This document shows, in pieces, positions 1 to 64,000 of a DNA stretch of 64,000 bases. Position numbers and translations under genes: made by a program. The stretch comes from Lacticigenium naphthae DSM 19658 (GTDB lineage: Bacteria; Bacillota; Bacilli; Lactobacillales; Carnobacteriaceae_A). The stretch's first letter is position 1; every line of letters begins with the position of its first letter. Below the pieces are notes generated by a model. The model saw nothing but the letters and a program-made list of their open reading frames with translations. It was not told the origin of the DNA and did no database searches. The stretch spans positions 434,001 through 498,000 of the forward strand of contig NZ_AUEG01000001.1 in NCBI RefSeq assembly GCF_000425865.1, given 5' to 3'.

Positions 1-169
1 TCTCATCGAAGTCGCTGATATCAAGTTTTTCGTCAGTATAAGTCTTACTCTCTGGCTTAGGTACCATATGAGAAACAGTTTTCTTCTTAAGCTTCAAATA
101 GGCTGTTCCTTCTCGTTGCTTCAACTGTTTTACGATCCTATCTAATTTAACTTCATGTGTAGCCTGCAT
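1..169 (-). CDS. N-terminal fragment of an unidentified protein (possibly FAD-binding oxidoreductase)
   Basis: Only the first 56 codons of this leftward gene lie in the window; it continues past the left edge. The ATG at 167-169 is chosen because an AGAGGAGA ribosome binding site (177-184) sits seven bases upstream; another ATG at 172-174 is too close to it. The visible part is basic and opens MQATHEVKLDRIV, with KKKTVSHMVPK at residues 28-38. This recalls the leader of FAD-binding oxidoreductases of the FAD_binding_4 type, but no nucleotide-binding motif falls inside the window, so the function is a guess. That it is coding is fairly secure. Confidence 0.5.
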   Translation of the reverse strand, partial: MQATHEVKLDRIVKQLKQREGTAYLKLKKKTVSHMVPKPESKTYTDEKLDISDFDE

Positions 170-220
170 TTCATTCTCTCCTCTAGACGAACTAGGCTTG
201 ATCGATATAGTCCCATTTTG

Positions 221-258
221 TGTGTGCTTGAATTTTTTTATAAAAAAATCAGGCACAC
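221..258. other. Long AT-rich inverted repeat
   Basis: Arms built on GTGTGCTTGA and TCAGGCACAC enclose runs of T and A, giving an imperfect stem of about 17 pairs. It lies in the spacer between the leftward gene at 1-169 and the rightward chromate transporter remnant. There is no T-run beyond the stem on either strand, so it is not a typical terminator. The rest of the 170-411 spacer shows no gene. Confidence 0.35.
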
Positions 259-411
259 GGAATAATGCATCAGGAATAACTTCACTCTCTTTAAATTGAT
301 GTTCATTTTTTTAGTAGATAGACATTGTTCCTAGTTATTTCTATATGTATCACTAGTTTCCTTGCTTACACAAATTTTTATACTCATATTTCATTATAAG
401 CGATACTATAA

Positions 412-741
412 GGTGCATTTATAAGTTGTATTGGTACGATTTTACCACCGTTGTTTTTATTGTCAATTATATCTTATTACTATGCTTTCTTTCGAAACAA
501 TCAGACTCTAACCTCGATACTGCGTGGTATGGAACTAGGTGTCGTAGCAATAATCGTTCATCTAGTAATTGAAATGACAAAAGGGGTTCTCAAAAATCGT
601 AATACAATGATATCCTTCCTGATTCCATTAGCCTTTTTCTTAAGTTTCTTCACACAGATAAATGTAGTATTCATTATTATCGGCGGGGCACTTTTAAGTT
701 TTTTGCAAAAATATCTAGTCAAGAGGAGAGCCACTAAATGA
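412..741 (+). pseudogene. Chromate transporter (CHR family) subunit, 5'-truncated
   Basis: The longest start-to-stop frame begins with TTG at 451 (96 aa), but recognisable CHR-family sequence already starts at 412 (GAFISCIGTILPPL, then the FLLSIISYYYAFFR helix), right after an in-frame TAA at 409-411. Short-chain chromate transporters have about 190 residues; only the C-terminal half remains, with its RGMELGVVAIIVH helix and two further membrane segments. The N-terminal half with the GGGYAMIP-type motif is missing, and 361-411 contains only frame-broken traces. The 3' end overlaps the intact partner gene by 4 bp (ATGA), as in normal chrA pairs. A functional half transporter is unlikely. Confidence 0.7.
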
Positions 742-1298
742 TCGGAGAATTAATAAATCTGTTTATGACCTTTTTGAAAATTGGACTCCTAAGCATCGGT
801 GGAGGTTACGCAATAATTCCTCTGATACAAGAAAGTGTAGTAGCATCCACTGGTTGGATCACGGTACAAGAGTTTACAGAAATCATTACTATCTCTCAGA
901 TGACTCCTGGATCTTTAGCAATAAATATATCCACGTTTATTGGCATGAAAATAGCGGGCATTATGGGGGCACTTGTTTCCACTATCGGGGCAATATTATT
1001 TGGTACTCTATTTTCCATATTATTATTTAACTTCTTTGGAAAACATAAAAATATCGCCAGTATTGCCAATGTTTTAAAAGGTCTCAGAGCGACCTCTATT
1101 GGATTAATTGCTTCTTCAGCATTAACCATTGCTTTAACTGCATTTTGGGAATCACCATCAATTAATACTGATGTAGCATCGCTAAATTTATCTGGACTAT
1201 TTATTTTCAGTCTCTCTTTCATCCTCTTGTATAAGTATAAAGCCAATCCTTTAGCAATAATTGCACTTACCGGAATCATCGGTTTATACATTTATTGA
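738..1298 (+). CDS. Chromate transporter subunit (CHR family, short chain)
   Basis: This is a 186-aa membrane protein of the CHR family, whose members export chromate or related oxyanions and usually work as a pair of half-size subunits. The family motif GLLSIGGGYAIIPLIQ is at residues 16-31, followed by TISQMTPGSLAINISTFIG, the substrate-path loop, and a second half with the repeated KGLRATSIGLIASSAL helix. About five hydrophobic segments are visible. An AGAGGAG ribosome binding site sits inside the preceding gene, and the start overlaps its stop by 4 bp. Because the partner (412-741) is truncated, this subunit may no longer have a working mate. Confidence 0.85.
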   Translation: MIGELINLFMTFLKIGLLSIGGGYAIIPLIQESVVASTGWITVQEFTEIITISQMTPGSLAINISTFIGMKIAGIMGALVSTIGAILFGTLFSILLFNFFGKHKNIASIANVLKGLRATSIGLIASSALTIALTAFWESPSINTDVASLNLSGLFIFSLSFILLYKYKANPLAIIALTGIIGLYIY

Positions 1299-1879
1299 TT
1301 ATCAATAAGCGTACGTTCTCTACTCGGCATCTTTAAAAGCATATGTAGGTTAACCTAATAATCCAGATATATTTTCCCAGTTGATTCTACTACTTCTTAG
1401 TACAACTTATAGATTTATACCTACTTAATTTAAAGAAACTTAGGAATATCGCTTTTTAAAAGTTAGATTAAACAATCTGATTTTTAGAAGGCGACACTCA
1501 ATCACTAGTTTGAATCAGTTTTTTATTCAATCGTATCTTTTGTTATTCATTCTAATCTATATTTAATGATCCTCTTTTATCTACAATAAGCCTTTTTCTT
1601 TTTATAGCAAGAAATGGAACTAAGCAATTGTACTACTGATAATAATAGAAACTTAGTTTTGAAATTAATTGTCTAAGATAGAGTTTGTGAATACATAACT
1701 CAATAGCTTGGAAGTGTTTACCTATAATTGAAATAAACAAAAAAAGCAGAGTAAAATCACTTACTCTGCTTTTTCGTGGAGTTCTTTATTGATATACAGG
1801 TTGAAAAATCAATTTCTCTGGAACACCTCATCCCTTAGCTATACATTCAAGAAGAAATCTATTGTAAAAGCCCCGTGGC
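1299..1879. other. Intergenic region, mostly featureless
   Basis: No convincing coding frame on either strand. It is AT-rich with many stops, and the only clear structure is the hairpin terminator at 1741-1774. Confidence 0.5.
1741..1774. terminator. Perfect 14-bp hairpin, bidirectional terminator
   Basis: AAAAAGCAGAGTAA and TTACTCTGCTTTTT form a perfect 14-bp stem around a 6-nt loop. A-runs and T-runs at the ends make it a terminator in both directions, between the rightward chromate gene and the leftward gene ending at 1880. Hairpins with a similar core recur at 3997, 8799 and 10499. Confidence 0.8.
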
Positions 1880-2377
1880 CTAATCATTGGTCAAATAATT
1901 TTTTTCAATATTTTTTATAAAACTTATCACACCTGCATCGATTTGTTTTGTTAATGCAGGTAGATTGTCAAAATCAGGATTTTCAACCAATACAGTTCCA
2001 ACAATAGATGCCATTCCTTTTTCATCAGAAGTTAAGAAATAGTTTTTCAATTGATACTTGCTAAATTTTTCGTGATATTCAGACATGACAACTCTATTCT
2101 TTCCAGAGAGCCAAACTTCAAATTGCATTTTATCATGCTTGAAAACAACAATATATTTTAGGTCTTTTTCCTTTGCTAACTTTGATGTAAGCGAAAAAAA
2201 TGTTACGTCCATATATCCTTGATAAAAATTTGCTGAAACTTCATATTCCGGATACTTGTCTTTAAAATGCGTCCGCAACAGTTTAACATAGTGCATTAAC
2301 CCTTTATATGCTTTTTGTAGGTTCGTCTCCTTCAATAGTTTTCCATATTCCGATAGACTTCTATTAAGAGATTCCAT
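1880..2377 (-). CDS. DUF7000-like protein
   Basis: This 165-aa soluble protein has no enzyme motif that I can name. The opening (LSEYGKLLKETNLQKAYKGLMHYVKLLRTHF), the FYQGYMDVTFFSL strand, the FEVWLSGKNR segment and the closing NPDFDNLPALTKQIDAG match my memory of the DUF7000 family, small proteins of unknown function in Bacillota and Bacteroidota. The ATG at 2375-2377 is preceded by a purine-rich AGGAGGTAGG stretch. It stands alone, about 100 bp downstream of the next leftward gene. The function is unknown and the family name comes from memory. Confidence 0.6.
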   Translation of the reverse strand: MESLNRSLSEYGKLLKETNLQKAYKGLMHYVKLLRTHFKDKYPEYEVSANFYQGYMDVTFFSLTSKLAKEKDLKYIVVFKHDKMQFEVWLSGKNRVVMSEYHEKFSKYQLKNYFLTSDEKGMASIVGTVLVENPDFDNLPALTKQIDAGVISFIKNIEKNYLTND

Positions 2378-2479
2378 ACCTGACCTACCTCCTTTTTATC
2401 TTACACTACTGTATTTTCTATTCATAAGTTGATTTTATAGTTTGCTTTCCTAAACTTGCTATCAAGAACTGGTCTCTAC

Positions 2480-3445
2480 TTATTCTTCTCCATACCGAAT
2501 CCCCTTATATAAGGCAGATACAGACTCCCCAAGAGTAATGATGATGATGACTACTGTTATGAATAATATCATTCTTTCAAAGGATATTGGCATATATTCT
2601 TCGAAATCCTGCACAAATTCATCATTCCAAATGGTCATGTTATTAATGATAGTGATGGTCAAAGTTGCAGATACTATATTTAACACTGAAACGATGCTAG
2701 CTACTTTCTTTGTCCATCTGCCTCTAATGATCTTGATTAATTCTATTAAGATATTCATTATAAATACAAGGAATATAATGACCTTGAACGAAGCAATTTC
2801 TCCTGTATTGAAAAGTGGAATCACATTAAACTGGCCATCGATTTTATAATAAATTCCAATCATCTCAAGAAAGTTGAAAAATAAAAGTAGAAATATCGTA
2901 CTCATGATTATAGAGAATACAGATTCTCCTCGCGATATGTGAGCTTTTTCCTCTGGTGCTACAGGTAGCTGAGAAGGATCCCATTTTTCATCTTCCATTC
3001 CAGTTTCAATGGATAGTCCATAGTACTCTAATAAAGCAAAGACTCCAGTCACCCAAGCTGCTCCTTGTAGAATAGCCGAAAACAAAGTTAATAGATAACC
3101 TCCAATTACGTCAGCGATGTTCTCAGTAGAGAATAAGACTCCCAGTCCCGATGCTATTGATACCCCGATGAAAACAAATAAAACAACGATTTTCATAACA
3201 AATAAATATTTATAGAAGTATTTCGGGCCAATAAGATACCTTTCTTTTCCTCTGTAACTATTTGCCAGTTCTCTTGGGTCTCCAAGCTCTCGCAATACTT
3301 TTTCGCTTTTTTCTTCTTCGGAAAGGTCCGGATCCATATCTGCCATCCTATCATCAATTAATACTTTCAATTCGCTAGCAGTTTCTTTCCTGGATTTTTT
3401 TGGCAATTCTCTTGTAACTGCATGAATATATTTGATTATCATCAT
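2480..3445 (-). CDS. HAAS-domain membrane protein
   Basis: The protein has 321 residues. About 85 N-terminal cytoplasmic residues contain the HAAS-type helical domain (IKYIHAVTRELPKKSR, then LRELGDPRELANSYRG), found in membrane proteins controlled by or partnered with PadR-type regulators. Six or so hydrophobic segments follow (about 80-110, 118-145, 175-200, 220-245, 252-275, 290-310), separated by an acidic loop around residues 145-165. Such genes usually sit next to a padR gene. Here the upstream 380 bp contain only a promoter-like TATAAT, a GAGGAGAGG stretch and broken frames, so a partner may have been lost. Confidence 0.6.
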   Translation of the reverse strand: MMIIKYIHAVTRELPKKSRKETASELKVLIDDRMADMDPDLSEEEKSEKVLRELGDPRELANSYRGKERYLIGPKYFYKYLFVMKIVVLFVFIGVSIASGLGVLFSTENIADVIGGYLLTLFSAILQGAAWVTGVFALLEYYGLSIETGMEDEKWDPSQLPVAPEEKAHISRGESVFSIIMSTIFLLLFFNFLEMIGIYYKIDGQFNVIPLFNTGEIASFKVIIFLVFIMNILIELIKIIRGRWTKKVASIVSVLNIVSATLTITIINNMTIWNDEFVQDFEEYMPISFERMILFITVVIIIITLGESVSALYKGIRYGEE

Positions 3446-4129
3446 TACCCTCCTCGTCGTTCCATCAGTATCCCACCGATTTTATAAATTTTTCAGTTTC
3501 CGTGAAAAAAGGGCATATAGGGAGCTTGATCCCTTCAAAATTTTTCCGTTCATTTCTGTATGTAAATGAGATCCATATTCCAGTTGCTTTGAGTGACTTA
3601 ATAGTGTCACTTGGAGCAATCCTTTTCGTGATTTCTGAATATTTGTTCTAAACACTGAACTATTCTAACTGTTTCCGCTCATGTCCTCTCCTCACTCTAT
3701 TATACTGCGCGAAACATAGCATTACCAAAACAAACCATTTACAGATTCGTGCGAAATAAGAACTTGAAGATCCCCGTTATCAATATATTTTCCTGAAGTA
3801 TAAGCATACTTACTAGGATGGTTTCGATTGGTCGAATGTATCTCTATTTATATAGGAGATGCTCTTGGGTTACGTATGCAGGTATCTCTCGATGAGAAAG
3901 TCATTGGATTCGTTATACTTGGTAGTTTTAGTAAAAACTGTGCTGATGTTCATTGTTTGGATGTAAAAAGAGACGAGCATAGACAAGATATAAGCAAAAA
4001 AAAGCAGAGCAGAATCATCTGCCCTACTTTTCTACAGAGTTCTATGCTGAGTTATCTCCGTCTTAAAATCATCCTTTAGAATAGCTTGACCCGTTTATCT
4101 CATAGAATGATGCTTTTATAACATTAAAT
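3446..4129. other. Intergenic region with promoter-like and terminator-like signals
   Basis: On the minus strand a TATAAT (near 3705) and a GAGGAGAGG stretch precede an ATG, but the frame closes after a few codons, so any gene upstream of the HAAS protein is decayed. A rightward frame at 3828-4079 runs through a terminator and has no ribosome binding site; I do not accept it as a gene. Confidence 0.4.
3997..4033. terminator. Hairpin terminator
   Basis: AAAAGCAGAGCAGA pairs imperfectly with TCTGCCCTACTTTT around the loop ATCA, with A and T tracts outside. It lies downstream of the leftward exonuclease gene (ends 4130) and belongs to the same hairpin type as 1741-1774. Confidence 0.6.
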
Positions 4130-4960
4130 CTATGCTAAATCAATATCAAGTACTAAAGGTGTATGGTCTTGTCGTTCTCCCGAATCTAGCATGTCTGATT
4201 TCTGCACCTTATCCGCAAGTCTGTCACTTACCAACCAGTAATCGATCCTCCAACCTGAATTATTGATTTTGCTTGTTTTGGCACGCTGATTCCACCAAGA
4301 ATATCGTCCTGTAGCATCTCCGTGTATATAGCGGAATGTATCTGTAAACCCTTTATCCAATAGTTTTGTAAATGCTTCACGTTCTTCGTCGGTAAAACCG
4401 GCTGACCGTTTATTCCTCCCAGGATGAGCTAGATCGATTTCTTTATGGGCTACGTTGAAGTCTCCAGTGACAATAACTGGCTTTTTCTCATCTAAACCAA
4501 CTAAGTATTCTGCAAATTTCTCATCCCATTCTTGGCGCTCTTTCAATCGCACTAAATTCGATCCAGCATTAGGTGTGTACACCTGCGTTACAAAAAATGT
4601 ATCAAATTCTAGCGTTATGATTCTCCCCTCTGAATCAAGGGGATCCGGTGCTCCGATTTTTGGAAATGTTGCGGTAGGATTTAGATGGTTTTTATAGAAA
4701 AACATTGTCCCCGCATAACTCTTTCTTGCTGGTTCTTGGGATACATTCCATACACACTTGTAGTTGGGAAACATATCCTTTAATATTGCAATATGCTTTT
4801 TTGAAGGTCCGGTTCTCGGCAACTTAGTTTCCTGGACAGCAATAATATCTGGGTCCTCCTCTACTATGCTTACCATTACTTCTCGGGACATCAAAGCCCT
4901 ATCTGAATCACTTGTCAACATTGCATTCAGAGAATCAATATTCCATGTAATAAGTTTCAC
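4130..4960 (-). CDS. exoA: Exodeoxyribonuclease III / AP endonuclease
   Basis: This 276-aa enzyme belongs to the ExoIII/APE1 family, which nicks DNA at abasic sites and removes 3' blocking groups in base-excision repair. The whole catalytic set is visible: Asn7 in ITWNIDSLN, Glu44 in VQETK, Tyr128 in VYTPNAG, Asp167 and Asn169 in GDFNVAHKEIDL, and the Asp265-His266 pair in RQDHTPL near the end. The WWNQRAKTSKINNSGWRIDYW segment matches the DNA-binding region of the Gram-positive ExoA type. The length is usual for the family. It is monocistronic, with a GGAGAG ribosome binding site just upstream of the ATG. Confidence 0.93.
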   Translation of the reverse strand: MKLITWNIDSLNAMLTSDSDRALMSREVMVSIVEEDPDIIAVQETKLPRTGPSKKHIAILKDMFPNYKCVWNVSQEPARKSYAGTMFFYKNHLNPTATFPKIGAPDPLDSEGRIITLEFDTFFVTQVYTPNAGSNLVRLKERQEWDEKFAEYLVGLDEKKPVIVTGDFNVAHKEIDLAHPGRNKRSAGFTDEEREAFTKLLDKGFTDTFRYIHGDATGRYSWWNQRAKTSKINNSGWRIDYWLVSDRLADKVQKSDMLDSGERQDHTPLVLDIDLA

Positions 4961-5163
4961 TTTATTCTCTCCTTTATGACTGACTTTCTATTCTATCTAC
5001 TCTCTTCATACTAACATTTTATAAGAAACAGAACGATTATTTTGACTAAATTCCAAACAGAATATTAAGATACATTCTCAAAAAATAGTATTTCTTTAGA
5101 AAGACATTTACTGCAATCTTAAAAAGTCAATTCATAGATTAAAAAAGTGTTTAATATGTTAAT

Positions 5164-5640
5164 ATGAATATAAATTCAACTTTTAGGGTGTTCAATTATA
5201 TGTATGTAAAAACAATTAATCAAATAAATAATTTCATTACATTTTTAGTCTATGTAACCTATCCTTCAGTTCTAATACTATTAATTTATTCTGGTGATGC
5301 TAGATTTTGGAGAGTTCTACTGACTCCTTCCATATCCTTTGTATTAGTCAGTATCTTTCGAAGTTATGTTAATGCTCCTCGTCCCTATGAAATAACAGGT
5401 GATATCCCGATTATTAATAAAGTTGCTAAAGGAAAATCTTTCCCCAGCCGACATGTCTTTTCTGCTTTTGTCATTGCTACGACACTCTATTTCATTTCAA
5501 AACCTTTGGGCATATTTTTGATACTAGCTGGTAGCCTATTAGCTATTTTGCGCGTGATTGGCGGCGTTCATTTTCCAAAAGATGTCATTGCTGGAGCAAT
5601 TATTGGTATCGTTTCAGGTATATTAGGCTTTTACCTCTAA
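5164..5640 (+). CDS. PAP2-family phosphatase, membrane-bound
   Basis: The 158 residues form about five membrane helices. The three phosphatase motifs of the PAP2 superfamily are present: RSYVNAPRP (66-74, with Arg in place of the usual first Lys), FPSRH (93-97), and R130-x5-H136-x3-D140 in RVIGGVHFPKD. Such enzymes dephosphorylate phosphatidic acid, undecaprenyl diphosphate or related lipids at the membrane. The exact substrate cannot be told from sequence. The upstream region is very AT-rich and the ribosome binding site is weak, so the start is less certain than the identity. Confidence 0.85.
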   Translation: MNINSTFRVFNYMYVKTINQINNFITFLVYVTYPSVLILLIYSGDARFWRVLLTPSISFVLVSIFRSYVNAPRPYEITGDIPIINKVAKGKSFPSRHVFSAFVIATTLYFISKPLGIFLILAGSLLAILRVIGGVHFPKDVIAGAIIGIVSGILGFYL

Positions 5641-6312
5641 GTAGTCTCGGTCGTATTCCTTCTTTTCGGCATTTTTAGAAAAAATAAGCGAAGTTATGTT
5701 GGTCATTACTAGACCCGATACTTTGCTTTTTTATTTTTAAAACTCTTATTGTATTAGCTTGATATCATAACAACTCAGTAAAATGCTGCTTTCCAGAATG
5801 CAGTGAATTATAGCATCCTGTTGACATTCACCTACACTCCTGTCTTTTCGGACTTGTTTTCCCTACAATACAAAATAATTTCACTGCTTTTTTTTTACAT
5901 AGTATGTTCTATTTACCCTTTATTTCCATCCACTAATTTTTTTGCTTTTTCTCTTCCGCCACTTTCCCTAATTCTTTTGAAATGGCAGCAGCTGCTTCTT
6001 TTTTTCAACTAGCTCTGTGACATTCCAGCAAAACTAAACGGTTATCATTCTTCGAGTACAACTTCCACACTTTCACTCTTTTTTATTTAATTAGCATCAC
6101 AGATATGCTCAATAGGAGAATATCTGCGATGCTACAATTGATCTGGCAGATTAATTTTTATCATTTTCAGGATCATTCAGTTATTTTAAATACTAACTTT
6201 TTCGACTTCAATACAACTTCCTATATATGGAACGAAGAAACAATATTGATGTCACCAATACAAGTTGGATAAGGCTACTTATTCGCAGTCACTTACTTGG
6301 ACAAACAAAGCT
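5641..6312. other. Intergenic region with a terminator and possible coding relics
   Basis: A hairpin (5679-5739) ends the PAP2 transcript. Further right, the minus strand around 5946-6003 reads as an alanine- and lysine-rich helix (AAAAISKELGKVAEEKKQKN, then stop) with no start codon, and near 6040-6070 another frame ends VEVVLEE-stop. These look like scraps of decayed genes but cannot be identified. Confidence 0.35.
5679..5739 (+). terminator. Terminator of the PAP2 gene
   Basis: AAATAAGCGAAG pairs imperfectly with CTTTGCTTTTTTATT across a loop of roughly 25 nt; the T-rich 3' arm supports termination on the plus strand. The large loop makes it moderately secure. Confidence 0.5.
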
Positions 6313-6810
6313 TTAAATTTGTGTTGCAATAAATTCTGCTATTTCAGCGGGGTCACGATTAGATACATCAACTTTTATGCTGTTTATTTCGTCGTAGAGC
6401 GAGATTCTATTTAGGCTACGTTTTAATGCTTCCGCTGAGCGAATTCCAGCTTCAATATCTTTATCGATACGTTTGGCTAATGCATCAGCAGAACAAGTCA
6501 GTGAAATCACCTTTACTTCATATTCATCCAAATCTAGATTTGATAGGATTTTATCTATGATGGCCTGCTCATGCATTACCCAGCAAAAAACCACGTTATC
6601 ATAAGCACTACAATGAATGAAACTGTTGAGGAGATGGCAGATGTTGTCCAACACCATTGCTTTGGTCTCTTTTGTAATCTGAAACGGATCTGCATTCCAA
6701 CACCAGTCACCATCTAGGAATACAGCATTATCTAATTTTTTATTCAATAACTGGGACACTGTTGTCTTTCCAACACCCATGGTACCACCGATCATATATA
6801 ATGTTTTCAT
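6313..6810 (-). CDS. P-loop nucleotide kinase-like / AAA ATPase
   Basis: This 165-aa protein opens MKTLYMIGGTMGVGKTTVSQ, a P-loop with Walker A (GGTMGVGKTT, residues 8-17), and continues with FLDGDWCW, as in small nucleoside or sugar kinases. A LID-like arginine region lies late in the protein (AKRIDKDIEAGIRS). I place the start at 6810 rather than at an in-frame ATG 48 bases upstream, because an AAGGGG ribosome binding site lies just before it and homologous P-loop proteins begin there. The substrate is unknown; kinase activity is inferred from the fold. Confidence 0.7.
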   Translation of the reverse strand: MKTLYMIGGTMGVGKTTVSQLLNKKLDNAVFLDGDWCWNADPFQITKETKAMVLDNICHLLNSFIHCSAYDNVVFCWVMHEQAIIDKILSNLDLDEYEVKVISLTCSADALAKRIDKDIEAGIRSAEALKRSLNRISLYDEINSIKVDVSNRDPAEIAEFIATQI

Positions 6811-7154
6811 TTTTATCCCCTTAGTTCCATTTATACTGATTTCTAACAAATCTTTCATTGCTCTGTTTAGTATTTCAGCTATTTTATTGCTAAATCCAGT
6901 GTTAAATTCTATTTATGATTTTCAATTCCTTTAATGGTTTGATTGGTTACTCCAAAATAATTACTAGATTGCACTGTTTGAGTCTTTGTCTCTTTTTCTA
7001 AACGAAACAGTGCCGATAATAAGAGGTATATAAAGTTTCATTAACTATGACGATGAATTAATTCACTATGGAAGTGAAATACAGACGGACAGTCGGATTT
7101 AAAGTTTAGCTAATAAATCAAGAGAGAACTGATAGATCATATGATATCCCTAGG
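6811..7154. other. Intergenic region
   Basis: AT-rich, without an acceptable gene or terminator on either strand. Confidence 0.4.
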
Positions 7155-7305
7155 TTATACTTTCACCTCAACTATTGATCCTTCTTTGCACTATCCAAGT
7201 TTTTTATAATATGGTTCAACATCACTCTCATCACATATACTTTTTGAATGGGCTAATCTTTATATCCCTCTTCCATTAAGGTTTTACCGATTCCAAAGTG
7301 CTAAT
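7155..7305 (-). pseudogene. GNAT acetyltransferase remnant
   Basis: Two pieces of a GNAT-family N-acetyltransferase can be read on the minus strand. GIGKTLMEEGYKD (the acetyl-CoA-binding loop and helix) is followed by a TAG. In another frame comes SICDESDVEPYYKKLG, a TAG, and then CKEGSIVEVKV and a TAA at 7155-7157. These match the second half of such enzymes. The frameshift, two internal stops and absent N-terminal half mark a dead gene. Confidence 0.55.
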
Positions 7306-7351
7306 TGTTTTTATTATTACCGACCGTTCCCTTAAGCACTCTGAAACTTAT

Positions 7352-8461
7352 TTAATCTTGAATGGATAAACGATATAGCTTGTCATCAGTTTCGTTCGGG
7401 TCGCCCCGTCCATCTGTGTTATTGCTGATGAAATAAAGTTGATCATCTTCGATCAGTACATCTCTGATCCGGCCGAATCCAGAAATTTCTTCTCTTTGCT
7501 CACCGGTTTCAAGGTTAAATTCAAAAACAGCTTCCCCTCTTAAACCTGCAACATAAACTGTATCATCATAATAGTCCATCCCGGACGGTGCCCAAGTTTC
7601 TGAATTTCCAGAGGTGAAGACGGGTGACTCCATCCCCTCTTGTTCTTCGACTCCTTCAATGATTGGCCAACCGTAATTTTGACCGGCTTCAATCAAGTTG
7701 ACTTCATCATTTGCTGAATTGCCATGTTCACTTGAATAGAGTTTGCCATCAGTCGACCAGGTAAGTCCCTGTGGGTTTCGGTGTCCATAACTGTATACAT
7801 AGGAATTAGAAAAGGGATTGCCATCCGGAACTGATCCATCACGATTCATTCTTAAAATTTTCCCACCTAATGAATCAAGATCCTGCGCAATCTCAGGTAC
7901 AGATGCATCACCAGTCGTTGCATATAGCTTGTTATCAGGTCCAAGTTCTAGTCTCCCACCATGATGAACCCTTCCGCTTGGTATTTCATTGAGGAGTATG
8001 TTCTCCTCCTGCCAAATGTCTTCGTTCAAACGCAAAGTTACAATTCGGTTAAATTTTCCATTCCTGTCCTCATACGTATAATAGGCGTATGCTAAGTTGT
8101 TTTGCGAAAATTCAGGATCGAGTACGAATCCTAATAAACCAGCTTCTGAAACGGTAGAAAGTTCCTTCGCCAATTCTACTTCCTGTCTTATATTTTCTCC
8201 ATTTTTAATTTGCATGATAGTTCCAGATCTCTCTGTCAAAAAGAATGTATCTCCCTCTTTTTGAATCGACCAGGGTATCTCAAGGTTTTCAGCAATTATT
8301 TCTGGTTCATCACTGATTCCTTCCTGCTCATCCTGTCCACCATTTTCTTGTTCAGTAGTTGAAGTGATGTCCCGGTCAGTCCTTGTAGGGGTTTCATCAG
8401 TATCCGCACATCCAGAAACTACAATCACTAAAAACAAATAGAACATACTGAATTTTTTCAT
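7352..8461 (-). CDS. PQQ-type sugar (glucose/sorbosone) dehydrogenase, lipoprotein
   Basis: The 369-aa exported protein starts with a lipoprotein signal, MKKFSMFYLFLVIVVSGC, whose lipobox Cys18 would anchor it outside the membrane. An acidic, Gln-rich linker (20-50) precedes a six-bladed beta-propeller of the soluble glucose dehydrogenase/YliI family. Typical signs are IPWSIQKEG, LGFVLDPEF, RVHHGGRLELGPDNKLYATTGD (the active-site His region), YGHRNPQGL and the late NYGWPIIEG. The family oxidises aldose sugars with PQQ; whether this organism makes PQQ cannot be seen here. The gene is monocistronic. Confidence 0.82.
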   Translation of the reverse strand: MKKFSMFYLFLVIVVSGCADTDETPTRTDRDITSTTEQENGGQDEQEGISDEPEIIAENLEIPWSIQKEGDTFFLTERSGTIMQIKNGENIRQEVELAKELSTVSEAGLLGFVLDPEFSQNNLAYAYYTYEDRNGKFNRIVTLRLNEDIWQEENILLNEIPSGRVHHGGRLELGPDNKLYATTGDASVPEIAQDLDSLGGKILRMNRDGSVPDGNPFSNSYVYSYGHRNPQGLTWSTDGKLYSSEHGNSANDEVNLIEAGQNYGWPIIEGVEEQEGMESPVFTSGNSETWAPSGMDYYDDTVYVAGLRGEAVFEFNLETGEQREEISGFGRIRDVLIEDDQLYFISNNTDGRGDPNETDDKLYRLSIQD

Positions 8462-8632
8462 TCTTCTTCACCCCATTCTTTTTATTTCTATTTACTTATT
8501 TTTTAAACTGTCCTAGTGATGAATCAGTCAAGTTGAGTATAATTGATTATTCTTCAGGAAAAAGGATTTTACTTGAATGCTCTTTTATCTATTGTAAATT
8601 ATCCCTGAACAATTAGCTATTCAGAGAAATGA

Positions 8633-8688
8633 CACGTAGAAACATGTAGTAATGAGATGGCACGTAGAAACATGTAGTAATGAGATGG
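8633..8688. repeat. 28-bp tandem duplication
   Basis: Two exact, adjacent copies of a 28-bp unit that starts CACGTAGAAACATG and ends AATGAGATGG, followed by the first bases of a third (CACA). It lies upstream of the lipoprotein gene, outside any coding frame. Confidence 0.85.
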
Positions 8689-8798
8689 CACAAGAGTCGT
8701 ATTTTAATAAATGTAGAAATGTAAAAATATAATGCAGATAGTAGTAATTCCTATTAAATACTTGGATAAAAGAGTATTAAAAAAACATAATTGTAAAA

Positions 8799-8820
8799 AA
8801 GAGCAGATCGATCTGCTCTT
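8799..8820. terminator. Palindromic hairpin terminator
   Basis: AAGAGCAGAT and ATCTGCTCTT form a perfect 10-bp stem around CG, after six A residues. It lies downstream of the leftward CPBP gene (ends 8997) and can serve as its terminator. Confidence 0.7.
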
Positions 8821-8996
8821 TGAAAGGTTCAGGTTCTTTATCCAACCGCGTTGGTCAGTATTACTCAAGGATAAAATTTGCTGGTTGTCTACTTTCTATT
8901 CAAACTATCTTTATAAACCATTCTTACTATTTATTACTATACACACAAGATGATGTTGTGCTTTTAGGCCCAACTGAACCTAGAAAAGTTTATGAA

Positions 8997-9680
8997 TCAA
9001 ATTAAGCCAAATAAGATAAATCCAACGGTGTTGATTGCAAAATTGGCAAACATATGTACAAGCCACGAGGGATAGATATTTTCAGACTTTTCATTCAAAT
9101 AATTAAAGATACAGCCACCAGTAAACAATCCTGCCATAGCTAATAGATGTATGCTCCAGTGAAACCATCCACTTGTCATACCAACATGATATAAAGCAAA
9201 TAGCAAAGCACTGAATACGTAAGCAAAGAGGCGTCCAGTATTTTCCTTCAAAATCAGAAAGGCGAAACCTCGAAAGAAAAATTCTTCCAGCAAAGAATTG
9301 ACAAAAGAAATATAAATGGCAACATATACAAAATTATGTTCATTGACACCCATATTTGCGGTTAATGACTCACGAATCGAGGACAAATCAATCTGATCTT
9401 TCAAAAAGACATAGGCAAATAGGATAACAGAGTAAACCCCCACACCCAGTAAAAATGCAAATTTGACATCTGACTTTCTAGGAACAAACAGCCTTTTCAA
9501 CCGACTATATTCATCTTTATACCTAAGAAAGTACCCCAAAGGAACAACTGAGAATAGAAAAATTTTCAAAATAGATTTGAACAGATATGGTAGTTGAACA
9601 AATCCATCTATTACACTCATACCTAAAGCTGATAGTGTTAGAGTTAGAATTAAAAATACACTTTTTCTGTTTATTTTCAT
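8997..9680 (-). CDS. CPBP-family intramembrane protease
   Basis: This 227-aa membrane protein has about seven hydrophobic segments. The Abi/CPBP (CAAX protease-like) motifs are complete: Glu132-Glu133 and Arg137 in LLEEFFFRGF, His165 in FALYHVG, and His209 with Asn213 in VHMFANF. Family members are membrane metalloproteases linked to prenyl-protein processing, bacteriocin immunity or stress signalling. No bacteriocin gene is visible nearby, so the role is open. The ribosome binding site GGGAG lies nine bases before the ATG at 9680. Confidence 0.85.
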   Translation of the reverse strand: MKINRKSVFLILTLTLSALGMSVIDGFVQLPYLFKSILKIFLFSVVPLGYFLRYKDEYSRLKRLFVPRKSDVKFAFLLGVGVYSVILFAYVFLKDQIDLSSIRESLTANMGVNEHNFVYVAIYISFVNSLLEEFFFRGFAFLILKENTGRLFAYVFSALLFALYHVGMTSGWFHWSIHLLAMAGLFTGGCIFNYLNEKSENIYPSWLVHMFANFAINTVGFILFGLI

Positions 9681-9797
9681 ATCATGAAACTCCCTTTACA
9701 ATAAATCAATCATTTGTAATTGCTATATTTACTGCTCTTTTATAATAGAAATAAAGTCATAGTTTCCGATTCGCGTACTATGAACAGTGTACTGTTT

Positions 9798-9992
9798 TTA
9801 TTTTTCTGAAATAAACAGTGTATCAACTGTTGTATTCAAGTTCCTCGCTAAATCAAAAGCAAGTTGTAATGATGGATCGTATTTTTCATTTTCAATTGCA
9901 TTAACAGTTTGTCTGGTGACTTTGCAGTAATCGGCCAATTCTTGTTGGGAAATCTTCTTTGCTTTGCGAAGTTCTTTAATTTGATTTTTCAT
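9798..9992 (-). CDS. XRE-family transcriptional regulator
   Basis: A 64-aa helix-turn-helix protein of the compact Cro/YgzD type: KNQIKELRKAKKISQQELADYC forms helices 1-2, VTRQTVNAIENEKYDPSL the recognition part, and LNTTVDTLFISEK the tail. I place the start at 9992 instead of an ATG five codons upstream, because this ATG overlaps the stop of the preceding membrane-protein gene as ATGA and has an AGGATGG ribosome binding site. It is translationally coupled to that gene and probably represses its own operon. Confidence 0.85.
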   Translation of the reverse strand: MKNQIKELRKAKKISQQELADYCKVTRQTVNAIENEKYDPSLQLAFDLARNLNTTVDTLFISEK

Positions 9993-10279
9993 CGGCTTAC
10001 AAACCATCCTGATCCAAGTAAAATCACTGAAAGAATTAAAGCAGCACTAATCATTTTAATGAATTTTTTGTCTTCATTCAATTTAGATAAGTAATATTGT
10101 TCAACTGAAACTAGAAAAGTAGTTGAAAGTATAGCAATCAACAGAAGGATACTGCGTTCTCCACTGTTCAACAGACTTTGAATGCCACCTATGATAAACA
10201 AAGCTAGAATGGTAACCACCCATGTTATTTTAACAGCCTTGTCTGCTATCTTTTGTTCCATTTCGTCCTTTTTATGCAT
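9989..10279 (-). CDS. Small membrane protein, operon partner of the XRE regulator
   Basis: A 96-aa protein with a charged N-terminus (MHKKDEMEQKIADKA) and three hydrophobic segments (about 18-35, 43-60, 77-92). Pairs of a three-helix membrane protein and a 65-70-aa XRE regulator are common in Bacillota, but the role is not established. The start follows GGAGGATCCGAC. Transcription probably begins at the promoter at 10319-10347, and the palindrome AAACATGTTT (10300-10309) lies near the transcription start. Confidence 0.7.
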   Translation of the reverse strand: MHKKDEMEQKIADKAVKITWVVTILALFIIGGIQSLLNSGERSILLLIAILSTTFLVSVEQYYLSKLNEDKKFIKMISAALILSVILLGSGWFVSR

Positions 10280-10299
10280 GTCGGATCCTCCTTTTTGTC

Positions 10300-10347
10300 A
10301 AACATGTTTTACATTACCAGATTATCAAAGCTGAACAATATTGTCAA
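10300..10347 (-). promoter_or_regulatory. Promoter and candidate operator of the membrane-protein/XRE operon
   Basis: On the minus strand a perfect -35 TTGACA (10342-10347) is followed after exactly 17 bp by TAATCT (10319-10324). Downstream, near the expected transcription start, is the 10-bp palindrome AAACATGTTT (10300-10309), a plausible site for the XRE protein. The operator role is inferred. Confidence 0.7.
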
Positions 10348-10769
10348 ATACTCTTTACATTTTTAGATTTGCCTATTCACGCTTATAAAATATATCTTCT
10401 TCATGTTGGTCTATTATATTATTTTATTAAATACAAGTTCATAGTTTCATTTATTGTACTTATAAACGATACAAGCCTCCTAAAATGTGCAAAAAAAAAG
10501 AGTAGAATGATCTACTCTGAAAAAAATCTATTTTTTTTCACAAAAACGGTTTGTTCCTAAAAGCTTTATCTTATTTTCTTGTTAGCAATACAACTGTCTC
10601 AACATGCTTGGAGTTGCATTGATAGCTATCAATTAAAATTGTTCCAAGCTCTTTTTTATCAAGGGTCGTTTACGGGAATATATCCAAGAATGAGTGTCGT
10701 ATAGGGGAACAAATCAACCTATAATACATTTTCAGTTAATCAAACGAGTAGAAGATTATTTAAATTCTT
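10348..10769. other. Intergenic region with a terminator
   Basis: Only the hairpin at 10499-10518 stands out. A rightward frame at 10369-10560 crosses it and lacks a ribosome binding site. Confidence 0.4.
10499..10518. terminator. Hairpin terminator
   Basis: AGAGTAGA and TCTACTCT form a perfect 8-bp stem around ATGA, preceded by nine A residues and followed by A and T tracts. It lies downstream of the HD-protein gene (ends 10770) and can end the leftward TetR-to-HD transcript. Confidence 0.7.
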
Positions 10770-11300
10770 CTACTTACTGATTCTGCTTTCGTATGTTTTA
10801 AGCTGATTGGTATTTGAGCTTAATAAATTCAATGTCTCAGTAAAGGCGCAATATTTATCTACCATCAAGGCAACATATGACTCCTTATATCTTGGTAGCC
10901 TTAATGTTAATGGCCACATATGTTTTTCAATAATGTCCTTCTCAATATTATTCAGTGCAAAATACTCATTAGCATTTTGCAATGCTATACCAGGATGAAC
11001 AAGTCCATGTAGCCCATTGTAAGTTTTTTTATCAGCGTGCCAGTCATACAAGAAAAAATCATGAAGCAACCCACCCCTTGCTGCAGAATGGTAGTCCAGC
11101 CCCAGTTTCTTGCATAATCGAAAACTTATATACGACACATGTAGACTGTGGGAGTAACAACTAATATCCCCATGTTGCATATAATCTTTCATTGATTTTA
11201 CCTTTTCGTGATCAATCAAATCATAAACACAATCCCAATATTCCTTTTCAAGGTTGAAATTTATTTTTAAATTCAGTTTTGATTTTATTAACTCTACCAT
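10770..11300 (-). CDS. HD-domain phosphohydrolase-like protein
   Basis: This 176-aa protein carries the metal-binding HD pattern: His51 in YSHSLHVSY, His80-Asp81 in LLHDFFLYDWH, His residues around 98-102 and Asp148 in MVDKYCAF. Such proteins are metal-dependent phosphohydrolases acting on nucleotides or phosphate esters; the substrate is unknown. The start lies inside the upstream CmpB-like gene, giving a 53-bp overlap, with a GAGGAG ribosome binding site eight bases before the ATG, so the two are co-translated. It is the last gene of the leftward TetR run. Confidence 0.75.
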   Translation of the reverse strand: MVELIKSKLNLKINFNLEKEYWDCVYDLIDHEKVKSMKDYMQHGDISCYSHSLHVSYISFRLCKKLGLDYHSAARGGLLHDFFLYDWHADKKTYNGLHGLVHPGIALQNANEYFALNNIEKDIIEKHMWPLTLRLPRYKESYVALMVDKYCAFTETLNLLSSNTNQLKTYESRISK

Positions 11301-11967
11301 TCAAAATTCTCCTCACATCGCGATTTAAAATGCCCGCATTTAGGAATAGTAATCTAGGAAAGGCAAGAAATATCCTTTTATATTTTATAACCTTATCTTT
11401 ATATATACGCACCGATAGTTCAGAATAAAGTAAAATTGCTTTTCTTAAATCCAATACATCAACAATAGATTTTGTAGTGTCAATAATAAAATAAACAATG
11501 AGAATGATAGCAGCAGAATTTTTTAACTGAACTGGAATGATATGGACTAAATTTGTAACAATTGGATGGATTATCTGAATTAATGCAAAGGCAAGCACTC
11601 CCCACAAAATGGAGTATTTAATACATATATACCCTTTTAGGTTCAAAATATTATCGCTGTAATCCCACCATTTTGAATGGAATATTTTTTCCAATGCAAA
11701 TCCTGTAACAAACTCCAATATCGTAACTAATAATATTGAAACAATCAAATTCATAATCAACAATAAAGATTTACCATCTATAGAAAATGGACTCCAATTA
11801 AAATATGAAACGATTAGAACCCCGCCAAATCCATAGATCGGCGTAAAGGGTCCTATCAGGAATCCTCTATTGATAAATTTTCTTTCTATTATACTTGCAA
11901 ATACAGTTTCAAGTACCCATCCTAAGAACGAATAAATCGTAAAAAAAAGTATTATATCAACTGCCAT
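11248..11967 (-). CDS. CmpB-like putative ABC-transporter permease (PF06541 type)
   Basis: A 239-aa membrane protein opening with FFTIYSFLGWVLETVFASI and NRGFLIGPFTPIYGFG, the hallmark of the PF06541 'putative ABC-transporter type IV' family. Six hydrophobic segments fill the first 170 residues, followed by a basic cytoplasmic tail. No ATPase partner is encoded nearby, and the family's transport function is not firmly shown. In many Bacillota it neighbours HD-domain genes, as here. The ATG follows GGAG at the usual distance. Confidence 0.75.
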   Translation of the reverse strand: MAVDIILFFTIYSFLGWVLETVFASIIERKFINRGFLIGPFTPIYGFGGVLIVSYFNWSPFSIDGKSLLLIMNLIVSILLVTILEFVTGFALEKIFHSKWWDYSDNILNLKGYICIKYSILWGVLAFALIQIIHPIVTNLVHIIPVQLKNSAAIILIVYFIIDTTKSIVDVLDLRKAILLYSELSVRIYKDKVIKYKRIFLAFPRLLFLNAGILNRDVRRILNGRVNKIKTEFKNKFQP

Positions 11968-12007
11968 ATTAATTTTTCTCCTCTATAGTTAATTATCATT
12001 GATTAGG

Positions 12008-13699
12008 TTATATTCGTTTTGATCTGAAAATTGCAATAATCAGTGCAACAAAGGTAATTACTGCTAGGATAAGGCTGCCTCTTAGTATTGTACTTGTGAC
12101 TGCTATAAAATCAGACCCTCCCACATCAGTTAAACTTAATCCAATGATCGTTCCTGCTATTACAATACTTAAAGATAGTAAAACTAGGCTGATTGATAAC
12201 CGGCTAAATGCCTTATCAAGCTTTTGCGCATATCGGTCTGCCTCTTTAAGTTTAAGTTGCACAGTAAAGTCATCGTGTTCCATTTTATCTAGAAAATTCA
12301 AGAAAATAGACGGGAATTTTCGAACAAGATTACCGTAGTCCATGGCACCACCCAGGATTTCCCTGCCAATTTTTTCTGGGGTAATTAATGTAAAAACCAA
12401 CTTTCCAGCAATAGGTTCGGCAATTTCCAGGACATTTAGCTCTGGATCCAATTTTTCAACCAACCCTTCCAGAGTAATAAGGGATTTGGCAAGCATAGTA
12501 AATTCTCCAGGAATCATAATATTATATGAAAATGCTAAATCAAAAATTCCATTAAAAATTTCACCGATTTTAATTTGACTCAATGGAACTGACAATACTT
12601 GATCTCTCAATCGATCAATATCTTTTTCCAGGTTTCTCATATTGATTCTTTCTGACATTGCGTCAAGTTCAACAATTGCTTGAACAATCAGTTTACTATC
12701 TTTCAGCGTTATCCCCATCAACATTTTCAGGAATTGGTTTTTCCTATGAGTGTTCAATTGTCCTATCATACCTAAATCTAAAAATGCTATTGTATTATTC
12801 TCAAGCACCATTATATTTCCTGGATGAGGATCCCCGTGGAAGAAACCATCCCGTAATATCTGATATAAAAGAGAATTAGCTAAATTTCTTGCAATTATCG
12901 TTTTATCTAGCCCTAATTGATCTAATGCTTCAAAATTCTTTAACGAAGTCCCTTTGATTTCTTCCATTGTTAAAACACGATTAGTTGTATGAATCCAACT
13001 AATCTCTGGAACAATTACATTAGCATCATCCTTGAAATTCACTTTAAAAGTTTCTGCATTTTCTCCTTCTAATCTAAAGTCTAATTCATTCGATAAAGTG
13101 GTTTCAAATTCTTCAACCATTTTGCTAAAGCTATAAAGTTTTCCAAACCTAGTTCGATTATCAATAAAATCTGCCAGATCTTTTAATATACCTAAATCAA
13201 GCTCAATATTTTTCTCGATATTTGGTCTTTGAACTTTTACTACCACTTCTTTACCCGCTAATAATTTTGCACGATGGACTTGACCAATAGAAGCTGCAGC
13301 TATAGGTTCCTCTTTAAACTCTCTGAATATGTTTTCAAGTTTATCTCCCAACTCAAATTCTATTACTTCTCTTACTTCATTTATGGGAAATGGGGCCACT
13401 GCATCTTGAAGTTTTTCCAGTTCGTGTATAATGTCACGGGGCAATAAGTCCGGTCTTGTACTCATGATTTGACCTAATTTTATAAATGTCGGTCCCAATT
13501 CTTCGAAAGATAATCTCAACCTCTCCCCAACTGATAATTTTGAAATTTCCCTCTCTGTATATTCTTTGGTTTGCTTCTCTATTTTAAGATATTTAAGGAT
13601 ACCCAATCTGTCTATTAAGGTGCCAAATCCATGATTTATAAAAATCGTAACGATTTGCCTGGATCTCTTAAATTTTCTATATTTACCAACCGCCATCAT
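12008..13699 (-). CDS. ABC1/UbiB-family atypical kinase
   Basis: The 563-aa protein has the UbiB/ADCK signature. The KLGQ motif (residues 74-77, in FIKLGQIMSTRPDLLP) replaces the usual glycine loop, AAASIGQVHRAKL gives the Ala-rich loop, VVVKVQRP carries the ATP-site Lys, GFFHGDPHPGNIMV is the catalytic loop and LDLGMIG the metal-binding DFG equivalent. Two hydrophobic helices at the C-terminus anchor it in the membrane. Family members support quinone or isoprenoid-lipid metabolism as ATPases. It lies between DegV and CmpB-like genes in a run that also holds a phasin and a TetR regulator, hinting at a lipid-related task (inference). Confidence 0.9.
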   Translation of the reverse strand: MMAVGKYRKFKRSRQIVTIFINHGFGTLIDRLGILKYLKIEKQTKEYTEREISKLSVGERLRLSFEELGPTFIKLGQIMSTRPDLLPRDIIHELEKLQDAVAPFPINEVREVIEFELGDKLENIFREFKEEPIAAASIGQVHRAKLLAGKEVVVKVQRPNIEKNIELDLGILKDLADFIDNRTRFGKLYSFSKMVEEFETTLSNELDFRLEGENAETFKVNFKDDANVIVPEISWIHTTNRVLTMEEIKGTSLKNFEALDQLGLDKTIIARNLANSLLYQILRDGFFHGDPHPGNIMVLENNTIAFLDLGMIGQLNTHRKNQFLKMLMGITLKDSKLIVQAIVELDAMSERINMRNLEKDIDRLRDQVLSVPLSQIKIGEIFNGIFDLAFSYNIMIPGEFTMLAKSLITLEGLVEKLDPELNVLEIAEPIAGKLVFTLITPEKIGREILGGAMDYGNLVRKFPSIFLNFLDKMEHDDFTVQLKLKEADRYAQKLDKAFSRLSISLVLLSLSIVIAGTIIGLSLTDVGGSDFIAVTSTILRGSLILAVITFVALIIAIFRSKRI

Positions 13700-13840
13700 T
13701 TATCACCACTCAGTCTAATCTCATTTTTTGTAAAAAGAAATAGCAGATATAGATTGAAAAGACGCCCTGTCATCTATATCTGCTTAAACATTAGTAAGCT
13801 AATATACCTTTTTTTAATCTTATTGGAAACGACAACATAA

Positions 13841-14707
13841 CTATCTTTCTTTCCCTAAAAAAAACACACCTACCATGTCTGGTCCTGTATGGGTCCCTAT
13901 AACTGGCCCTAAACTATTTATTACTATATCTTTGGGCGTTGTCTCACTTAGAATCAGAGATTTTAGATACTCTGCATCCTCTATACAATCACCATGAACG
14001 ATGTATATCATCTGTTCTTCTGGTTTAATGGCACGAGTTTTATATTCTTCAAATAAAGTCCTAATTGATTTTTTTCTTCCTCTAACTTTTTTTACAACGT
14101 TAAGGCTTCCATCACTAGAGACATGTAAAACCGGTTTAACTTCAAGCAATCCACCTATAGCTGCACTGGTGGCTGAAATTCGTCCCCCCCTCTTTAGATG
14201 TTCCAAACTATCTATAGTAAACCAGTGATTTACCTTAAGTTTGTTAGCCTCAATCCAATCTACGATTTCTTGTTTAGATTTTCCTTGTTTTAACATCTCG
14301 CACGCATAATACACCAATAAGCCCTGACCAGCAGTAGCGCTTTTTGAATCAATCACTGTTATATCTGCTTCTGGTTCCGCTTCCATTATTTCATTTCTAG
14401 CTAGAACGGAACCATTAAACGTTTCACTTAGAGCAGATGAGAAACCTATATAGATAACAGAATCTCTTTTTGAAACTAAACTTCTAAACTCATTTTCAAA
14501 AGTATATGCAGTAATCTGAGCAGTTGTTGGCATACTTCCATTTCGAATTCCGTCGTAAAATTCCTTGTAACTTAAAGATTTCCCAAAATCATCTGTGTAA
14601 TTAATCCCATTTAGTACATAGGTAAACGGAATAACATGTACGTTGTTTTGGGAAATATATTCAACAGGCAAATCACAATTTGAGTCGGTAACAATAACTA
14701 TTCCCAT
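13841..14707 (-). CDS. DegV-family fatty-acid-binding protein
   Basis: A 288-aa DegV protein. It opens GIVIVTDSNCDLPVEYI, the family start with the conserved Asp-Ser, and carries NGSMPTTAQIT (the lipid carboxylate-binding loop), IGFSSALSETFN and KRGGRISATSAAIGGLLEVKPVL. DegV (FakB-like) proteins bind fatty acids and hand them to a FakA kinase. No kinase is encoded here, so the partner would lie elsewhere. GGAGGCGTT precedes the ATG. It shares the strand and probably the transcript of the TetR-phasin group upstream. Confidence 0.92.
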   Translation of the reverse strand: MGIVIVTDSNCDLPVEYISQNNVHVIPFTYVLNGINYTDDFGKSLSYKEFYDGIRNGSMPTTAQITAYTFENEFRSLVSKRDSVIYIGFSSALSETFNGSVLARNEIMEAEPEADITVIDSKSATAGQGLLVYYACEMLKQGKSKQEIVDWIEANKLKVNHWFTIDSLEHLKRGGRISATSAAIGGLLEVKPVLHVSSDGSLNVVKKVRGRKKSIRTLFEEYKTRAIKPEEQMIYIVHGDCIEDAEYLKSLILSETTPKDIVINSLGPVIGTHTGPDMVGVFFLGKER

Positions 14708-14803
14708 TTCTAACGCCTCCCAATTAATAAATTGCTCAGCTAAAACTTTACCAACATATAAAAACCAACCATTGTTCTGTCTTTTAGCTGACCAATCATA
14801 ATT

Positions 14804-15154
14804 TTATTTTTTTAACTCATTTATATCCTTCTTTGTAGCTATTTCTTTCTCTTTTAATATATCAATTAACTCTTCTCTTATAATCTTTCTGAAGTCCTCT
14901 TTTTCCATGAGATCTTCTTTACGGGCAATATCTTTCGCATCTAGCGCTTCTAAAATTTCATCCTTGACCATTTTCTTGAAATCATTACGTTGATCTTCGC
15001 CTTTTTTTACTAAATCATTAACCAGATCCTTTGCATCTTTCCTAGTAACTTCACCTTTATTCACTAATTCATCAACTACTTCTTCAATTTTTTCTCTAGA
15101 GTAAGAAAACAACCCCAACCCTAAATTGACTGACTTTTCAATTAATCCTGACAT
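14804..15154 (-). CDS. Phasin-like coiled-coil protein
   Basis: A 116-aa, highly charged, almost entirely helical protein. After a short hydrophobic start (MSGLIEKSVNLGLGLFSYS) come heptad-like stretches such as KIEEVVDELVNKGEVTRKDAKDL in several degenerate repeats of about 30 residues. This is how the Bacillota 'phasin family' (PHA-granule-associated or PhaF-like) annotation usually looks. No PHA synthase is visible, so binding to a lipid surface or to a neighbour protein is only a guess. It sits 25 bp downstream of tetR. Confidence 0.7.
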   Translation of the reverse strand: MSGLIEKSVNLGLGLFSYSREKIEEVVDELVNKGEVTRKDAKDLVNDLVKKGEDQRNDFKKMVKDEILEALDAKDIARKEDLMEKEDFRKIIREELIDILKEKEIATKKDINELKK

Positions 15155-15179
15155 AATAAATTACCTCACTTTCATATAA

Positions 15180-15755
15180 TTATTCAAATAAAATTTGCAT
15201 GGCATTTAATGCTTCCGGTAATTCTTCATCTTGGTCAAGTAAAACCTGAATACCTGTACCAAACATCGACCCCAAAATTAAACGAGACAAATTTTTTGTA
15301 GAATAGCCTTTTAATTCTTTTAATTGAAGATCTTTAAAAATATACTTTTCAATCATGTCCGATAAATCTTTAAATAATTCACTAAGCAAACTACTGAATA
15401 CAGGAGACCAAATTGCTAAACCTGTAAAATCATAGAGCAATCTAAAAAGTTCCGGATTGTGCTGCAACATATTTTTAAAGTAATTAATTAAGCCTTTTGC
15501 TCTTTTCTGAGGTGAATTTTCCTGCTTTAATGATGCTTCAATCTCCTTTAAATACTTTAAAATCATCATTCTTACAACTTCTTTAAACAGTCCCTCCTTA
15601 TTTTTAAAATAATAGTTTATCTGGCTTAACACTACTTCCGCTTCATCAGCAATGTCCCTCATCGATACGTTGGCATAACCTCTAGTCGAAATGCACGCAT
15701 AAGCTGCTGATAATATTTTTTCAGATTGAGTTTGTTCATTTGTTTCGTTAATCAC
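15180..15755 (-). CDS. TetR-family transcriptional regulator
   Basis: A 191-aa TetR protein. The HTH covers about residues 12-55 (KILSAAYACISTRGYANVSM, RDIADEAEV, NYYFKNKEGLF), followed by a variable ligand-binding helical domain. The start is GTG at 15753-15755, preceded by AGGTGATGG. A strong sigma-A-type promoter and an imperfect palindrome at the transcription start lie directly upstream, so self-repression of the whole TetR-phasin-DegV-UbiB-CmpB-HD run is likely. The ligand is unknown; the neighbours suggest an acyl compound. The integrated element begins just behind this promoter. Confidence 0.88.
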   Translation of the reverse strand: MINETNEQTQSEKILSAAYACISTRGYANVSMRDIADEAEVVLSQINYYFKNKEGLFKEVVRMMILKYLKEIEASLKQENSPQKRAKGLINYFKNMLQHNPELFRLLYDFTGLAIWSPVFSSLLSELFKDLSDMIEKYIFKDLQLKELKGYSTKNLSRLILGSMFGTGIQVLLDQDEELPEALNAMQILFE

Positions 15756-15774
15756 AACACCATCACCTCACAAT

Positions 15775-15829
15775 TCGGTCGTTCGTCCGATTTATATTTT
15801 ATGATAATATTTTTTGACCAGTTTGTCAA
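15775..15829 (-). promoter_or_regulatory. TetR promoter with overlapping palindromic operator
   Basis: Minus strand: -35 TTGACA (15824-15829), 17-bp spacer, -10 TATCAT (15801-15806). Ten bases further down is TCGGACGAACGACCGA (15775-15790), an imperfect palindrome of the size bound by TetR dimers, placed over the expected start of transcription. The binding role is inferred. Confidence 0.75.
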
Positions 15830-15867
15830 CAACTAAAATGATAACCACTAGTTCCCTTTAGCTAAGT

Positions 15868-15895
15868 AAAACGGGTCAATTCTATAATCCGTTTT
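15868..15895 (-). terminator. Weak terminator at the left end of the element
   Basis: AAAACGG and CCGTTTT form a 7-bp stem with a 14-nt loop, directly after the stop of the last recombinase gene. The T-run is short. The attachment core probably lies within or just left of this hairpin (inference). Confidence 0.45.
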
Positions 15896-17458
15896 TTATA
15901 CTTCAATTTCAAAGCCAGATTTGAAGCTGATCACAAAGTGTTCTTCGTACACCGTGACGCTTTGGATCAGCTTCCTTACTAGCGTGTCATCATACAGTAG
16001 GGTGCGATATTTGTTCCTGCGGATAAATCCTATCAGTTCGTTGATCCGCTTATTCTCACCACTTAAGGATGCATCTTCCACAAGAAGGCTCTGTCGCTCT
16101 TCACGGAGCTTATCAATCTCATCAGCTAGGAATTCGTAATCTTTTCCCTTGTTGGCAAGGCTGATTACTTCTTTCTGCTTTTCCTCTAGTAGTTTGTTAA
16201 TTTCTGAAATCTTATATTCTGTGGTGTCGCCAATTACCGCATGGATGTTTTCTTCCAGTGTTCTTATCATATTATCTCCACCGGCAAGGAGCTTGTTAAT
16301 GGCAGTCATAACCGCATCATATAAATCACCTTCTTTTACAGTTCGGTTTCTGCATACTTTGGGACCTTGCTCGATTCTTGTAACGCATCGCCAAACAAAC
16401 TCTTTTCTTCCACGTATGTTCCAGTAGACACGTCTGTAAATGTCACCGCAATCTCCGCAGAAGGTTATGGTACTCAAAGCGTATTTACTGCTATATAGTC
16501 TTTTGTTCTTGTCAGCACCTGTGTAAATATTATTCCTGCGATGAAGTTCTTCCTGAGCCTGTAAAAATAATTCCTTTGGTATGATCGCCTCATGGCTATT
16601 TTCAACATAATATTGCGGTACATGGCCTTCATTCTTGACTCTTTTCTTTGTAAGAAAATCCACAGTGAAGGTCTTCTGTAATAGGGCATCCCCGATGTAC
16701 TTTTCGTTCAAGAGAATCTTCTTTATGGTCTCCGGTCGCCATCTTGGTTTTCCTGCAGCTGTCAAAATACCGTCCTTCTCAAGATCCCTTCCAATGCCCG
16801 CTAGACTTTTACCTTCAAGGTACTCTCTGTAAATACGTTTTATGATTTCGGCCTCTTCAGGAACAATGATCAGGTTGCCTTCTTCATCTTTCGTGTACCC
16901 CATAAAGCGATTGTGGTTGACCTGAACTTTGCCTTGCTGATACCGATACTGAAGTCCAAGTTTAACATTCTGTGAAAGACTCTGACTCTCTTGCTGCGCG
17001 AGGGATGCCATAATGGTCAGAAGCACCTCCCCCTTGGCGTCCATTGTATTGATATTCTCTTTCTCGAAAAACACGGATATGTTCTTATCCTTGAGCTGCC
17101 TAATATACTTTAGGCAGTCCAGAGTGTTCCGGGCAAATCGACTGATGGATTTTGTAATAACCAGATCGATGTTCCCCTCCATGCACTCGTCAATCATGCG
17201 ATTGAACTCTTCTCGTTTTTTCGTGTTCGTGCCTGAAATACCGTCATCTGCAAATATGCCTGCAAACTCCCATTCAGCATTTTTCTTTATGAACTCGGTG
17301 TAATGAGCCACCTGCACCTCATAGCTTGAATTCTGCTCTTCAGTTTCTGTTGAAACTCGGCAATAAGCAGCAACACGTAGTTTCTTTACTTTTTCTTTTG
17401 CGGCTGTACTTCCCACCCTTTTTCGTGCTGGAATTACAGTTATGTTTTTCTCGGCCAC
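15896..17458 (-). CDS. Large serine recombinase (third gene of the recombinase operon)
   Basis: A 520-aa site-specific recombinase. The N-terminal resolvase domain has the nucleophile Ser36 in [13 protein letters not shown] and the conserved [16 protein letters not shown] and [11 protein letters not shown] segments. A recombinase domain follows ([25 protein letters not shown]), then a zinc ribbon (CGDCG ... WRC ... VCRNR) and a long coiled coil. It starts with GTG at 17456-17458, after GAGGTG and one base beyond the stop of the preceding gene. Its place at the end of the element, with two sister genes, indicates that it drives integration and excision. Confidence 0.92.
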
Positions 17459-17459
17459 T

Positions 17460-17876
17460 TTACACCTCGCTTTCTATCAGACTATACAGGTACTCCGCTC
17501 GCCCTACTGGATCATCTGGAAGCTTACCTTCTGATTTTCTCATTTTAAATCGCTCTATAGGCGGGGGTGCACTAAAAGCTGCAAGCTCTGCAATCCTCCC
17601 TAGGTCCTTCGCACGCTTACTTCTAGCTTCCTCAGCTTTATCGAATGTTTCTTTATCGATGATCGCTGGATACACGTCATTACCGAGATAGTTGATGTTT
17701 TTCAAAATAAGTCCCATGGATGAATGTGTCTTCTGAATACCCGCCTGTTCACCGGCCACAGCAAGGGAAAGTCCTGAAATGTACTTTTCAAAGAAATCCC
17801 TTACTTGATCCGCAGCCCTTTCTTCAACAGTAACAACTCCGTCCGTAATTGCATATCCGTATGGTACATAGGCCAT
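17460..17876 (-). CDS. Recombinase-domain protein without a catalytic domain
   Basis: This 138-aa protein lies between the two large recombinases and matches only the 'recombinase' DNA-binding domain (PF07508 type): [33 protein letters not shown], then [20 protein letters not shown] and [18 protein letters not shown]. The resolvase domain with the serine nucleophile, the zinc ribbon and the coiled coil are all absent. The ATG touches the upstream stop (TAAATG) and its own TAA is one base before the next GTG, so it is a designed operon member rather than a fragment. It may be an accessory DNA-binding or directionality factor (inference). Confidence 0.8.
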
Positions 17877-19436
17877 TTACCTCACCACCCTTTCTTTAAG
17901 GGAAAGTCCACATTTTAATTTAAATGTCAGTTCATCCCTTGAATTTACAATGATGTTTTCTACAAACTTTTCAAATATCTCGTCTGTATAGTTTCCATCA
18001 AACTTATCTTTTGACACATGCTCAAGAATCGCCTTTACCTCATCAGCCTGTGATGTTCCACTTGTAAATGACATGACCAGGTTTGTCATCTCAGTGGTTA
18101 GATTTTTTATTTCGCTATCCAGTGCATTTCGTTCCTTGCTAAAAAGTGCTGGTTCAAGAAACCCTTTTGCCATAAGACCAATAAGGGTATTGCGCTCTTC
18201 GGTCAATTGCTCCATCCGCTTATCGATGGCATCAATTCTTTCAAGGTCGCACTCTTCTTGGTTTTTACTTATAGCATCATAAAGTGGCCCAAGGATAATC
18301 TTTCTACTGTAGGCAAGCTTATTCATCATGGTGGCAAAGGTTGCCTTTATCTCTCCATCCCGAATAAATAGCATGGAGCAGCTGTTCTTGTCTTCAATAT
18401 GCCCTATGCAGCTCCAGGCGATATAACTTCTGCCAGCAGAGTAGTTTGTTTTTCTCCTAAACGTGGACCCACACTCCCCACAGATGATTCTGCCGCTTAG
18501 CACATACCTGTTTTGATAAGCCTTTTTGTTAACAGCCTTAATCTTTGCTCTTTGTGTGATCAGCTTTTGTGCCTTAGAAAACACTTCTTTGCTGACGATG
18601 GGCTCATGATGATTCTTGCAGTAGAATTGGTCTTTCTCACCTTTATTAGGTCGTCGATTGTAGTTGTTATCCGTGTAAGTCTTTTGGAAAAGCGCATCAC
18701 CTTTGTATTTTTCATTTCGTAGCATATCGATCACTGTTCCTGTGCTCCAATGATTACCTCTTCTTGCAGGAATCTTGTCCCTGTTAAGGCCCTTTGCGAT
18801 CACACTTCCACCTTTACCTGAAAGGCACTCTGAAAAAATGCGCTTAACAACTTCTGCTTCTTCTGGAACGATGACCATCTCACCATTCACATTGGCATAA
18901 CCATAAGGTGGACTGCCAATAATGAAACTGCCATTTTGAAATTTTTTGCTGATTGACCATGTCATGTTCTGTGAAATGGATGCGGACTCTTCAGCGGCAA
19001 ACCCAGATAAAATAGAAAGCATTAATTCACTTTCCATATCACCCGTATTCAGATTTTCTTTTTCAAAATAAATATAAACACCGATATTTAAGAGCTGTCT
19101 TACCAGCTCTAAGCAATCCGTGGTATTACGTGCAAAACGGCTTATGGATTTGGTGATAATAAAATCAACCCGATCACTTTCACAATCACGAATCATGCGA
19201 AGAAGCTCAGGTCGCTTTTCCTTTTTCGTCCCTGATATCCCTTCGTCATAATAAAGCCCGGCAAACTCCCATTCTGGATTGGATTTGATGTAGTTTTCAT
19301 AGTGTTCCCGCTGTGCTTTAAGGCTTACCATCTGTTCATCACTATCAGTTGAAACCCTGGCATATGCGGCCACTCGAAGCTTGTTTTTCGACAACTGTGA
19401 TTTTGTCAGTTCATCGATTTTCGTTATTTTTTTCAT
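17877..19436 (-). CDS. Large serine recombinase (first gene of the recombinase operon)
   Basis: A 519-aa serine recombinase: Ser29 in [47 protein letters not shown], then the recombinase domain (SPPYGYANVNGEMVIVPEEA), a zinc ribbon (CGECGSTFRR ... WSC ... SCSM) and a C-terminal coiled coil. It is clearly related to the other large recombinase, yet the two differ throughout, so they are old paralogues, not a recent duplication. GAGGTGAGACA precedes the ATG. The operon is probably driven by the 37-bp promoter-like repeat at 19458-19494. Confidence 0.92.
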   Translation of the reverse strand: MKKITKIDELTKSQLSKNKLRVAAYARVSTDSDEQMVSLKAQREHYENYIKSNPEWEFAGLYYDEGISGTKKEKRPELLRMIRDCESDRVDFIITKSISRFARNTTDCLELVRQLLNIGVYIYFEKENLNTGDMESELMLSILSGFAAEESASISQNMTWSISKKFQNGSFIIGSPPYGYANVNGEMVIVPEEAEVVKRIFSECLSGKGGSVIAKGLNRDKIPARRGNHWSTGTVIDMLRNEKYKGDALFQKTYTDNNYNRRPNKGEKDQFYCKNHHEPIVSKEVFSKAQKLITQRAKIKAVNKKAYQNRYVLSGRIICGECGSTFRRKTNYSAGRSYIAWSCIGHIEDKNSCSMLFIRDGEIKATFATMMNKLAYSRKIILGPLYDAISKNQEECDLERIDAIDKRMEQLTEERNTLIGLMAKGFLEPALFSKERNALDSEIKNLTTEMTNLVMSFTSGTSQADEVKAILEHVSKDKFDGNYTDEIFEKFVENIIVNSRDELTFKLKCGLSLKERVVR

Positions 19437-19457
19437 TGTCTCACCTCGCTTTCTTTC

Positions 19458-19494
19458 ATTACATATATCACTCTAAAAGCCACTAATAGCAAGT
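19458..19494 (-). promoter_or_regulatory. 37-bp promoter-like repeat, copy 1 (recombinase operon)
   Basis: On the minus strand it reads ACTTGCTATTA, eight variable bases, then TTAGAGTGATATATGTAAT. The same 37-bp layout recurs at 42422-42458 and 43747-43783, each time just upstream of a gene. TTGCTA can act as -35, with TATATG as a poor -10 after 19 bp. Confidence 0.7.
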
Positions 19495-19497
19495 GAT

Positions 19498-19713
19498 TTA
19501 AGACATAATCTCGGCCAGCTTTGGGGAGAATTTCTGGCGGTTTAACGCTGATATTTTTTGTCGTTCATCCTCTGTAATTTTGCCTTCTTTCTGAAGCATC
19601 CTGATAATACTTTCTGCTATATAAAAGTCATACTCTCTTTGCAACTGTTCCTCTGTCATCGGTTCTGTCTCACCCTTGATCGGGCTGCCATCTTTCACTT
19701 CAATAATCTTCAT
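19498..19713 (-). CDS. Small SHOCT-like phage protein
   Basis: A 71-aa protein, MKIIEVKDGSPIKGETEPMT, followed by a helical tail with QREYDFYIAESIIRMLQKEGKIT, like the short SHOCT-type helix pair common in phage early regions. An ATG eleven codons upstream lies inside the hairpin element and has no ribosome binding site, whereas AGGAGGTG lies seven bases before 19713. That AGGAGGTG is the 3' arm of the hairpin at 19721-19762, so translation may be shut off when the hairpin forms. The function is unknown. Confidence 0.7.
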   Translation of the reverse strand: MKIIEVKDGSPIKGETEPMTEEQLQREYDFYIAESIIRMLQKEGKITEDERQKISALNRQKFSPKLAEIMS

Positions 19714-19720
19714 AAAAAAA

Positions 19721-19762
19721 CACCTCCTACCTGGTAGCCACGGCAAGAGGTGAAATCTGATG
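19721..19762 (-). promoter_or_regulatory. Conserved RNA hairpin, copy A (hides a ribosome binding site)
   Basis: Minus strand: CATCAGATTT, a CACCTC/GAGGTG stem (19747-19752 with 19721-19726), and a loop containing GGCTACCA. GAGGTG is also the ribosome binding site of the gene starting at 19713. Copies B (24011) and C (55330) have the same flank and loop with different but complementary stem bases. Confidence 0.75.
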
Positions 19763-19768
19763 TTTTAA

Positions 19769-21709
19769 CTAATCTTTCTTATAAAATTCGCATTCATAAC
19801 CATCGGTATCAAGAAGCAACCCCTTTGCCCAAGGAGGGACTCTACTCATCTGCTGGCACACCCTATCAAGTGACATGCTAGGATCCGCCTCAATAATAAC
19901 TTCATCATGTACATGAGCCACAATGCGGTAAGTGCTCAGTGTCTTTATGGCATGCATCAATAAATCACGAGAGATTGCTTGGACGATGTTTTCCACAAAT
20001 TTGGGTCCATAGCTTTCAAGTCGATCCCATTTCTTTGTAGCACCGACACCTTCGTAAGTGACCGATTCTCCACCGAAGATATTCTCACCCATTTGAGGTT
20101 TAACATAGGCAAGCTGCCTACCAGAAGGAAGAACAATAAAGAGCATTCCACTCCTGTAATGAAACTTGATATTTTGTATTTCTTGAGACTGCTTATCTTT
20201 GATACACTTCTTAGCTGCTCTATCCACATCCCACCAGAATTTTACGATGTACGGATTGGCCTGCCTCCAGGCATTAACCAGGGGTTTTAATTCTTCCTCC
20301 TCAAGGCCCATCTCCAGCGCACCCATAGCCTTTAAAGCACCCACTGATCCACCATAACCTAGGGCCAGTTCTGCGATCTTGCCTTTCTGCCTTAAATGCC
20401 CATTCACACCATGCTTTTCAACAGGGACACCAAACATCTGTGATGCGGATGCACAATAAATGTCACCGCCGCTTGCAAATACTTCACTTCTCCAATCTTC
20501 GCCTGCTAGCCATGACAGCACACGAGCCTCAATGGCAGAAAAGTCGGCAACTATAAATTTACAGCCTTTCTTTGGCACAAAAGCGGTTCTAATAAGCTGT
20601 GAAAGTGTATCTGGTATGTCTTCATAGAGCATTTCAAGGGTTTCATGATCACCGCTCTTTACTATGCCTCGTGCCTCTTTTAAATCCGGCATATGGTTTT
20701 GCGGCAGGTTCTGCAGCTGGACTATTTTTGAGCTGAAGCGTCCAGTCCGATTGGCACCCAGAAAAGTAAACATACCACGAATCCTGCCATCACTGCAGAC
20801 TGCATTTTCCATTGCCGTATATTTCTTTACGGATGACTTTGCCAGTTGCTGACGGAGTTTAAGAACTTCAGCCAAATGCTCTGGTGTGTCCTTTAATAAC
20901 TCTACTACTGCTTTTTTACCAAGCGTATCTGTTTCCACACCATTTTCAGAGAGCCAGACTTTCATCTGCTGTACTGAGTTGGGGTTATCAAGTTCTGTTA
21001 TTTCCTGCATCTGATCCATTAGCTTGGTGTGTGAAATCTCATCCATAGCGATAGCCTGCTTTACGAAGTCCATGTCTACCTTGATGCCTCGATCATTGAT
21101 TTCCTGATCAAGATGGTACTCATGCCATATTTCATCCGGGACAGGAAACTTACTAAGCCTCTTTTGTATCTCAATTTCCGTTTCAACATCTCGCTTGTTA
21201 TAGTCCTTAAAACTCTGCCATTTCTCCTCATCGTCACCTGGCAGATTACGAGTTCTTCCACCGTTTGTTTTCGTAGGCGTACACGGTACACAAAAATATC
21301 TAATAAGATCTTTACCTTCTGTCAGCTTCTGCTTTTCAAGACCAAGGACTGCACCCACACCTACTAAGGATAACGGAAGCCCCATATAGGCAGACCATAC
21401 CATTGAGCATTTCCATGCGGATGGATTTAGATATTCTCCACAAGGGTGTCCAAGATATCTGGACAGACAGACACGCTCAAACTGAGCATTAAAAGCCCAC
21501 TTAGTTACTTTTTCATCGGTCAAGGCATCCAGTATGATCTGTGGTATCTTTTCATCTTTCGCAAGGTCAACCACCATCACCTCTCCACCGTCAACAGAAT
21601 AACCAAAGAGCAGTATTTCAAAGTCATCCGCCTCCACATAGCGATAAACGCCACTCTTTTGTAGGTTGATCGATGAGTAGGTTTCGATATCAATTTCAAG
21701 ACTTCTCAT
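19769..21709 (-). CDS. Phage DNA polymerase, family A
   Basis: A 646-aa replicative polymerase. The N-terminal 3'-5' exonuclease starts SLEIDIETYS (Exo I) and has AFNAQFERVCL (Exo II) and DYNKRDVETEI (Exo III). The polymerase part has motif A VADFSAIEARVLSW (about 390), motif B RQKGKIAELALGYGG (about 445) and motif C AHVHDEVII with His601-Asp602-Glu603. This is the type found in Bacillota siphophages beside DUF2815 and DUF2800 genes, as here. GGAGGTATATT precedes the ATG. Unusually, the helicase and primase genes of the same module (VapE, SNF2) lie about 27 kb away. Confidence 0.95.
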   Translation of the reverse strand: MRSLEIDIETYSSINLQKSGVYRYVEADDFEILLFGYSVDGGEVMVVDLAKDEKIPQIILDALTDEKVTKWAFNAQFERVCLSRYLGHPCGEYLNPSAWKCSMVWSAYMGLPLSLVGVGAVLGLEKQKLTEGKDLIRYFCVPCTPTKTNGGRTRNLPGDDEEKWQSFKDYNKRDVETEIEIQKRLSKFPVPDEIWHEYHLDQEINDRGIKVDMDFVKQAIAMDEISHTKLMDQMQEITELDNPNSVQQMKVWLSENGVETDTLGKKAVVELLKDTPEHLAEVLKLRQQLAKSSVKKYTAMENAVCSDGRIRGMFTFLGANRTGRFSSKIVQLQNLPQNHMPDLKEARGIVKSGDHETLEMLYEDIPDTLSQLIRTAFVPKKGCKFIVADFSAIEARVLSWLAGEDWRSEVFASGGDIYCASASQMFGVPVEKHGVNGHLRQKGKIAELALGYGGSVGALKAMGALEMGLEEEELKPLVNAWRQANPYIVKFWWDVDRAAKKCIKDKQSQEIQNIKFHYRSGMLFIVLPSGRQLAYVKPQMGENIFGGESVTYEGVGATKKWDRLESYGPKFVENIVQAISRDLLMHAIKTLSTYRIVAHVHDEVIIEADPSMSLDRVCQQMSRVPPWAKGLLLDTDGYECEFYKKD

Positions 21710-21780
21710 AATATACCTCCATTCCTAAAAAAGCAGGTGGTAGAGGAAATACCCCCACCACCGTCAATTGGCCTTTTCTA

Positions 21781-22332
21781 TTAGGCAAGGAAGTCATCTT
21801 CTGCAAGAGTTGTAAAATCATCTTCTGCAGAACTCTTTCCACCAAGAGGCTCGCCATCTTTAATCTTTTGAATGTTGCCAAGTCCACAAGCCACACCTTT
21901 ATTTCCGTTGGAATTGAAGGAGAAAAAATTTAACGAAACCCTAGCAAAGCATCCGCTGTACACCTCACCACGATCCATGATTGGCTTTACGCTCTTGTCC
22001 ACAATCTGTGGTGGGGTTTTGCTGTTGGCATTGATAAAATAATGCCCCTTATATGCCTCGTCGTCACGCTCCACATCCCCATCACGCAGAGGAATTTTTA
22101 TAGCAGCCTTGTTGGGCTTCTTACCACCAAACTTAGCAATCCCTTCTTCAATAGCGGCATCAATAGCGGCATTTACTGCGTTAATGGTTTCTGTGTCGTC
22201 CTTTGGAATGAGGACAGATACGCTGTATTTTTCAGCACCTCCGTTGACAGAAACCGGCTCCCAGCCGTGGAAGTAAGATAGTCTTGTGTTTACACCTGTA
22301 ATAACCTTAGTTCTATTCGTATTGTTTTTCAT
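21781..22332 (-). CDS. DUF2815 protein, ssDNA-binding-like
   Basis: A 183-aa DUF2815 protein. This family is considered a phage single-stranded-DNA-binding protein related to T7 gp2.5, always encoded beside family-A polymerase. TRLSYFHGWEPVSVNGG and KYSVSVLIPKDD form the opening strands. KPIMDRGEVYSGCFARVSLN is the conserved core. The acidic tail ends DDFTTLAEDDFLA, as in ssDNA-binding proteins. I choose ATG at 22332 over a TTG nine bases upstream because GGAGG lies ten bases from it. The upstream DUF2800 stop is a few bases away. Confidence 0.88.
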   Translation of the reverse strand: MKNNTNRTKVITGVNTRLSYFHGWEPVSVNGGAEKYSVSVLIPKDDTETINAVNAAIDAAIEEGIAKFGGKKPNKAAIKIPLRDGDVERDDEAYKGHYFINANSKTPPQIVDKSVKPIMDRGEVYSGCFARVSLNFFSFNSNGNKGVACGLGNIQKIKDGEPLGGKSSAEDDFTTLAEDDFLA

Positions 22333-22337
22333 AATGA

Positions 22338-23474
22338 TCAATCCTCCATAATTTCATTAAATTCGTTTTTTGCGTTCGTTACGTTCATAGCCACTCTTTT
22401 ATCTGTTTTAGGAACAAGCGTTGGCTTTCCTGGTGGTTTTACTATGAGGCTTCCTAGGATTTCCTCAAATTTGGTTTTTCCCATCAGTTTCTGCATCTCT
22501 GTCAAAGGGATAAGACTCTTACGGTAAATATCTTTATATCCACTCTCTACAGCTTTTTGTGCTACAGTATCTTCATCTTTGTACTTACGGACTGAGCGAC
22601 CTTCCACAACTTTAAAACCACTCCACTCTTTCCCATGGTTAACTGCTGCATCTGTGGCATAAGAAGTTATTTCACCCGCCCACTTCGTGAGATCAGGAAT
22701 AATGTTTAGAATTTCTTCAATCTCACTATCTGTAAGCAGTGGTGGCATCTTAAACTCCTTCTGGGCCAGTTTGAGTTTTTCATCAGCCCTTGCACGGCAT
22801 CTTATGGATGCTCTGCAGAAAGTACACCACGGGCCAGGGATATATTCACCTTCTCCTTGATAGGCTTTTGCTGCCTTAGGTTTTAGTTCTTCTTCTGCCC
22901 AGGCTTTAAGTTCTTCTACAGGAAGAGTCCAGGTGCTGACGTTTTCTCTTCGCGGCTGAAATATTGTCATTGATACTTCTTTGATGTCGTAGAGACTGTC
23001 ATAGATTTCAAGAGCCCCTAATGCATAGAGTTTCATCTGCGGATTGTTTTCTGCGTCCACAAGGACTCCAATTCCGTATTTGAAATCCACTATATGAAGC
23101 CTGTCATCTGAAATGATTACACAATCTCCCGTACCAAATCCATCTGGCACATAGCAAGAGAAGTCAAGACGTTGTTCAATAAGAACGATAGGGTCAGTAC
23201 AGGACTTTCTTGCAAGTTCTACCTGCTCCATGATGAAGGCAACATAGTCATCTGTGCATTCTTCCATTTCATCTGAATCATACTCTGACACGGGCCTCTT
23301 ACTTCTGATGCGGAGTGCCTTTTTCAGTTTGTGTTCTGAGAGCTCATGTGCTGCAGTACCTGCTTTCGCCGCCTCTCCGCTTGTGTTTTCAAACTCAAGT
23401 TCAAGCCTTGCAGATGGCAAGCAATGGAGCCATCTGTGGGATGAAGATGCAGATAGTATTGCGTGATTACCCAT
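22338..23474 (-). CDS. DUF2800 protein, RecB-like nuclease fold
   Basis: A 378-aa DUF2800 protein, opening MGNHAILSASSSHRWLHCLP as is usual for the family. The PD-(D/E)XK core can be followed: GTAAHELSEHKL, SGTGDCVII-like GFGTGDCVIISDDRLHIVDFKYG (Asp and Lys of the active site), and a C-terminal cysteine cluster (WCTFCRASIRCRARAD) that resembles the iron-sulfur nuclease arrangement of AddB/Cas4. It probably processes DNA ends in phage replication or recombination. ATG at 23474 is preferred over one six codons earlier, because GCGGAGG lies nine bases before it. It overlaps the upstream gene by 8 bp. Confidence 0.88.
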   Translation of the reverse strand: MGNHAILSASSSHRWLHCLPSARLELEFENTSGEAAKAGTAAHELSEHKLKKALRIRSKRPVSEYDSDEMEECTDDYVAFIMEQVELARKSCTDPIVLIEQRLDFSCYVPDGFGTGDCVIISDDRLHIVDFKYGIGVLVDAENNPQMKLYALGALEIYDSLYDIKEVSMTIFQPRRENVSTWTLPVEELKAWAEEELKPKAAKAYQGEGEYIPGPWCTFCRASIRCRARADEKLKLAQKEFKMPPLLTDSEIEEILNIIPDLTKWAGEITSYATDAAVNHGKEWSGFKVVEGRSVRKYKDEDTVAQKAVESGYKDIYRKSLIPLTEMQKLMGKTKFEEILGSLIVKPPGKPTLVPKTDKRVAMNVTNAKNEFNEIMED

Positions 23475-23784
23475 TGCCAAGAACCTCCGCATCTTTCAAG
23501 ATGTCAGCGTAATATGCCTTGTCAACAGCACTAAGCTTATCAGCGCCATACTTCCCGATAATCTCTCGCACCTGCGCAGTAAAACCAAGCTGGCTTTTTT
23601 CAGCAAGGACCATACGCACTTTTTCAAGTGGGATATCCTGCTCTTTTGCTTTGTCTGACTTTGTGGCAGGCACTTCTTCAGGCGCAGCATCGCTTTCGGT
23701 CATTGCATTGCAAACCACTTCTATGCTGTCTGCAAGGCTTCGCATGTCACTTACCACATCAAGCAGTAACTTTACTTTGCTCAA
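23467..23784 (-). CDS. Small phage protein upstream of DUF2800
   Basis: An acidic helical protein of about 105 aa: VKLLLDVVSDMRSLADSIEV, a linker rich in Glu/Ala/Pro, then LEKVRMVLAEKSQLGFTAQV and ADKLSAVDKAYYADI, which looks like the C-terminal helical domain often attached to phage recombination proteins. Two starts are possible: ATG at 23790, only three bases after GGAGG, or TTG at 23784 with ideal spacing. I prefer the TTG. Function unknown; it always accompanies DUF2800/DUF2815 as far as I recall. Confidence 0.72.
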   Translation of the reverse strand: MSKVKLLLDVVSDMRSLADSIEVVCNAMTESDAAPEEVPATKSDKAKEQDIPLEKVRMVLAEKSQLGFTAQVREIIGKYGADKLSAVDKAYYADILKDAEVLGNG

Positions 23785-24004
23785 GTTCATTTCCTCCTTT
23801 CCTAGTCTCACAGATAGCAAGTTCCTGGACGCTATCTCCTGGAATCAGAATTGTTACACGCTGTTTATCTCCAAGGAGGAAACGTAGAATGCGCTCCCTT
23901 ACGGTGACATTACGGCAAGTAACGATTCCGCCTGTCTGTGGCATTTTTGAAACACTGATCTTCAGGTTATGTTTCATATCCATCACCTCTTTCTGAAGGG
24001 TCAT
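23759..24004 (-). CDS. Small beta-rich phage protein, first gene of the polymerase operon
   Basis: About 81 aa, with core NLKISVSKMPQTGGIVTCRN, then VTVRERILRFLLGDKQRVTILIPGD and VQELAICET. I do not recognise a named family, though such a gene is usual in front of DUF2800 operons. Two starts fit: 24004, after the GAGGGG that forms one arm of hairpin B, or 23977, after GAGGTG. The end overlaps the next gene. It follows the terminator at 24069-24112, so this operon is independent of the late genes. Confidence 0.65.
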   Translation of the reverse strand: MTLQKEVMDMKHNLKISVSKMPQTGGIVTCRNVTVRERILRFLLGDKQRVTILIPGDSVQELAICETRKGGNELEQSKVTA

Positions 24005-24010
24005 TATTTG

Positions 24011-24053
24011 TTCCCCTCTATTTGGTAGCCATGGGAGGGATGGAAATCTGACG
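24011..24053 (-). promoter_or_regulatory. Conserved RNA hairpin, copy B (leader of the DUF2800/polymerase operon)
   Basis: Minus strand: CGTCAGATTT, a CCCTC/GAGGG stem (24035-24039 with 24014-24018, plus one G-U pair), loop GGCTACCA. The GAGGGG arm can serve as ribosome binding site for the ATG at 24004. Position and partner genes fit the published DUF2800/DUF2815 RNA motifs (Weinberg and colleagues), quoted from memory. Confidence 0.75.
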
Positions 24054-24068
24054 GTTTTGTAAAATTGC

Positions 24069-24112
24069 AAAAAAATAATGCCCTCAGGAGTTTTTTAGAC
24101 CTCCAAGGGCAT
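24069..24112 (-). terminator. Strong terminator after the lysis genes
   Basis: ATGCCCTTGGAGG and CTCCTGAGGGCAT form a 13-position stem (one mismatch region) followed by TATTTTTTT on the minus strand. It closes the late operon just after the amidase gene. Confidence 0.88.
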
Positions 24113-24120
24113 GTGCTTAA

Positions 24121-24810
24121 CTATTCTATTTTAATAAAGGCATCAGTAAAGCCAGCAGCTTTTACTCTGGCCAGCATAGCATCAGCATTGGACTTTTCAA
24201 TGTAGGCCCCGACCTGAACGCGGTAAAGCTTCTTAGTTTGTGGTGTGGGAACCGTAAGTAGCTTTTTAACGTCAGCCCTGAAAGTATCCATACTCTTACC
24301 ATGCCTAGAAAACCAGTGCCGAGGATCTCCATGATTGCTGGCGATTTTCTTTTGATAACCTTCGTAGTGCCCAATGATATCTTTCTCCGTCATGTCATAG
24401 AGTTTACAAAGATAAGCACAAAGCTCCGCGGCTTCTTTGTAAACCTCGCTGAAGTATGAGACATCGGACAGATTGTCTTCACAGATCTCAAATCCGATAT
24501 GACTATCGTTTGCGTCACCACCTGCATGCCAGCCTCGATGATCCCATGGTAGCGTCTGGTAAGTTGCAATGGTACCATTCTTAAGCTTTCCAATAAATGC
24601 ATGGACACAGACTTGTCTACCACTGGGTCTATGCTGATTCCAGTGATTGTTATACTGGTTCTCTCCTAAGATGCCATCATCTGGACCAACATATCTACGA
24701 AGATATGGATTATTAGCCCCAGTACTATGGACCATGATGCCTTCGGGTTTGATTTTCCTACCTGCTTTATAGCATTCATTTTCTGTAAAAATAAGTTTTT
24801 TAAGGTTCAT
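24121..24810 (-). CDS. N-acetylmuramoyl-L-alanine amidase (endolysin) with SPOR domain
   Basis: A 229-aa phage endolysin. The amidase_2 (PGRP-like) domain spans about residues 20-180, with zinc ligand His28 in IMVHSTGANN, the HRGWHAGG loop, and the distal His and Asp in SNHGDPRHWF. It cuts the bond between muramic acid and L-alanine in peptidoglycan. Residues 190-229 (KLYRVQVGAYIEKSNADAML) form half of a SPOR-type wall-binding repeat. GTAGGAGGGA precedes the ATG. It is the last late gene, after the holin, and is closed by a strong terminator. Confidence 0.93.
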   Translation of the reverse strand: MNLKKLIFTENECYKAGRKIKPEGIMVHSTGANNPYLRRYVGPDDGILGENQYNNHWNQHRPSGRQVCVHAFIGKLKNGTIATYQTLPWDHRGWHAGGDANDSHIGFEICEDNLSDVSYFSEVYKEAAELCAYLCKLYDMTEKDIIGHYEGYQKKIASNHGDPRHWFSRHGKSMDTFRADVKKLLTVPTPQTKKLYRVQVGAYIEKSNADAMLARVKAAGFTDAFIKIE

Positions 24811-24844
24811 AGATATTCCCTCCTACGATTTGTTGCAATCTATA

Positions 24845-24881
24845 GATAAATAAAAACGCCACAGGCTTAGCCTATGACGCT
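24845..24881 (-). terminator. Terminator-like hairpin before the amidase
   Basis: GCGTCATAGGCT and AGCCTGTGGCGT pair with a few G-U pairs, followed by TTTTTATTT on the minus strand. It lies upstream of the amidase and may tune its expression. Confidence 0.6.
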
Positions 24882-24885
24882 TCTA

Positions 24886-25068
24886 CTAGAACGGGTATTC
24901 TTGCTCGGTTATGTCGCTTTTATTTAAATCTCTCGTCTCATTTTCTTTCCCGCAAACCGGGCATGTTCCTTAATAATCTCTAAATGTTAAACTCCCTTCT
25001 AAGTGCATTAAATACTTCACTAAGATTAACGTCGCACCACAACGGCATTTAATTTTGGTCACTTTCAT
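24886..25068 (-). pseudogene. Small zinc-ribbon protein interrupted by an in-frame TAA
   Basis: From ATG 25068 (or GTG 25062, better spaced behind GGAGGGG) the frame reads a CRCGATL zinc knuckle and stops at TAA 24970-24972. Without that codon the same frame continues with GTCPVCGKENETRDL, a second CxxC knuckle, to a TAG at 24886-24888. The total of about 60 codons would be a complete two-knuckle zinc protein. Either the gene carries a nonsense mutation or the stop is read through. It lies between the holin group and the amidase; the function is unknown. Confidence 0.6.
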
Positions 25069-25111
25069 CCCCTCCAAAAGCATTATACGAAGGGGATGAC
25101 ATTTTATACAG

Positions 25112-25294
25112 CTAATCCAGTTTTCCTTCATCAAAAACCTGATCGCTGTTTTCATGCCAATAGAAGTCTAGAGTTTTGTGGCAGCATGGACATTCCTCTT
25201 GATAGTTCCTTATCACCATTTTGTCACTGAAGAGCAAATTGTAATTGATGACGCATAATGGTTCTTCGCAATGGCTACAATGAATAAATACCAT
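25112..25294 (-). CDS. Small zinc-binding phage protein
   Basis: A 60-aa protein with two CxxC pairs (HCSHCEEPLC near residue 5 and ECPCCHKTL near 35), a typical small zinc ribbon of phages. ATGGAGGTGTTCAA precedes the ATG. The neighbouring interrupted gene is also a two-knuckle zinc protein, but the sequences are not alike. The function is unknown. Confidence 0.6.
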   Translation of the reverse strand: MVFIHCSHCEEPLCVINYNLLFSDKMVIRNYQEECPCCHKTLDFYWHENSDQVFDEGKLD

Positions 25295-25350
25295 TTGAAC
25301 ACCTCCATAACTTAACTATGCTGGACATCGTTCAAACGGCAAAACCCTTT

Positions 25351-25767
25351 TTACTTTGTTCCGTCTTTATCTCCACCGTCTTTAAGCTGTTCCAAAACAT
25401 CACGGAGCTTTTCTGGAATAGGCAGTCCAAGTCTTGTTGCATTCTCAATGATGCTGATTCCTTCATTAGATAGGTAGAAAAAGATCACTGCTGTTCTGAT
25501 AACACCACCATCACCGATGATGTTCTGATCAACAATGTGCGCTACCCCCACCAAAGAGAAAATCACCACTTTTTTAAAGATGCCCCGAGCACCCACGTCA
25601 CTGGATAAACGCTTCTCAATTATGGCGCACATGACACCAAGCATATAGTCAATCACCACAAAGGCAATCAGGGCATATAAAAATCCATCGTAACCTCCAA
25701 GAAACCAGCCAAGCCAACCACCGAGGCCAGCAAATACAAATTGAATCACATTCCAAATGTCTTTCAT
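25351..25767 (-). CDS. Phage holin (toxin-secretion/holin family)
   Basis: A 138-aa membrane protein of the Bacteriophage_holin_4_1 family, which makes holes for the endolysin. FVFAGLGGWLGWFLGGYDGFLY, FVVIDYMLGVMCA and KKVVIFSLVGVAHIVDQ are the membrane segments. The conserved IRTAVIFFYLSNEGISIIENA and GLPIPEKLRDVLEQLK close the protein. I start at 25767 because GAGGATAATA precedes it; an earlier in-frame ATG lies inside a terminator hairpin. The amidase gene follows 540 bp downstream. Confidence 0.9.
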   Translation of the reverse strand: MKDIWNVIQFVFAGLGGWLGWFLGGYDGFLYALIAFVVIDYMLGVMCAIIEKRLSSDVGARGIFKKVVIFSLVGVAHIVDQNIIGDGGVIRTAVIFFYLSNEGISIIENATRLGLPIPEKLRDVLEQLKDGGDKDGTK

Positions 25768-25790
25768 TATTATCCTCACTTTCCTGAAAT

Positions 25791-25827
25791 CAAAAAGCAC
25801 ATCCAGTTGTTTAAATTCTGGTTGTGC
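25791..25827 (-). terminator. Terminator-like hairpin before the holin
   Basis: GCACAACCAG and CTGGATGTGC pair with one mismatch, followed by TTTTTG on the minus strand. It lies between the baseplate and holin genes. Confidence 0.65.
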
Positions 25828-25836
25828 CTATGATGT

Positions 25837-28404
25837 TCAAATTCTAAATATGGAAACGGAAGAATCCATTCCCGCCATAGATTCTGTTACAGTGCCATTC
25901 CAATAAAAATCAAGCTCATCACCGGCAGTGCACGATTCAATAACTGAAACGGAATGATTTAGACTGACTGCATTAACCGATGCTGCTCTTTTTAGTCCCG
26001 AACCGTTCTTCCTGATCAACAGACTGGCTTCACCGTAAACAGATGCAACCTGGCTGGCTCTAATGCAATACCTACCTGATTCACCAATAATAAGTGATCG
26101 GGTATTCGCATCAAAAGTTATGCCATTCCCTACAAATGTTGTATCATCGATCTCCGCTTTGAAATTGCTCCCAGTTATAGCTTTTAGCTCAGATTGAAAA
26201 AACACTTCAGGCTTTTCTCTCTCATCAAGAATCAGCTGATTACCTTCTTCATTCACGATGACAATCTTTCCCGGTTCTAAATTCTCAGGTGTATCAACTA
26301 AATCTGTAAAGTGATGCTGATGGATGGTGTTGGCCTTATTCAAAAGGAGTGCATTGATTTCATTTGGGGAATATCCACTACTACTGGATGGAGTAACAGA
26401 TAAGACGTCACTTCCACCACTGTATTGAGAGATTCTCTCCACCTTTTGCGTCAGTTTGATTTCATGCTCCAGCATGGCATTATGAAGATCCAGTGTGTAT
26501 TTCAGATTTCCTGTATCATTGTCCTCGCTTACTGTTACACCCTTTACTCGTAGTATCCCTTCAAAGCCAATTTCGTCAGAACCTTCTGGCGGGATATGCC
26601 ATCCAATCCAGTCTCCGATCAGGTAGGACTCAAAAGGTTTGATCTTTCTACCTTCTGTGTCCGTAAAGGTAGTCACCGTTCCCTGAATGCCCCAGGTAGG
26701 GAAAGCAGCTCGGCTGAGATATGCCTGTCCATACTCTGAGAGACCTCCAATGAGATTGCTGGCTGAGAGATATCCTTCTCTACGGCCATAGTTTGTCTGA
26801 CTCAAACTATGAGATGCAACTGCTATGGATTTCTCGCTTCCTTCGATGAGTACTTCATTGACAAGATTTGTTCCGTCGCTCTGGTTCTGATGACTAAGGA
26901 TTGCCTGTCCTGGTCGGTAGATGATCTCTTCATGAAGATCTTCTCCCTTATTCTTGTAGATTTTCAGTCTCAGATCTGGAGTCATTTCGATATCGAAATA
27001 ACCCAGGCCATCAGTAAACTTTGTAACAACTTCCGTCAAAGGAGTCCCGACCCTGAATGAAAGATTGATGCTTTCTGTGAAGGTGTTCCCTAAACTGTCC
27101 TTGTCATCCTCCCATCCAATGGATACTCCTTTTAGACCGCCTCTTGTTTGTGCTTCCTGTATCAGTTTTCTCAGAACAGTACTAGCAGTTCCTGTGAATT
27201 TCCGATCCAGAACCGGTTCTGCGAGATTTTCCGGATAAACGACTGCCCAGCCCAGCATCGATAAAATGCCTCGTCCATTCACTTCAATAATCTGATGCTC
27301 TGAAGGGTCCACATAATTCGGCTTCTTTGCTTCAATGATCCATTTAAAGATAGGATTCCCATCCAGTTTTACCAGCACGAAATTCTGATCTCTGATATAT
27401 TCGTTGTTTCCGCCAAACCTGTCATACCTGCTTATGGAAAAGCTGCCTGATCCGGCATTGTTCTGAACCATCTGAAAGGCTTTATTGAAGGCCCCGTCCA
27501 GCTGGCAGAGCACCGTATTCGGATTTTCTCTCGCACAGATGAACAGCTCAATGCCGATATCGTCAGTTGGAACTCCGGCATACACTTCAAATCCCTTCAC
27601 ATTGCTCTCTCTGACTGTCGGCTGTGACAATACGACTTTTATGGGACCGCTTTCCGCTTCAGCTGGAAGCTGCATTACGATCTCATTCCAGGACCAGGAA
27701 AGGATGCTGCACATGAGATCATTGATGTATACAGAACCATCATAGCTTCTCAGGAACCGATCGGGATTTGAGACATCCGATTCAAATGAATATCCAAACC
27801 CGTTACCATAAAGTGTAAGAACGGATCCGGAAGGCCCACGAGTTGATGAAATTCTTGAAATGTATGGAAATGGTGGATCATCAGTAATGTTTTCATATTG
27901 ATAGTAGCTTCTCTGGTTACTCCAAAGGGGTCCAAACTTTGCAATATTCTCATACTGAGATAAGGTTCTCTTATCAGTCCAATCAATAGGCGATTTGCCG
28001 ATGTTTTCATATTGGTATAAGGTTCTTTTATTGGACCAGGGCATTGCCGCCTTGCCTACATTTTCATACTGGTAGAGTGCTCTTTTCATGGTCTTCGAAA
28101 CAGTAAGAGTCCTGACTTCTGAAACGGATAATCCAGAACTGTTCTCAGCGGTTACTCTCCAATACCACAAGCCAGGTTCCAGTATTAATGAATATCTTAC
28201 TGTGGAATCACTTGCGACATCGACATATTCAATTCTCTTACGATCCAAGCCATCAAAAGTTGCAACTTTGTCCGCTTCAAACAGAATACGATCTGCAGCA
28301 AATGTATCGATTGGGTCGCTGTAGTTTATGTCAAAAAACAGCATTCGATCAATAAAGTTCAAACCATCTTCTGGACTAACAAGCGTCAGTATTGGCATAC
28401 CCAT
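25837..28404 (-). CDS. Large tail/baseplate protein with tandem QYEN repeats and a C1q-like tip
   Basis: An 855-aa virion protein. Residues 1-104 resemble an FN3-like domain (WYWRVTAENSSGLS). Residues 107-182 are four 19-residue repeats with core QYEN. Residues 180-275 form an IPT/TIG fold (ISSTRGPSGSVLTLYGNGFG). The middle part (about 280-650) resembles siphovirus baseplate proteins with gp44-like folds. The end, from FQSELKAITG to MDSSVSIFRI, looks like a trimeric C1q/TNF-like receptor-binding head. It follows Dit and two structural genes, so it is probably the tip or receptor-binding protein. The repeats may be a flexible stalk (inference). Confidence 0.8.
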   Translation of the reverse strand: MGMPILTLVSPEDGLNFIDRMLFFDINYSDPIDTFAADRILFEADKVATFDGLDRKRIEYVDVASDSTVRYSLILEPGLWYWRVTAENSSGLSVSEVRTLTVSKTMKRALYQYENVGKAAMPWSNKRTLYQYENIGKSPIDWTDKRTLSQYENIAKFGPLWSNQRSYYQYENITDDPPFPYISRISSTRGPSGSVLTLYGNGFGYSFESDVSNPDRFLRSYDGSVYINDLMCSILSWSWNEIVMQLPAEAESGPIKVVLSQPTVRESNVKGFEVYAGVPTDDIGIELFICARENPNTVLCQLDGAFNKAFQMVQNNAGSGSFSISRYDRFGGNNEYIRDQNFVLVKLDGNPIFKWIIEAKKPNYVDPSEHQIIEVNGRGILSMLGWAVVYPENLAEPVLDRKFTGTASTVLRKLIQEAQTRGGLKGVSIGWEDDKDSLGNTFTESINLSFRVGTPLTEVVTKFTDGLGYFDIEMTPDLRLKIYKNKGEDLHEEIIYRPGQAILSHQNQSDGTNLVNEVLIEGSEKSIAVASHSLSQTNYGRREGYLSASNLIGGLSEYGQAYLSRAAFPTWGIQGTVTTFTDTEGRKIKPFESYLIGDWIGWHIPPEGSDEIGFEGILRVKGVTVSEDNDTGNLKYTLDLHNAMLEHEIKLTQKVERISQYSGGSDVLSVTPSSSSGYSPNEINALLLNKANTIHQHHFTDLVDTPENLEPGKIVIVNEEGNQLILDEREKPEVFFQSELKAITGSNFKAEIDDTTFVGNGITFDANTRSLIIGESGRYCIRASQVASVYGEASLLIRKNGSGLKRAASVNAVSLNHSVSVIESCTAGDELDFYWNGTVTESMAGMDSSVSIFRI
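27859..28086 (-). repeat. Four 57-bp (19-aa) repeats inside the tail protein
   Basis: Units begin at residues 107, 126, 145 and 164: KRALYQYENVGK, KRTLYQYENIGK, KRTLSQYENIAK and QRSYYQYENITD, each followed by seven less conserved residues, usually with a Trp. The period is exactly 19 residues. Confidence 0.92.
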
Positions 28405-28417
28405 CCCATTTCACCTC

Positions 28418-29284
28418 CTATGTCCAGCTTCCGACGGTGATGATGCATCTTCCCGCCTTTGGTCCCAGTATGAGAGGAGGTGCACCTAAAAGATTTCTGA
28501 TGTAGATTGTGGCGCTTAAGTTATCTGGAGCAATCGATGCAATATCAAGCGTTGCTGTCCAAGGACCGTCTTCAGAAAAAGAAAGCCCAAAGTCACCATG
28601 ATTGAGCTGGATGTTTACACCTGAAGCGATTCTGTTTGAACTGGCATTTTTCAGTTTGAAAGACTTAATCATTGTAGTGCCTTCAGGTCTGTCTCCCCAA
28701 TCCAACAGTGCTGTTTTCTCATTGCCGTCTGCATTGCAGATGAGAATGTCATCAGGGGTTTGTCCATATGCTTTTCTTCCATAGAAATGAGCTTTTCTAA
28801 AATAGGAGTCCCCATCGTAGGAGGAATACAGTTCAAATTTGATGCGTATGGTTTTATATGTGGTTGAAAAGGAAACAGGTTTGACATAGATTCTCCACCA
28901 TGATGGCACCGTGTGAGAACCCATAGGTGTTCCAGAAGGAAATACTGCAGTCTCCCAGGTTCCGTCCATACCGTTGGTTGTATCATTGCTGCCTTGCATT
29001 TCAAATCTTAAGAGACTTCTAACCCATGATCCAAGCCAGTTGCTCGCTTCAATTTCTCTCGCTTCAGGAAAGAAAAACCACATGCATCTTTGTACAGAAC
29101 CACCGTATGAACCTTCATTGGACTTCCATAGCGTACTGGTTCCTTCATCGTTTATTGCTGAAAGCTGACTTTCTGAAAGCCAATCCGTTATGCCTTTGGC
29201 ATAATCTTGACCGATGTTGTAGCCCACAACTGTTCCGTCAATATCATAAGGGATTCGTCTATGATTCAGTTCCTGGTAGGGCAT
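28418..29284 (-). CDS. Tail/baseplate structural protein
   Basis: A 288-aa protein without a recognised domain name. It is rich in aromatic residues and beta-strand patterns (RCMWFFFPEAREIEASNWLG, WWRIYVKP, IRIKFELYSSYDGD), as in phage adsorption proteins. A second half from about residue 215 (FKLKNASSNRIASGVNIQL) resembles an Ig-like fold. It lies between Dit with its small companion and the large repeat-bearing baseplate protein, overlapping the former by 26 bp. A virion role is clear from context only. Confidence 0.65.
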   Translation of the reverse strand: MPYQELNHRRIPYDIDGTVVGYNIGQDYAKGITDWLSESQLSAINDEGTSTLWKSNEGSYGGSVQRCMWFFFPEAREIEASNWLGSWVRSLLRFEMQGSNDTTNGMDGTWETAVFPSGTPMGSHTVPSWWRIYVKPVSFSTTYKTIRIKFELYSSYDGDSYFRKAHFYGRKAYGQTPDDILICNADGNEKTALLDWGDRPEGTTMIKSFKLKNASSNRIASGVNIQLNHGDFGLSFSEDGPWTATLDIASIAPDNLSATIYIRNLLGAPPLILGPKAGRCIITVGSWT

Positions 29285-29549
29285 TCTTGCTCACCTCACT
29301 TTCAAACTCATCCTGATATTTATGCTCCATTACAATATTCTGGATGAGATGCTCATCTGCCTCCTTCGGAACCCAAAGAGTAATTTCATGACCACTTGTG
29401 AAAAGACGTAGATTGACCGTGAGTTCACCTTCTTCTACAACTGGTTCTAGTTCTGGAATGGCATCATACAGTTCCTGCATAAGTTTTACACCATCAACTA
29501 TCTTGATAAATTTCAGCTCTTTTCTGTCTTTGCAATCCTCAATATTCAT
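29259..29549 (-). CDS. Small conserved tail-region protein
   Basis: A 96-aa acidic protein: MNIEDCKDRKELKFIKIVDG, then VEEGELTVNLRLF and ITLWVPKEADEHLIQNIVME. I do not recognise a family. The start at 29549 is chosen because AAGGAGGACTGT directly precedes it; an ATG 17 codons earlier lacks such a site. It sits between Dit and the next structural protein and may be an assembly factor. Confidence 0.6.
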   Translation of the reverse strand: MNIEDCKDRKELKFIKIVDGVKLMQELYDAIPELEPVVEEGELTVNLRLFTSGHEITLWVPKEADEHLIQNIVMEHKYQDEFESEVSKNALPGTES

Positions 29550-29559
29550 ACAGTCCTCC

Positions 29560-30336
29560 TTAAAAATAGCTTGGATGATACCTGAACTCCACGGTACCAC
29601 CGGTTGTTTCTGTAGTGAGCTTCATATTATTCGTTCCGCTTTCAAATACCATCCAGTATGCGTCTCCTCCATGCTTCACAGTGGTAATAACATTTTCTCC
29701 TTCTTTAATGCAGGAGAAATCTCTGGTGTTTAGCACAACACTCTCCCCGGTATTTATGACGCCTAAATACTGCACCCATATCCCGTTGCTGGTATTTTGA
29801 AGCATTGGATTAGTCATCGGTCCAGCAAGTTTGATTTCCATAGATATGAGTGGAGCCGTACCCATATATTCATGGATCCAGTTATGGGTTCTAGAATCGA
29901 TAGTTTCATTAATGATAACTTCATCAGTGCCATAGAAAAAAGGATCCGGCAGCTCAATTTCCAGAGCAAACTTGGCATATCCCGGAGCCTTTCGGACAAA
30001 GTTGATATCTGAACTTAGTTCACCTTGTGCTTCTCTGACTTCTCCATTTTTACCAATCCTTCTTAACGTATGGATTCCAGGCTTTGAAATTCCTCGAATA
30101 AACGCATCAATATTCTGATCTAACTCTGACCTGTCTTTTCCTTTGATCCACATGGAAAATACCATCTTGCGCCGATCGTATCTTTTCTTGACCCATCTGC
30201 TTCCATGCTGAAATGGGACCTGGAGGTTACTTCCTCGAACTTTTGGGATCCCTATCCCTTCGATGACCTCTTCAACATCCCATTTATTATGTTGCGATAG
30301 AGTCATTCCGTTAAATAGCCATAATTCTCTGTCCAA
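29560..30336 (-). CDS. Distal tail protein (Dit)
   Basis: A 258-aa Dit protein of the siphovirus tail component family. The N-terminal ring part has FQHGSRWVKKRYDRRKMVFSM and DRSELDQNIDAFIRGI. The C-terminal half contains ELPDPFFYGTDEV and a galectin-like strand pattern. Dit forms the hexameric hub joining tail tube and baseplate. It comes directly after the tape-measure gene, as in most siphophages. Confidence 0.85.
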   Translation of the reverse strand: MDRELWLFNGMTLSQHNKWDVEEVIEGIGIPKVRGSNLQVPFQHGSRWVKKRYDRRKMVFSMWIKGKDRSELDQNIDAFIRGISKPGIHTLRRIGKNGEVREAQGELSSDINFVRKAPGYAKFALEIELPDPFFYGTDEVIINETIDSRTHNWIHEYMGTAPLISMEIKLAGPMTNPMLQNTSNGIWVQYLGVINTGESVVLNTRDFSCIKEGENVITTVKHGGDAYWMVFESGTNNMKLTTETTGGTVEFRYHPSYF

Positions 30337-30347
30337 AGGTTCACCTC

Positions 30348-32627
30348 CTATACCAGTCCATATGAATGTTTCAGTAGTGTTGATCGAATACTATCAGAGG
30401 ACGGTTCAGAGCTCGGATTATTGATCGTGATATTATAATGATTTGTCACACCACCAAGAACTTCGCTTTCACCCTCTCCTCCTGTCATCACACCGAATCC
30501 CATCTTCTCAAGCATGCCTTTAAACAGAGCTTCCAAGCCTTCACTCGGCATTGTTCCTGCTACGGCAATGGAAGAGGTATCCGGGATAATATTCTCCACA
30601 GCACTGACATCAACCTGAAGTCCATCAAAATCCGTCGGGATGGAATTTTTCATTTCAGCTGCAACGTTTTTCATGGCATTACTGAACCCAACTCCGATTC
30701 CCTGACCCATGTTCGATCCGATTCCGGCAAAGACTGTCGAAGGCGAATGGATTCCAAGCAGATTCTTCACGCCTCCGACAATTCCACTCATAGCGCCACC
30801 AACTTTTTCTCTTATCCAGCCCACCATGGAAGAAATTCCAGACCAAAGACCCTTGATGATATCTTTTCCTATATCTGTTATGGATGGAATACCCTCTCCA
30901 AACCCTCCAACGATTGCCGAGATGATGGCAGGTATTTTGCTTATAAGTAGAGGTATGGCCTGAATTAATCCAGCTCCCAGTTGCACGATCAGGTTGATGC
31001 CCATCTTAATTAGTTTCGGATAGTTTTCAATGAGAAAAGTCACGATGCTAGCTATTATCTGTGGTAGTGCTTCAATTAAAGCTGGTAAAGCATTCAGTAG
31101 TCCTTGTGCCAGTCCGGTAATTAATGTAAATGCGGCATCTAAGATCAGATCTATATTTTCAATCAAAGTAGTTGCTATGAGAATTACAGCTTCCACCATT
31201 GAAGGAATCAGTTCGGGAAGTGCCAGTCCTAATCCTTCTACCAGGGCTGTTATAAGAAGCAGTGCTGCATCAATAAGTAGTGGAAGACTGTCAACTAAAG
31301 CTCCGATTATCGTCATGACCGCATCTACCGCCGCTGGAATCAGCTCTGGAAGAAGATTCAATAAGGTCTCAAGAATCTGAGTGAATAAGTCTGTAACCGT
31401 ACTTAATAGTAGGGGTAATAAATCACCGACAGCTAGTAAAATGCCATCCATGGCTGTCGGCAGTGCAGCAACCACATTCTCTAAAATCGGCACGATATTC
31501 ACTACAACAGACTGGAATGCATCTACCAGATTCTGTGTGAGATTTTTCATATCCGCATCGGCATTCCCAAGGCCAGCTGTGAAAGAACCCATTGCTGCTT
31601 GAAGCAACCCTAATGACCCAGTCACCGTTTGAGTGGATTCTCTTGCGAAGTTACCGGCATACTGTTCCGTATTTTCAAAGAACATCTGCATAGCGACTTC
31701 AGCTTTCTCAGCTTGTGTAGCTGAAGCCCAGGTAAAGTCTAAGCCTTTAGCAAGGGCATAGGCTTCCACATTGGTGGCATTCATCGCAACACCCAGGTTG
31801 TCCATCATGGTAAAATTACCTTTGGCAGCTCCTGCGACGGAGTCTAGTGCCATCTGCATGTCGATTCCCATAACGGATGCCATATCAGCAGCTCGCTGCA
31901 TAGCCTTCTCAGTCAGTTCCAGACTTTTCTGCTGTTCAAGTCCGGATCCCTGAAATAGAGCACCCATCTTATTGGCTGTGGCCAGATAATCACTCTGGGA
32001 TACGCCAAGATTCTTATAAGCTTCTTCTCCTGTTTTCTGAATGGAAGCTGCATATTCTCCAAAAACTGCCTCTGATCCACCCAGGTTCTGTTCCAGTTCT
32101 CCGAACTGCTGAACAACTTCTTTTCCGATCTTGATCGCTGCAGCTCCAGCCGCTACAGCTACTGACCCCATTGCTATACCAATACCTTTAAGGATTCCAC
32201 CAAACTTATCGAATCTGCCCCCTGCATCATCTGCGGACTTACCCGATTCATCCAGAGAATCAGCTAGATTTTCAGCTTCAACCGATGAGTCTTCCAGTTC
32301 CTTTTCCATCTTCATGAGATCCGCATTGGCGTTGTTGAGCTGTATCTGCCACGCTTTCGTTCTTTTATCATTCTCGCCGAAGGATTCAGAAGCGTTATTC
32401 AGTGCAGATTCCAGCGTCTTTATCTTATCTTTCTGAGTATCAATTTCCCTATTCAGCACTTCGTTTCTTGCAGTGATAGCTTTAATTGATTTATCCTGTT
32501 TATCAAATTGGGAGGTAACCAGATTCATTTCAGAACCAAGCACCTTAAAATTTTGATTGATGTCACGAAGAGCGCTTTTGAACTCCTTTTCACCTTCAAC
32601 ACCGATTTTTAAGCCGAAATCCGACAT
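30348..32627 (-). CDS. Tail tape-measure protein
   Basis: A 759-aa tape-measure protein that sets tail length and is ejected with DNA. Residues 1-140 are coiled coil (LRDINQNFKVLGSEMNLVTSQ, KTLESALNNASESF). About residues 190-350 form the conserved TMP core (QFGELEQNLGGSEAVFGEYA, MQMALDSVAGAAKGNFTMMDN). Then come long hydrophobic repeats (LLPLLLSTVTDLFTQ, LIPAAVDAVMTII). The start at 32627 follows AGGAGGTGATAC; an in-frame ATG 11 codons earlier lies in a hairpin. Confidence 0.95.
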   Translation of the reverse strand: MSDFGLKIGVEGEKEFKSALRDINQNFKVLGSEMNLVTSQFDKQDKSIKAITARNEVLNREIDTQKDKIKTLESALNNASESFGENDKRTKAWQIQLNNANADLMKMEKELEDSSVEAENLADSLDESGKSADDAGGRFDKFGGILKGIGIAMGSVAVAAGAAAIKIGKEVVQQFGELEQNLGGSEAVFGEYAASIQKTGEEAYKNLGVSQSDYLATANKMGALFQGSGLEQQKSLELTEKAMQRAADMASVMGIDMQMALDSVAGAAKGNFTMMDNLGVAMNATNVEAYALAKGLDFTWASATQAEKAEVAMQMFFENTEQYAGNFARESTQTVTGSLGLLQAAMGSFTAGLGNADADMKNLTQNLVDAFQSVVVNIVPILENVVAALPTAMDGILLAVGDLLPLLLSTVTDLFTQILETLLNLLPELIPAAVDAVMTIIGALVDSLPLLIDAALLLITALVEGLGLALPELIPSMVEAVILIATTLIENIDLILDAAFTLITGLAQGLLNALPALIEALPQIIASIVTFLIENYPKLIKMGINLIVQLGAGLIQAIPLLISKIPAIISAIVGGFGEGIPSITDIGKDIIKGLWSGISSMVGWIREKVGGAMSGIVGGVKNLLGIHSPSTVFAGIGSNMGQGIGVGFSNAMKNVAAEMKNSIPTDFDGLQVDVSAVENIIPDTSSIAVAGTMPSEGLEALFKGMLEKMGFGVMTGGEGESEVLGGVTNHYNITINNPSSEPSSDSIRSTLLKHSYGLV

Positions 32628-32648
32628 GGTATCACCTCCTTGGGGCAT

Positions 32649-32676
32649 GAAAAATGACACCGATTAAGGTGCCACT
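32649..32676 (-). terminator. Terminator-like hairpin before the tape-measure gene
   Basis: GTGGCACC and GGTGTCAT pair with G-U pairs around a 6-nt loop and are followed by TTTTTCATGCCCC on the minus strand, directly before the tape-measure ribosome binding site. Confidence 0.6.
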
Positions 32677-32689
32677 TTACATGGTAGTG

Positions 32690-32892
32690 TTATGAGTATT
32701 CCGGGATAATATCGTCAATATTATGGTCTTTTCTCGGTTTTGAAATCCCGATAAACTGCTTGTGACATTCCCATAGATCCATCAAATAGCCGATGGGCAA
32801 AAGCCACACTTCATCTTCAAATCTTCTCAGGTGGGCGGTGCCAAAATAGATTAGTCGGGTAAAGAGTTCCTCACTGCTTACCCGACCACCTC
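32690..32892 (-). CDS. Tail-assembly chaperone, -1 frame extension
   Basis: This frame has no start of its own. It is reached by a -1 shift at the A AAA AAC site at the end of the preceding gene and continues with SSEELFTRLIYFGTAHL, FEDEVWLLPIGYLMDLWE and CHKQFIGI to a TAA at 32690-32692, adding 67 residues. The predicted fusion is about 199 aa. This is the gpG-T arrangement of siphophage tail chaperones, just upstream of the tape measure. Confidence 0.8.
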
Positions 32893-33288
32893 GTTTTTTG
32901 AGTCGTCACTCTCCACATTCCTTTTTGTACCTTTCATCATACTGGCCATAATGGCATTCTTGTAATTAGCCAGATCAAAGGGTGTGGTAAGAAGCTCCAC
33001 TTCATCTTCTGTGAGAAGTTCTTTTCTATCATCCTTATTTCTGATGTTATGAATTAAAATGGACTGGTTTGAGAGAAGTGTAATCAACCACACAATCTCA
33101 TCAAGTGCCATTTCAAAGTTCTCAGTTTTCATGAGCTTATCGCCCAAATTCTCAAGACCACCATAGCGCTTGGCAATTTCCTTTGTAGCTTTAGTGGTAA
33201 GAATCATCTTAAACTCCGTGCCGCCAATATCAATGGTGGTGCTTCTTTCTTCACCGGCTTCGTCAATCTTTAATTTTTCATCTGCCAT
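32878..33288 (-). CDS. Tail-assembly chaperone (gpG-like)
   Basis: A 136-aa protein: ADEKLKIDEAGEERSTTIDI, KMILTTKATKEIAKRYGGLE, ENLGDKLMKTENFEMALDEI and LLTTPFDLANYKNAI. This matches the first frame of phage tail chaperones that coat the tape measure. ATG at 33288 follows GGAGGGTTGAT. The last codons contain the slippery TCA AAA AAC, so a part of the ribosomes should shift to the extension frame. It sits between the tail tube and tape-measure genes, where such chaperones are expected. Confidence 0.85.
   Translation of the reverse strand: MADEKLKIDEAGEERSTTIDIGGTEFKMILTTKATKEIAKRYGGLENLGDKLMKTENFEMALDEIVWLITLLSNQSILIHNIRNKDDRKELLTEDEVELLTTPFDLANYKNAIMASMMKGTKRNVESDDSKNEVVG
32893..32899 (-). 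other. Slippery heptamer A AAA AAC (-1 frameshift site)
   Basis: In the chaperone frame the codons are TCA AAA AAC. A -1 shift here connects exactly to the downstream open frame and skips the TAA at 32878-32880. A AAA AAC is a strong bacterial -1 site. Confidence 0.82.
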
Positions 33289-33302
33289 GATCAACCCTCC
33301 CA

Positions 33303-34184
33303 TTAAGAAACAACAACAGTAGCCACTGTGGTCGTAACGTTTTCTGCACCACTAGAGCTTAAGACGCAGTAGTAGTAATAGGTATCTGCCAAAAGGTCTG
33401 TTGGAATATCAAAGCTCGCAGAAGTTTCTCCATTAATTGCAGTACCGCCAGTGGTGCTGTTGATTGTATTTTCATACCACTGATAAGTTACAGTGTTTGA
33501 GGTGTTGGAGCTTGCCACAACAGAAAGGCTTCCAGTAATGCTTCCTTCAGTGACCTCTGTGAGAGTTGCTGGTTGAGTTGTAATAGTTACGGTCGGCGTA
33601 ACTGGAGTAAAGTCTGGTTCATAAACGGATGTGAACCAACTTGTAATTGTTGATGCAGAAACACCATTATCTCCTTCAGTGGCTTCCGCCTTCCAAGGAT
33701 GTTTGCTTTCTCCATCCAGTTTATTTCTTCTAAAGACGGTTCCTTCTATGGTGGGACTGCTAAATGTAATGGAGTCGCCTTTGGTAGCAAGACTTGTTGC
33801 GGGAACAGAAAAAATAACCCTGTAGAGCCAAAAGTAGCGATATTTTCCATTGGCCTTCTTGGCACGAAACCCAATAGCCACCGGAGACCCACCATCTTCA
33901 CTTCTTGAAACAACGACGTTATTGCTGTCGATTTTACATCCTGTCAAATCCTGTGCTACCAATGATCCGATATCATCAATACCCAGTGTCAGGGCACCAC
34001 TCTTAAATTCTTTTACTACCTCGCTGGCACCGTCATCTGCGTAGAGAATGGCTTCAATGAGCTCAATGCTCAGCTCTGCAGTCATGGCTTTAGCCAGTAC
34101 TTTAGGTGTTCCATAGGTCTCAATGCCGTTTTGATCTTCGGTGATCTTAGCATAATATAATTGATCCAAACCAATCGTTGCCAT
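33303..34184 (-). CDS. Major tail (tube) protein with C-terminal Ig-like domain
   Basis: A 293-aa tail-tube protein. The N-terminal 190 residues (IGLDQLYYAKITED, ALTLGIDDIGSLVAQDLTG, RYFWLYRVIFSVPATSLATKGD) match the siphovirus tube-protein fold. From about residue 200 a Thr/Val-rich Ig-like domain follows (VTITTQPATLTEVTEGS, YQWYENTINSTTGG), a decoration common on tail tubes that may bind carbohydrates. GGAGG precedes the ATG, and the next gene overlaps slightly. Confidence 0.88.
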   Translation of the reverse strand: MATIGLDQLYYAKITEDQNGIETYGTPKVLAKAMTAELSIELIEAILYADDGASEVVKEFKSGALTLGIDDIGSLVAQDLTGCKIDSNNVVVSRSEDGGSPVAIGFRAKKANGKYRYFWLYRVIFSVPATSLATKGDSITFSSPTIEGTVFRRNKLDGESKHPWKAEATEGDNGVSASTITSWFTSVYEPDFTPVTPTVTITTQPATLTEVTEGSITGSLSVVASSNTSNTVTYQWYENTINSTTGGTAINGETSASFDIPTDLLADTYYYYCVLSSSGAENVTTTVATVVVS

Positions 34185-34529
34185 TTATTCTTCCTCCGTT
34201 TCATATTCTTTCATTACGTCAATGGCGTAATGATGAAATTTAGTATCATGTTCATAACCAACATACTGTCTATCTGTGATGGTGACCCCTCCAGATTGAA
34301 GCGCTTTCGTTAGTTCTTTCTTGCGCTTCATATAATTCTTCTTCGTGAAAAGAGAAAGCCGAGCTTCTGAAAGAATCATATAGGCCTCATTATCTGCAAA
34401 AAGAACAAGCCTATCAGACATGGGGGTAATAACCAGATATTCATCAGGCGGCATATCGGAAAATACTCCGGTCTCCACAGGAATGTTTAGGGGTCCTAGT
34501 ATGTGGTTTAAATCCGCAAGTAAGCTCAT
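34185..34529 (-). CDS. Tail terminator / completion protein
   Basis: A 114-aa protein: LADLNHILGPLNIPVETGVF, then PDEYLVITPMSDRLVLFADN, and a C-terminal GYEHDTKFHHYAIDVMKEYE. The pattern and gene order (between gp10-like and tail-tube genes) fit the tail terminator that ends tail polymerisation. Its sequence identity to named families is low. It overlaps the upstream gene by 4 bp (ATGA). Confidence 0.7.
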   Translation of the reverse strand: MSLLADLNHILGPLNIPVETGVFSDMPPDEYLVITPMSDRLVLFADNEAYMILSEARLSLFTKKNYMKRKKELTKALQSGGVTITDRQYVGYEHDTKFHHYAIDVMKEYETEEE

Positions 34530-34957
34530 AGCTTTTCAATCTCCTTATCCAGTTCTGATTTCATAGTTTCAATGCATGCCTTCCGAGATGCCGACTTTGC
34601 AGGCTTCAAGAAGGGTTTAGGTGGCTGACCTGATTTACCGTATTCAAGGATATTTGCAATCTTAGCATTGGCATCTCCATCACCACGAGGTTCATTAAAG
34701 CCAACCTTGACATTGAAGTTTCCATTTCGGTCTAGCTTAGTGGGAGAAATGCCTAGGGAAGATACCATCTCACCGGTTGAACGGCTTTTTTCTTTTGTTC
34801 CAGTACCGATAACGCCTTTGAGGTTGGCTTTTACTTTATCCAGAACAACCTCGCCGCCAGCTTCTAAAACTTTCGAGACAATCTCATCTGTCTTATCACC
34901 AAGCTTTGTAAGCTTCATTAGAAACTCATCAGGCATTTTCATAGTTCCTTTAGCCAC
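34526..34957 (-). CDS. HK97 gp10-like head-tail joining protein
   Basis: A 143-aa basic protein of the HK97-gp10 family: MPDEFLMKLTKLGDKTDEIV, VVLDKVKANLKGVIG, FNVKVGFNEPRGDGDANAK, and ILEYGKSGQPPKPFLKPA, the family's signature near the C-terminus. The start is GTG at 34957 (VAKGTMKMP), nine bases after AGGAGG; an ATG ten codons earlier lacks a site. It joins heads and tails. Confidence 0.85.
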   Translation of the reverse strand: MAKGTMKMPDEFLMKLTKLGDKTDEIVSKVLEAGGEVVLDKVKANLKGVIGTGTKEKSRSTGEMVSSLGISPTKLDRNGNFNVKVGFNEPRGDGDANAKIANILEYGKSGQPPKPFLKPAKSASRKACIETMKSELDKEIEKL

Positions 34958-35282
34958 TTGGAACCACCTCCTTGGCCAGTACTTCAATGTACATTCCCCG
35001 GCCTTTCACATCCTCAACAGATGTGATTTCAAATCTCTTATCTCTATGGATGAGCACCATAGACGTAGATATGGTTATACCAGGGATGCGGCGAAAGCGA
35101 AAAAGGTCTGTGGCTTCAGAAAAGGATGCCCTATTAGCCCATTTTTCATTGCCATGCCGACCTTCACGGTAAGCTCTTACAGAAGCTATAATGTTATCAA
35201 CTTCAGTTTTAAAGCCTTCGGGATCTTTTATGGTGACGCTCTCAATGATGTCAATAAAGGTATTCATTTTCCCAAAGCTCAT
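34950..35282 (-). CDS. Head-closure protein (SPP1 gp16-like)
   Basis: A 110-aa protein of the phage head-tail adaptor family: FGKMNTFIDIIESVTIKDPE, SVRAYREGRHGNEKW, FRFRRIPGITISTSMVLIHR and DKRFEITSVEDVKGRGMYIE. It closes the filled capsid after packaging. The ATG at 35282 follows GGAAGGTG. It overlaps genes on both sides, as in a tight late operon. Confidence 0.82.
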   Translation of the reverse strand: MSFGKMNTFIDIIESVTIKDPEGFKTEVDNIIASVRAYREGRHGNEKWANRASFSEATDLFRFRRIPGITISTSMVLIHRDKRFEITSVEDVKGRGMYIEVLAKEVVPSG

Positions 35283-35284
35283 GA

Positions 35285-35593
35285 CTACACCTTCCAATCC
35301 CGATCAAGTCGCAGCAGGAGATTGACTGTATTCCATACCTGCTGCCCAGCCTGCACATTATCTGAAAAGAAACCACCGGTGCTGCCGTCCCTGGATTCAT
35401 AAAAGTGGGACGACAGCATAATGATGGCTTGTTGTGTGGTGGCTGGCATAACGGCTTCCACGTAGTGGTTTTCAGGAAGATGCTGATAGCTTTCTGCATA
35501 CCGCGTGGCGGCGGTGATGTACATCTCAAGCAGCTCATCATCAGCCGAGTGATTAAGAATAAGATTTACTTTTACTTTTTCCAGCAGTGTCAT
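35285..35593 (-). CDS. Head-tail connector (HK97 gp6-like)
   Basis: A 102-aa helical protein: TLLEKVKVNLILNHSADDEL, LEMYITAATRYAESYQHLPE, then AIIMLSSHFYESRDGS. This is the gp6/gp15-like adaptor that extends the portal ring. It lies directly before the head-closure gene and after the small head-fiber gene. Confidence 0.85.
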   Translation of the reverse strand: MTLLEKVKVNLILNHSADDELLEMYITAATRYAESYQHLPENHYVEAVMPATTQQAIIMLSSHFYESRDGSTGGFFSDNVQAGQQVWNTVNLLLRLDRDWKV

Positions 35594-35611
35594 ACCGCCA
35601 CCATCCTTTCA

Positions 35612-35824
35612 TTAGTCTGAAATCATAAGCCCTGCAGCCTTAAGTTTGGTGAGGAGGGCATTAAAATCCGTTACCAAATCTTCAACTGTGGCAGCAGTAC
35701 TTGCCGCTTGATTATCGAGAATGGGGAGGCCAGTAACGACTGCCCCATCCTTGATTTCAAGAGTTCCACCAATAACGGTTTTTTCGCCACCCTGTTCGGT
35801 AAAGTTCTTTGTGTTATAACTCAT
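35612..35824 (-). CDS. Head fiber-like small protein
   Basis: A 70-aa protein opening SYNTKNFTEQGGEKTVIGGT with LEIKDGAVVTGLPI, and ending TVEDLVTDFNALLTKLKAAG. This pattern is usually annotated as phage head fiber or a capsid-associated protein in Bacillota prophages. It comes right after the major capsid gene with its own AGGTGTCC site. The role is inferred from position. Confidence 0.65.
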   Translation of the reverse strand: MSYNTKNFTEQGGEKTVIGGTLEIKDGAVVTGLPILDNQAASTAATVEDLVTDFNALLTKLKAAGLMISD

Positions 35825-35836
35825 AGGACACCTCCA

Positions 35837-37045
35837 TTACGCTTTCTGCTGAAGCACTTTAATGGCTTCAGGCAGAATTAGCTTTCCATCCACACGCTGA
35901 GTGGCAACAAAGCCCACCTGACCAGTAGCTGCATAGAGCTCATTAAGTCTCTTGAATACTCTGCCTTGACGATCCGCTACCCAGTAGTAGCCAAAGTCAC
36001 CGAAGATGATGGACTTTGCAGATGCAGCGATGGTAGGAACGTAGGATGAAGTGTAAACAGGTCTATTCAGAATGGTATCTGGTGTTCCAGCCTGAAGTGA
36101 AGGCTGCCAGATATACTGACCCTGACCATCTTTTAGCTTTCTAATGGCCTTAATGGTAGCATCGTTCATTACGAACACGGACTTGTTTCTGTAAGGAGAC
36201 TTAAGAGAGTAGAAGAGGTCCAAAATCTCATCAATGGAAATAGCTGTAGCACTTGCAGCGGTTACACCGATCTGTGCTCCACCAGTGGCAGCAAGAATAC
36301 CTGTAGGCTTACCAGAACCATCTCCTGTGAAGAAAGCATCTTCTTCCTTGTTTCCGATACGTCTTGCAAACTCCCTGGCGATGTAGTTTTCAAGATTAAA
36401 GACGCTGTCATTTAGAAGCTCTTCAGAAACTTTAATCATGGTACCAAGTTTGTAAGCACCAATGGAAACCTGTCCAAAGCTATCATCGCTTTCAGGAATG
36501 GCACCTTCTTCATCAATCCAAGAAGCGGTTCCTTTTGAAGCCACTACTGGAATCTTACGATCACCAGAAGAAGTGGAGATGACGTTGGCCAGCTTTCTGA
36601 AGATATTCTCTTCATCCAGGGCTTCAATAAGTGTACGTTCGAACTCATCTGGTACAAGGTAACCACCTTCCGTGTCAGTGCCAATCTGCAGTGCGTTCTT
36701 AATCACTGGATCAAGCCCTTCACCAGAACGGGTTTTCATGGCATTCCAGAAGGCCTTCTGGTATTCAGCAGAGGCTCTGCCGCCTTTGGATTCCACACCT
36801 TGGAAGATAGGCTTTCCGGTAAGTGGAGTGTTCAAGGGCTTTGAAAGCTCGCGGTCAAGTGCTTCTTGCTTTTCAAGACGGTCAATCTCCTTACCAAGGG
36901 CAACCACATCAGCTTCCATTTTTTCATAGGTTGCAGTGTCTTCGGCGGATACAATTCCATCTGTACCTCTTTTGGTATCCAGGAAGGCTTTAGCGGCTTC
37001 CCAGGACTTTGCTCTTTTTTCACGCAGTTCAAGAATTTTATTCAT
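35837..37045 (-). CDS. Major capsid protein (HK97 fold)
   Basis: A 402-aa capsid precursor. Residues 1-105 form a coiled-coil scaffolding delta domain (KILELREKRAKSWEAAKAFL), cut off by the protease gene upstream. The shell domain begins near EYQKAFWNAMK and contains QIGTDTEGGYLVPDEFERTL, the classic HK97 start, FRKLANVIST, and later FGDFGYYWVADRQG and VGFVATQRVDGKL. GGAGGAAAACATT precedes the ATG. Confidence 0.95.
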   Translation of the reverse strand: MNKILELREKRAKSWEAAKAFLDTKRGTDGIVSAEDTATYEKMEADVVALGKEIDRLEKQEALDRELSKPLNTPLTGKPIFQGVESKGGRASAEYQKAFWNAMKTRSGEGLDPVIKNALQIGTDTEGGYLVPDEFERTLIEALDEENIFRKLANVISTSSGDRKIPVVASKGTASWIDEEGAIPESDDSFGQVSIGAYKLGTMIKVSEELLNDSVFNLENYIAREFARRIGNKEEDAFFTGDGSGKPTGILAATGGAQIGVTAASATAISIDEILDLFYSLKSPYRNKSVFVMNDATIKAIRKLKDGQGQYIWQPSLQAGTPDTILNRPVYTSSYVPTIAASAKSIIFGDFGYYWVADRQGRVFKRLNELYAATGQVGFVATQRVDGKLILPEAIKVLQQKA

Positions 37046-37064
37046 AATGTTTTCCTCCTAAAAT

Positions 37065-37763
37065 TTAGTGCCCAATCAAAGAAAGCCGCTTTTCTAGCGA
37101 CTCAATTGGGGTGCAAGTATTCTCTTTTGGTAGTTTGGGTTTTACCTTATCAAGCAGAGAGTTGGTAACAGCTCTGCGGCTAAAGGCATAGGTAAAGTCT
37201 TCGGTCTGATTTCTTTTCTTTTCATCCTCCAAGATACCGTCAGCAAAACCAAGCTCGATGGCCTTCTTTGCATTAAGCCAGGTTTCTGCATCCATAAGAT
37301 GGGATAGCTTTGTCCTTGACTGACCTGTCTTAATTTCATAGGCATTGATGATGCTCTCTTTAACTTCAGAAAGCATAGCGATGGCTTTTTTCATTTCTTC
37401 ACTGTCTCCAATGGCCACGGTAAGGGGGTTATGGACCATCATAAGGGCTGTTGGTGCCATGAGCACCGTTGTCCCCGCCATAGCGATGACTGAGGCGGCA
37501 GAAGCGGCAATGCCATCGATCTTTACGGTAACAGTACCTTTGTAATCCATCAGCATGGCGTAAATCTGACTAGCAGCAATGCAATCACCTCCTGGAGAAT
37601 TGAGCCAAATAACAATGTCACCCTCGCCGGCAGTAAGCTCTGCTTTAAATGCCTTAGGGGTGACATCATCGTCAAACCATGAATCTTCAGCAATAACGCC
37701 GTCTAGGTAGAGTGTTCGGATACCAGTGTTTTCATCTCGTGCCCAGTTCCAAAACTTCTTCAT
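37065..37763 (-). CDS. Head maturation protease, ClpP-related
   Basis: A 232-aa serine protease of the ClpP-like prohead type: LYLDGVIAEDSWFDDDVTPK, IVIWLNSPGGDCIAASQIYA, the nucleophile Ser in IDGIAASAASVIAMAGT, and the His in LMMVHNPLTVAIGDSEEMK. It removes the scaffold domain of the capsid protein. It overlaps the portal gene by 4 bp and precedes the capsid gene, the standard order. Confidence 0.93.
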   Translation of the reverse strand: MKKFWNWARDENTGIRTLYLDGVIAEDSWFDDDVTPKAFKAELTAGEGDIVIWLNSPGGDCIAASQIYAMLMDYKGTVTVKIDGIAASAASVIAMAGTTVLMAPTALMMVHNPLTVAIGDSEEMKKAIAMLSEVKESIINAYEIKTGQSRTKLSHLMDAETWLNAKKAIELGFADGILEDEKKRNQTEDFTYAFSRRAVTNSLLDKVKPKLPKENTCTPIESLEKRLSLIGH

Positions 37764-39016
37764 TTAGGTTCCTCCGTTTCTTTGATATTTGCGAACGCGC
37801 CTGCGTCCTGTAATTTTGTCATGGCACCGTTGATGAGATAGAGATCGCCACCTAAGGATTCTGGGATTCTATCCAGATTTTCTAGCTCTCTGATATCATT
37901 GGCGCTCATCCAACCGTTCTGCCTTGCAGTGGCATATCCACTCATACGACTTACATAATCACCACGCAAGAGACCATCCACATTAAACTTGATAAACACA
38001 TTGGGTTTTTCACTTTCCATAAGAAGTGCCCTGCACATGGACTGTTCCCAGCGAACCACCCAAGGGTCGAGGGTGTATTTCACAAACTCCAGTGATTGCT
38101 GCTCGATGTTACTAAAAGACGACTTCTCAAGGTCAGCTAACATATGTGGTGGGACTCTAAAAATACGAGCAATCTCATTGATCTGAAACTTCCTAGTTTC
38201 CAGAAACTGAGCCTGCTCAGGAGAAATGCCTATAGGCTGATACTTCATGCCTTCTTCAAGGACCGCCACCCGGTGGGCATTACCACTTCCTTGGTATGCT
38301 GCGTTCCAGGATTCTTTAATCTTCTGAGGATCCTTGATGGTACCGGGGTGTTCCAGGACGCCACCGGGTGATGCGCCATTAGCAAAAAACTTAGCTCCAT
38401 ATTCTTCCGTGGCAATGGCTAGTCCTACAGCGTTTTTCGCCATGGCAATTGGTGAATAGCCTACCAGCCCATCAAAGCCAAGTCCTGGAATATGAAGGAC
38501 ATCTGATGGTGAAAGATAGACCTGATTGTCTCTACCAAGAGTAGGAGCATCTTCACTACCACGCTGGTACAAATAGAAAAGCCGACCACTTGAATCGCGA
38601 TCGACCGTCATCTTATTTGGCATTAGGGGGTACAGGGAGATCACTTCACCTCGTGCATTTCGAATAATCTGAGCATAGGCATTTCCCCATAATAAAAGAT
38701 GACTCATCAGCGTTTCTCTAAACGCAAAGGAAGTCATCTCAGGATTTGGTTCATCATGAAGCAGTTTGTATAATGGGTGTTTCAGGTTTTTCTCCTTGCC
38801 CCCTGAATCATTGTATTTGTAGACATGTAGCGGGAGACCAGCTAATGTCTCAGATAGGATTCTCACACAGCTATACACCGCGGTCATTTGCATGGCGGTG
38901 TGTTCATTAACAGGTTTCCCAGCGCTGGTGCTTCCGAAAAAGAAACTATATCGGCTGCCTCCAAGAGCATCTTGAGGCTTGTTACGTGCCTTGAATAATC
39001 CTTGTAGTATTCCCAT
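37760..39016 (-). CDS. Phage portal protein (HK97 gp3-like)
   Basis: A 418-aa portal that forms the dodecameric DNA gate. MGILQGLFKARNKPQDALGG opens the protein. Then come AVYSCVRILSETLAGLPLHVYK, HPLYKLLHDEPNPEMTSFAF, the long clip and stem regions, and RIFRVPPHMLADLEKSSFSN, the signature of this family. I choose ATG 39016, ten bases after AAGGAG; an ATG six bases upstream is also possible. It follows a terminator-like hairpin and the moron pair. Confidence 0.93.
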   Translation of the reverse strand: MGILQGLFKARNKPQDALGGSRYSFFFGSTSAGKPVNEHTAMQMTAVYSCVRILSETLAGLPLHVYKYNDSGGKEKNLKHPLYKLLHDEPNPEMTSFAFRETLMSHLLLWGNAYAQIIRNARGEVISLYPLMPNKMTVDRDSSGRLFYLYQRGSEDAPTLGRDNQVYLSPSDVLHIPGLGFDGLVGYSPIAMAKNAVGLAIATEEYGAKFFANGASPGGVLEHPGTIKDPQKIKESWNAAYQGSGNAHRVAVLEEGMKYQPIGISPEQAQFLETRKFQINEIARIFRVPPHMLADLEKSSFSNIEQQSLEFVKYTLDPWVVRWEQSMCRALLMESEKPNVFIKFNVDGLLRGDYVSRMSGYATARQNGWMSANDIRELENLDRIPESLGGDLYLINGAMTKLQDAGAFANIKETEEPK

Positions 39017-39044
39017 GGACATCACTCTCCTTAAAAATGGGTAT

Positions 39045-39070
39045 GAAAAAAGCACCTCTTTTGAGATGCT
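39045..39070 (-). terminator. Terminator after the moron genes
   Basis: AGCATCTC and GAGGTGCT form an 8-bp stem with an AAAA loop, followed by TTTTTTC on the minus strand. It lies 74 bp downstream of the membrane-protein gene and just before the portal ribosome binding site. Confidence 0.78.
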
Positions 39071-39143
39071 TACTATAGATGCAACTAATTTCATAATAAC
39101 TGTAGAAATGATACGTCATATAAAAATATTTTTTAACATGGAA

Positions 39144-39464
39144 CTATTCTAAATCTTGAATATTCATTCTGGAAATCTCATTCATGTTTTGTTTTCGATA
39201 GAAAAGATAAATACCGCTAAAGATTACAGTAGGAATATTTGTCAAAACAAAAATAAGCACCATAGTCCATTCTTCATACCTTATCCAATGAGGTGCCGTA
39301 ATTGTCAGAAAAACTGAAAAGCTAAATGATAACAAAGGAAGAATAAGACCCAACCAACTATTTTTTCTTTTGGATAACAATATCTGCAATACAATTAATG
39401 CTATACCTATAAGTATTATTGTTATAATGAGTAACAAACTGGTAATATTCATATTATTCATCAT
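39144..39464 (-). CDS. Small membrane protein of the moron cassette
   Basis: A 106-aa protein with three hydrophobic segments: ITSLLLIITIILIGIALIVL, then LILPLLSFSFSVFLTITAP and LIFVLTNIPTVIFSGIYL, and a short charged tail. It overlaps the upstream DUF2089-like gene by 11 bp. The base composition is AT-rich, unlike the surrounding late genes. It may alter the host surface or be a target of the small regulator; the function is unknown. Confidence 0.7.
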   Translation of the reverse strand: MMNNMNITSLLLIITIILIGIALIVLQILLSKRKNSWLGLILPLLSFSFSVFLTITAPHWIRYEEWTMVLIFVLTNIPTVIFSGIYLFYRKQNMNEISRMNIQDLE

Positions 39465-39756
39465 CCTTTCTTATTTTTTTATATTCTGAAATTAATAATT
39501 TTGCAGTATCAAAATCTATTTTTTCATTTACTGCTAGTTTCTTAATTAATGCAATGTATGGCTCCTTTGCTGATTCTTCATTGATTTGAATTTTCTGAAT
39601 TAATCTATCTAACCTTAATCTTACTGTAGGATATGTAACTCCATATTGCGAGGCAATCTGCTTTAATGAACCAGATGATAAAATAAATTTTTTAATAAAT
39701 GCTAGATCTTCATCCTCTAAATTCATCATCCATTCGGGAACTACTTCGATAGCCAT
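39454..39756 (-). CDS. DUF2089-like small HTH protein of the moron cassette
   Basis: A 100-aa protein with DEDLAFIKKFILSSGSLKQI, ASQYGVTYPTVRLRLDRLI and QKIQINEESAKEPYIALIKK. This resembles the DUF2089 family, which has a winged or simple HTH and lies with small membrane proteins in Bacillota chromosomes. It has its own sigma-A-type promoter, a GGGGGTG ribosome binding site and a downstream terminator. So it can be expressed from the lysogen, independent of the late operon. Confidence 0.75.
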   Translation of the reverse strand: MAIEVVPEWMMNLEDEDLAFIKKFILSSGSLKQIASQYGVTYPTVRLRLDRLIQKIQINEESAKEPYIALIKKLAVNEKIDFDTAKLLISEYKKIRKDDE

Positions 39757-40081
39757 AACACACCCCCTTTAACTTTATTAAGTGTATCATTGAATAATAT
39801 TAAATTCAATAGTAATTATATGGTTTAACAAAATTTATAATTTCTATCATCTAAATAACAGGAGATAATATTTGAAACCTCAGTTACAAATAATCTTAAT
39901 TTACACTTTTCAGTGTTTACCATGCAGCATAAAAGAATAATTAAGTTAATATTGAAGAATACTTAATTCTTTTAAATACCTCTACAATTCTTCTATAAGC
40001 CTTTTCTTACTACACATAAATTTACTTATCTGGAACAAACTTTTGTTTATATCGATTTATTAAACCGTAGGCAAACTAGCA
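39757..40081. other. AT-rich spacer between large terminase and moron
   Basis: No gene seen on either strand. It contains the moron promoter (39781-39809). Its low GC content contrasts with the flanking terminase and portal genes, consistent with insertion. Confidence 0.55.
39781..39809 (-). promoter_or_regulatory. Promoter of the moron cassette
   Basis: Minus strand: TTGAAT (39804-39809), 17-bp spacer, TACACT (39781-39786), about 20 bp before the ribosome binding site of the DUF2089-like gene. Confidence 0.72.
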
Positions 40082-41647
40082 CTAGAAGAATAATAGTCCA
40101 CGATCATCATAAACAGAATTACCAGTTTCTCCACCACAGCGAATCGCTCGGTCAAGAGCCATGATTGTGGCAACAGCACCGTCAATCTTCTCGGTAGATT
40201 TTTCTTTGTCTGCTTTGATGTTGCCAGCAGGATCGGTTCTAATAAAAATGTTATCCATCATCCAGCGGAGAACAGGATGACCACCGTGAGCGATTTTCTT
40301 CTCTAGTGTGAGTTTCATTAATTCCTTAGTCGGCGGAGACATATCTTTAAATCCCTGACCAAAAGGGACAACGGTGAATCCTAAATTCTCTAGGTTCTGT
40401 GTCATCTGAACTGCACCCCAACGGTCAAAGGCAATCTCACGGATGTTATATTTCATCCCAAGTTCCTCAATGAAAGCCTCAATGAATCCGTAGTGGACTA
40501 CGTTACCTTCGGTAGTAAGAAGGAAGCCTTGTTTTTCCCAAACATCATAATTCACATGATCCCGTCTAACCCTAAGGTCAATGCTGTCTTCCGGTATCCA
40601 AAAGTATGGAAGAACCACATACTTGTCATCTTCATCCTGTGGAGGAAAGACAAGTACGAAGGCTGTAATATCAGTGGATGAAGAAAGGTCCAGCCCGCCA
40701 TAGCAGACGCGACCTTTAAGAGCTTCTGGATTAACCGGGAAAGCACAGGTATCCCATTTATCCATTGGCATCCATCGAATAGCCTGCTTAACCCATTGAT
40801 TTAACCTAAGCTGCCTGAAGCTGTTTTCTTCAGCAGGGTTTTGTCTTGCTGACTCATAAGCCATTTTTACTTTATCCATGCTGACAGTGATGCCAAGGGA
40901 TGGGTTTGCTTTCTTCCAGACCTTTGGATCGGACCAGTCATCTTCAAGATCTGCGCCATAAATGACGGGGTAGAAGGTAGGATCGTTCTTTCTTCCTGCC
41001 ATGATATCCAGTGCTTTTTGATGAACCTCCCAGCAGATACTGTTTTGATTATCTCCAGCAGTGGTGATTAGAAAGTACAAGGGCTGCATCCTGGCATCAC
41101 CACTACCTTTAGTCATAACATCATAGAGCTTTCGGTTTGGTTGAGTGTGGAGCTCATCGAAGACAACGCCATGGGTGTTGAAGCCGTGCTTGTTTCCAAC
41201 ATCGGCAGAGAGCACTTGATAGATGCTTCCGGTGGGTTGGTAGATCAGTCTTTTCTGTGAGTCCAGAATCTTAACCCTCTTGGATAAGGCAGGGCACATA
41301 CGAACCATGTCCGCTGCCACATTAAAAACGATAGAGGCTTGGTTACGATCTGCAGCGCAGCCATAAACCTCAGCACGTTCTTCGTTATCTCCACAGGTTA
41401 AGAGCAGGGCAACAGCCGCCGCGAGCTCACTTTTTCCCATCTTCTTTGGTATCTCTACATAAGCAGTATTAAATTGACGATAGCCATTTGGTTTTATGGT
41501 TCCAAATAAATCCCGGATGATTTTTTCTTGCCAATCTATCAGTTCAAAAGGCTTTCCCGCCCAGGTTCCTTTGGTGTGGGAGAGGCATTCAATAAAACCA
41601 ACTGCATAGTCCGCCATCTCCTTGCTGTAATGGGAATCTTTCGCCAT
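40082..41647 (-). CDS. Phage terminase, large subunit
   Basis: A packaging motor-nuclease of 521 aa, as annotated from ATG 41647. The ATPase part has EIPKKMGKSELAAAVALLL (Walker A) and HGVVFDELHTQPNRK (Walker B). The RNase-H-like nuclease has YGGLDLSSSTDITAF, EIAFDRWGAVQM and the late DGAVATIMALDRA. ATG 41647 has no ribosome binding site. Instead AGGAGG at 41693-41698 points at an ATC codon (41681-41683), after which the frame reads RKLKKYKPTSY, the usual N-terminus. The real protein is probably 12 residues longer. Confidence 0.95.
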   Translation of the reverse strand: MAKDSHYSKEMADYAVGFIECLSHTKGTWAGKPFELIDWQEKIIRDLFGTIKPNGYRQFNTAYVEIPKKMGKSELAAAVALLLTCGDNEERAEVYGCAADRNQASIVFNVAADMVRMCPALSKRVKILDSQKRLIYQPTGSIYQVLSADVGNKHGFNTHGVVFDELHTQPNRKLYDVMTKGSGDARMQPLYFLITTAGDNQNSICWEVHQKALDIMAGRKNDPTFYPVIYGADLEDDWSDPKVWKKANPSLGITVSMDKVKMAYESARQNPAEENSFRQLRLNQWVKQAIRWMPMDKWDTCAFPVNPEALKGRVCYGGLDLSSSTDITAFVLVFPPQDEDDKYVVLPYFWIPEDSIDLRVRRDHVNYDVWEKQGFLLTTEGNVVHYGFIEAFIEELGMKYNIREIAFDRWGAVQMTQNLENLGFTVVPFGQGFKDMSPPTKELMKLTLEKKIAHGGHPVLRWMMDNIFIRTDPAGNIKADKEKSTEKIDGAVATIMALDRAIRCGGETGNSVYDDRGLLFF

Positions 41648-41710
41648 GTAAGAGGTTGGTTTATACTTCTTTAGTTTTCGGATATGCGGACACCTCCTTT
41701 AAAAAGACAT

Positions 41711-41731
41711 AAAAAATAGACCATAAGGTCT
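41711..41731 (-). terminator. Weak terminator-like hairpin before the large terminase
   Basis: AGACC and GGTCT form a 5-bp stem with TTAT loop and are followed by ATTTTTT on the minus strand, directly upstream of the terminase ribosome binding site. Confidence 0.45.
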
Positions 41732-41789
41732 TCTGTAACGAGGAAAAGAGCTATGCAGCCCTATTCCGCTATGCGTTTCTATCTTGTTG

Positions 41790-42014
41790 TTAATTGTATT
41801 TCTTCATCAAAGCTTCAAGCGCAGCTTGTGCATTGGCGTCGATGGGTTCAATGTCCCAGCCTCTATCAAAGTTTGCAATGATCTGGCCATCTCGCTTTAG
41901 CATCAGTTTTGAAATCCTACCTTCATCAATGCCGTAAGGGGAGCCTAAGTCAAAGCTTTTGATCCAGTAATAAATGGTTTTATTTTCGACTTCGATTTTA
42001 CCTTCTCTCCACAT
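41790..42014 (-). CDS. Small phage protein (DUF7678-like)
   Basis: A 74-aa protein: MWREGKIEVENKTIYYWIKS, GIDEGRISKLMLKRDGQIIA, FDRGWDIEPIDANAQAALEA. I recall this as the DUF7678 family found next to terminase in Bacillota phages. The function is unknown. A strong AGGAGGG precedes the ATG, and it is the first of a set of small genes between ParB-methylase and large terminase. Confidence 0.7.
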   Translation of the reverse strand: MWREGKIEVENKTIYYWIKSFDLGSPYGIDEGRISKLMLKRDGQIIANFDRGWDIEPIDANAQAALEALMKKYN

Positions 42015-42028
42015 GGTCTAAACCCTCC

Positions 42029-42385
42029 TTAAATCCTAACCAAGATTGCCGGTAGCATTTGCTTTTCGCCAGTCTGCCAGTCGGTATAGCTTGTCTTAAC
42101 CTTTGTAAGTCCGTCCATCTTGCAGCCGTGCTTTTCAAATTCGGCAAGGGTTGCGATCAGCCCTGAGAAGGTGCTTGAAATGGTGATGTGGTCTATTCCA
42201 TAGGCTCTGCAGGCTTTAACAATGTTTTCAATGTCGTAATCCCAAATGACCTCAGAAAAGTCGATGGTATCGTTTCCTGCTTCCTTGCTTCTTTCGTAGG
42301 CCCAGTACATTGTGCTGTTGATTCCAGACTCCTTAAAGTTTGCGCCGGTTGCTTTGGCTTCTTCAAATGCTTTGATTTCTTTCAT
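42029..42385 (-). CDS. Small phage protein (DUF7698-like)
   Basis: A 118-aa protein: MKEIKAFEEAKATGANFKES, MYWAYERSKEAGNDTIDFSE and IKACRAYGIDHITISSTFSG-like SGLIATLAEFEKHGCKM. I recall it as DUF7698. Start 42385 is eight bases after GGAGG; the earlier ATG overlaps that site. It is preceded by copy 2 of the 37-bp promoter-like repeat. Function unknown. Confidence 0.68.
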   Translation of the reverse strand: MKEIKAFEEAKATGANFKESGINSTMYWAYERSKEAGNDTIDFSEVIWDYDIENIVKACRAYGIDHITISSTFSGLIATLAEFEKHGCKMDGLTKVKTSYTDWQTGEKQMLPAILVRI

Positions 42386-42421
42386 GTTCTCATCCTCCAT
42401 TTAGTGTGGTTTTGTTTTGGT

Positions 42422-42458
42422 ATTACATATATCACTCTAAACGAGAATAATAGCAAGT
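42422..42458 (-). promoter_or_regulatory. 37-bp promoter-like repeat, copy 2
   Basis: Same layout as copies 1 and 3: ACTTGCTATTA, eight variable bases, TTAGAGTGATATATGTAAT on the minus strand. It lies 37 bp upstream of the DUF7698-like ATG. Confidence 0.7.
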
Positions 42459-42496
42459 CATTTCTGTAGTTATAGATCAGGTTTCTGGCCTAGAAG

Positions 42497-42808
42497 CTAA
42501 TCTTCAATCGCTGTGTACCTCGAATAATCATAGCCTTCTGTACTGGATAATATCTTTTCGCCAGTGTCTTTGTTAATGACCCTGATACATCGAAGCTCAC
42601 CTTTTTCGTTAGTCCCACCATCTGACTTCTTGATCCATGGCTGATCCTCTAGAAAATCACTGGTGAACTTCTTAAACTCTGAATCACTAAGCTGCACTTC
42701 TCGAATCACGGTGTAATCAGAACCAATGACGCCATCTTCTTTTGCATCTTCAGTTGCTTCTTTTAGTTCCTTAAGGTTGTAGAACTTTCGACCAAATAGT
42801 GCCTTCAT
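42497..42808 (-). CDS. Small phage protein (DUF6329-like)
   Basis: A 103-aa acidic protein: MKALFGRKFYNLKELKEATE, VIGSDYTVIREVQLSDSEFK and ILSSTEGYDYSRYTAIED. I recall a DUF6329 label for such proteins in Lachnospiraceae phages. It overlaps the upstream DUF4314 gene by 4 bp. The function is unknown. Confidence 0.65.
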   Translation of the reverse strand: MKALFGRKFYNLKELKEATEDAKEDGVIGSDYTVIREVQLSDSEFKKFTSDFLEDQPWIKKSDGGTNEKGELRCIRVINKDTGEKILSSTEGYDYSRYTAIED

Positions 42809-43053
42809 TGCTGTGACTCCTTCCTGGAATTTTCATCGATTACTTTGCAGGAATCAATGCCGTAAACCACATTCAAGCTGCTGCCGTTATCCCACTGAAC
42901 CATGATGGAGCCTGTGTCATCCACGCCCCACACGGTGCCTTTTGTGCCTGTTGGAGGTGCTTGCACATCATCCATCCAAAGGAGCTGAACCCTGGCTCCA
43001 GCGGGGTATTGTTTGCGTAGGTGGGCCAGTCTTTCTTTACTGATCGGTTTCAC
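42805..43053 (-). CDS. DUF4314-type small protein (SH3-like)
   Basis: An 82-aa protein with the DUF4314 pattern: ISKERLAHLRKQYPAGARVQ, LLWMDDVQAPPTGTKGTVWG, VDDTGSIMVQWDNGSSLNVV. This is a small SH3-like barrel found in phages and mobile elements. The start is GTG at 43053, after AAGGAGGTGCTCCAA; longer frames upstream lie inside the preceding gene. The function is unknown. Confidence 0.75.
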   Translation of the reverse strand: MKPISKERLAHLRKQYPAGARVQLLWMDDVQAPPTGTKGTVWGVDDTGSIMVQWDNGSSLNVVYGIDSCKVIDENSRKESQQ

Positions 43054-43720
43054 TTGGAGCACCTCCTTTGAAAGCGCTGCTGCCTGAAAGGTTTTGAAGG
43101 AGAATCTTTCTATGGGTTTTGAATTCTTCTCCAATAAAGCCGAGGCGGAGAAGGAAGCACCTAAATGCGTACTTTTCATTATCGACTTCTTTCTCTTTTA
43201 CGGTGATTCTCTTTTGGGTTTTCGCCATCTCACAAAGCTTTGTAATGAACTGGGAGTAGGCTTTTATCTCATCTGGATTTGGCAGCTTAGAAAACCAAGG
43301 AAAGCTAATGCGTTCTTCGTCGGATTCAATGGGAAGGGTATCTACATTCAGAGCCTTCTTAATAAGGTTGCCTTTTGCATCTAGCATTTTGGCTAGCTTC
43401 TCCAGGTCTTCATCGGAGAGGGAGTCTTTTGGGATCTGGATGATGAGTCCCGTTTCCTCGGTATCCGCTTCAGCATGAGCTGGTTCATCCACCTCAGCTT
43501 CAAACCCAGCGCTTTGCAGCTTTTTCATCAGCGCATTGGTATCCTCCTGATCCACTTCGCTGTCAAAGGTTAGCTCACCGTCTTTTCCGATGTGGTAAGG
43601 TCCCACCTGGTATGCGCAGGATGGTACTCCCAGGTATTTTGAAGGAACCTCTGTGATTTCGCTGATGAGCTTCACCAGCTTTTTACGTTCGTTACCAGTT
43701 ACGTTATAATTGATTTTCAT
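43037..43720 (-). CDS. Phage protein of unknown function (often called virulence protein)
   Basis: A 227-aa protein. The N-terminus (MKINYNVTGNERKKLVKLIS, EITEVPSKYLGVPSCAYQVG, KDGELTFDSEVD) is typical of a protein that phage annotations label 'virulence-related', without support. A middle acidic part (LIIQIPKDSLSDEDLEKLAK) and a basic helical C-terminal domain (KLCEMAKTQKRITVKEKEVD) follow. AGGAGGTCAATACC precedes the ATG, and copy 3 of the 37-bp repeat lies upstream. Confidence 0.72.
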   Translation of the reverse strand: MKINYNVTGNERKKLVKLISEITEVPSKYLGVPSCAYQVGPYHIGKDGELTFDSEVDQEDTNALMKKLQSAGFEAEVDEPAHAEADTEETGLIIQIPKDSLSDEDLEKLAKMLDAKGNLIKKALNVDTLPIESDEERISFPWFSKLPNPDEIKAYSQFITKLCEMAKTQKRITVKEKEVDNEKYAFRCFLLRLGFIGEEFKTHRKILLQNLSGSSAFKGGAPSETDQ

Positions 43721-43746
43721 GGTATTGACCTCCTTGTTTTTTGCTT

Positions 43747-43783
43747 ACTACATATATCACTCTAAGTGATGTTAATAGCAAGT
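43747..43783 (-). promoter_or_regulatory. 37-bp promoter-like repeat, copy 3
   Basis: Same layout: ACTTGCTATTA, eight variable bases, TTAGAGTGATATATGTAGT on the minus strand, 26 bp before the ATG at 43720. Confidence 0.7.
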
Positions 43784-43802
43784 CTATCTTTCGATAGTTG
43801 TG

Positions 43803-45047
43803 TTATTTATTTTCAGGGAGGTCGCTGTACCGGTATTCTTTGCCATCACGCAGTAGATAGACATCATCTGAAGTCTGTGCTCCAGAAATGAACCTTTCGA
43901 CTATGACGTCACAGAACTTCTCATCAAGCTCAATGGTGTGACAGATTCGCTGGGTCTGATCGCAGGCAATAAGCGTACTACCAGAACCGCCAAATGGATC
44001 GAGGACGATGCAGTTGCTAAGACTTGAGTTGAGAATAGGATGGGCCACAAGAGCCACAGGCTTCATGGTTGGATGAGAGCCATTCTTCTTCGGCTTTTCA
44101 AATTCCCAAATGGTCGTTTGCTTTCTATCCGCGTACCAGTTATGCTTGCCTTTCTTCTTCCAGCCAAAGAGCACCGGTTCATGCTGCCACTGGTAAGGAG
44201 ACCTACCAAGGACCAGTGATTGCTTTTTCCAGATACAGGTGCCGGAGAGGTAGAAGCCTGCTTCAGCAAATGCCTTTCTAAAGTTCAATCCTTCCGTATC
44301 TGCATGGAAAACATAGATAGAGGAGTCCTGGGTCATGACAGCTTCCGTATTGGTAAAGGCAGCAAGGAGAAATTCATAGAAGGCAGAATCACCCATATTG
44401 TCGTTTTTGATTTTACCGGCAGACCCTTCATAGTTTACATTGTAAGGGGGATCTGTCACCACTAGGTTTGCCAGCTTTCCATCCATAAGCAGCGTGAAGG
44501 TTTCTGCCTTTGTAGAATCACCACAGACCAATCTATGGGGACCAAGCTTCCAGACGTCACCCAGTTTTGTCATGGCGGGTTTTTCCAGCTCTGCATCCAC
44601 ATCAAACTCATCATCGTGAATGCCTTCTTTCAGGGAATCTTTAAACAGGTCATCCAGCTCAGAAGGTTCAAAACCAGTAAGGGAGACATCAAAGTCAACA
44701 CCTTGCAGATCAGCAATGAGTAGGGCTAGCTTATCCTTGTCCCAGTCGCCAGAAACCTTGTTCATTGCGACGTTTAATGCTTTTTCCTGTTCGGTGTTCA
44801 GATCTACCACAACGCAGTCCGCTTCCTTTTGGCCTAGATGCTGAAGCACACTAAGCCTCTGATGACCTGAAATCACAGTGTTATCATTATTTGCATTAAC
44901 GACGATAAGCTCCACATATCCAAAGTTCTCAATGGAGGCTTTTAGCTTTTCAAACTCTGGATCTCCAGGCTTTAGTTCTTTTCTAGGATTGTAGGCTGCC
45001 GGATTCAGATCTGATAGTTTTATTTTTTGTATATTCATATCAAACAC
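43803..45047 (-). CDS. ParB-like nuclease fused to a DNA methyltransferase
   Basis: A 414-aa fusion. Residues 1-125 are ParB-like (IKLSDLNPAAYNPRKELKPG, VISGHQRLSVLQHLGQKEAD). From about residue 160 comes an N6/N4 DNA methyltransferase with catalytic DPPY in LVVTDPPYNVNYEGS and the SAM-binding FGGSGSTLIACDQ motif near residue 345; the order places it in the beta class. Such enzymes modify phage DNA and protect it from host restriction. The SAM synthetase gene lies just upstream, and an HNH gene sits between them. Confidence 0.9.
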   Translation of the reverse strand: MFDMNIQKIKLSDLNPAAYNPRKELKPGDPEFEKLKASIENFGYVELIVVNANNDNTVISGHQRLSVLQHLGQKEADCVVVDLNTEQEKALNVAMNKVSGDWDKDKLALLIADLQGVDFDVSLTGFEPSELDDLFKDSLKEGIHDDEFDVDAELEKPAMTKLGDVWKLGPHRLVCGDSTKAETFTLLMDGKLANLVVTDPPYNVNYEGSAGKIKNDNMGDSAFYEFLLAAFTNTEAVMTQDSSIYVFHADTEGLNFRKAFAEAGFYLSGTCIWKKQSLVLGRSPYQWQHEPVLFGWKKKGKHNWYADRKQTTIWEFEKPKKNGSHPTMKPVALVAHPILNSSLSNCIVLDPFGGSGSTLIACDQTQRICHTIELDEKFCDVIVERFISGAQTSDDVYLLRDGKEYRYSDLPENK

Positions 45048-45643
45048 ATCAACCTTTCTTTTATCAATAAGCGAGCTATTTGCCAGTCTCCGATAATTTC
45101 ATTCACTTTCTTACCCTCATGTTCAACAGTTCTATGACATGAGGAGCATAAGGTCACAAGATTATCGAGGTCTCTCGATCCATTAGCACTAACAGGAATA
45201 ATATGATGAACATTAAGATTCTTTTTAGTACCACATCGACGACAAACTTGGCCTTGTTTGATTGCGGCACTCAATTTATTCCACTCATAATCATATGGAC
45301 CATAGGTGCGCTTTTTTATTGCATTATTACGCAGAACATGAATCATTCGTTCACGCTGTTCATCACTATATTCATTCCATCTCAGAGAGGTGGCTTCTCC
45401 AATCTTCTTCTTAGTTTCTTTTGAGTGATAGTCAGAGCCTAATCTTTTCTTTCGAGCTTTCAACCCTTCACTCACTTTTTTTCTGAAATGAGGGTCTTTA
45501 TTTTTCTCAACTATATCTTTACGTGTTTTTTGCCAGATATTCTGACGAGCAACTGAACAAAAGAAGTGTGATGGAATTTTATGTGCAGCATATCTTCTTG
45601 AATTTTCCTGCCCACATGTTTCGCAAACATAATGAATCTTCAT
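45035..45643 (-). CDS. HNH endonuclease with NUMOD3-like region (homing-type)
   Basis: A 202-aa protein. A CxxC motif near the start (YVCETCGQE) and basic helices with repeated FRKKVSEGLKARKKR and ETKKKIGEATSLRW, resembling NUMOD3 DNA-binding repeats, precede an HNH domain from about residue 130 (CRRCGTKKNLNVHHIIPVSA, LVTLCSSCHRTVEHEG). This is the build of free-standing homing endonucleases. It overlaps both neighbours (MetK stop by 4 bp, ParB-methylase start by 13 bp), so it is inserted into a formerly compact pair without breaking them. Confidence 0.85.
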   Translation of the reverse strand: MKIHYVCETCGQENSRRYAAHKIPSHFFCSVARQNIWQKTRKDIVEKNKDPHFRKKVSEGLKARKKRLGSDYHSKETKKKIGEATSLRWNEYSDEQRERMIHVLRNNAIKKRTYGPYDYEWNKLSAAIKQGQVCRRCGTKKNLNVHHIIPVSANGSRDLDNLVTLCSSCHRTVEHEGKKVNEIIGDWQIARLLIKERLMCLI

Positions 45644-46821
45644 ATCTCTTCACGCTCTACATTGAATTTCTCCGCCACCTTTCTTAAATTTAAATTGAAA
45701 TCCACGTTCTCCCAAGGGAAGAGTGAGGAGTTGAAATGTCCGTAGGTTGCTGTATCAGAGTAGATTGCATTTCGAAGGCGCAGCTTTTCAATGATGGCCG
45801 CTGGTTTCAAGTTAAAGATTTCTTTTACCAGTTCACTTAAATCTTCGTCACTGATTTTCCCTGTACCAAAGGCTGTTACATTTACTGACACTGGATTTGC
45901 TTTTCCGATGGCATAAGAAATAGCGACCTCACATTTTTCAGCAAGCCCGCTCCAAACAATATTCTTAGAAATGTACCTGGCCATATAAGCGCCGCTTCTA
46001 TCAACCTTAGTTGGGTCCTTTCCGCAAAGAGCTCCACCACCGTGAGAAGCTAGACCACCATAGGTGTCCACCATGATCTTTCTTCCAGTAAGTCCCGTAT
46101 CAGCAGCAGGACCACCTTCAACAAACCTGCCTGAAGGATTGATGAGAATTTCGGTTTCATCATCTAAGGGGAAATCCTCAAAGCACTGCCAGAGTACATT
46201 ATTTAAGATATCTGATTCTAATCTCTTTTGAGTTTTGTCCTTATGGTGCTGAACAGAAACTACCACGGTCTTTACGCGGATTGGTTTATCCCCATCGTAT
46301 TCAACGGTCACTTGTGCTTTGCCATCGGGCAGGATGTCCTTGATGATTTTTCCTTTTCTACATTCATCAATACGCTTGACGATTCTATGAGAGAGAAGTA
46401 AAGGTAGAGGAAGCAGTTCACGGGTTTCGTTGGTAGCATATCCATAAACAGTGCCTTGATCGCCAGCACCGATGGAACCGTACGGATCAATGATTCCATT
46501 TCTTGCTTCAAGTGCTGTATCTACGCCAGCAGCAATATCTACACTTTGATGATGTACAAACACAAAAACTGTAAATTTCCAAGGACTATATCCCACCTCA
46601 CGAAGTACATTTTTAACGATAAGTCGGATGTTAATTTTTTCGCTGCAGGTGATCTCGCCCGCCACGATGATTATTCCTTTAGTAGCCATGACCTCACAGG
46701 CCACACGTGAAGCTTTGTCTTTTCGAAGGCAAGCATCCAAAATGCTGTCAGCGATTAAATCAGAAAGCTTATCAGGATGTCCCTTGCAGACACTTTCTGC
46801 AGTTCTATAGTTTTTACTCAT
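45640..46821 (-). CDS. metK: Phage S-adenosylmethionine synthetase
   Basis: A 393-aa MetK, making SAM from ATP and methionine. Key motifs: CKGHPDKLSDLIADSILDAC at residue 12 (the usual Glu of the SEGHPDK signature is Lys13 here), IGAGDQGTVYGYATNE (ATP site), GLTGRKIMVDTYGG and GGGALCGKDPTKVDRSGAYM (phosphate loop). Length and domain order are normal, so it is likely active, but the Lys13 change is worth testing. I start at 46821, eight bases after GGGAG. Beside the DNA methylase, it could raise SAM during infection. Confidence 0.92.
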   Translation of the reverse strand: MSKNYRTAESVCKGHPDKLSDLIADSILDACLRKDKASRVACEVMATKGIIIVAGEITCSEKINIRLIVKNVLREVGYSPWKFTVFVFVHHQSVDIAAGVDTALEARNGIIDPYGSIGAGDQGTVYGYATNETRELLPLPLLLSHRIVKRIDECRKGKIIKDILPDGKAQVTVEYDGDKPIRVKTVVVSVQHHKDKTQKRLESDILNNVLWQCFEDFPLDDETEILINPSGRFVEGGPAADTGLTGRKIMVDTYGGLASHGGGALCGKDPTKVDRSGAYMARYISKNIVWSGLAEKCEVAISYAIGKANPVSVNVTAFGTGKISDEDLSELVKEIFNLKPAAIIEKLRLRNAIYSDTATYGHFNSSLFPWENVDFNLNLRKVAEKFNVEREEI

Positions 46822-46842
46822 ATCATTATCTCCCATCTGTTT

Positions 46843-47394
46843 TTATTTGCCCCTACGAGCAGAAAGAAGTCTTTCCATCACATCATCCTGCGGATTTGCT
46901 CCTTTGTAATCGCCGGTACAGTTTTCTTTTACGATCTGGAATATTTCAAACCATAGACGATTGGTTTGGTTCATGTAGTTCTGGCCCATGGATACATAAG
47001 GACTTTGAATGGCATTTCCTGTGGTGGGGTGCTTAGCAAGAAAACCATATTCAGTAATGGCTTCTTCACACTGAATCCACCTGGCAACACTCATGGCGTA
47101 CCTTTCAAGGAGCTGGGGAGAAACCAGAGTAGCGCATCCACGCTGATCCAGCCATTGCCATGTGGCTTTGTAGATTTCACCTGCCACCAGAGCCTTGCCA
47201 TCTTTTTGTATGGCTTCAAGCATCTTATTGGGTTCAGGCATTTCTTGTCCCTCAAGGTCTGCAGTGTCGGAAAACTCCATCACCGTCAGTTTCCTGCCAC
47301 TGAGATTGCCTTCGGCTATTTTGTCAGCCAGAGGTTTCTTTTTTGCCCCTGCACCAACACGAGCGCCGCCTCTGTTCGTACCGTCTTTTGCCAA
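46843..47394 (-). CDS. Phage terminase, small subunit (P27 family)
   Basis: A 183-aa DNA-recognition subunit of the packaging enzyme: MAKDGTNRGGARVGAGAKKK, DKIAEGNLSGRKLTVMEF, KATWQWLDQRGCATLVSPQL, the P27-family pattern with a basic N-terminus. The HNH gene and a probable cos region lie directly upstream. The large subunit is unusually far away (about 5 kb), separated by MetK and methylase genes. GGAGGTG precedes the ATG. Confidence 0.9.
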   Translation of the reverse strand: MAKDGTNRGGARVGAGAKKKPLADKIAEGNLSGRKLTVMEFSDTADLEGQEMPEPNKMLEAIQKDGKALVAGEIYKATWQWLDQRGCATLVSPQLLERYAMSVARWIQCEEAITEYGFLAKHPTTGNAIQSPYVSMGQNYMNQTNRLWFEIFQIVKENCTGDYKGANPQDDVMERLLSARRGK

Positions 47395-47399
47395 TGATC

Positions 47400-47498
47400 A
47401 CACCTCCTTTACAAAATGGGGCCTATACCCCCGTTTGAATCTGCGTTTTTTAACACGACACCCCAGCCCGCTGTCCGGATTGTAAGCCTGTAGGGATT
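47400..47498. other. Candidate cos region between HNH and small terminase
   Basis: A GC-rich non-coding stretch with GGGGCCTATACCCCC and CAGCCCGCTGTCCGG. In HNH-containing siphophages the cos site lies between the HNH gene and terS. Position is the main evidence; the cut cannot be fixed by eye. Confidence 0.4.
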
Positions 47499-47858
47499 TT
47501 ACCTCCCCCAACGGTCACCACTCTCGGCAGTTATCTTAGAGTGACATGACTTACAAAGGGCCATCAGGTTACTCGTTTCATTGCCACCGCCTTTGGAGAG
47601 AGGGAGGAGGTGGTGTACTTCTTCAGCAGCTTTAATCTTTCCGTTCCTATCACACTCCTGGCAAAGAGGGTGGGTTTTGATGTAGCGATCTCTGATGCGC
47701 TTCCAGGACCTACCGTAGCGCTTATTGGACTCTGGGTTACGCTGGTACTGGTTGTAGCGTTTGGCGACCACCTTCTTATGCTCAGCGCAGTATTGATCGC
47801 TATCAGCAAGAAGACCGCAGCCTGAATAAGCACAAGGACGCTTGGGTTTGTATGGCAT
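47499..47858 (-). CDS. Packaging-associated HNH endonuclease
   Basis: A 119-aa HNH nuclease: KPKRPCAYSGCGLLADSDQY (zinc pair), RSWKRIRDRYIKTHPLCQEC, the core EEVHHLLPLSKGGGNETSNL and LCKSCHSKITAESGDRWG. HNH proteins of this kind, encoded next to the terminase genes, help cut DNA at cos sites in HK97-like phages. It is the first late gene, with AGGAGGTGAACC before the ATG and a probable late promoter at 47937-47988. Confidence 0.9.
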   Translation of the reverse strand: MPYKPKRPCAYSGCGLLADSDQYCAEHKKVVAKRYNQYQRNPESNKRYGRSWKRIRDRYIKTHPLCQECDRNGKIKAAEEVHHLLPLSKGGGNETSNLMALCKSCHSKITAESGDRWGR

Positions 47859-47880
47859 CGGTTCACCTCCTTTTGGGCAT

Positions 47881-47916
47881 AAGAAAAGCCCTCGTGGGGT
47901 GTTCCCATGAAGGCTT
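47881..47916 (-). terminator. Terminator-like hairpin at the early/late boundary
   Basis: AAGCCTTC-A-TGGG pairs with CCC-C-ACGAGGGCTT (one mismatch, one G-U) and is followed by TTTCTT on the minus strand. It ends early transcripts or, if the promoter at 47937 is used, forms an attenuator in the late leader. Confidence 0.65.
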
Positions 47917-47936
47917 GTTTACATTATTATCTCTCA

Positions 47937-47988
47937 ATTATAGCGTACTAAAAAAAACAACTGCACTCAAGTGGACTTATGTGGACTT
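47937..47988 (-). promoter_or_regulatory. Probable late promoter with activator direct repeat
   Basis: On the minus strand TATAAT (47937-47942) has no -35 match at 17 bp. Centred about 40 bp upstream are two AAGTCCAC octamers 10 bp apart (47971-47988), the form of an activator site. The DUF1492 regulator encoded 0.6 kb upstream is the natural candidate (inference). Confidence 0.6.
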
Positions 47989-47990
47989 TA

Positions 47991-48629
47991 CTATCCTCTT
48001 TTAAGTTTTCTGCTTTTAAGCACCGCGTTGATACCAGGGATTAGCTTGGGCACATTCTTATTGATGTTATCTGTTGTAATTCTGATCATCTCCCAACCTT
48101 CACCGAGTTTGTTGATGATGACCTCATCTCGGATGCTCTCATATTTTTGTCTGTCTTTCCCATGATAAATCTTGCCATCAATCTCAAGGGCAACTTTCAT
48201 CTCAGGCAAAATGAAGTCAACAGAGTAGTCGAAGATTTTCACCTGGTGGAACGCTTTAACGTTACGTCGGATAAGTTCAAGTGCCACCATTATTTCTTCA
48301 GTACTCTGATACCACCCAGTCCTGCTCAAGCTCTCTTCTACAAGACGGATGGCATCCTTGTAGTGTTCAATGCCAGTGATTTTTGAGATCCTTTTTATGG
48401 CGTTTTGTAGCTTCATCTGTTTCTTATCCGTACTGATCACTTCCCCTTCTTCTCGCGCCTGCCGAACCAGTTCAGCCCTGCAGTCCTTGCAGGTATATTT
48501 AGTACCACGAGTGTATGTCCAACTATAAACAGGTGTATCGCAGATATGGCAAGGTGGATAATAACAATTGGAATCTCTACCATCCTTACCAATGGTTATT
48601 CCGTCTTCTATTGCTTCATGCCATCCCAT
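47991..48629 (-). CDS. DUF559-type endonuclease-like protein
   Basis: A 212-aa protein. An N-terminal zinc knuckle pair (CHICDTP, CKDC) is followed by a helical part and, from about residue 135, a PD-(D/E)XK core: VDFILPEMKVALEIDGKIYH, then DEVIINKLGEGWEMIRITTD. This is the DUF559/Vsr-like nuclease fold. It may be a repair or exclusion nuclease of the phage. It lies at the end of the early operon and overlaps the DUF1492 gene by 14 bp. Confidence 0.8.
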   Translation of the reverse strand: MGWHEAIEDGITIGKDGRDSNCYYPPCHICDTPVYSWTYTRGTKYTCKDCRAELVRQAREEGEVISTDKKQMKLQNAIKRISKITGIEHYKDAIRLVEESLSRTGWYQSTEEIMVALELIRRNVKAFHQVKIFDYSVDFILPEMKVALEIDGKIYHGKDRQKYESIRDEVIINKLGEGWEMIRITTDNINKNVPKLIPGINAVLKSRKLKRG

Positions 48630-49053
48630 TCTTATTCTCCCTCCCAGCTAATACAGCATCTACAGCCCTAAGCGCTTTACGATGAAGCTTCAGCACCCAG
48701 CTTACAGAATAATCAAGGTCGTAAGCAATATCTTCCCAAGGCTGATATGACAGGTAGCGTTTCTCTAGAATCAGCCTGTATTCAATGTTGTTGACACCTT
48801 GGATGATCTCAATAATGTTAATCTTGCACTTCAGAAGTTTGGCAAGATCATCGTTCAAATTGTTTTTAATATCTATAATCTTACAGACAGCATCTGCCAT
48901 ATGAGATACTGATTTGCTGGGGTTATTAGGCATTCCATTTATGGCCGAAGTGCAGTTCATAGCCATATTCTCCAGGGATGCCACTTGCTCAAGCTTACTG
49001 TTTATTCTTTGATCCAATCGATAGGCTTTACTGAGATATTCTTTAGCATTCAT
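48616..49053 (-). CDS. DUF1492 protein, sigma-region-4-like late regulator
   Basis: A 145-aa DUF1492 protein: AKEYLSKAYRLDQRINSKLE, then IEYRLILEKRYLSYQPWEDI and AYDLDYSVSWVLKLHRKALR, a sigma-70 region-4-like HTH. Relatives (ArpU/RinA type) switch on late genes in Bacillota phages. Its place as a late gene of the early operon and the direct repeats ahead of the late promoter fit that role. AGGAGGTCAAAC precedes the ATG. Confidence 0.82.
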   Translation of the reverse strand: MNAKEYLSKAYRLDQRINSKLEQVASLENMAMNCTSAINGMPNNPSKSVSHMADAVCKIIDIKNNLNDDLAKLLKCKINIIEIIQGVNNIEYRLILEKRYLSYQPWEDIAYDLDYSVSWVLKLHRKALRAVDAVLAGRENKNGMA

Positions 49054-49271
49054 TGTTTGACCTCCTCTCTCAGTTTTCGGAGAAGTATCTCCGGTTCTAC
49101 CGCTGTAAGTTCTCTAAACCAATCAGAGCGTAAAAACCTCTCTACTTCAGCTTTTGTGAGTTTTGCAAATTCATGGCGAGGATGCTTCATCAGCTTCTTT
49201 AGTGCATCCCTATAGTCCTTGACGGCTAGTAAAACTATGGCATTGGCTAAATCTTCATAAGGATCACTCAT
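49050..49271 (-). CDS. Small phage protein of unknown function
   Basis: A 73-aa helical protein: SDPYEDLANAIVLLAVKDYR, then AKLTKAEVERFLRSDWFREL. It has 4-bp overlaps with both SNF2 upstream and the DUF1492 gene downstream. Such proteins often lie between SNF2 and DUF1492 genes. It could be a small HTH-type accessory; no name can be given. Confidence 0.7.
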   Translation of the reverse strand: MSDPYEDLANAIVLLAVKDYRDALKKLMKHPRHEFAKLTKAEVERFLRSDWFRELTAVEPEILLRKLREEVKQ

Positions 49272-50620
49272 CGCTTCACCTCCAATTTAGCTTTTACAGA
49301 ATCGATTAAAGATGCTTGTGTTTTTTCTTTTTTTGTAAGTGCTGTCATCACATCTTCATCTATGGTGTCCTTGGTAATGATGTGGTGAATGACAACCGTA
49401 TCCTTTTGCCCTTGTCTGTAGAGGCGAGCATTGGTTTGCTGATAGAGTTCCAATGACCAGGTGAGTCCAAACCAAATAAGTGTGGAACCACCACTTTGAA
49501 GGTTAAGTCCATGTCCAGCACTTGCAGGGTGGATCACCGCTACAGGAATTTCACCTTCATTCCACTCTTCAATATCCTTTGATGACTTTAGCTGCCTTAC
49601 TGGAAATCTCTTCTGAATACGTTCCAGATCATGTTTGTACCAATAGGCTACAAGGACCGGTTTTCCGTTGGCCCCTTCAATTAAATCTTCAAGGGCATCA
49701 AGTTTTCTATCGTGAATAACATGCGCTTTATTTTCATCATCATAGACAGCACCGTTTGCCATCTGAAGGAGTTTTCCTGAAAGTACTGCAGCATTTACTG
49801 CATCGATTTCTTCTGCTCCCAAACTTGCTACCATATCATCTCTAAATCCAGAATAAATGGCCCGCTCTTTTTCATTTAAATACACAGGCACTGTGTTTAT
49901 TACGCATTCAGGCATTTTTAGATAATCAATGGACTTCATAGAAATGGTGATATCGGATATCTGACTATAGATCTTTTCTTCAGCTCCTGACTGCAATTTA
50001 TATGAAAAGATGATCTGACCATTGCGTTTATCCGGTGTGAAGTAGGTATTACGGTAGTGGGTTATGTACCTACCAAGCCTCTGACCCAGATCCAGAATAC
50101 GAAACTCGGCCCAGAGGTCCATAAGCCCATTACTTGAAGGTGTACCAGTCAGACCAACAACTCTTTTCACTGTTGGCCTAACTTTTAGAAGGCTTTTAAA
50201 GCGCTTTGCGCTGTATGATTTGAATGATGACAATTCATCAATAACCACCATATCAAAGTCAAAGGGGATGCCACTTCTATTTACAAGCCAGTCGACATTT
50301 TCACGATTGATGATATAAAGTGTGGCTCTTTTCATGAGGGCATCTTTTCTCTCTTTGTCAGTTCCAACGGCTAACGAATAGGATAAGCCTTGTAGATGAT
50401 CCCATTTATTAATTTCAGAAGGCCACGTATCCCTTGCCACTCTTAATGGAGCAATGATTAATACTTTTCTGATCTCAAACCGATCAAGGCATAAATCAAA
50501 TATCGCTGATAAGCTTATTACACTCTTCCCAAGACCCATTTCAAGTAAAACTGCAGATACTGGATTGGATATTATAAAATCCGTTGCATAGCTTTGATAC
50601 TCATGAGGATTGTATTTCAT
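49268..50620 (-). CDS. SNF2-family DEAD/DEAH helicase
   Basis: A 450-aa superfamily-2 helicase of the compact phage SNF2 type. MKYNPHEYQSYATDFIISNP (Q motif), LLEMGLGKSVISLSAIFDL (motif I), MVVIDELSSFKSYSAKRFKS (II), GLTGTPSSNG (III), and late NARLYRQGQKDTVVIHHIIT (VI). It probably works in phage replication with the VRR-NUC and VapE proteins encoded upstream. I start at 50620 after GGAGAGGTG; it overlaps the VRR-NUC gene by 20 bp. Confidence 0.93.
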   Translation of the reverse strand: MKYNPHEYQSYATDFIISNPVSAVLLEMGLGKSVISLSAIFDLCLDRFEIRKVLIIAPLRVARDTWPSEINKWDHLQGLSYSLAVGTDKERKDALMKRATLYIINRENVDWLVNRSGIPFDFDMVVIDELSSFKSYSAKRFKSLLKVRPTVKRVVGLTGTPSSNGLMDLWAEFRILDLGQRLGRYITHYRNTYFTPDKRNGQIIFSYKLQSGAEEKIYSQISDITISMKSIDYLKMPECVINTVPVYLNEKERAIYSGFRDDMVASLGAEEIDAVNAAVLSGKLLQMANGAVYDDENKAHVIHDRKLDALEDLIEGANGKPVLVAYWYKHDLERIQKRFPVRQLKSSKDIEEWNEGEIPVAVIHPASAGHGLNLQSGGSTLIWFGLTWSLELYQQTNARLYRQGQKDTVVIHHIITKDTIDEDVMTALTKKEKTQASLIDSVKAKLEVKR

Positions 50621-50882
50621 CAAGCACCTCTCCAATCTGTTCTACCCTATCAATGCAGTAGACCAAAAAACCTAACGCTTCCAGTTGCCTTTTTCGTCTT
50701 ACCTGCAGAGGCCGCATCTTTTTACCTGGTGCTTTTAATTCAACAAAGGCCATTCTTGCCATGGGAAGAAGTACAATCCTATCTGGCACACCATCAAACC
50801 CTGGACTTACAAACTTTGGTGCGATGCCTCCCCTCTCTTTCACTGCTCTTACCAGTTTTTGCTCTATATATTTTTCAGTCAC
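50601..50882 (-). CDS. VRR-NUC domain nuclease
   Basis: A 93-aa single-domain VRR-NUC protein (PD-(D/E)XK): TEKYIEQKLVRAVKERGG, KFVSPGFDGVPDRIVLLPMA, FVELKAPGKKMRPLQVRRKR with the active-site Asp, Glu and Lys. It likely cuts branched DNA as in other phages. Start GTG at 50882, seven bases after GGGAGG; an earlier ATG inside that site is unlikely. It lies downstream of VapE across a structured 150-bp spacer. Confidence 0.9.
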   Translation of the reverse strand: MTEKYIEQKLVRAVKERGGIAPKFVSPGFDGVPDRIVLLPMARMAFVELKAPGKKMRPLQVRRKRQLEALGFLVYCIDRVEQIGEVLDEIQSS

Positions 50883-50917
50883 TTGTTTACCTCCCATCTG
50901 ACACAAGAACACAAAAT

Positions 50918-51018
50918 CACAAGCGTTTCCCTATATTTACTAACGCCCGTATACGTGCACAGGTATTCACTATCTACTTATAAGAAAAAGCATTTTTAAT
51001 ATAAGGGAAAAACTTGTG
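50918..51018. other. Long inverted repeat with AACAC iteration (candidate origin)
   Basis: CACAAGCGTTTCCCTATATTT (split arms near 50918-50938) recurs in inverted form at 50998-51018 with a few mismatches. Next to the right arm the minus strand has AACACAACACAACACAAG, a 5-bp iteration. It lies between replication genes and does not code. Confidence 0.5.
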
Positions 51019-51032
51019 TTGTGTTGTGTTCC

Positions 51033-53381
51033 CTATTCACCGTAATTGTAAAGTCGCTGCCTACCATAAATCGGCAAACGCTTAATACTGCTGGTACGTT
51101 CCCAACCAGGAATCTGAGCCATAAGTGCTGCAATCTGATAACTATCAGTGGTCTTTAATTCTGGGAGATTATGATTAAAGCACTCGCACCAAATTTCAGC
51201 ATTGCTTACAGAGGTTCGTGTAACAGTTCCTGTATGCTTTGCCCCACCAAATTCACTACCGCTTAGGTAATTTCTACGGGCAAACAAATCCATGCTATCC
51301 CAATCATCTGGAAGCAAGGTATTCAGGTACTCTTCAACCATGCCAACACGCTCATCAGCCTCCATGGCACCCTTCTGGGCCTTTTCAGCTTCTTCTAAAA
51401 TGTCACCCTCCAGATATAGCTTTTCGCCTGAGTTCCATATTTCTTTTGCTTCAGCCCAGAACTGCTGCCTGTATTCTTCCGTAAAGCTCCATGTCTTTTT
51501 TTGCTTTTTCTGATGCACCTTGATGATCCAAAAACGACGATTTCCTGTGATATCACGTAAATATCCACGCTCTCCATTTACCGTTGCAATAACAATGCAC
51601 TGTCTAGGATGGCTTTCAACAACTCTGCCATAAGACGGTCGATACTTATCATCAGAGGTAGAGAGGAATGCTTTCACTTTTTCAATATCGGCTTTCTTCA
51701 TACCTGCAAGTTCACCGATCTCAACTACCCAGAATCCCTGAAGTTTTTCAGCACCTGACTTGTCGTCCATATCGGTAAGAGATAGAGTTTCAGAATAGAA
51801 GTCCGCTGTTACCAGGTCTTTTAAAATTGTGCTTTTGCCAATACCCTGATCGCCATCAAGCACAGGAACGCAGTCAAACTTAATTCCTGGAACATATATC
51901 CGCGCAACTGCCGCTGCAAAGGTCTTTCTAGTCACTGTGCGTATATACTCAGTGTCATCAGCCTGAAGATATTTGATGAAAACATCTTCCACACGTTTTA
52001 CTCCATCCCACGCAGGAAGGGAATCAAGATAATCCCTTATAGGGTGGAATCTCCGATCATCAGCAACCTTGGTAAAAGCAACATCGTGGTTTCTACTTGA
52101 GAACGGAAGGTAGCGAATATCCATAATGGACTTAAGCTGGGCTGTGTCGGCGTCTCTCCAAAACACGTTACCTTCCGGTCTTTCCCACGGAAGTGGTCCA
52201 GTGACCTGGATACGGTTTGATAACTCGTTGAATGCAAAATTCTTAAAATCAGGATCATGATTCAGGATAAGGTTTAAGTTGTACACGCTGTTTTCGAGCA
52301 CTTGACTTCGAGGCTGATACTTTAGTTTTTCTTTCCAGTTGTCACCAAAATCTGTAAAGTCCACTTCTGCTTCTGCGAGTTTTTCATTGGTAGCAAAGAC
52401 TTTCACCTCATCGATCTTCATTACGAAATCACACATACTCTTAAAGGACTTCTTAACATCGTCATCTCCAAACTTATGGATACGGACGATGTCAAAGGCG
52501 TTACATAATTTAAGGTAGGCCGGGTCCTTGGCATGATGGCTGTATACGAACTTGCCACCTTCCTTAATTTCAACACCCGCCATACTGCTTGACTCTATAA
52601 AATGGTAGCGTTCTTCATTATCTGTTGGCTCGTAGATATCTGATAAAAATACATCGATTGCTTTTGTGACAGGGAAGTAGACTCTATTGAAAAGCCCGAC
52701 AACACCCTCCTTTTCAAGAGGGTCCTGTACCTTCTGATGCGATACTGTATTTGCCTTGCTCTCCCTCGATGAAGTTGGAAGTCTTGTAGGATCAGTCCAT
52801 TCAGGATGAGCTGTTAGAATATCATCTGGATTAAGCCAGTCCTTGTCCACTTCCTTATAGATGAAGTTTCCGTTGGATGGCGTACTTGGCCAGTACATCA
52901 GCTGGTTTGGGAGATAGGAGCATTCATCGAAATAATCCATACCGAGCATCTGTGCAAGATATCTTGATACTGCCACAAACTCCTCAGAGGTCACATCCCT
53001 TGTAAGAGGCAAGATAATGCGAACTCTAGGATTTTCGTCAGTACTACTATGGGTTGAGTAAAGAACTGAGATATACTGGACATTCGATTCATAGTTTTCA
53101 AGAAACTCTTTATCAATGCGGTCACCATCTAAGGCAATCATTGAGCGGAGCTCCACAGTGTCGATTTTCCTTCGACCGCCTTTTAATACCCCTGCAACAA
53201 AACCACCATGATCTTTTGCATCATCCTTTTGAGCCTTGCTGAATTTGGAGTATTCTTCTGCTGATTCTGTCGTACGGATTGGAGTCTTCAACCTATCTTT
53301 TAGCTCATCAAATGTGATTTGTTTGTTGACCCACTTCTTTGCCTGTCGGCTGTTCCCGTAGGCAATGGCTAGTTTTCTCAA
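51033..53381 (-). CDS. VapE-type primase-helicase
   Basis: A 782-aa replication protein. The N-terminal ~280 residues look like a prim-pol/archaeo-eukaryotic primase unit (SMIALDGDRID, VLYSTHSSTDENPRVRIILP). The C-terminal virulence-associated-E domain is a superfamily-3-like helicase with Walker A PVLDGDQGIGKSTILKDL at about 505-520, then WVVEIGELAGMKKADIEKVK and GRVVESHPRQCIVIATVNGE. It probably primes and unwinds phage DNA. The polymerase gene it should work with lies 30 kb away. The ATG follows the nuclease gene upstream. Confidence 0.93.
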   Translation of the reverse strand: MRKLAIAYGNSRQAKKWVNKQITFDELKDRLKTPIRTTESAEEYSKFSKAQKDDAKDHGGFVAGVLKGGRRKIDTVELRSMIALDGDRIDKEFLENYESNVQYISVLYSTHSSTDENPRVRIILPLTRDVTSEEFVAVSRYLAQMLGMDYFDECSYLPNQLMYWPSTPSNGNFIYKEVDKDWLNPDDILTAHPEWTDPTRLPTSSRESKANTVSHQKVQDPLEKEGVVGLFNRVYFPVTKAIDVFLSDIYEPTDNEERYHFIESSSMAGVEIKEGGKFVYSHHAKDPAYLKLCNAFDIVRIHKFGDDDVKKSFKSMCDFVMKIDEVKVFATNEKLAEAEVDFTDFGDNWKEKLKYQPRSQVLENSVYNLNLILNHDPDFKNFAFNELSNRIQVTGPLPWERPEGNVFWRDADTAQLKSIMDIRYLPFSSRNHDVAFTKVADDRRFHPIRDYLDSLPAWDGVKRVEDVFIKYLQADDTEYIRTVTRKTFAAAVARIYVPGIKFDCVPVLDGDQGIGKSTILKDLVTADFYSETLSLTDMDDKSGAEKLQGFWVVEIGELAGMKKADIEKVKAFLSTSDDKYRPSYGRVVESHPRQCIVIATVNGERGYLRDITGNRRFWIIKVHQKKQKKTWSFTEEYRQQFWAEAKEIWNSGEKLYLEGDILEEAEKAQKGAMEADERVGMVEEYLNTLLPDDWDSMDLFARRNYLSGSEFGGAKHTGTVTRTSVSNAEIWCECFNHNLPELKTTDSYQIAALMAQIPGWERTSSIKRLPIYGRQRLYNYGE

Positions 53382-53382
53382 C

Positions 53383-53979
53383 TTAATGACCCCCTTTCAC
53401 CCCATGTTCAAACCTGGCCTGTCTAGCAGCACGATATGCTTTCTCTGTTGCTCTAGAATTCATATCACAAAGATAGTTGCTGTCATCGCCGAAGAGTTCA
53501 AATTTCCCTTTGTGGTTTATCCCAGGATATGCCGCAAAGTAATCCCCATCGATAGTTTCAAAGTTGTACTTATTGGGCCACTTGCCGTTGTCATTGTAAG
53601 CTTCATTTTCTATGGACCATAGGATGTCATCAATATCTGCACCACTAGGAATATTCACAACCACAAGGATGGCTGTCTGGGACTTTCCGTAAAAATCAGG
53701 ATCATCTTTTCCTAGCTCGTAGAAACGGTTAATTTTCTCTGCATCAGCATCGGTCATCTGGCCCTTGACCTCAACGTAAAGATCACCACTGGATCTACCG
53801 TCTACGCCGTGAAGAAGAAAGTCTGGAAGATAGGTTAACCCATTTCCAAGGTCATATCCTTCAGGTTCATACTCGTAATCAATACCACAGAAATCGGAGA
53901 ATACAGCCCAACGAGCCTCAAGCCTAGACCTGAAGAGGTAACCTTTATATTCGGTCTCTATTGCTTTTATTTTTTTCAT
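53383..53979 (-). CDS. Phage PD-(D/E)XK nuclease-like protein
   Basis: A 198-aa protein: IETEYKGYLFRSRLEARWAV, DYEYEPEGYDLGNGLTYLPD and DLYVEVKGQMTDADAEKI. The Glu, Asp and Glu-x-Lys spacing matches small PD-(D/E)XK nucleases (NERD or TnsA like) found next to phage replication genes. The C-terminal third ends with basic helices. It overlaps the upstream gene by 4 bp and precedes VapE. Confidence 0.78.
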   Translation of the reverse strand: MKKIKAIETEYKGYLFRSRLEARWAVFSDFCGIDYEYEPEGYDLGNGLTYLPDFLLHGVDGRSSGDLYVEVKGQMTDADAEKINRFYELGKDDPDFYGKSQTAILVVVNIPSGADIDDILWSIENEAYNDNGKWPNKYNFETIDGDYFAAYPGINHKGKFELFGDDSNYLCDMNSRATEKAYRAARQARFEHGVKGGH

Positions 53980-54410
53980 AATGTGTCCACCTCCTCAAAA
54001 TCTTTGTTGAAGTATCTGATCGGCTGTCTACGTTTCTTGGCCTTTTCAATTTCAATGCTCATACCTTTTGAAATAACATCACCGAGTACCCACACTTCCT
54101 GGCATTTGCCCATGAGGATGATGTCCATGAAAATTGCCAGGTCGCGTTCTTTTTCATTGTTATCATCCATAAACTGTGGAAACATAAGATGCGGAGCCAG
54201 TGGAATGTTCCCTTTCTCTAGTGCAAACCGGCAGAAGTCCTGCGCTCGTTTAACATTTCCTTCGATGTCCCCACTAAAAGGAGAACAAATATAGACAAGA
54301 GGCCTAAAGGCAGCTTTTGATGCTGCCTTTTCCTCGCGAGTGACGTTACTTAGTGCTTCATATGGAGTAGGGTCATAGTATCCTTCAGCATTGAACTTAT
54401 TTACGCTCAT
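53976..54410 (-). CDS. DUF4406/DUF7768-like nucleoside-phosphate hydrolase fold
   Basis: A 144-aa protein with a Rossmann-like start RPLVYICSPFSGDIEGNVKR, then LAPHLMFPQFMDDNNEKERD and CQEVWVLGDVISKGMSIEIE. This is the nucleoside 2-deoxyribosyltransferase-like fold of DUF4406/DUF7768. It might act on nucleotides during infection; no activity is established. The start at 54410 follows GGAGGGCAGTATT; longer frames upstream overlap the next gene. Confidence 0.75.
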   Translation of the reverse strand: MSVNKFNAEGYYDPTPYEALSNVTREEKAASKAAFRPLVYICSPFSGDIEGNVKRAQDFCRFALEKGNIPLAPHLMFPQFMDDNNEKERDLAIFMDIILMGKCQEVWVLGDVISKGMSIEIEKAKKRRQPIRYFNKDFEEVDTL

Positions 54411-54618
54411 AATACTGCCCTCCGCTCTTGACCTTCTTACTGCATTCATCGCAGAATACTGCTGTACCATAAAGGTCGCTCTCACCATCACTTAAAATTT
54501 CACCGATATCTACTGACACCTCAGACCCACACATGGGGCAATGGCAAAACACATTCTCATCTGTTATTTCAATGGATATTTCCATGGAATCATTCACTCT
54601 TTCTTTCACATAAAACAT
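54397..54618 (-). CDS. Small zinc-ribbon phage protein
   Basis: A 73-aa protein with two CxxC pairs, CHCPMCGSE and VFCDECSKK, forming a zinc ribbon, preceded by an acidic strand (SMEISIEITDENV). AAGGAGGGCTACAAC precedes the ATG. It overlaps the DUF4406-like gene by 14 bp. The function is unknown. Confidence 0.7.
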   Translation of the reverse strand: MFYVKERVNDSMEISIEITDENVFCHCPMCGSEVSVDIGEILSDGESDLYGTAVFCDECSKKVKSGGQYYERK

Positions 54619-54632
54619 TGTTGTAGCCCTCC

Positions 54633-55295
54633 TTAATTATTTTCTATTTTGGTTTTGTACCATTCCAAGTAACGCTTGCGCTGCTGATAATCTGGGACAG
54701 CCACTAACAAGCCAACATCTACTTTTTGTAATGTGTCAATCATCGTAATCTGCTCATCAGACAAATAAGGCCTGATGCTTTTTCCTTTTTCAATTCCGTT
54801 TGCTAATCTAAACTGCTTTGCTGTCATTCCAACAACGATGCGATTTAACATATCGCATTCATTACTGAAGTGATATGGCTTAGGGTTTTCATGCAGCAGC
54901 TTTATGTTGGCTGTTAACAATGGAAATTCTTGTCTTGCAGAAACAAGCGTTTTAATGAAGCACTCCATCTCGTTGAACCTACGGATGTAAAGCTCTTTGA
55001 ATTTCATTGCTTTTTGTCCCGAGTATCCCATCACCAGCATCGTGAATCCATCCCGAGTCATGAAATAACAAGGTAGCTTTCTGCCAGTACTGTCCTTATA
55101 AGAATCAGATTTAAAGTTAGAATTAATGAAATTTTCACTCAGCCCAGATTTGGGCTCTGTGATTCTTGCAATATCTCGCAGAACGTGTTTGTGTTGTTTT
55201 TCAAAGAACTCTGCCACAAACAAACTATCCACTCTTGCCGTATCATTGGTGTCGGCAAATACACCATATTGGTCCTTAGGTATTAATTCTCTCAT
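54633..55295 (-). CDS. Rha-family phage regulatory protein
   Basis: A 220-aa protein with an N-terminal pRha domain: VDSLFVAEFFEKQHKHVLRD, FKSDSYKDSTGRKLPCYFMT, RDGFTMLVMGYSGQKAMKFK. The C-terminal part (VVGMTAKQFRLANGIEKGKS, LSDEQITMIDTLQKVDVGLL) is an antirepressor-type domain. Rha proteins interfere with or regulate lysogeny. AAGGAGGTAATTCTG precedes the ATG, and hairpin C lies upstream, between this gene and the sigma-like gene. Confidence 0.85.
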   Translation of the reverse strand: MRELIPKDQYGVFADTNDTARVDSLFVAEFFEKQHKHVLRDIARITEPKSGLSENFINSNFKSDSYKDSTGRKLPCYFMTRDGFTMLVMGYSGQKAMKFKELYIRRFNEMECFIKTLVSARQEFPLLTANIKLLHENPKPYHFSNECDMLNRIVVGMTAKQFRLANGIEKGKSIRPYLSDEQITMIDTLQKVDVGLLVAVPDYQQRKRYLEWYKTKIENN

Positions 55296-55329
55296 CAGAA
55301 TTACCTCCTTAATTTTTTTGAAGGTCTTG

Positions 55330-55371
55330 ACCCTTCTAAGTGGTAGCCTTGGGAAAGGGGCAAATCTGACG
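55330..55371 (-). promoter_or_regulatory. Conserved RNA hairpin, copy C
   Basis: Minus strand: CGTCAGATTT, a CCCTT/AAGGG stem (55355-55359 with 55331-55335), loop GGCTACCA. It overlaps the last codons and TAG of the sigma-like gene. Unlike copies A and B the stem does not contain the next gene's ribosome binding site. Confidence 0.7.
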
Positions 55372-55932
55372 ATTCTGATATTCTTCTTGTAATTTTTTTG
55401 TTGCTCTCTTTAATTTCTGGGTGATGTTATTCTCATCTGCACCTATGGAGTTGGCATATTCACGTATTGGGATTCCGTCGATACGGACTGCAATAAAGGC
55501 CTCTGCCCATTCTGGTTTCTTGGAAAGAGTTTTGCGGATCCAATCGCAAATGACCTCGCATTCATAATCTCTACTGCGTGTTTCATCATCAGAGGTGGTA
55601 CAGAGATAATCCATGATGTTAAAAGACTCATCATCTGGTTCACCCTGAACATATCCCCTCTTGCCATTTGATTTTTTCATCTTGGGATTAGGGTCAATCC
55701 GCCTTGTTTCCCTCCGCCAACCGTTATATTCTTTGGAGTTCAACAGGTCAAACATCTCTTGTACAGTTTGACAACGCTTGATTTCTTCTTTCTTCTCAGG
55801 CTTAGCCTCCGCAAGACGCTGCTCATAATCGATGTCCAGCATTACGCTGTAATCTCCATCTGGAATTTCAATTGTGGTGTAGTTTTTGTTACCGTTCTTG
55901 ATGTTGTCCTCATACAATACTTTAATTTTCAT
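55336..55932 (-). CDS. Sigma-factor-like early protein
   Basis: A 198-aa protein. The N-terminal part (MKIKVLYEDNIKNGNKNYTT, IEIPDGDYSVMLDIDYEQRL) is typical of a phage/ICE protein annotated 'sigma-70 family' or 'RNA polymerase subunit'. The C-terminal part has CDWIRKTLSKKPEWAEAFIA and GIPIREYANSIGADENNITQ, a region-4-like HTH. ATG 55932 follows AAGGAGTACAAA; upstream in-frame ATGs lie in the structured leader. As the first early gene with a terminator-bearing leader it may be the operon's control point. Confidence 0.75.
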   Translation of the reverse strand: MKIKVLYEDNIKNGNKNYTTIEIPDGDYSVMLDIDYEQRLAEAKPEKKEEIKRCQTVQEMFDLLNSKEYNGWRRETRRIDPNPKMKKSNGKRGYVQGEPDDESFNIMDYLCTTSDDETRSRDYECEVICDWIRKTLSKKPEWAEAFIAVRIDGIPIREYANSIGADENNITQKLKRATKKLQEEYQNRQICPFPKATT

Positions 55933-55971
55933 TTTGTACTCCTTTCCGTCCTGGCATTGACGGCGGAATAC

Positions 55972-56005
55972 AAAAAGAGCCTGTGGAGAAGATGACCACA
56001 GACTC
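55972..56005 (-). terminator. Terminator in the leader of the sigma-like gene
   Basis: GAGTCTGTGG and CCACAGGCTC form a 10-bp stem followed by TTTTTG on the minus strand, 40 bp before the ATG. Flanking GCGGA and TCCGC could pair outside it. Confidence 0.8.
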
Positions 56006-56008
56006 CGC

Positions 56009-56125
56009 ATGTCCTAAAAATGGGCACACGAAATCACGGTGGGTGCATCCTCATTCCAAATACAGTCTTTATCACTGTATTCTGAACTCTTATGCATCCC
56101 GCCGTCCGTATGCGCACTAGGACAT
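56009..56125 (-). ncRNA. Long imperfect RNA hairpin upstream of the sigma-like gene
   Basis: The minus strand folds into one extended structure: ATGTCCTA (56118-56125) with TAGGACAT (56009-56016); GCATACG with CGTGTGC; ACGG with CCGT; GGG with CCC; TGCAT with ATGCA; and AATACAGT (56074-56081) with ACTGTATT (56059-56066) around GATAAAG. A terminator follows. GACGGCGG in the 5' arm (56099-56106) can alternatively pair with CCGCCGTC (55959-55966) beyond that terminator. Confidence 0.7.
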
Positions 56126-56160
56126 TGAGATTAATTTTGTTGATTAATACCTTTGAGGAA

Positions 56161-56199
56161 GATAGGCAGGCTGATTAATCAAATCTTTCTCTGCCTATC
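56161..56199. repeat. 9-bp inverted repeat with TGATTAATCA inside
   Basis: GATAGGCAG (56161-56169) and CTGCCTATC (56191-56199) are perfect inverted repeats. The loop contains the palindrome TGATTAATCA (56172-56181), and further GATTAAT motifs occur at 56129 and 56141. It may be a regulatory site of the early operon. Confidence 0.5.
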
Positions 56200-56215
56200 G
56201 ATCAAAGTAAAAAAT

Positions 56216-56359
56216 CTACTTCTTTTTGCTTTGTTTCGTTTGACTTAAAGCACTGCCAGCAACTGATTTAGATTGCTTGCTATAACGTCCATCACTAAGA
56301 ATTTTGCTTGCTTTTGATGCAACTCTTTTAGATGTTTGCTTTGTATTACGCTTGGCCAT
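56216..56359 (-). CDS. Small basic protein (47 aa)
   Basis: From ATG 56357-56359, after AGGAGGTAGCGCAA, the frame reads MAKRNTKQTSKRVASKASKI, LSDGRYSKQSKSVAGSALSQ and a Lys-rich end, stopping with TAG at 56216-56218. Nearly half the residues are Lys, Arg, Ser or Thr. I recall similar 45-50-aa proteins of unknown function on mobile elements and beside defence genes. The strong ribosome binding site and conservation argue that it is real. It lies between the early leader and the ABC-3C operon. Confidence 0.75.
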   Translation of the reverse strand: MAKRNTKQTSKRVASKASKILSDGRYSKQSKSVAGSALSQTKQSKKK

Positions 56360-56561
56360 TTGCGCTACCTCCTTCCATAATTCTGAATTTGTTCAGAATT
56401 TATATTTTCTTTTGAAGATAAATTCAACAATAAACAACAAAATATTTGCTTTTGTGAATTTCTCCTCTGGAAATGTGTGATTTTTCGTGATATAATTCAA
56501 GAAATGTTTGTATACTTACAACTCTTTCTTCAACATCACTCAATCACTAATAAAATTGTAT

Positions 56562-56590
56562 AAAAAAAAGCCCTTCCATTAAGGAAGGAC
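56562..56590 (-). terminator. Terminator on the minus strand
   Basis: GTCCTTCC and GGAAGGGC form a stem with one mismatch and are followed by TTTTTTTT on the minus strand. It would stop transcripts entering from the right, antisense to the ABC-3C genes. Confidence 0.7.
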
Positions 56591-56620
56591 TCGGAGAGGT
56601 TCGGAAGGATTCGGAAATAT
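56591..56620 (+). promoter_or_regulatory. Triple 10-bp direct repeat before the ABC-3C operon
   Basis: Three consecutive decamers TCGGAGAGGT, TCGGAAGGAT and TCGGAAATAT share TCGGA in exact 10-bp phase, one helical turn apart, ending 18 bp before the first ATG. This looks like an operator for a regulator binding one face of DNA. The XRE protein encoded at the operon's end is a candidate. Confidence 0.6.
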
Positions 56621-56638
56621 AGTTGGAGGTGCTAGATA

Positions 56639-57649
56639 ATGCTCTTTAGTGAATTTGCGAATATACTTTATAAACACAGTGACACGTCATATAAGCCACA
56701 TGAATTTTTTCTGTCGCTTTTTGATAACATTATGAGAGATCCTCAAACGGTGGAGGAGATAAAACAATCAAAGGAAAGTAAATACAACCCCTTTGACTCT
56801 CTTGCTCCGGATTCTTTGGATCGGTATTTTAAAGGTACTCTCCCACTAAGTAAGAGAAATGTACATAAAGTTATTAGCAGAAAAGATACAGATAAATTTG
56901 CAGATTACATAAATACAATAAATGAGCATAATCAAATGGCTATTGAAGATGAAATCAAAGCAATGATTCCAAACTTCAATCCTGATGAGGTTTTAGGGTA
57001 TGCTTGTGCTGATTTATTTCTTCAAATCCTAGATGATATTTATGAAGGTAGAGAATCTAAAGAATCATCTAGCATTAATGTTTCGAATAATCCACCCTCC
57101 GCTTCGAAATTAACTTCCTTACCTTCCCAAACTATTTATTATGATGAATCAGATGGAAAATTACATATTGGGGATGTTAAAATATCTATTCCTAAAGAAA
57201 TTGAACCCCCGCAAGATATTGCTCCAGAAGAAGAAAGATATGTCTGTGAGCTACTTGCAGCTTATGCAGAAGCTATAAAATCTGGTGACTTATCAAAATC
57301 TGATTTAGAGTCTTTACCCAGAAAATATAAAAGGAACTTCTCTGATCAACGAATTAATTATTATAGTGCATTACGTATTGACCGTTTTATTAGAGAATCC
57401 CTTGATAAAGGTGAGGAGCACTCAAAGAAATGGAAATCTGAAACGCATGATTATATTAAAGATACCTTATGGGATGATTATGACGATGGATACAAGCGGC
57501 TGTTAACAGTAATGAAAAAGGTAGTAGATTGCTCTACCACATCTGCTGTCGACAGTATTCAAAATCTTATTGGCCCAAAAGAAAAGAAAGGAACCTGTCA
57601 CTTATTGGTCAACGACGGTTACGTTCGTTGGGTGGATGAAGATGAATGA
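56639..57649 (+). CDS. ABC-three-component (ABC-3C) system, CTD-bearing protein
   Basis: A 336-aa protein, first of the defence-like operon. Residues 1-150 form a helical domain (FANILYKHSDTSYKPHEFFL) that may be the effector or sensor. After a Ser/Pro-rich linker, the C-terminal ~150 residues match the ABC-3C C-terminal domain: ERYVCELLAAYAEAIKSGDL, QRINYYSALRIDRFIRESLD, and the final GTCHLLVNDGYVRWV, which I recognise as the family's hallmark. ABC-3C systems are predicted anti-mobile-element systems. GGAGGTG precedes the ATG. Confidence 0.8.
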   Translation: MLFSEFANILYKHSDTSYKPHEFFLSLFDNIMRDPQTVEEIKQSKESKYNPFDSLAPDSLDRYFKGTLPLSKRNVHKVISRKDTDKFADYINTINEHNQMAIEDEIKAMIPNFNPDEVLGYACADLFLQILDDIYEGRESKESSSINVSNNPPSASKLTSLPSQTIYYDESDGKLHIGDVKISIPKEIEPPQDIAPEEERYVCELLAAYAEAIKSGDLSKSDLESLPRKYKRNFSDQRINYYSALRIDRFIRESLDKGEEHSKKWKSETHDYIKDTLWDDYDDGYKRLLTVMKKVVDCSTTSAVDSIQNLIGPKEKKGTCHLLVNDGYVRWVDEDE

Positions 57650-58094
57650 CAAAGTTTTTAATACTGAATTTGAAATATCTATGAGGTTGTTGCTTGTCTT
57701 ATCTCAATCTGAAAAGAAAAGGCTCACATTCGATAGCCTAGTAACAGCAGATTTTATTTCAAATTACTCAAAAGAGTTCGGACTATCTCATAGCAATCTT
57801 CACGGTGAAAATGAATTTAGTTTTTCTGAATTCTCTGCAAGAAGAGCATTAGCACAAAAAGCTATAAAACAGCTTGTGCTTGAAAACTTAGTAAAGGTTT
57901 CTTATTCAAATGATGGCTTTAAATACTCTATCACGGAACGTGGACAGGCCTTAAGTAATTCTTTGGCTTCTGATTATGCCACTGAATATAGATTATATGC
58001 TCAAAAAGCTATTGTTTATATGAGTTCAAAAAATGAAAAAGAGCTTCTAAATTTAATTACTCGAGAAGCCTCTAAGTCATTAAGGAAGGGGTAA
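57642..58094 (+). CDS. ABC-3C system middle component
   Basis: A 150-aa protein. FEISMRLLLVLSQSEKKRLT, then SEFSARRALAQKAIKQLVLE and VSYSNDGFKYSITERGQALS form a winged-helix domain as in the 'middle component' of ABC-3C systems, thought to bridge effector and ATPase. I start at ATG 57642, which overlaps the upstream stop by 8 bp; an earlier in-frame ATG lies deep inside the first gene. The next gene starts five bases after its stop. The number of the MC subfamily cannot be told. Confidence 0.8.
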   Translation: MNDKVFNTEFEISMRLLLVLSQSEKKRLTFDSLVTADFISNYSKEFGLSHSNLHGENEFSFSEFSARRALAQKAIKQLVLENLVKVSYSNDGFKYSITERGQALSNSLASDYATEYRLYAQKAIVYMSSKNEKELLNLITREASKSLRKG

Positions 58095-58099
58095 CTTAT

Positions 58100-59929
58100 A
58101 TGGCATTTTATATTACTAAAGTAACAGCAGCTGGCACAAGTAAGCCTCCCGCTACAATAACTTTTAATAAGGGATTGAACATAATTTGTGGTGTTTCCGA
58201 TTCTGGAAAGACCTGCGTATTAAAATGCATACAATTTGCTATGGGTGTAATTAAGAAACCTTTTGAAAAAGAACAAACGGGATATGAAAGTGTCAACCTA
58301 GATATACTGACTTCAGAAGGCTCTCTCCATATTTCACGAACAGTTGGGAAAAATGCAGTAAATGTAGTTTCCGAAATATCTACAATTGATGGTGGCGACT
58401 ATGATATTGAATATAAAAGCAACGGGAATAAAAACCCTGTCTTAAATGAACTTTGGCTTAAACTAATTGGCATCGAAAAACTGCCAATGATAATAAAAAA
58501 TCAAGATTTTGCTAGACAACGTCTCTCCTGGAAAACTCTTTTGAGACTGTTTTGGTTAAAAGAACAAGAAATTGAAAATCCAAAATCGGTGCTTTTACCT
58601 TCAACGCCTACTCAAAATCCTTATTTTTTTGCCTCCCTTCTATACCTTCTCACAGGAAATGAATTTCCAGACATGGAGGAACATGATAAGGATGAAATCA
58701 GCAAAGCCAAAAAGGATGCTGTTCGTCAATTTGTAAACGGTAGAATTTCTCATATGTCTAAAAAGAGAGAAGAACTACAAAAAGCATTATCGGCCTATGG
58801 CGATTTAGATGTTGAAGAGGAAATGCAAAAATTAATTGATAACCTTTCTGCAACAGAATCTGCTATCGCTGCAGCCACAGAAGAAAGTAAAGATTTACTA
58901 GGTACTTTACTAAACTTAAAGGAGATAGAAGCAGAAAACCAAGTTACTCATTCTCACTTTCAGTCACTGAAAAGTCAATATACAGCTGATATTAAAAGAC
59001 TTTCATTTATTGTGGATGGAGAGGTACACTTACACTCTGTTGGTGAGAATAAAAAATGTCCTTTTTGTGAGGGTAATATACGTCCAACAGAGAGAAAGTC
59101 TTATATTGAGGCATCAAAAGCTGAACTTAATCGTATTATTACACAATTGCAAGGCTTGTCAGAGAGCGAAAAAGATGTCATTACATCTTTAAATGAAGTT
59201 CGTGGAAAAATTAATCATCTTGAAAGCCAAAGATCTGACATTGAAAAATTAATCGAAACCGAGCTTACTCCACAATCCAATAAACTAAGAGAAGGAATAC
59301 AACAATATCGCTCTTATGTACAATTGCAACAAGAATCGGCTGTACTGCAAAGTGTTTCTCAAGACTGGATTGTGGAGTTACAAAAACAAGAAAGTGATAG
59401 TTCAGACAAACTAAAATTCAAACCAAAAGAACATTATCCTGTTGATTTCAATACACGCATAGATGAAATAGCTTATTCAATTTTAGTTGACTGTAAATAT
59501 GAGAATTTGAATACAGCCCATTTCAATATGGGTACATTTGATTTAGAAATAAACGGCTATGCAAAAGAAGATAGTCACGGTAAAGGTTATTGGGCTTTTA
59601 TAAATACCATTGTAGGATTAACTTTCAGGCAGTATTTACAAGAAGATGCTGTTTATAAGCCAGGGCTTTTTGTAGTAGATACACCTTTATTAGGTTTAGA
59701 TCAAGGTGTTGATGATAATGCTCCTAATAGTATGAGAACCGCGTTATTCCAATACTTTATTGACAATCAATCCGAAGGACAGATGATAGTTGTAGAAAAC
59801 ACAAAGGATCTTCCAGAATTGGATTATGAAGCAAGTGGGGCGAAGGTCATAGAATTTACTCAAGACAAGTATAAAAGCAAGTATAAAGAAAGCCGTTATG
59901 GTTTTTTACATGATGTATATAGTAATTAG
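58100..59929 (+). CDS. ABC-3C ATPase, DUF3732 Rad50-like with zinc hook
   Basis: A 609-aa SMC/Rad50-like ATPase of the DUF3732 type. Walker A is GVSDSGKTC (31-39). Coiled coils flank a zinc hook, Cys320 and Cys323 in KKCPFCEGN. The Walker B region is GLFVVDTPLLGLD (522-534). The coiled coil is short compared with Rad50. It is expected to form dimers that sense or remodel DNA and, with the two upstream proteins, to trigger an effector response against invaders. An AAGGAAGGGG site lies 5-10 bases before the ATG. Confidence 0.88.
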   Translation: MAFYITKVTAAGTSKPPATITFNKGLNIICGVSDSGKTCVLKCIQFAMGVIKKPFEKEQTGYESVNLDILTSEGSLHISRTVGKNAVNVVSEISTIDGGDYDIEYKSNGNKNPVLNELWLKLIGIEKLPMIIKNQDFARQRLSWKTLLRLFWLKEQEIENPKSVLLPSTPTQNPYFFASLLYLLTGNEFPDMEEHDKDEISKAKKDAVRQFVNGRISHMSKKREELQKALSAYGDLDVEEEMQKLIDNLSATESAIAAATEESKDLLGTLLNLKEIEAENQVTHSHFQSLKSQYTADIKRLSFIVDGEVHLHSVGENKKCPFCEGNIRPTERKSYIEASKAELNRIITQLQGLSESEKDVITSLNEVRGKINHLESQRSDIEKLIETELTPQSNKLREGIQQYRSYVQLQQESAVLQSVSQDWIVELQKQESDSSDKLKFKPKEHYPVDFNTRIDEIAYSILVDCKYENLNTAHFNMGTFDLEINGYAKEDSHGKGYWAFINTIVGLTFRQYLQEDAVYKPGLFVVDTPLLGLDQGVDDNAPNSMRTALFQYFIDNQSEGQMIVVENTKDLPELDYEASGAKVIEFTQDKYKSKYKESRYGFLHDVYSN

Positions 59930-59958
59930 GATGAGAATCCGATAAGGGAGATGGCACA

Positions 59959-60177
59959 ATGCTCAAGATTAGCTACAACAAACTCTGGAAAATGTTAATT
60001 GATAAAAATATGAACAAACAAGATTTAAAGAATGCCACCGGGATAAGCTCTGCATCCATAGCAAAGCTTGGTAAAGGAGATAATATCACTACTGATGTCC
60101 TGCTTAAGATATGCGAGGCTATGGATTGTAAGTTGGAAGATATCATGGAGACAGTCCGTCAAAAAGAAAAGCCATAA
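59959..60177 (+). CDS. Small XRE-family regulator after the ABC-3C operon
   Basis: A 72-aa HTH protein: LKISYNKLWKMLIDKNMNKQ, DLKNATGISSASIAKLGKGD, ITTDVLLKICEAMDCKLEDI. This is the compact Cro/YozG type. It starts 29 bp after the ATPase stop with GGGAG before the ATG, so it is probably in the same transcript. It may regulate the operon through the triple repeat at 56591-56620 or the neighbouring restriction genes. Confidence 0.85.
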   Translation: MLKISYNKLWKMLIDKNMNKQDLKNATGISSASIAKLGKGDNITTDVLLKICEAMDCKLEDIMETVRQKEKP

Positions 60178-60263
60178 TGCCTCTCAAAAGTTATTATTTA
60201 CATTGCGATTCACCACTACTCAGATAATAATACAACTAACTGATTTAATCGTATTATGACATA

Positions 60264-60317
60264 ATAGGATCTATCATCTTAGAAAAAATGCTCTTCAATT
60301 CAGATGATAGATCCTAT
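60264..60317. repeat. Perfect 16-bp inverted repeat between convergent operons
   Basis: ATAGGATCTATCATCT (60264-60279) and AGATGATAGATCCTAT (60302-60317) are exact reverse complements around a 22-nt loop. It lies between the rightward XRE gene and the leftward restriction gene. There is no clean T-run on either side; it probably ends both transcripts or protects their 3' ends. Confidence 0.75.
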
Positions 60318-60409
60318 AGTTATAAAGTAATTAATTCAATCAAAAGTGACAGGTGTTATTCTAGAAGCTTGTTTCCCCACGATATTATACAATGTTCTCT
60401 CCTCACAAA

Positions 60410-63382
60410 CTATTTCACTAATTTTCTTATCATGGTTACGATGTCATCTTTTTTCATTTGCTTCTCAAATGATACGTTTAATCCATCTTCCTTTAAAGTT
60501 TCGAAGAATTTCTTTGCAGATTGAATCCTCATTTTTTCGTCATTTCTCAATCCACTGTCTTTTTTAACATCTTTTGTTTCTACGATAAAATTAATAATAT
60601 GTTCTCCTGACGGCTTCTTTAATACATACATAAAGTCGGGGCTTGTAGTTCCTCCATAATATAAAGGCACTCTAATACTGCTTCTTGGTATTTTCCCAAA
60701 GACTACGACTTCATCAATCCCGCTATTTTCAATAGTTTCACGTTCCTTGGGTGAGTCATATACAAAGCTTTCATAGAGAAATTTCGCAGGAACTGATAAG
60801 CTATCCGAGCGCATAATACCAACAGATCCTTGTGGAATAGCCTTCTTAACATTTCCGTCAATATCCGTTAACGAAGTTTCTGTAGTGCTTACTTCCAGCT
60901 TTTTATAGCTAAATCTTTTCATAAAACTAGATTCTAGCCATTCTTGGAATTTCGAGATAAAATTGTGCAGGCTAGTTTTATTGAACAACTTTGCATTAAT
61001 AGGGTGCTTCAAGTTATACTCGATAATATTACTGTGCATTATTTCCATAGGAATACCCGTATTTGACTGTAGCCGTCTTAAAAACTCTCCATAAGGCATA
61101 GAAGAATCAATTACATGGTACCCAGCAGTTGATTCCTTTATTTCAACTAAACCATCTTCACCTTTTGTCGTCCGCTTTTCTTTCGCATGTATAAGCTGTT
61201 CTTCAAAGATGTCATTTTCAAGAATTGACTTCACCGCATTTCCCAACTCTTCATCATTGATATCATCTAATGTTAGATAATATTTCTGATTGATTTTGCT
61301 CCACAGTTCCTTTATCTCAGAGAATCTCTCTTCTCTAATTTTAACCTCTCCTAGTTTTTTCTTGGTTGCATCAATAACTTTTCCTTGTTGTAGTCCAGTA
61401 TTAAACTCAGGGTATTTGTCCATCATTTCAAGACGTTTGTCTTCAATAATGTTCTGATCCTTGTCTACATAACCACCAATAAGCAATTCAGCGAAAAGAA
61501 CATTCTCATCGACCCCTCGGTCTTTCGCAACTTTAGATAAAACTCCACGAATCGAAGTTATGGTTCTTACATCTGCATTTATTTCATTAATAAGATTTTC
61601 CGCAAACTTTTTCTCAGTAAAGTCGATAATATAATTTAAATAAAACTGTTCTCCGGATATTCGATTACCAAATTCGTCAACTGGTAACCTTAGACCTCTA
61701 CCGACTTCTTGTAATTTACTAATCTCACTCCCACTTGAACGCAGCTTAGCAATTGTAAATACATTCGGATTATCCCAACCTTCTCTAAGTGTCCATTTAG
61801 AGAAAATAAACCTCATCGTATTCCATTGTTCCTCTTCATTCTTAAAGGATATCAACGACTCTTTGTCACGAAGAATTTTATCAACTTCTTCCTGAATATC
61901 TTCGTCAGCTTTTGAGTTATCTTCGGAGAAATAGCCTCCGTTTGTCTTTTTAATATCTTTTAATGAAGCTTCCAGATATTCTTTGTACTCGAGCATTCTT
62001 GATGATTTCTTATCTAACTGATCAATCTTTGCACATTCTTCCTGGAGTTTTTGAGTTAGTAGTTTTTCAAATGATATCCTTAATTTACCATCATTATCAG
62101 AACCTCGATATGAATAAATGCTATCGATAAAGAACAAACTCAGAGTCTTAATTTTATTTCCCCTAAGAAAATTCTCTTTTTCTTTTACAAAATGGGCATC
62201 TATAGCTTGTTTCATCATTAGTTCTTGATAGGTTGTTCCATATATTGAAGAATAGATAATGTCTCCAACTGCAATAACATGACCATTGGAAAGAGTTATA
62301 CCATTACTTATATCACAATCGTCACTTTTACCAATACTTTCAACACTAATTCCTGTAAAAGACTCGTCTATAATGCCTAAGCTATCTCCAGGTACTAAAT
62401 CAAATGTTTTTTTAGTCTTCTCATTTCTAAAAACGCATGATTTAGGCCTATGAGACACTTGCATCAATTTAATATTCACATCATCAGCATCAGCATCTTC
62501 TAATGTTTGAACGGCTACTCCTTTTACTAGCTGATCATTGAAAGCTTCACATGCACCTAAATTGTAAACCAAATTGTTATAATCTTTTTCCTCACTTTTT
62601 CCTACATAAGGAAAAGTAGCACCAAATCTAATGACACACTGTGGTTTAATCTTATCTATTAAGCATTGATAAGCTTTATTCTCCCTTTTAAATCTATGCG
62701 GTTCATCAATAATAACGATAGGACGAGTTTCTTCTAGTGCTTTATATGGCTGCGTAAATTCACCCAATAAAGTTTGATCATAATCATCTTTTTCCATCGT
62801 TGCCTTTGATAGTAGCATTTTATCGGTTGTAAGTAATACATGTACCCGGTTTTTCTCTAATCTAGTACCTCTTGCATATTCAGCGATTGCACTTGGAAAC
62901 ATCTTTCTTCCTGATGATTTATTCTTTTGAGCATTTAACACTTGAAGTTTTAATGACACATTTGGATAAATGTCAGCAAAATGGATTTTCGAGTAGTTTG
63001 CTTCAATAAAATTCTTTGTTCCTTCTTTGATCGGTGTCGATGGTACAAGTAGGATAAACTTATTAAACCCATACTGCCTATTTAATTCATACATTAACCT
63101 TGTGTATACATAAGTTTTACCGGTACCAGTTTCTAATTTAGCATCAATACCAAGAATGCCATCCTCTACTGTTCTTTGCATACTTTTAGGGATAGGATTA
63201 AGGTCCTCTACGTCACCATTCCAAATTTCTGAAATATTTCTTGAAATAGCCTCATCCTGAATATCAATAATAGGATTTTGATGTATGGCATTAGTGCTAG
63301 AAATTCGAACATCTTCCAGCACTTTGCATATTGCATTGATAGCATCAGTTTGATGAGGCAGATGTTTTAATTGTATTTGCAT
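60410..63382 (-). CDS. Type III restriction enzyme, Res subunit
   Basis: A 990-aa Res protein. The helicase part starts MQIQLKHLPHQTDAINAICK and has DAKLETGTGKTYVYTRLMYE (motif I), IVIIDEPHRFKRENKAY (II, Asp-Glu-Pro-His), FTIAKLRSSGSEISKLQEVG and RGLRLPVDE (VI). The C-terminal nuclease has SPDFMYVLKKPSG and FIVETKDVKKDSGLR, the PD-ExK site. It cuts unmethylated DNA with its Mod partner. ATG 63382, seven bases after GAGAGG, is preferred. It starts two bases after the mod stop. Confidence 0.93.
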   Translation of the reverse strand: MQIQLKHLPHQTDAINAICKVLEDVRISSTNAIHQNPIIDIQDEAISRNISEIWNGDVEDLNPIPKSMQRTVEDGILGIDAKLETGTGKTYVYTRLMYELNRQYGFNKFILLVPSTPIKEGTKNFIEANYSKIHFADIYPNVSLKLQVLNAQKNKSSGRKMFPSAIAEYARGTRLEKNRVHVLLTTDKMLLSKATMEKDDYDQTLLGEFTQPYKALEETRPIVIIDEPHRFKRENKAYQCLIDKIKPQCVIRFGATFPYVGKSEEKDYNNLVYNLGACEAFNDQLVKGVAVQTLEDADADDVNIKLMQVSHRPKSCVFRNEKTKKTFDLVPGDSLGIIDESFTGISVESIGKSDDCDISNGITLSNGHVIAVGDIIYSSIYGTTYQELMMKQAIDAHFVKEKENFLRGNKIKTLSLFFIDSIYSYRGSDNDGKLRISFEKLLTQKLQEECAKIDQLDKKSSRMLEYKEYLEASLKDIKKTNGGYFSEDNSKADEDIQEEVDKILRDKESLISFKNEEEQWNTMRFIFSKWTLREGWDNPNVFTIAKLRSSGSEISKLQEVGRGLRLPVDEFGNRISGEQFYLNYIIDFTEKKFAENLINEINADVRTITSIRGVLSKVAKDRGVDENVLFAELLIGGYVDKDQNIIEDKRLEMMDKYPEFNTGLQQGKVIDATKKKLGEVKIREERFSEIKELWSKINQKYYLTLDDINDEELGNAVKSILENDIFEEQLIHAKEKRTTKGEDGLVEIKESTAGYHVIDSSMPYGEFLRRLQSNTGIPMEIMHSNIIEYNLKHPINAKLFNKTSLHNFISKFQEWLESSFMKRFSYKKLEVSTTETSLTDIDGNVKKAIPQGSVGIMRSDSLSVPAKFLYESFVYDSPKERETIENSGIDEVVVFGKIPRSSIRVPLYYGGTTSPDFMYVLKKPSGEHIINFIVETKDVKKDSGLRNDEKMRIQSAKKFFETLKEDGLNVSFEKQMKKDDIVTMIRKLVK

Positions 63383-63383
63383 A

Positions 63384-64000
63384 TCAATACCTCTCAATCA
63401 CTGTAATATTTTTGTTTTGTCTTAAATTTGCTATGTTCTTTTTTAGCTCATGAGACTGATTGAATGGCAAAGAGTAAGGATAAACAACTACTCTTGAAAT
63501 CATCAGTTCATTGTTCTCAATTTTTTTGATTAACTCCATAATATCTTCAGAAGTGATTCCTTCTTCAATAATGTACAATGAACCATCATGCAAATCAGCT
63601 TCATATGTCTTTAGCTTTATCTTCTCAGCTTTTGAACATAGCCCATATCCATCTTCGTTTAACCATGTAGATAGAATGGTTTCTTTTCCTGGAATGTTAT
63701 CAAATGAAAAAATATCTATCATATCTCCTAAAACTAACTCCTCAACAGGATTAAAATCCACTATCTTATCAAGTGTTTTTTGTTCTGGAGTGTTTAATTT
63801 ATAAAGCTTATATCCATAATCAATCCCCGCGTTGGTATTGGTTTTGATTTTTTCTGCTGCCTTCTCAATTCTATCCCTGCCAATTTCATCTATTGTACGG
63901 TAACCTGCTTGGTATGCTGGTTTATTTTCTTCTATGGCTTCAGGTAACTGAACCATAATAAATTTTCTTTTCCCATTGTCTTCGGCATTCATTTGCATAA
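63384..64000 (-). CDS. Type III methyltransferase Mod, C-terminal part
   Basis: Only the last ~204 codons are visible; the gene runs past the right edge. AEDNGKRKFIMVQLPEAIEE, YQAGYRTIDEIGRDRIEKAA and LNTPEQKTLDKIVDFNPVEE are typical of the Mod C-terminal region after the methylase domain. TSEDIMELIKKIENNELMIS closes the part bound by Res. The catalytic DPPY and SAM motifs lie outside the window. Mod methylates one strand of the recognition site and guides Res. Confidence 0.9.
   Translation of the reverse strand, partial: MQMNAEDNGKRKFIMVQLPEAIEENKPAYQAGYRTIDEIGRDRIEKAAEKIKTNTNAGIDYGYKLYKLNTPEQKTLDKIVDFNPVEELVLGDMIDIFSFDNIPGKETILSTWLNEDGYGLCSKAEKIKLKTYEADLHDGSLYIIEEGITSEDIMELIKKIENNELMISRVVVYPYSLPFNQSHELKKNIANLRQNKNITVIERY

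Follow-up and report, generated by a model that had tools for sequence, protein, structure and literature searches.

Switching of gene expression by a leader RNA is, in general, an already known kind of control. In translational riboswitches of the anti-SD/anti-anti-SD type, a sensor helix competes for the strand that hides or frees the ribosome-binding site. The Bacillus subtilis vmlR leader is reported to be a dual transcription and translation attenuator (PMC9226507), and the put RNA of phage HK022 is reported to suppress pausing and termination by itself (PMC9378689). Here we analysed a leader RNA in a 64,000-nucleotide stretch of Lacticigenium naphthae DSM 19658 (the window). It resembles the translational riboswitches in its predicted competition for the strand covering the ribosome site, but it has no matching aptamer or known ligand, and it holds inside the switch a terminator stem whose loop is a covarying partner. 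The vmlR leader and this one both combine a terminator with translation control; the phage leader differs in lacking a conserved leader peptide and in lying in a phage operon, and it has no known structural relation to vmlR. The put RNA and the present leader have no known sequence relation; both are conserved structured RNAs that open phage early transcription ahead of terminators, but this leader has a strand S and the ribosome site as conserved parts.

The leader lies on the minus strand ahead of the first early gene of the prophage. Folding predicted a long hairpin at exactly 56125-56009, the same limits as had been proposed from the sequence-only reading, followed by a stem-loop at 56006-55976, then CUUUUUGU, and, as a third element, a hairpin covering the ribosome-binding site. 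The folding z score was -8.2 against 200 dinucleotide shuffles, none of which folded as well. The description of the long hairpin as nearly continuous held for its upper part: in homologues the upper hairpin, the main stems at the ribosome site and the stem of the terminator are 81-94% paired. It is weakly supported for the lower stems, which are only 63-73% paired, and no pair of the lower helix ranked well by mutual information among 39 sequences.

The family begins with a conserved unpaired UCUCA (56126-56130), of which UCUC is nearly invariant in an alignment of 39 leaders (alignment A2). Next comes a 5' dyad, GUCC...GGAC around the self-complementary centre UGCGCA (56104-56123, P1), supported by pair conservation with UA/CG swaps. 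It overlaps arm5 (56093-56106), which can pair with arm3 (56041-56052) to form P2 or with S (55959-55972). The apical hairpin P3 (56053-56087) shows changes on both sides in 11 of 13 pairs. The lower 3' strand (56011-56034) contains a U-tract and belongs to the weakly supported lower stem. The ribosome-binding strand (55935-55950, SD in the pair names) carries AAAGGAG at 55945-55939, and its main stem with S is 94.3% paired, with both-side changes in 6 of 8 pairs.

The stem-loop at 55976-56006 had been read as a U-tailed terminator. Its upper stem is 92.9% paired with compensatory changes, its U-rich tail runs to 55972, and the 9 nt 3' of the stem are 61% U in homologues. The stem was missed by a simple terminator scan, which allows loops of up to 8 nt; the loop here has 9. 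We infer that the stem ends transcription.

An alternative pairing across the leader had been proposed from an octamer match, GACGGCGG with CCGCCGTC. The match is present (56106-56099 with 55966-55959), and its length was understated: arm5 and S pair over 14 bp, 56106-56093 with 55972-55959, with G-U pairs included. The CCGTC:GACGG complementarity beside the ribosome site was also found, and it belongs to a longer hairpin. Two further alternatives were absent from the earlier reading. In arm3, GAGGAUG (56052-56046) could pair with the terminator loop CAUCUUC (55994-55988), and the 5' GUCC (56123-56120) can take either a near GGAC (56107-56104) or a far GGAC (56014-56011) as partner.

We compared the duplex of each strand and its own partner with duplexes formed with strands of other phages, using 60 distinct leaders and 2000 permutations. 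The z scores were -12.0 for arm5:S, -13.7 for S:SD, -10.6 for arm3:terminator loop and -8.2 for arm5:arm3, and no permutation did as well in any of the four. The near and far GUCC:GGAC pairings also beat all 2000 permutations (far z -6.9). Pairings that were not proposed gave 0.0 (arm5:SD), -1.9 (arm3:S) and +2.1 (arm3:SD); a further control, arm5:terminator loop, gave -3.5, probably because arm3 is a shared partner of both. Among 25 deep representatives, whose windows were mostly cut by motif and in two cases (L183 and L124) mis-cut, arm5:S still reached z -8.2 (0/5000).

Pair counts in alignment A2, with slid and shuffled controls, agreed with these tests. The alternative structure was 90.5% paired versus 36-51% when slid, with both-side changes in 16 of 31 pairs (0/500 shuffles), and the main fold showed both-side changes in 40 of 71 pairs; kinship among the sequences inflates every shuffle-type control, and such counts are not to be read as probabilities. 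RNAalifold picked independently the near GUCC:GGAC hairpin, P2, P3, the terminator stem and S:SD. By mutual information, one arm5:S pair ranked 6th and two more were in the top 2% of 20706, most pairs being unremarkable; this ranking is noisy at 39 sequences and was dropped as a stand-alone test. Frequent G-C to G-U exchange (columns 45:202 and 49:199) argues that RNA, not DNA, is the conserved form. Homologues without compensatory changes had been named as what would speak against the alternative pairing; our results showed that it covaries. Mutually exclusive helices kept by compensatory change, the general mark of an attenuator or leader switch, are found here. By comparison of sequences, arm5, arm3 and S are each shown to have two conserved, mutually exclusive predicted partners.

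The two partners of each strand give two coherent states, {arm5:arm3, S:SD} and {arm5:S, arm3:terminator loop}. We consider it probable that the leader is a cis-acting RNA which opens or closes the early/replication operon in temperate phages of Firmicutes by swapping strands. In the OFF state, P2 and the terminator stem would form, and read-through RNA would have S on the ribosome-binding strand. In the ON state, arm5 would take S and free the ribosome-binding site, and the released arm3 would go to the terminator loop. The choice would fall to a factor acting on the P1-P2-P3 sensor domain, by stabilising or melting it; both the default state and the existence of an external trigger are inferred. 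Folding predicted capture of the ribosome site in one state only: the mean accessibility of its GG rose from 0.03 in the free ensemble to 0.40 with arm5:S enforced, and the gain exceeded 0.1 in 52 of 57 leaders. Enforcing arm5:S cost on average 9.4 kcal/mol in nested folding, so the ON state would need an unmodelled pseudoknot, co-transcriptional kinetics or a factor. Since S is transcribed after the terminator, arm5:S could not decide termination and would act on translation of the read-through RNA, while the terminator would supply a separate transcriptional gate. The terminator stem is compatible with both proposed states, and because arm3:terminator loop leaves it intact, the model is weaker on its transcriptional side. 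It is possible, though rather doubtful, that the RNA is an orphan switch which senses a ligand or dimerisation and sets early-operon expression (lysis versus lysogeny) in a candidate gut-phage order, perhaps with the always self-complementary 5' loop as its gauge of phage RNA dosage.

No named RNA family had been recognised in the leader, and an Rfam 15 search by covariance-model score at the gathering threshold was empty for the window; the leader at E up to 10 gave chance-level scores only, and 11 divergent homologues had no match. The family occurs in about 200 loci in prophages and phages of Bacilli and Clostridia. Blastn matched the leader to phages of Erysipelothrix (phi1605, 96.5%), Streptococcus (Javan630, 90.8%) and Ruminococcus (NatCom_38182, 75%). 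Viral contigs and GTDB genomes scanned for the downstream protein gave 182 leader sequences, some contigs being included twice, of which 61 are distinct. Among sampled genomes, 20 of 391 from Clostridia contained the RNA by a covariance model, as did 4 of 300 from Bacilli; two of these last four matches were weak or partial. A broader model, applied across the phylum, detected it in 11 genomes out of 398. Each of the 10 'Ca. Heliusvirales' records examined was positive for the RNA or for a match to the RNA or its gene; the covariance model accounts for most of them, a nucleotide or protein match alone for the others. Some relatives of the downstream gene had no model match; by eye, several of them have leaders laid out in a similar way that have diverged too far to score. 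A repeat or mobile RNA was rejected, with a single copy in the source genome and at most 3 per genome among those checked, and so was a plasmid-borne family, with no plasmid match for the window copy and one, on an 809-kb replicon, for a Clostridium-type copy. The family, the terminator loop as a partner and the phage setting are absent from Rfam 15 and from the open-access papers searched.

In the deposited phage records of L006 and L271-L273, small hypothetical CDSs lie within the RNA and are probably spurious. Upstream of the leader, a GATAGGCAG...CTGCCTATC hairpin (about 56198-56152, minus strand) and a 47-aa phrog_5079 gene (56216-56359, minus strand) recur in many relatives. Just beyond, LmuA, LmuC and LmuB make up a defence cassette of the Lamassu family, and a type III restriction-modification system is present in part (56639-59929, plus strand; 60410-63998, minus strand). 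In phi1605 this slot is occupied by a type IIS endonuclease and a RecD-like helicase, in Javan630 by an ATPase gene and in NatCom_11393 by restriction-modification genes; it looks like a hot spot for defence genes.

Conservation is higher in the leader than in the gene behind it (for example 89.7 versus 74.0% and 92.6 versus 76.5% of nucleotides), a point in favour of the strand-swapping reading. The same pattern, together with the terminator immediately after the leader and the long early operon behind it, is what would be expected if the nascent RNA modified RNA polymerase to read through this and later early-operon terminators, as HK022 put RNA does. The variety of genes that follow the RNA, including Rha directly in L234, would fit as well. 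However, such processive antitermination has no need for S or the covarying ribosome-site hairpin, both conserved in the representatives, and we consider it unlikely.

The first gene past the leader (55336-55932, minus strand) encodes a 198-aa sigma-70-region-4-like regulator (phrog_11138). It had been called sigma-like; the similarity to sigma-70 is weak, and no solved relative of the protein was found. Genes for Rha and a VapE-domain helicase-primase lie further downstream on the same strand. Across the family, the leader stands at the head of the early/replication operon, in most cases only a few bases ahead of a small gene of this kind, and named phages have it in front of their replication operons. 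The first proposal, that the leader is laid out like a riboswitch or an attenuator bound by protein and controls the first early gene, is supported in its layout: the alternative pairing covaries, and the leader precedes the first gene of the early operon in named phages. Because the same gene family directly follows in most loci, the sigma-like product might bind the folded leader and stop its own synthesis. However, at least five kinds of gene follow the RNA, nearly all with region-4-like C-termini, in L234 the Rha antirepressor gene follows it directly, and sigma-like genes with unrelated N-termini stand after the same RNA (L232, L235, L240-L242, L249, L250, L258-L262). An autogenous protein-binding leader would have one cognate product, and with several different genes downstream autoregulation by one product is very unlikely. 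The downstream regulators look mosaic, with two N-terminal types and interchangeable C-termini (alignment A1); in L264, by eye, a sigma-like N-terminus is joined to repeated deoxyxylulose-phosphate synthase-like pieces, possibly an assembly artefact.

The terminated leader might instead be a trans-acting small RNA, with the read-through switch secondary. To judge from the terminator-like stem, such an RNA would be discrete and stable, with a length of about 160 nt. However, complementarity of at least 11 nt elsewhere in the window is at chance (5 seen versus about 4.6 expected), and S and the ribosome site, which lie beyond the terminator, are conserved too; we consider this reading highly improbable.

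Of 39 sequences, 37-39 retain the near GUCC:GGAC pairing, with UA/CG swaps among them. The dyad centre is self-complementary in every intact representative (6-10 nt perfect), and its core tetramers differ, with at least six found (GCGC, GGCC, UGCA, AGCU, ACGU and CGCG). In a few sequences (e.g. L043, L044 and L110), the longest palindrome reported by the script lies off the dyad centre, which by eye is still self-complementary. This pattern in the aligned leaders points to symmetric recognition of the dyad, by RNA-RNA kissing or a DNA-binding dimer. A DNA operator or RNA dimerisation site whose binding drives the switch would explain a centre that is always self-complementary although its sequences differ. 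However, the half-site spacing varies (mostly 12-14 nt), a poor fit for one protein dimer, GUCC covaries with its far partner too, and the dyad makes up only about 20 of 200 nt; we give this explanation a slim chance. In the divergent L265, a 13-nt complementarity links the 5' strand GAGCCUGAUUACG with the strand that precedes a U-run, so the dyad there would compete directly with a terminator. Leader-peptide attenuation was rejected, since the ATGCAT ORF varies from 5 to 57 codons with its frame broken by indels and there is no conserved short ORF.

In conclusion, a widespread and heavily constrained RNA family missing from Rfam stands at the early-operon control point of many Firmicutes temperate phages. 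Under the strand-swapping reading, its covarying alternative partners predict which pairs of changes should break, and then restore, control. RNA-based early regulation in poorly studied gut phages is made directly testable, and the search for the trigger becomes a well-posed question.
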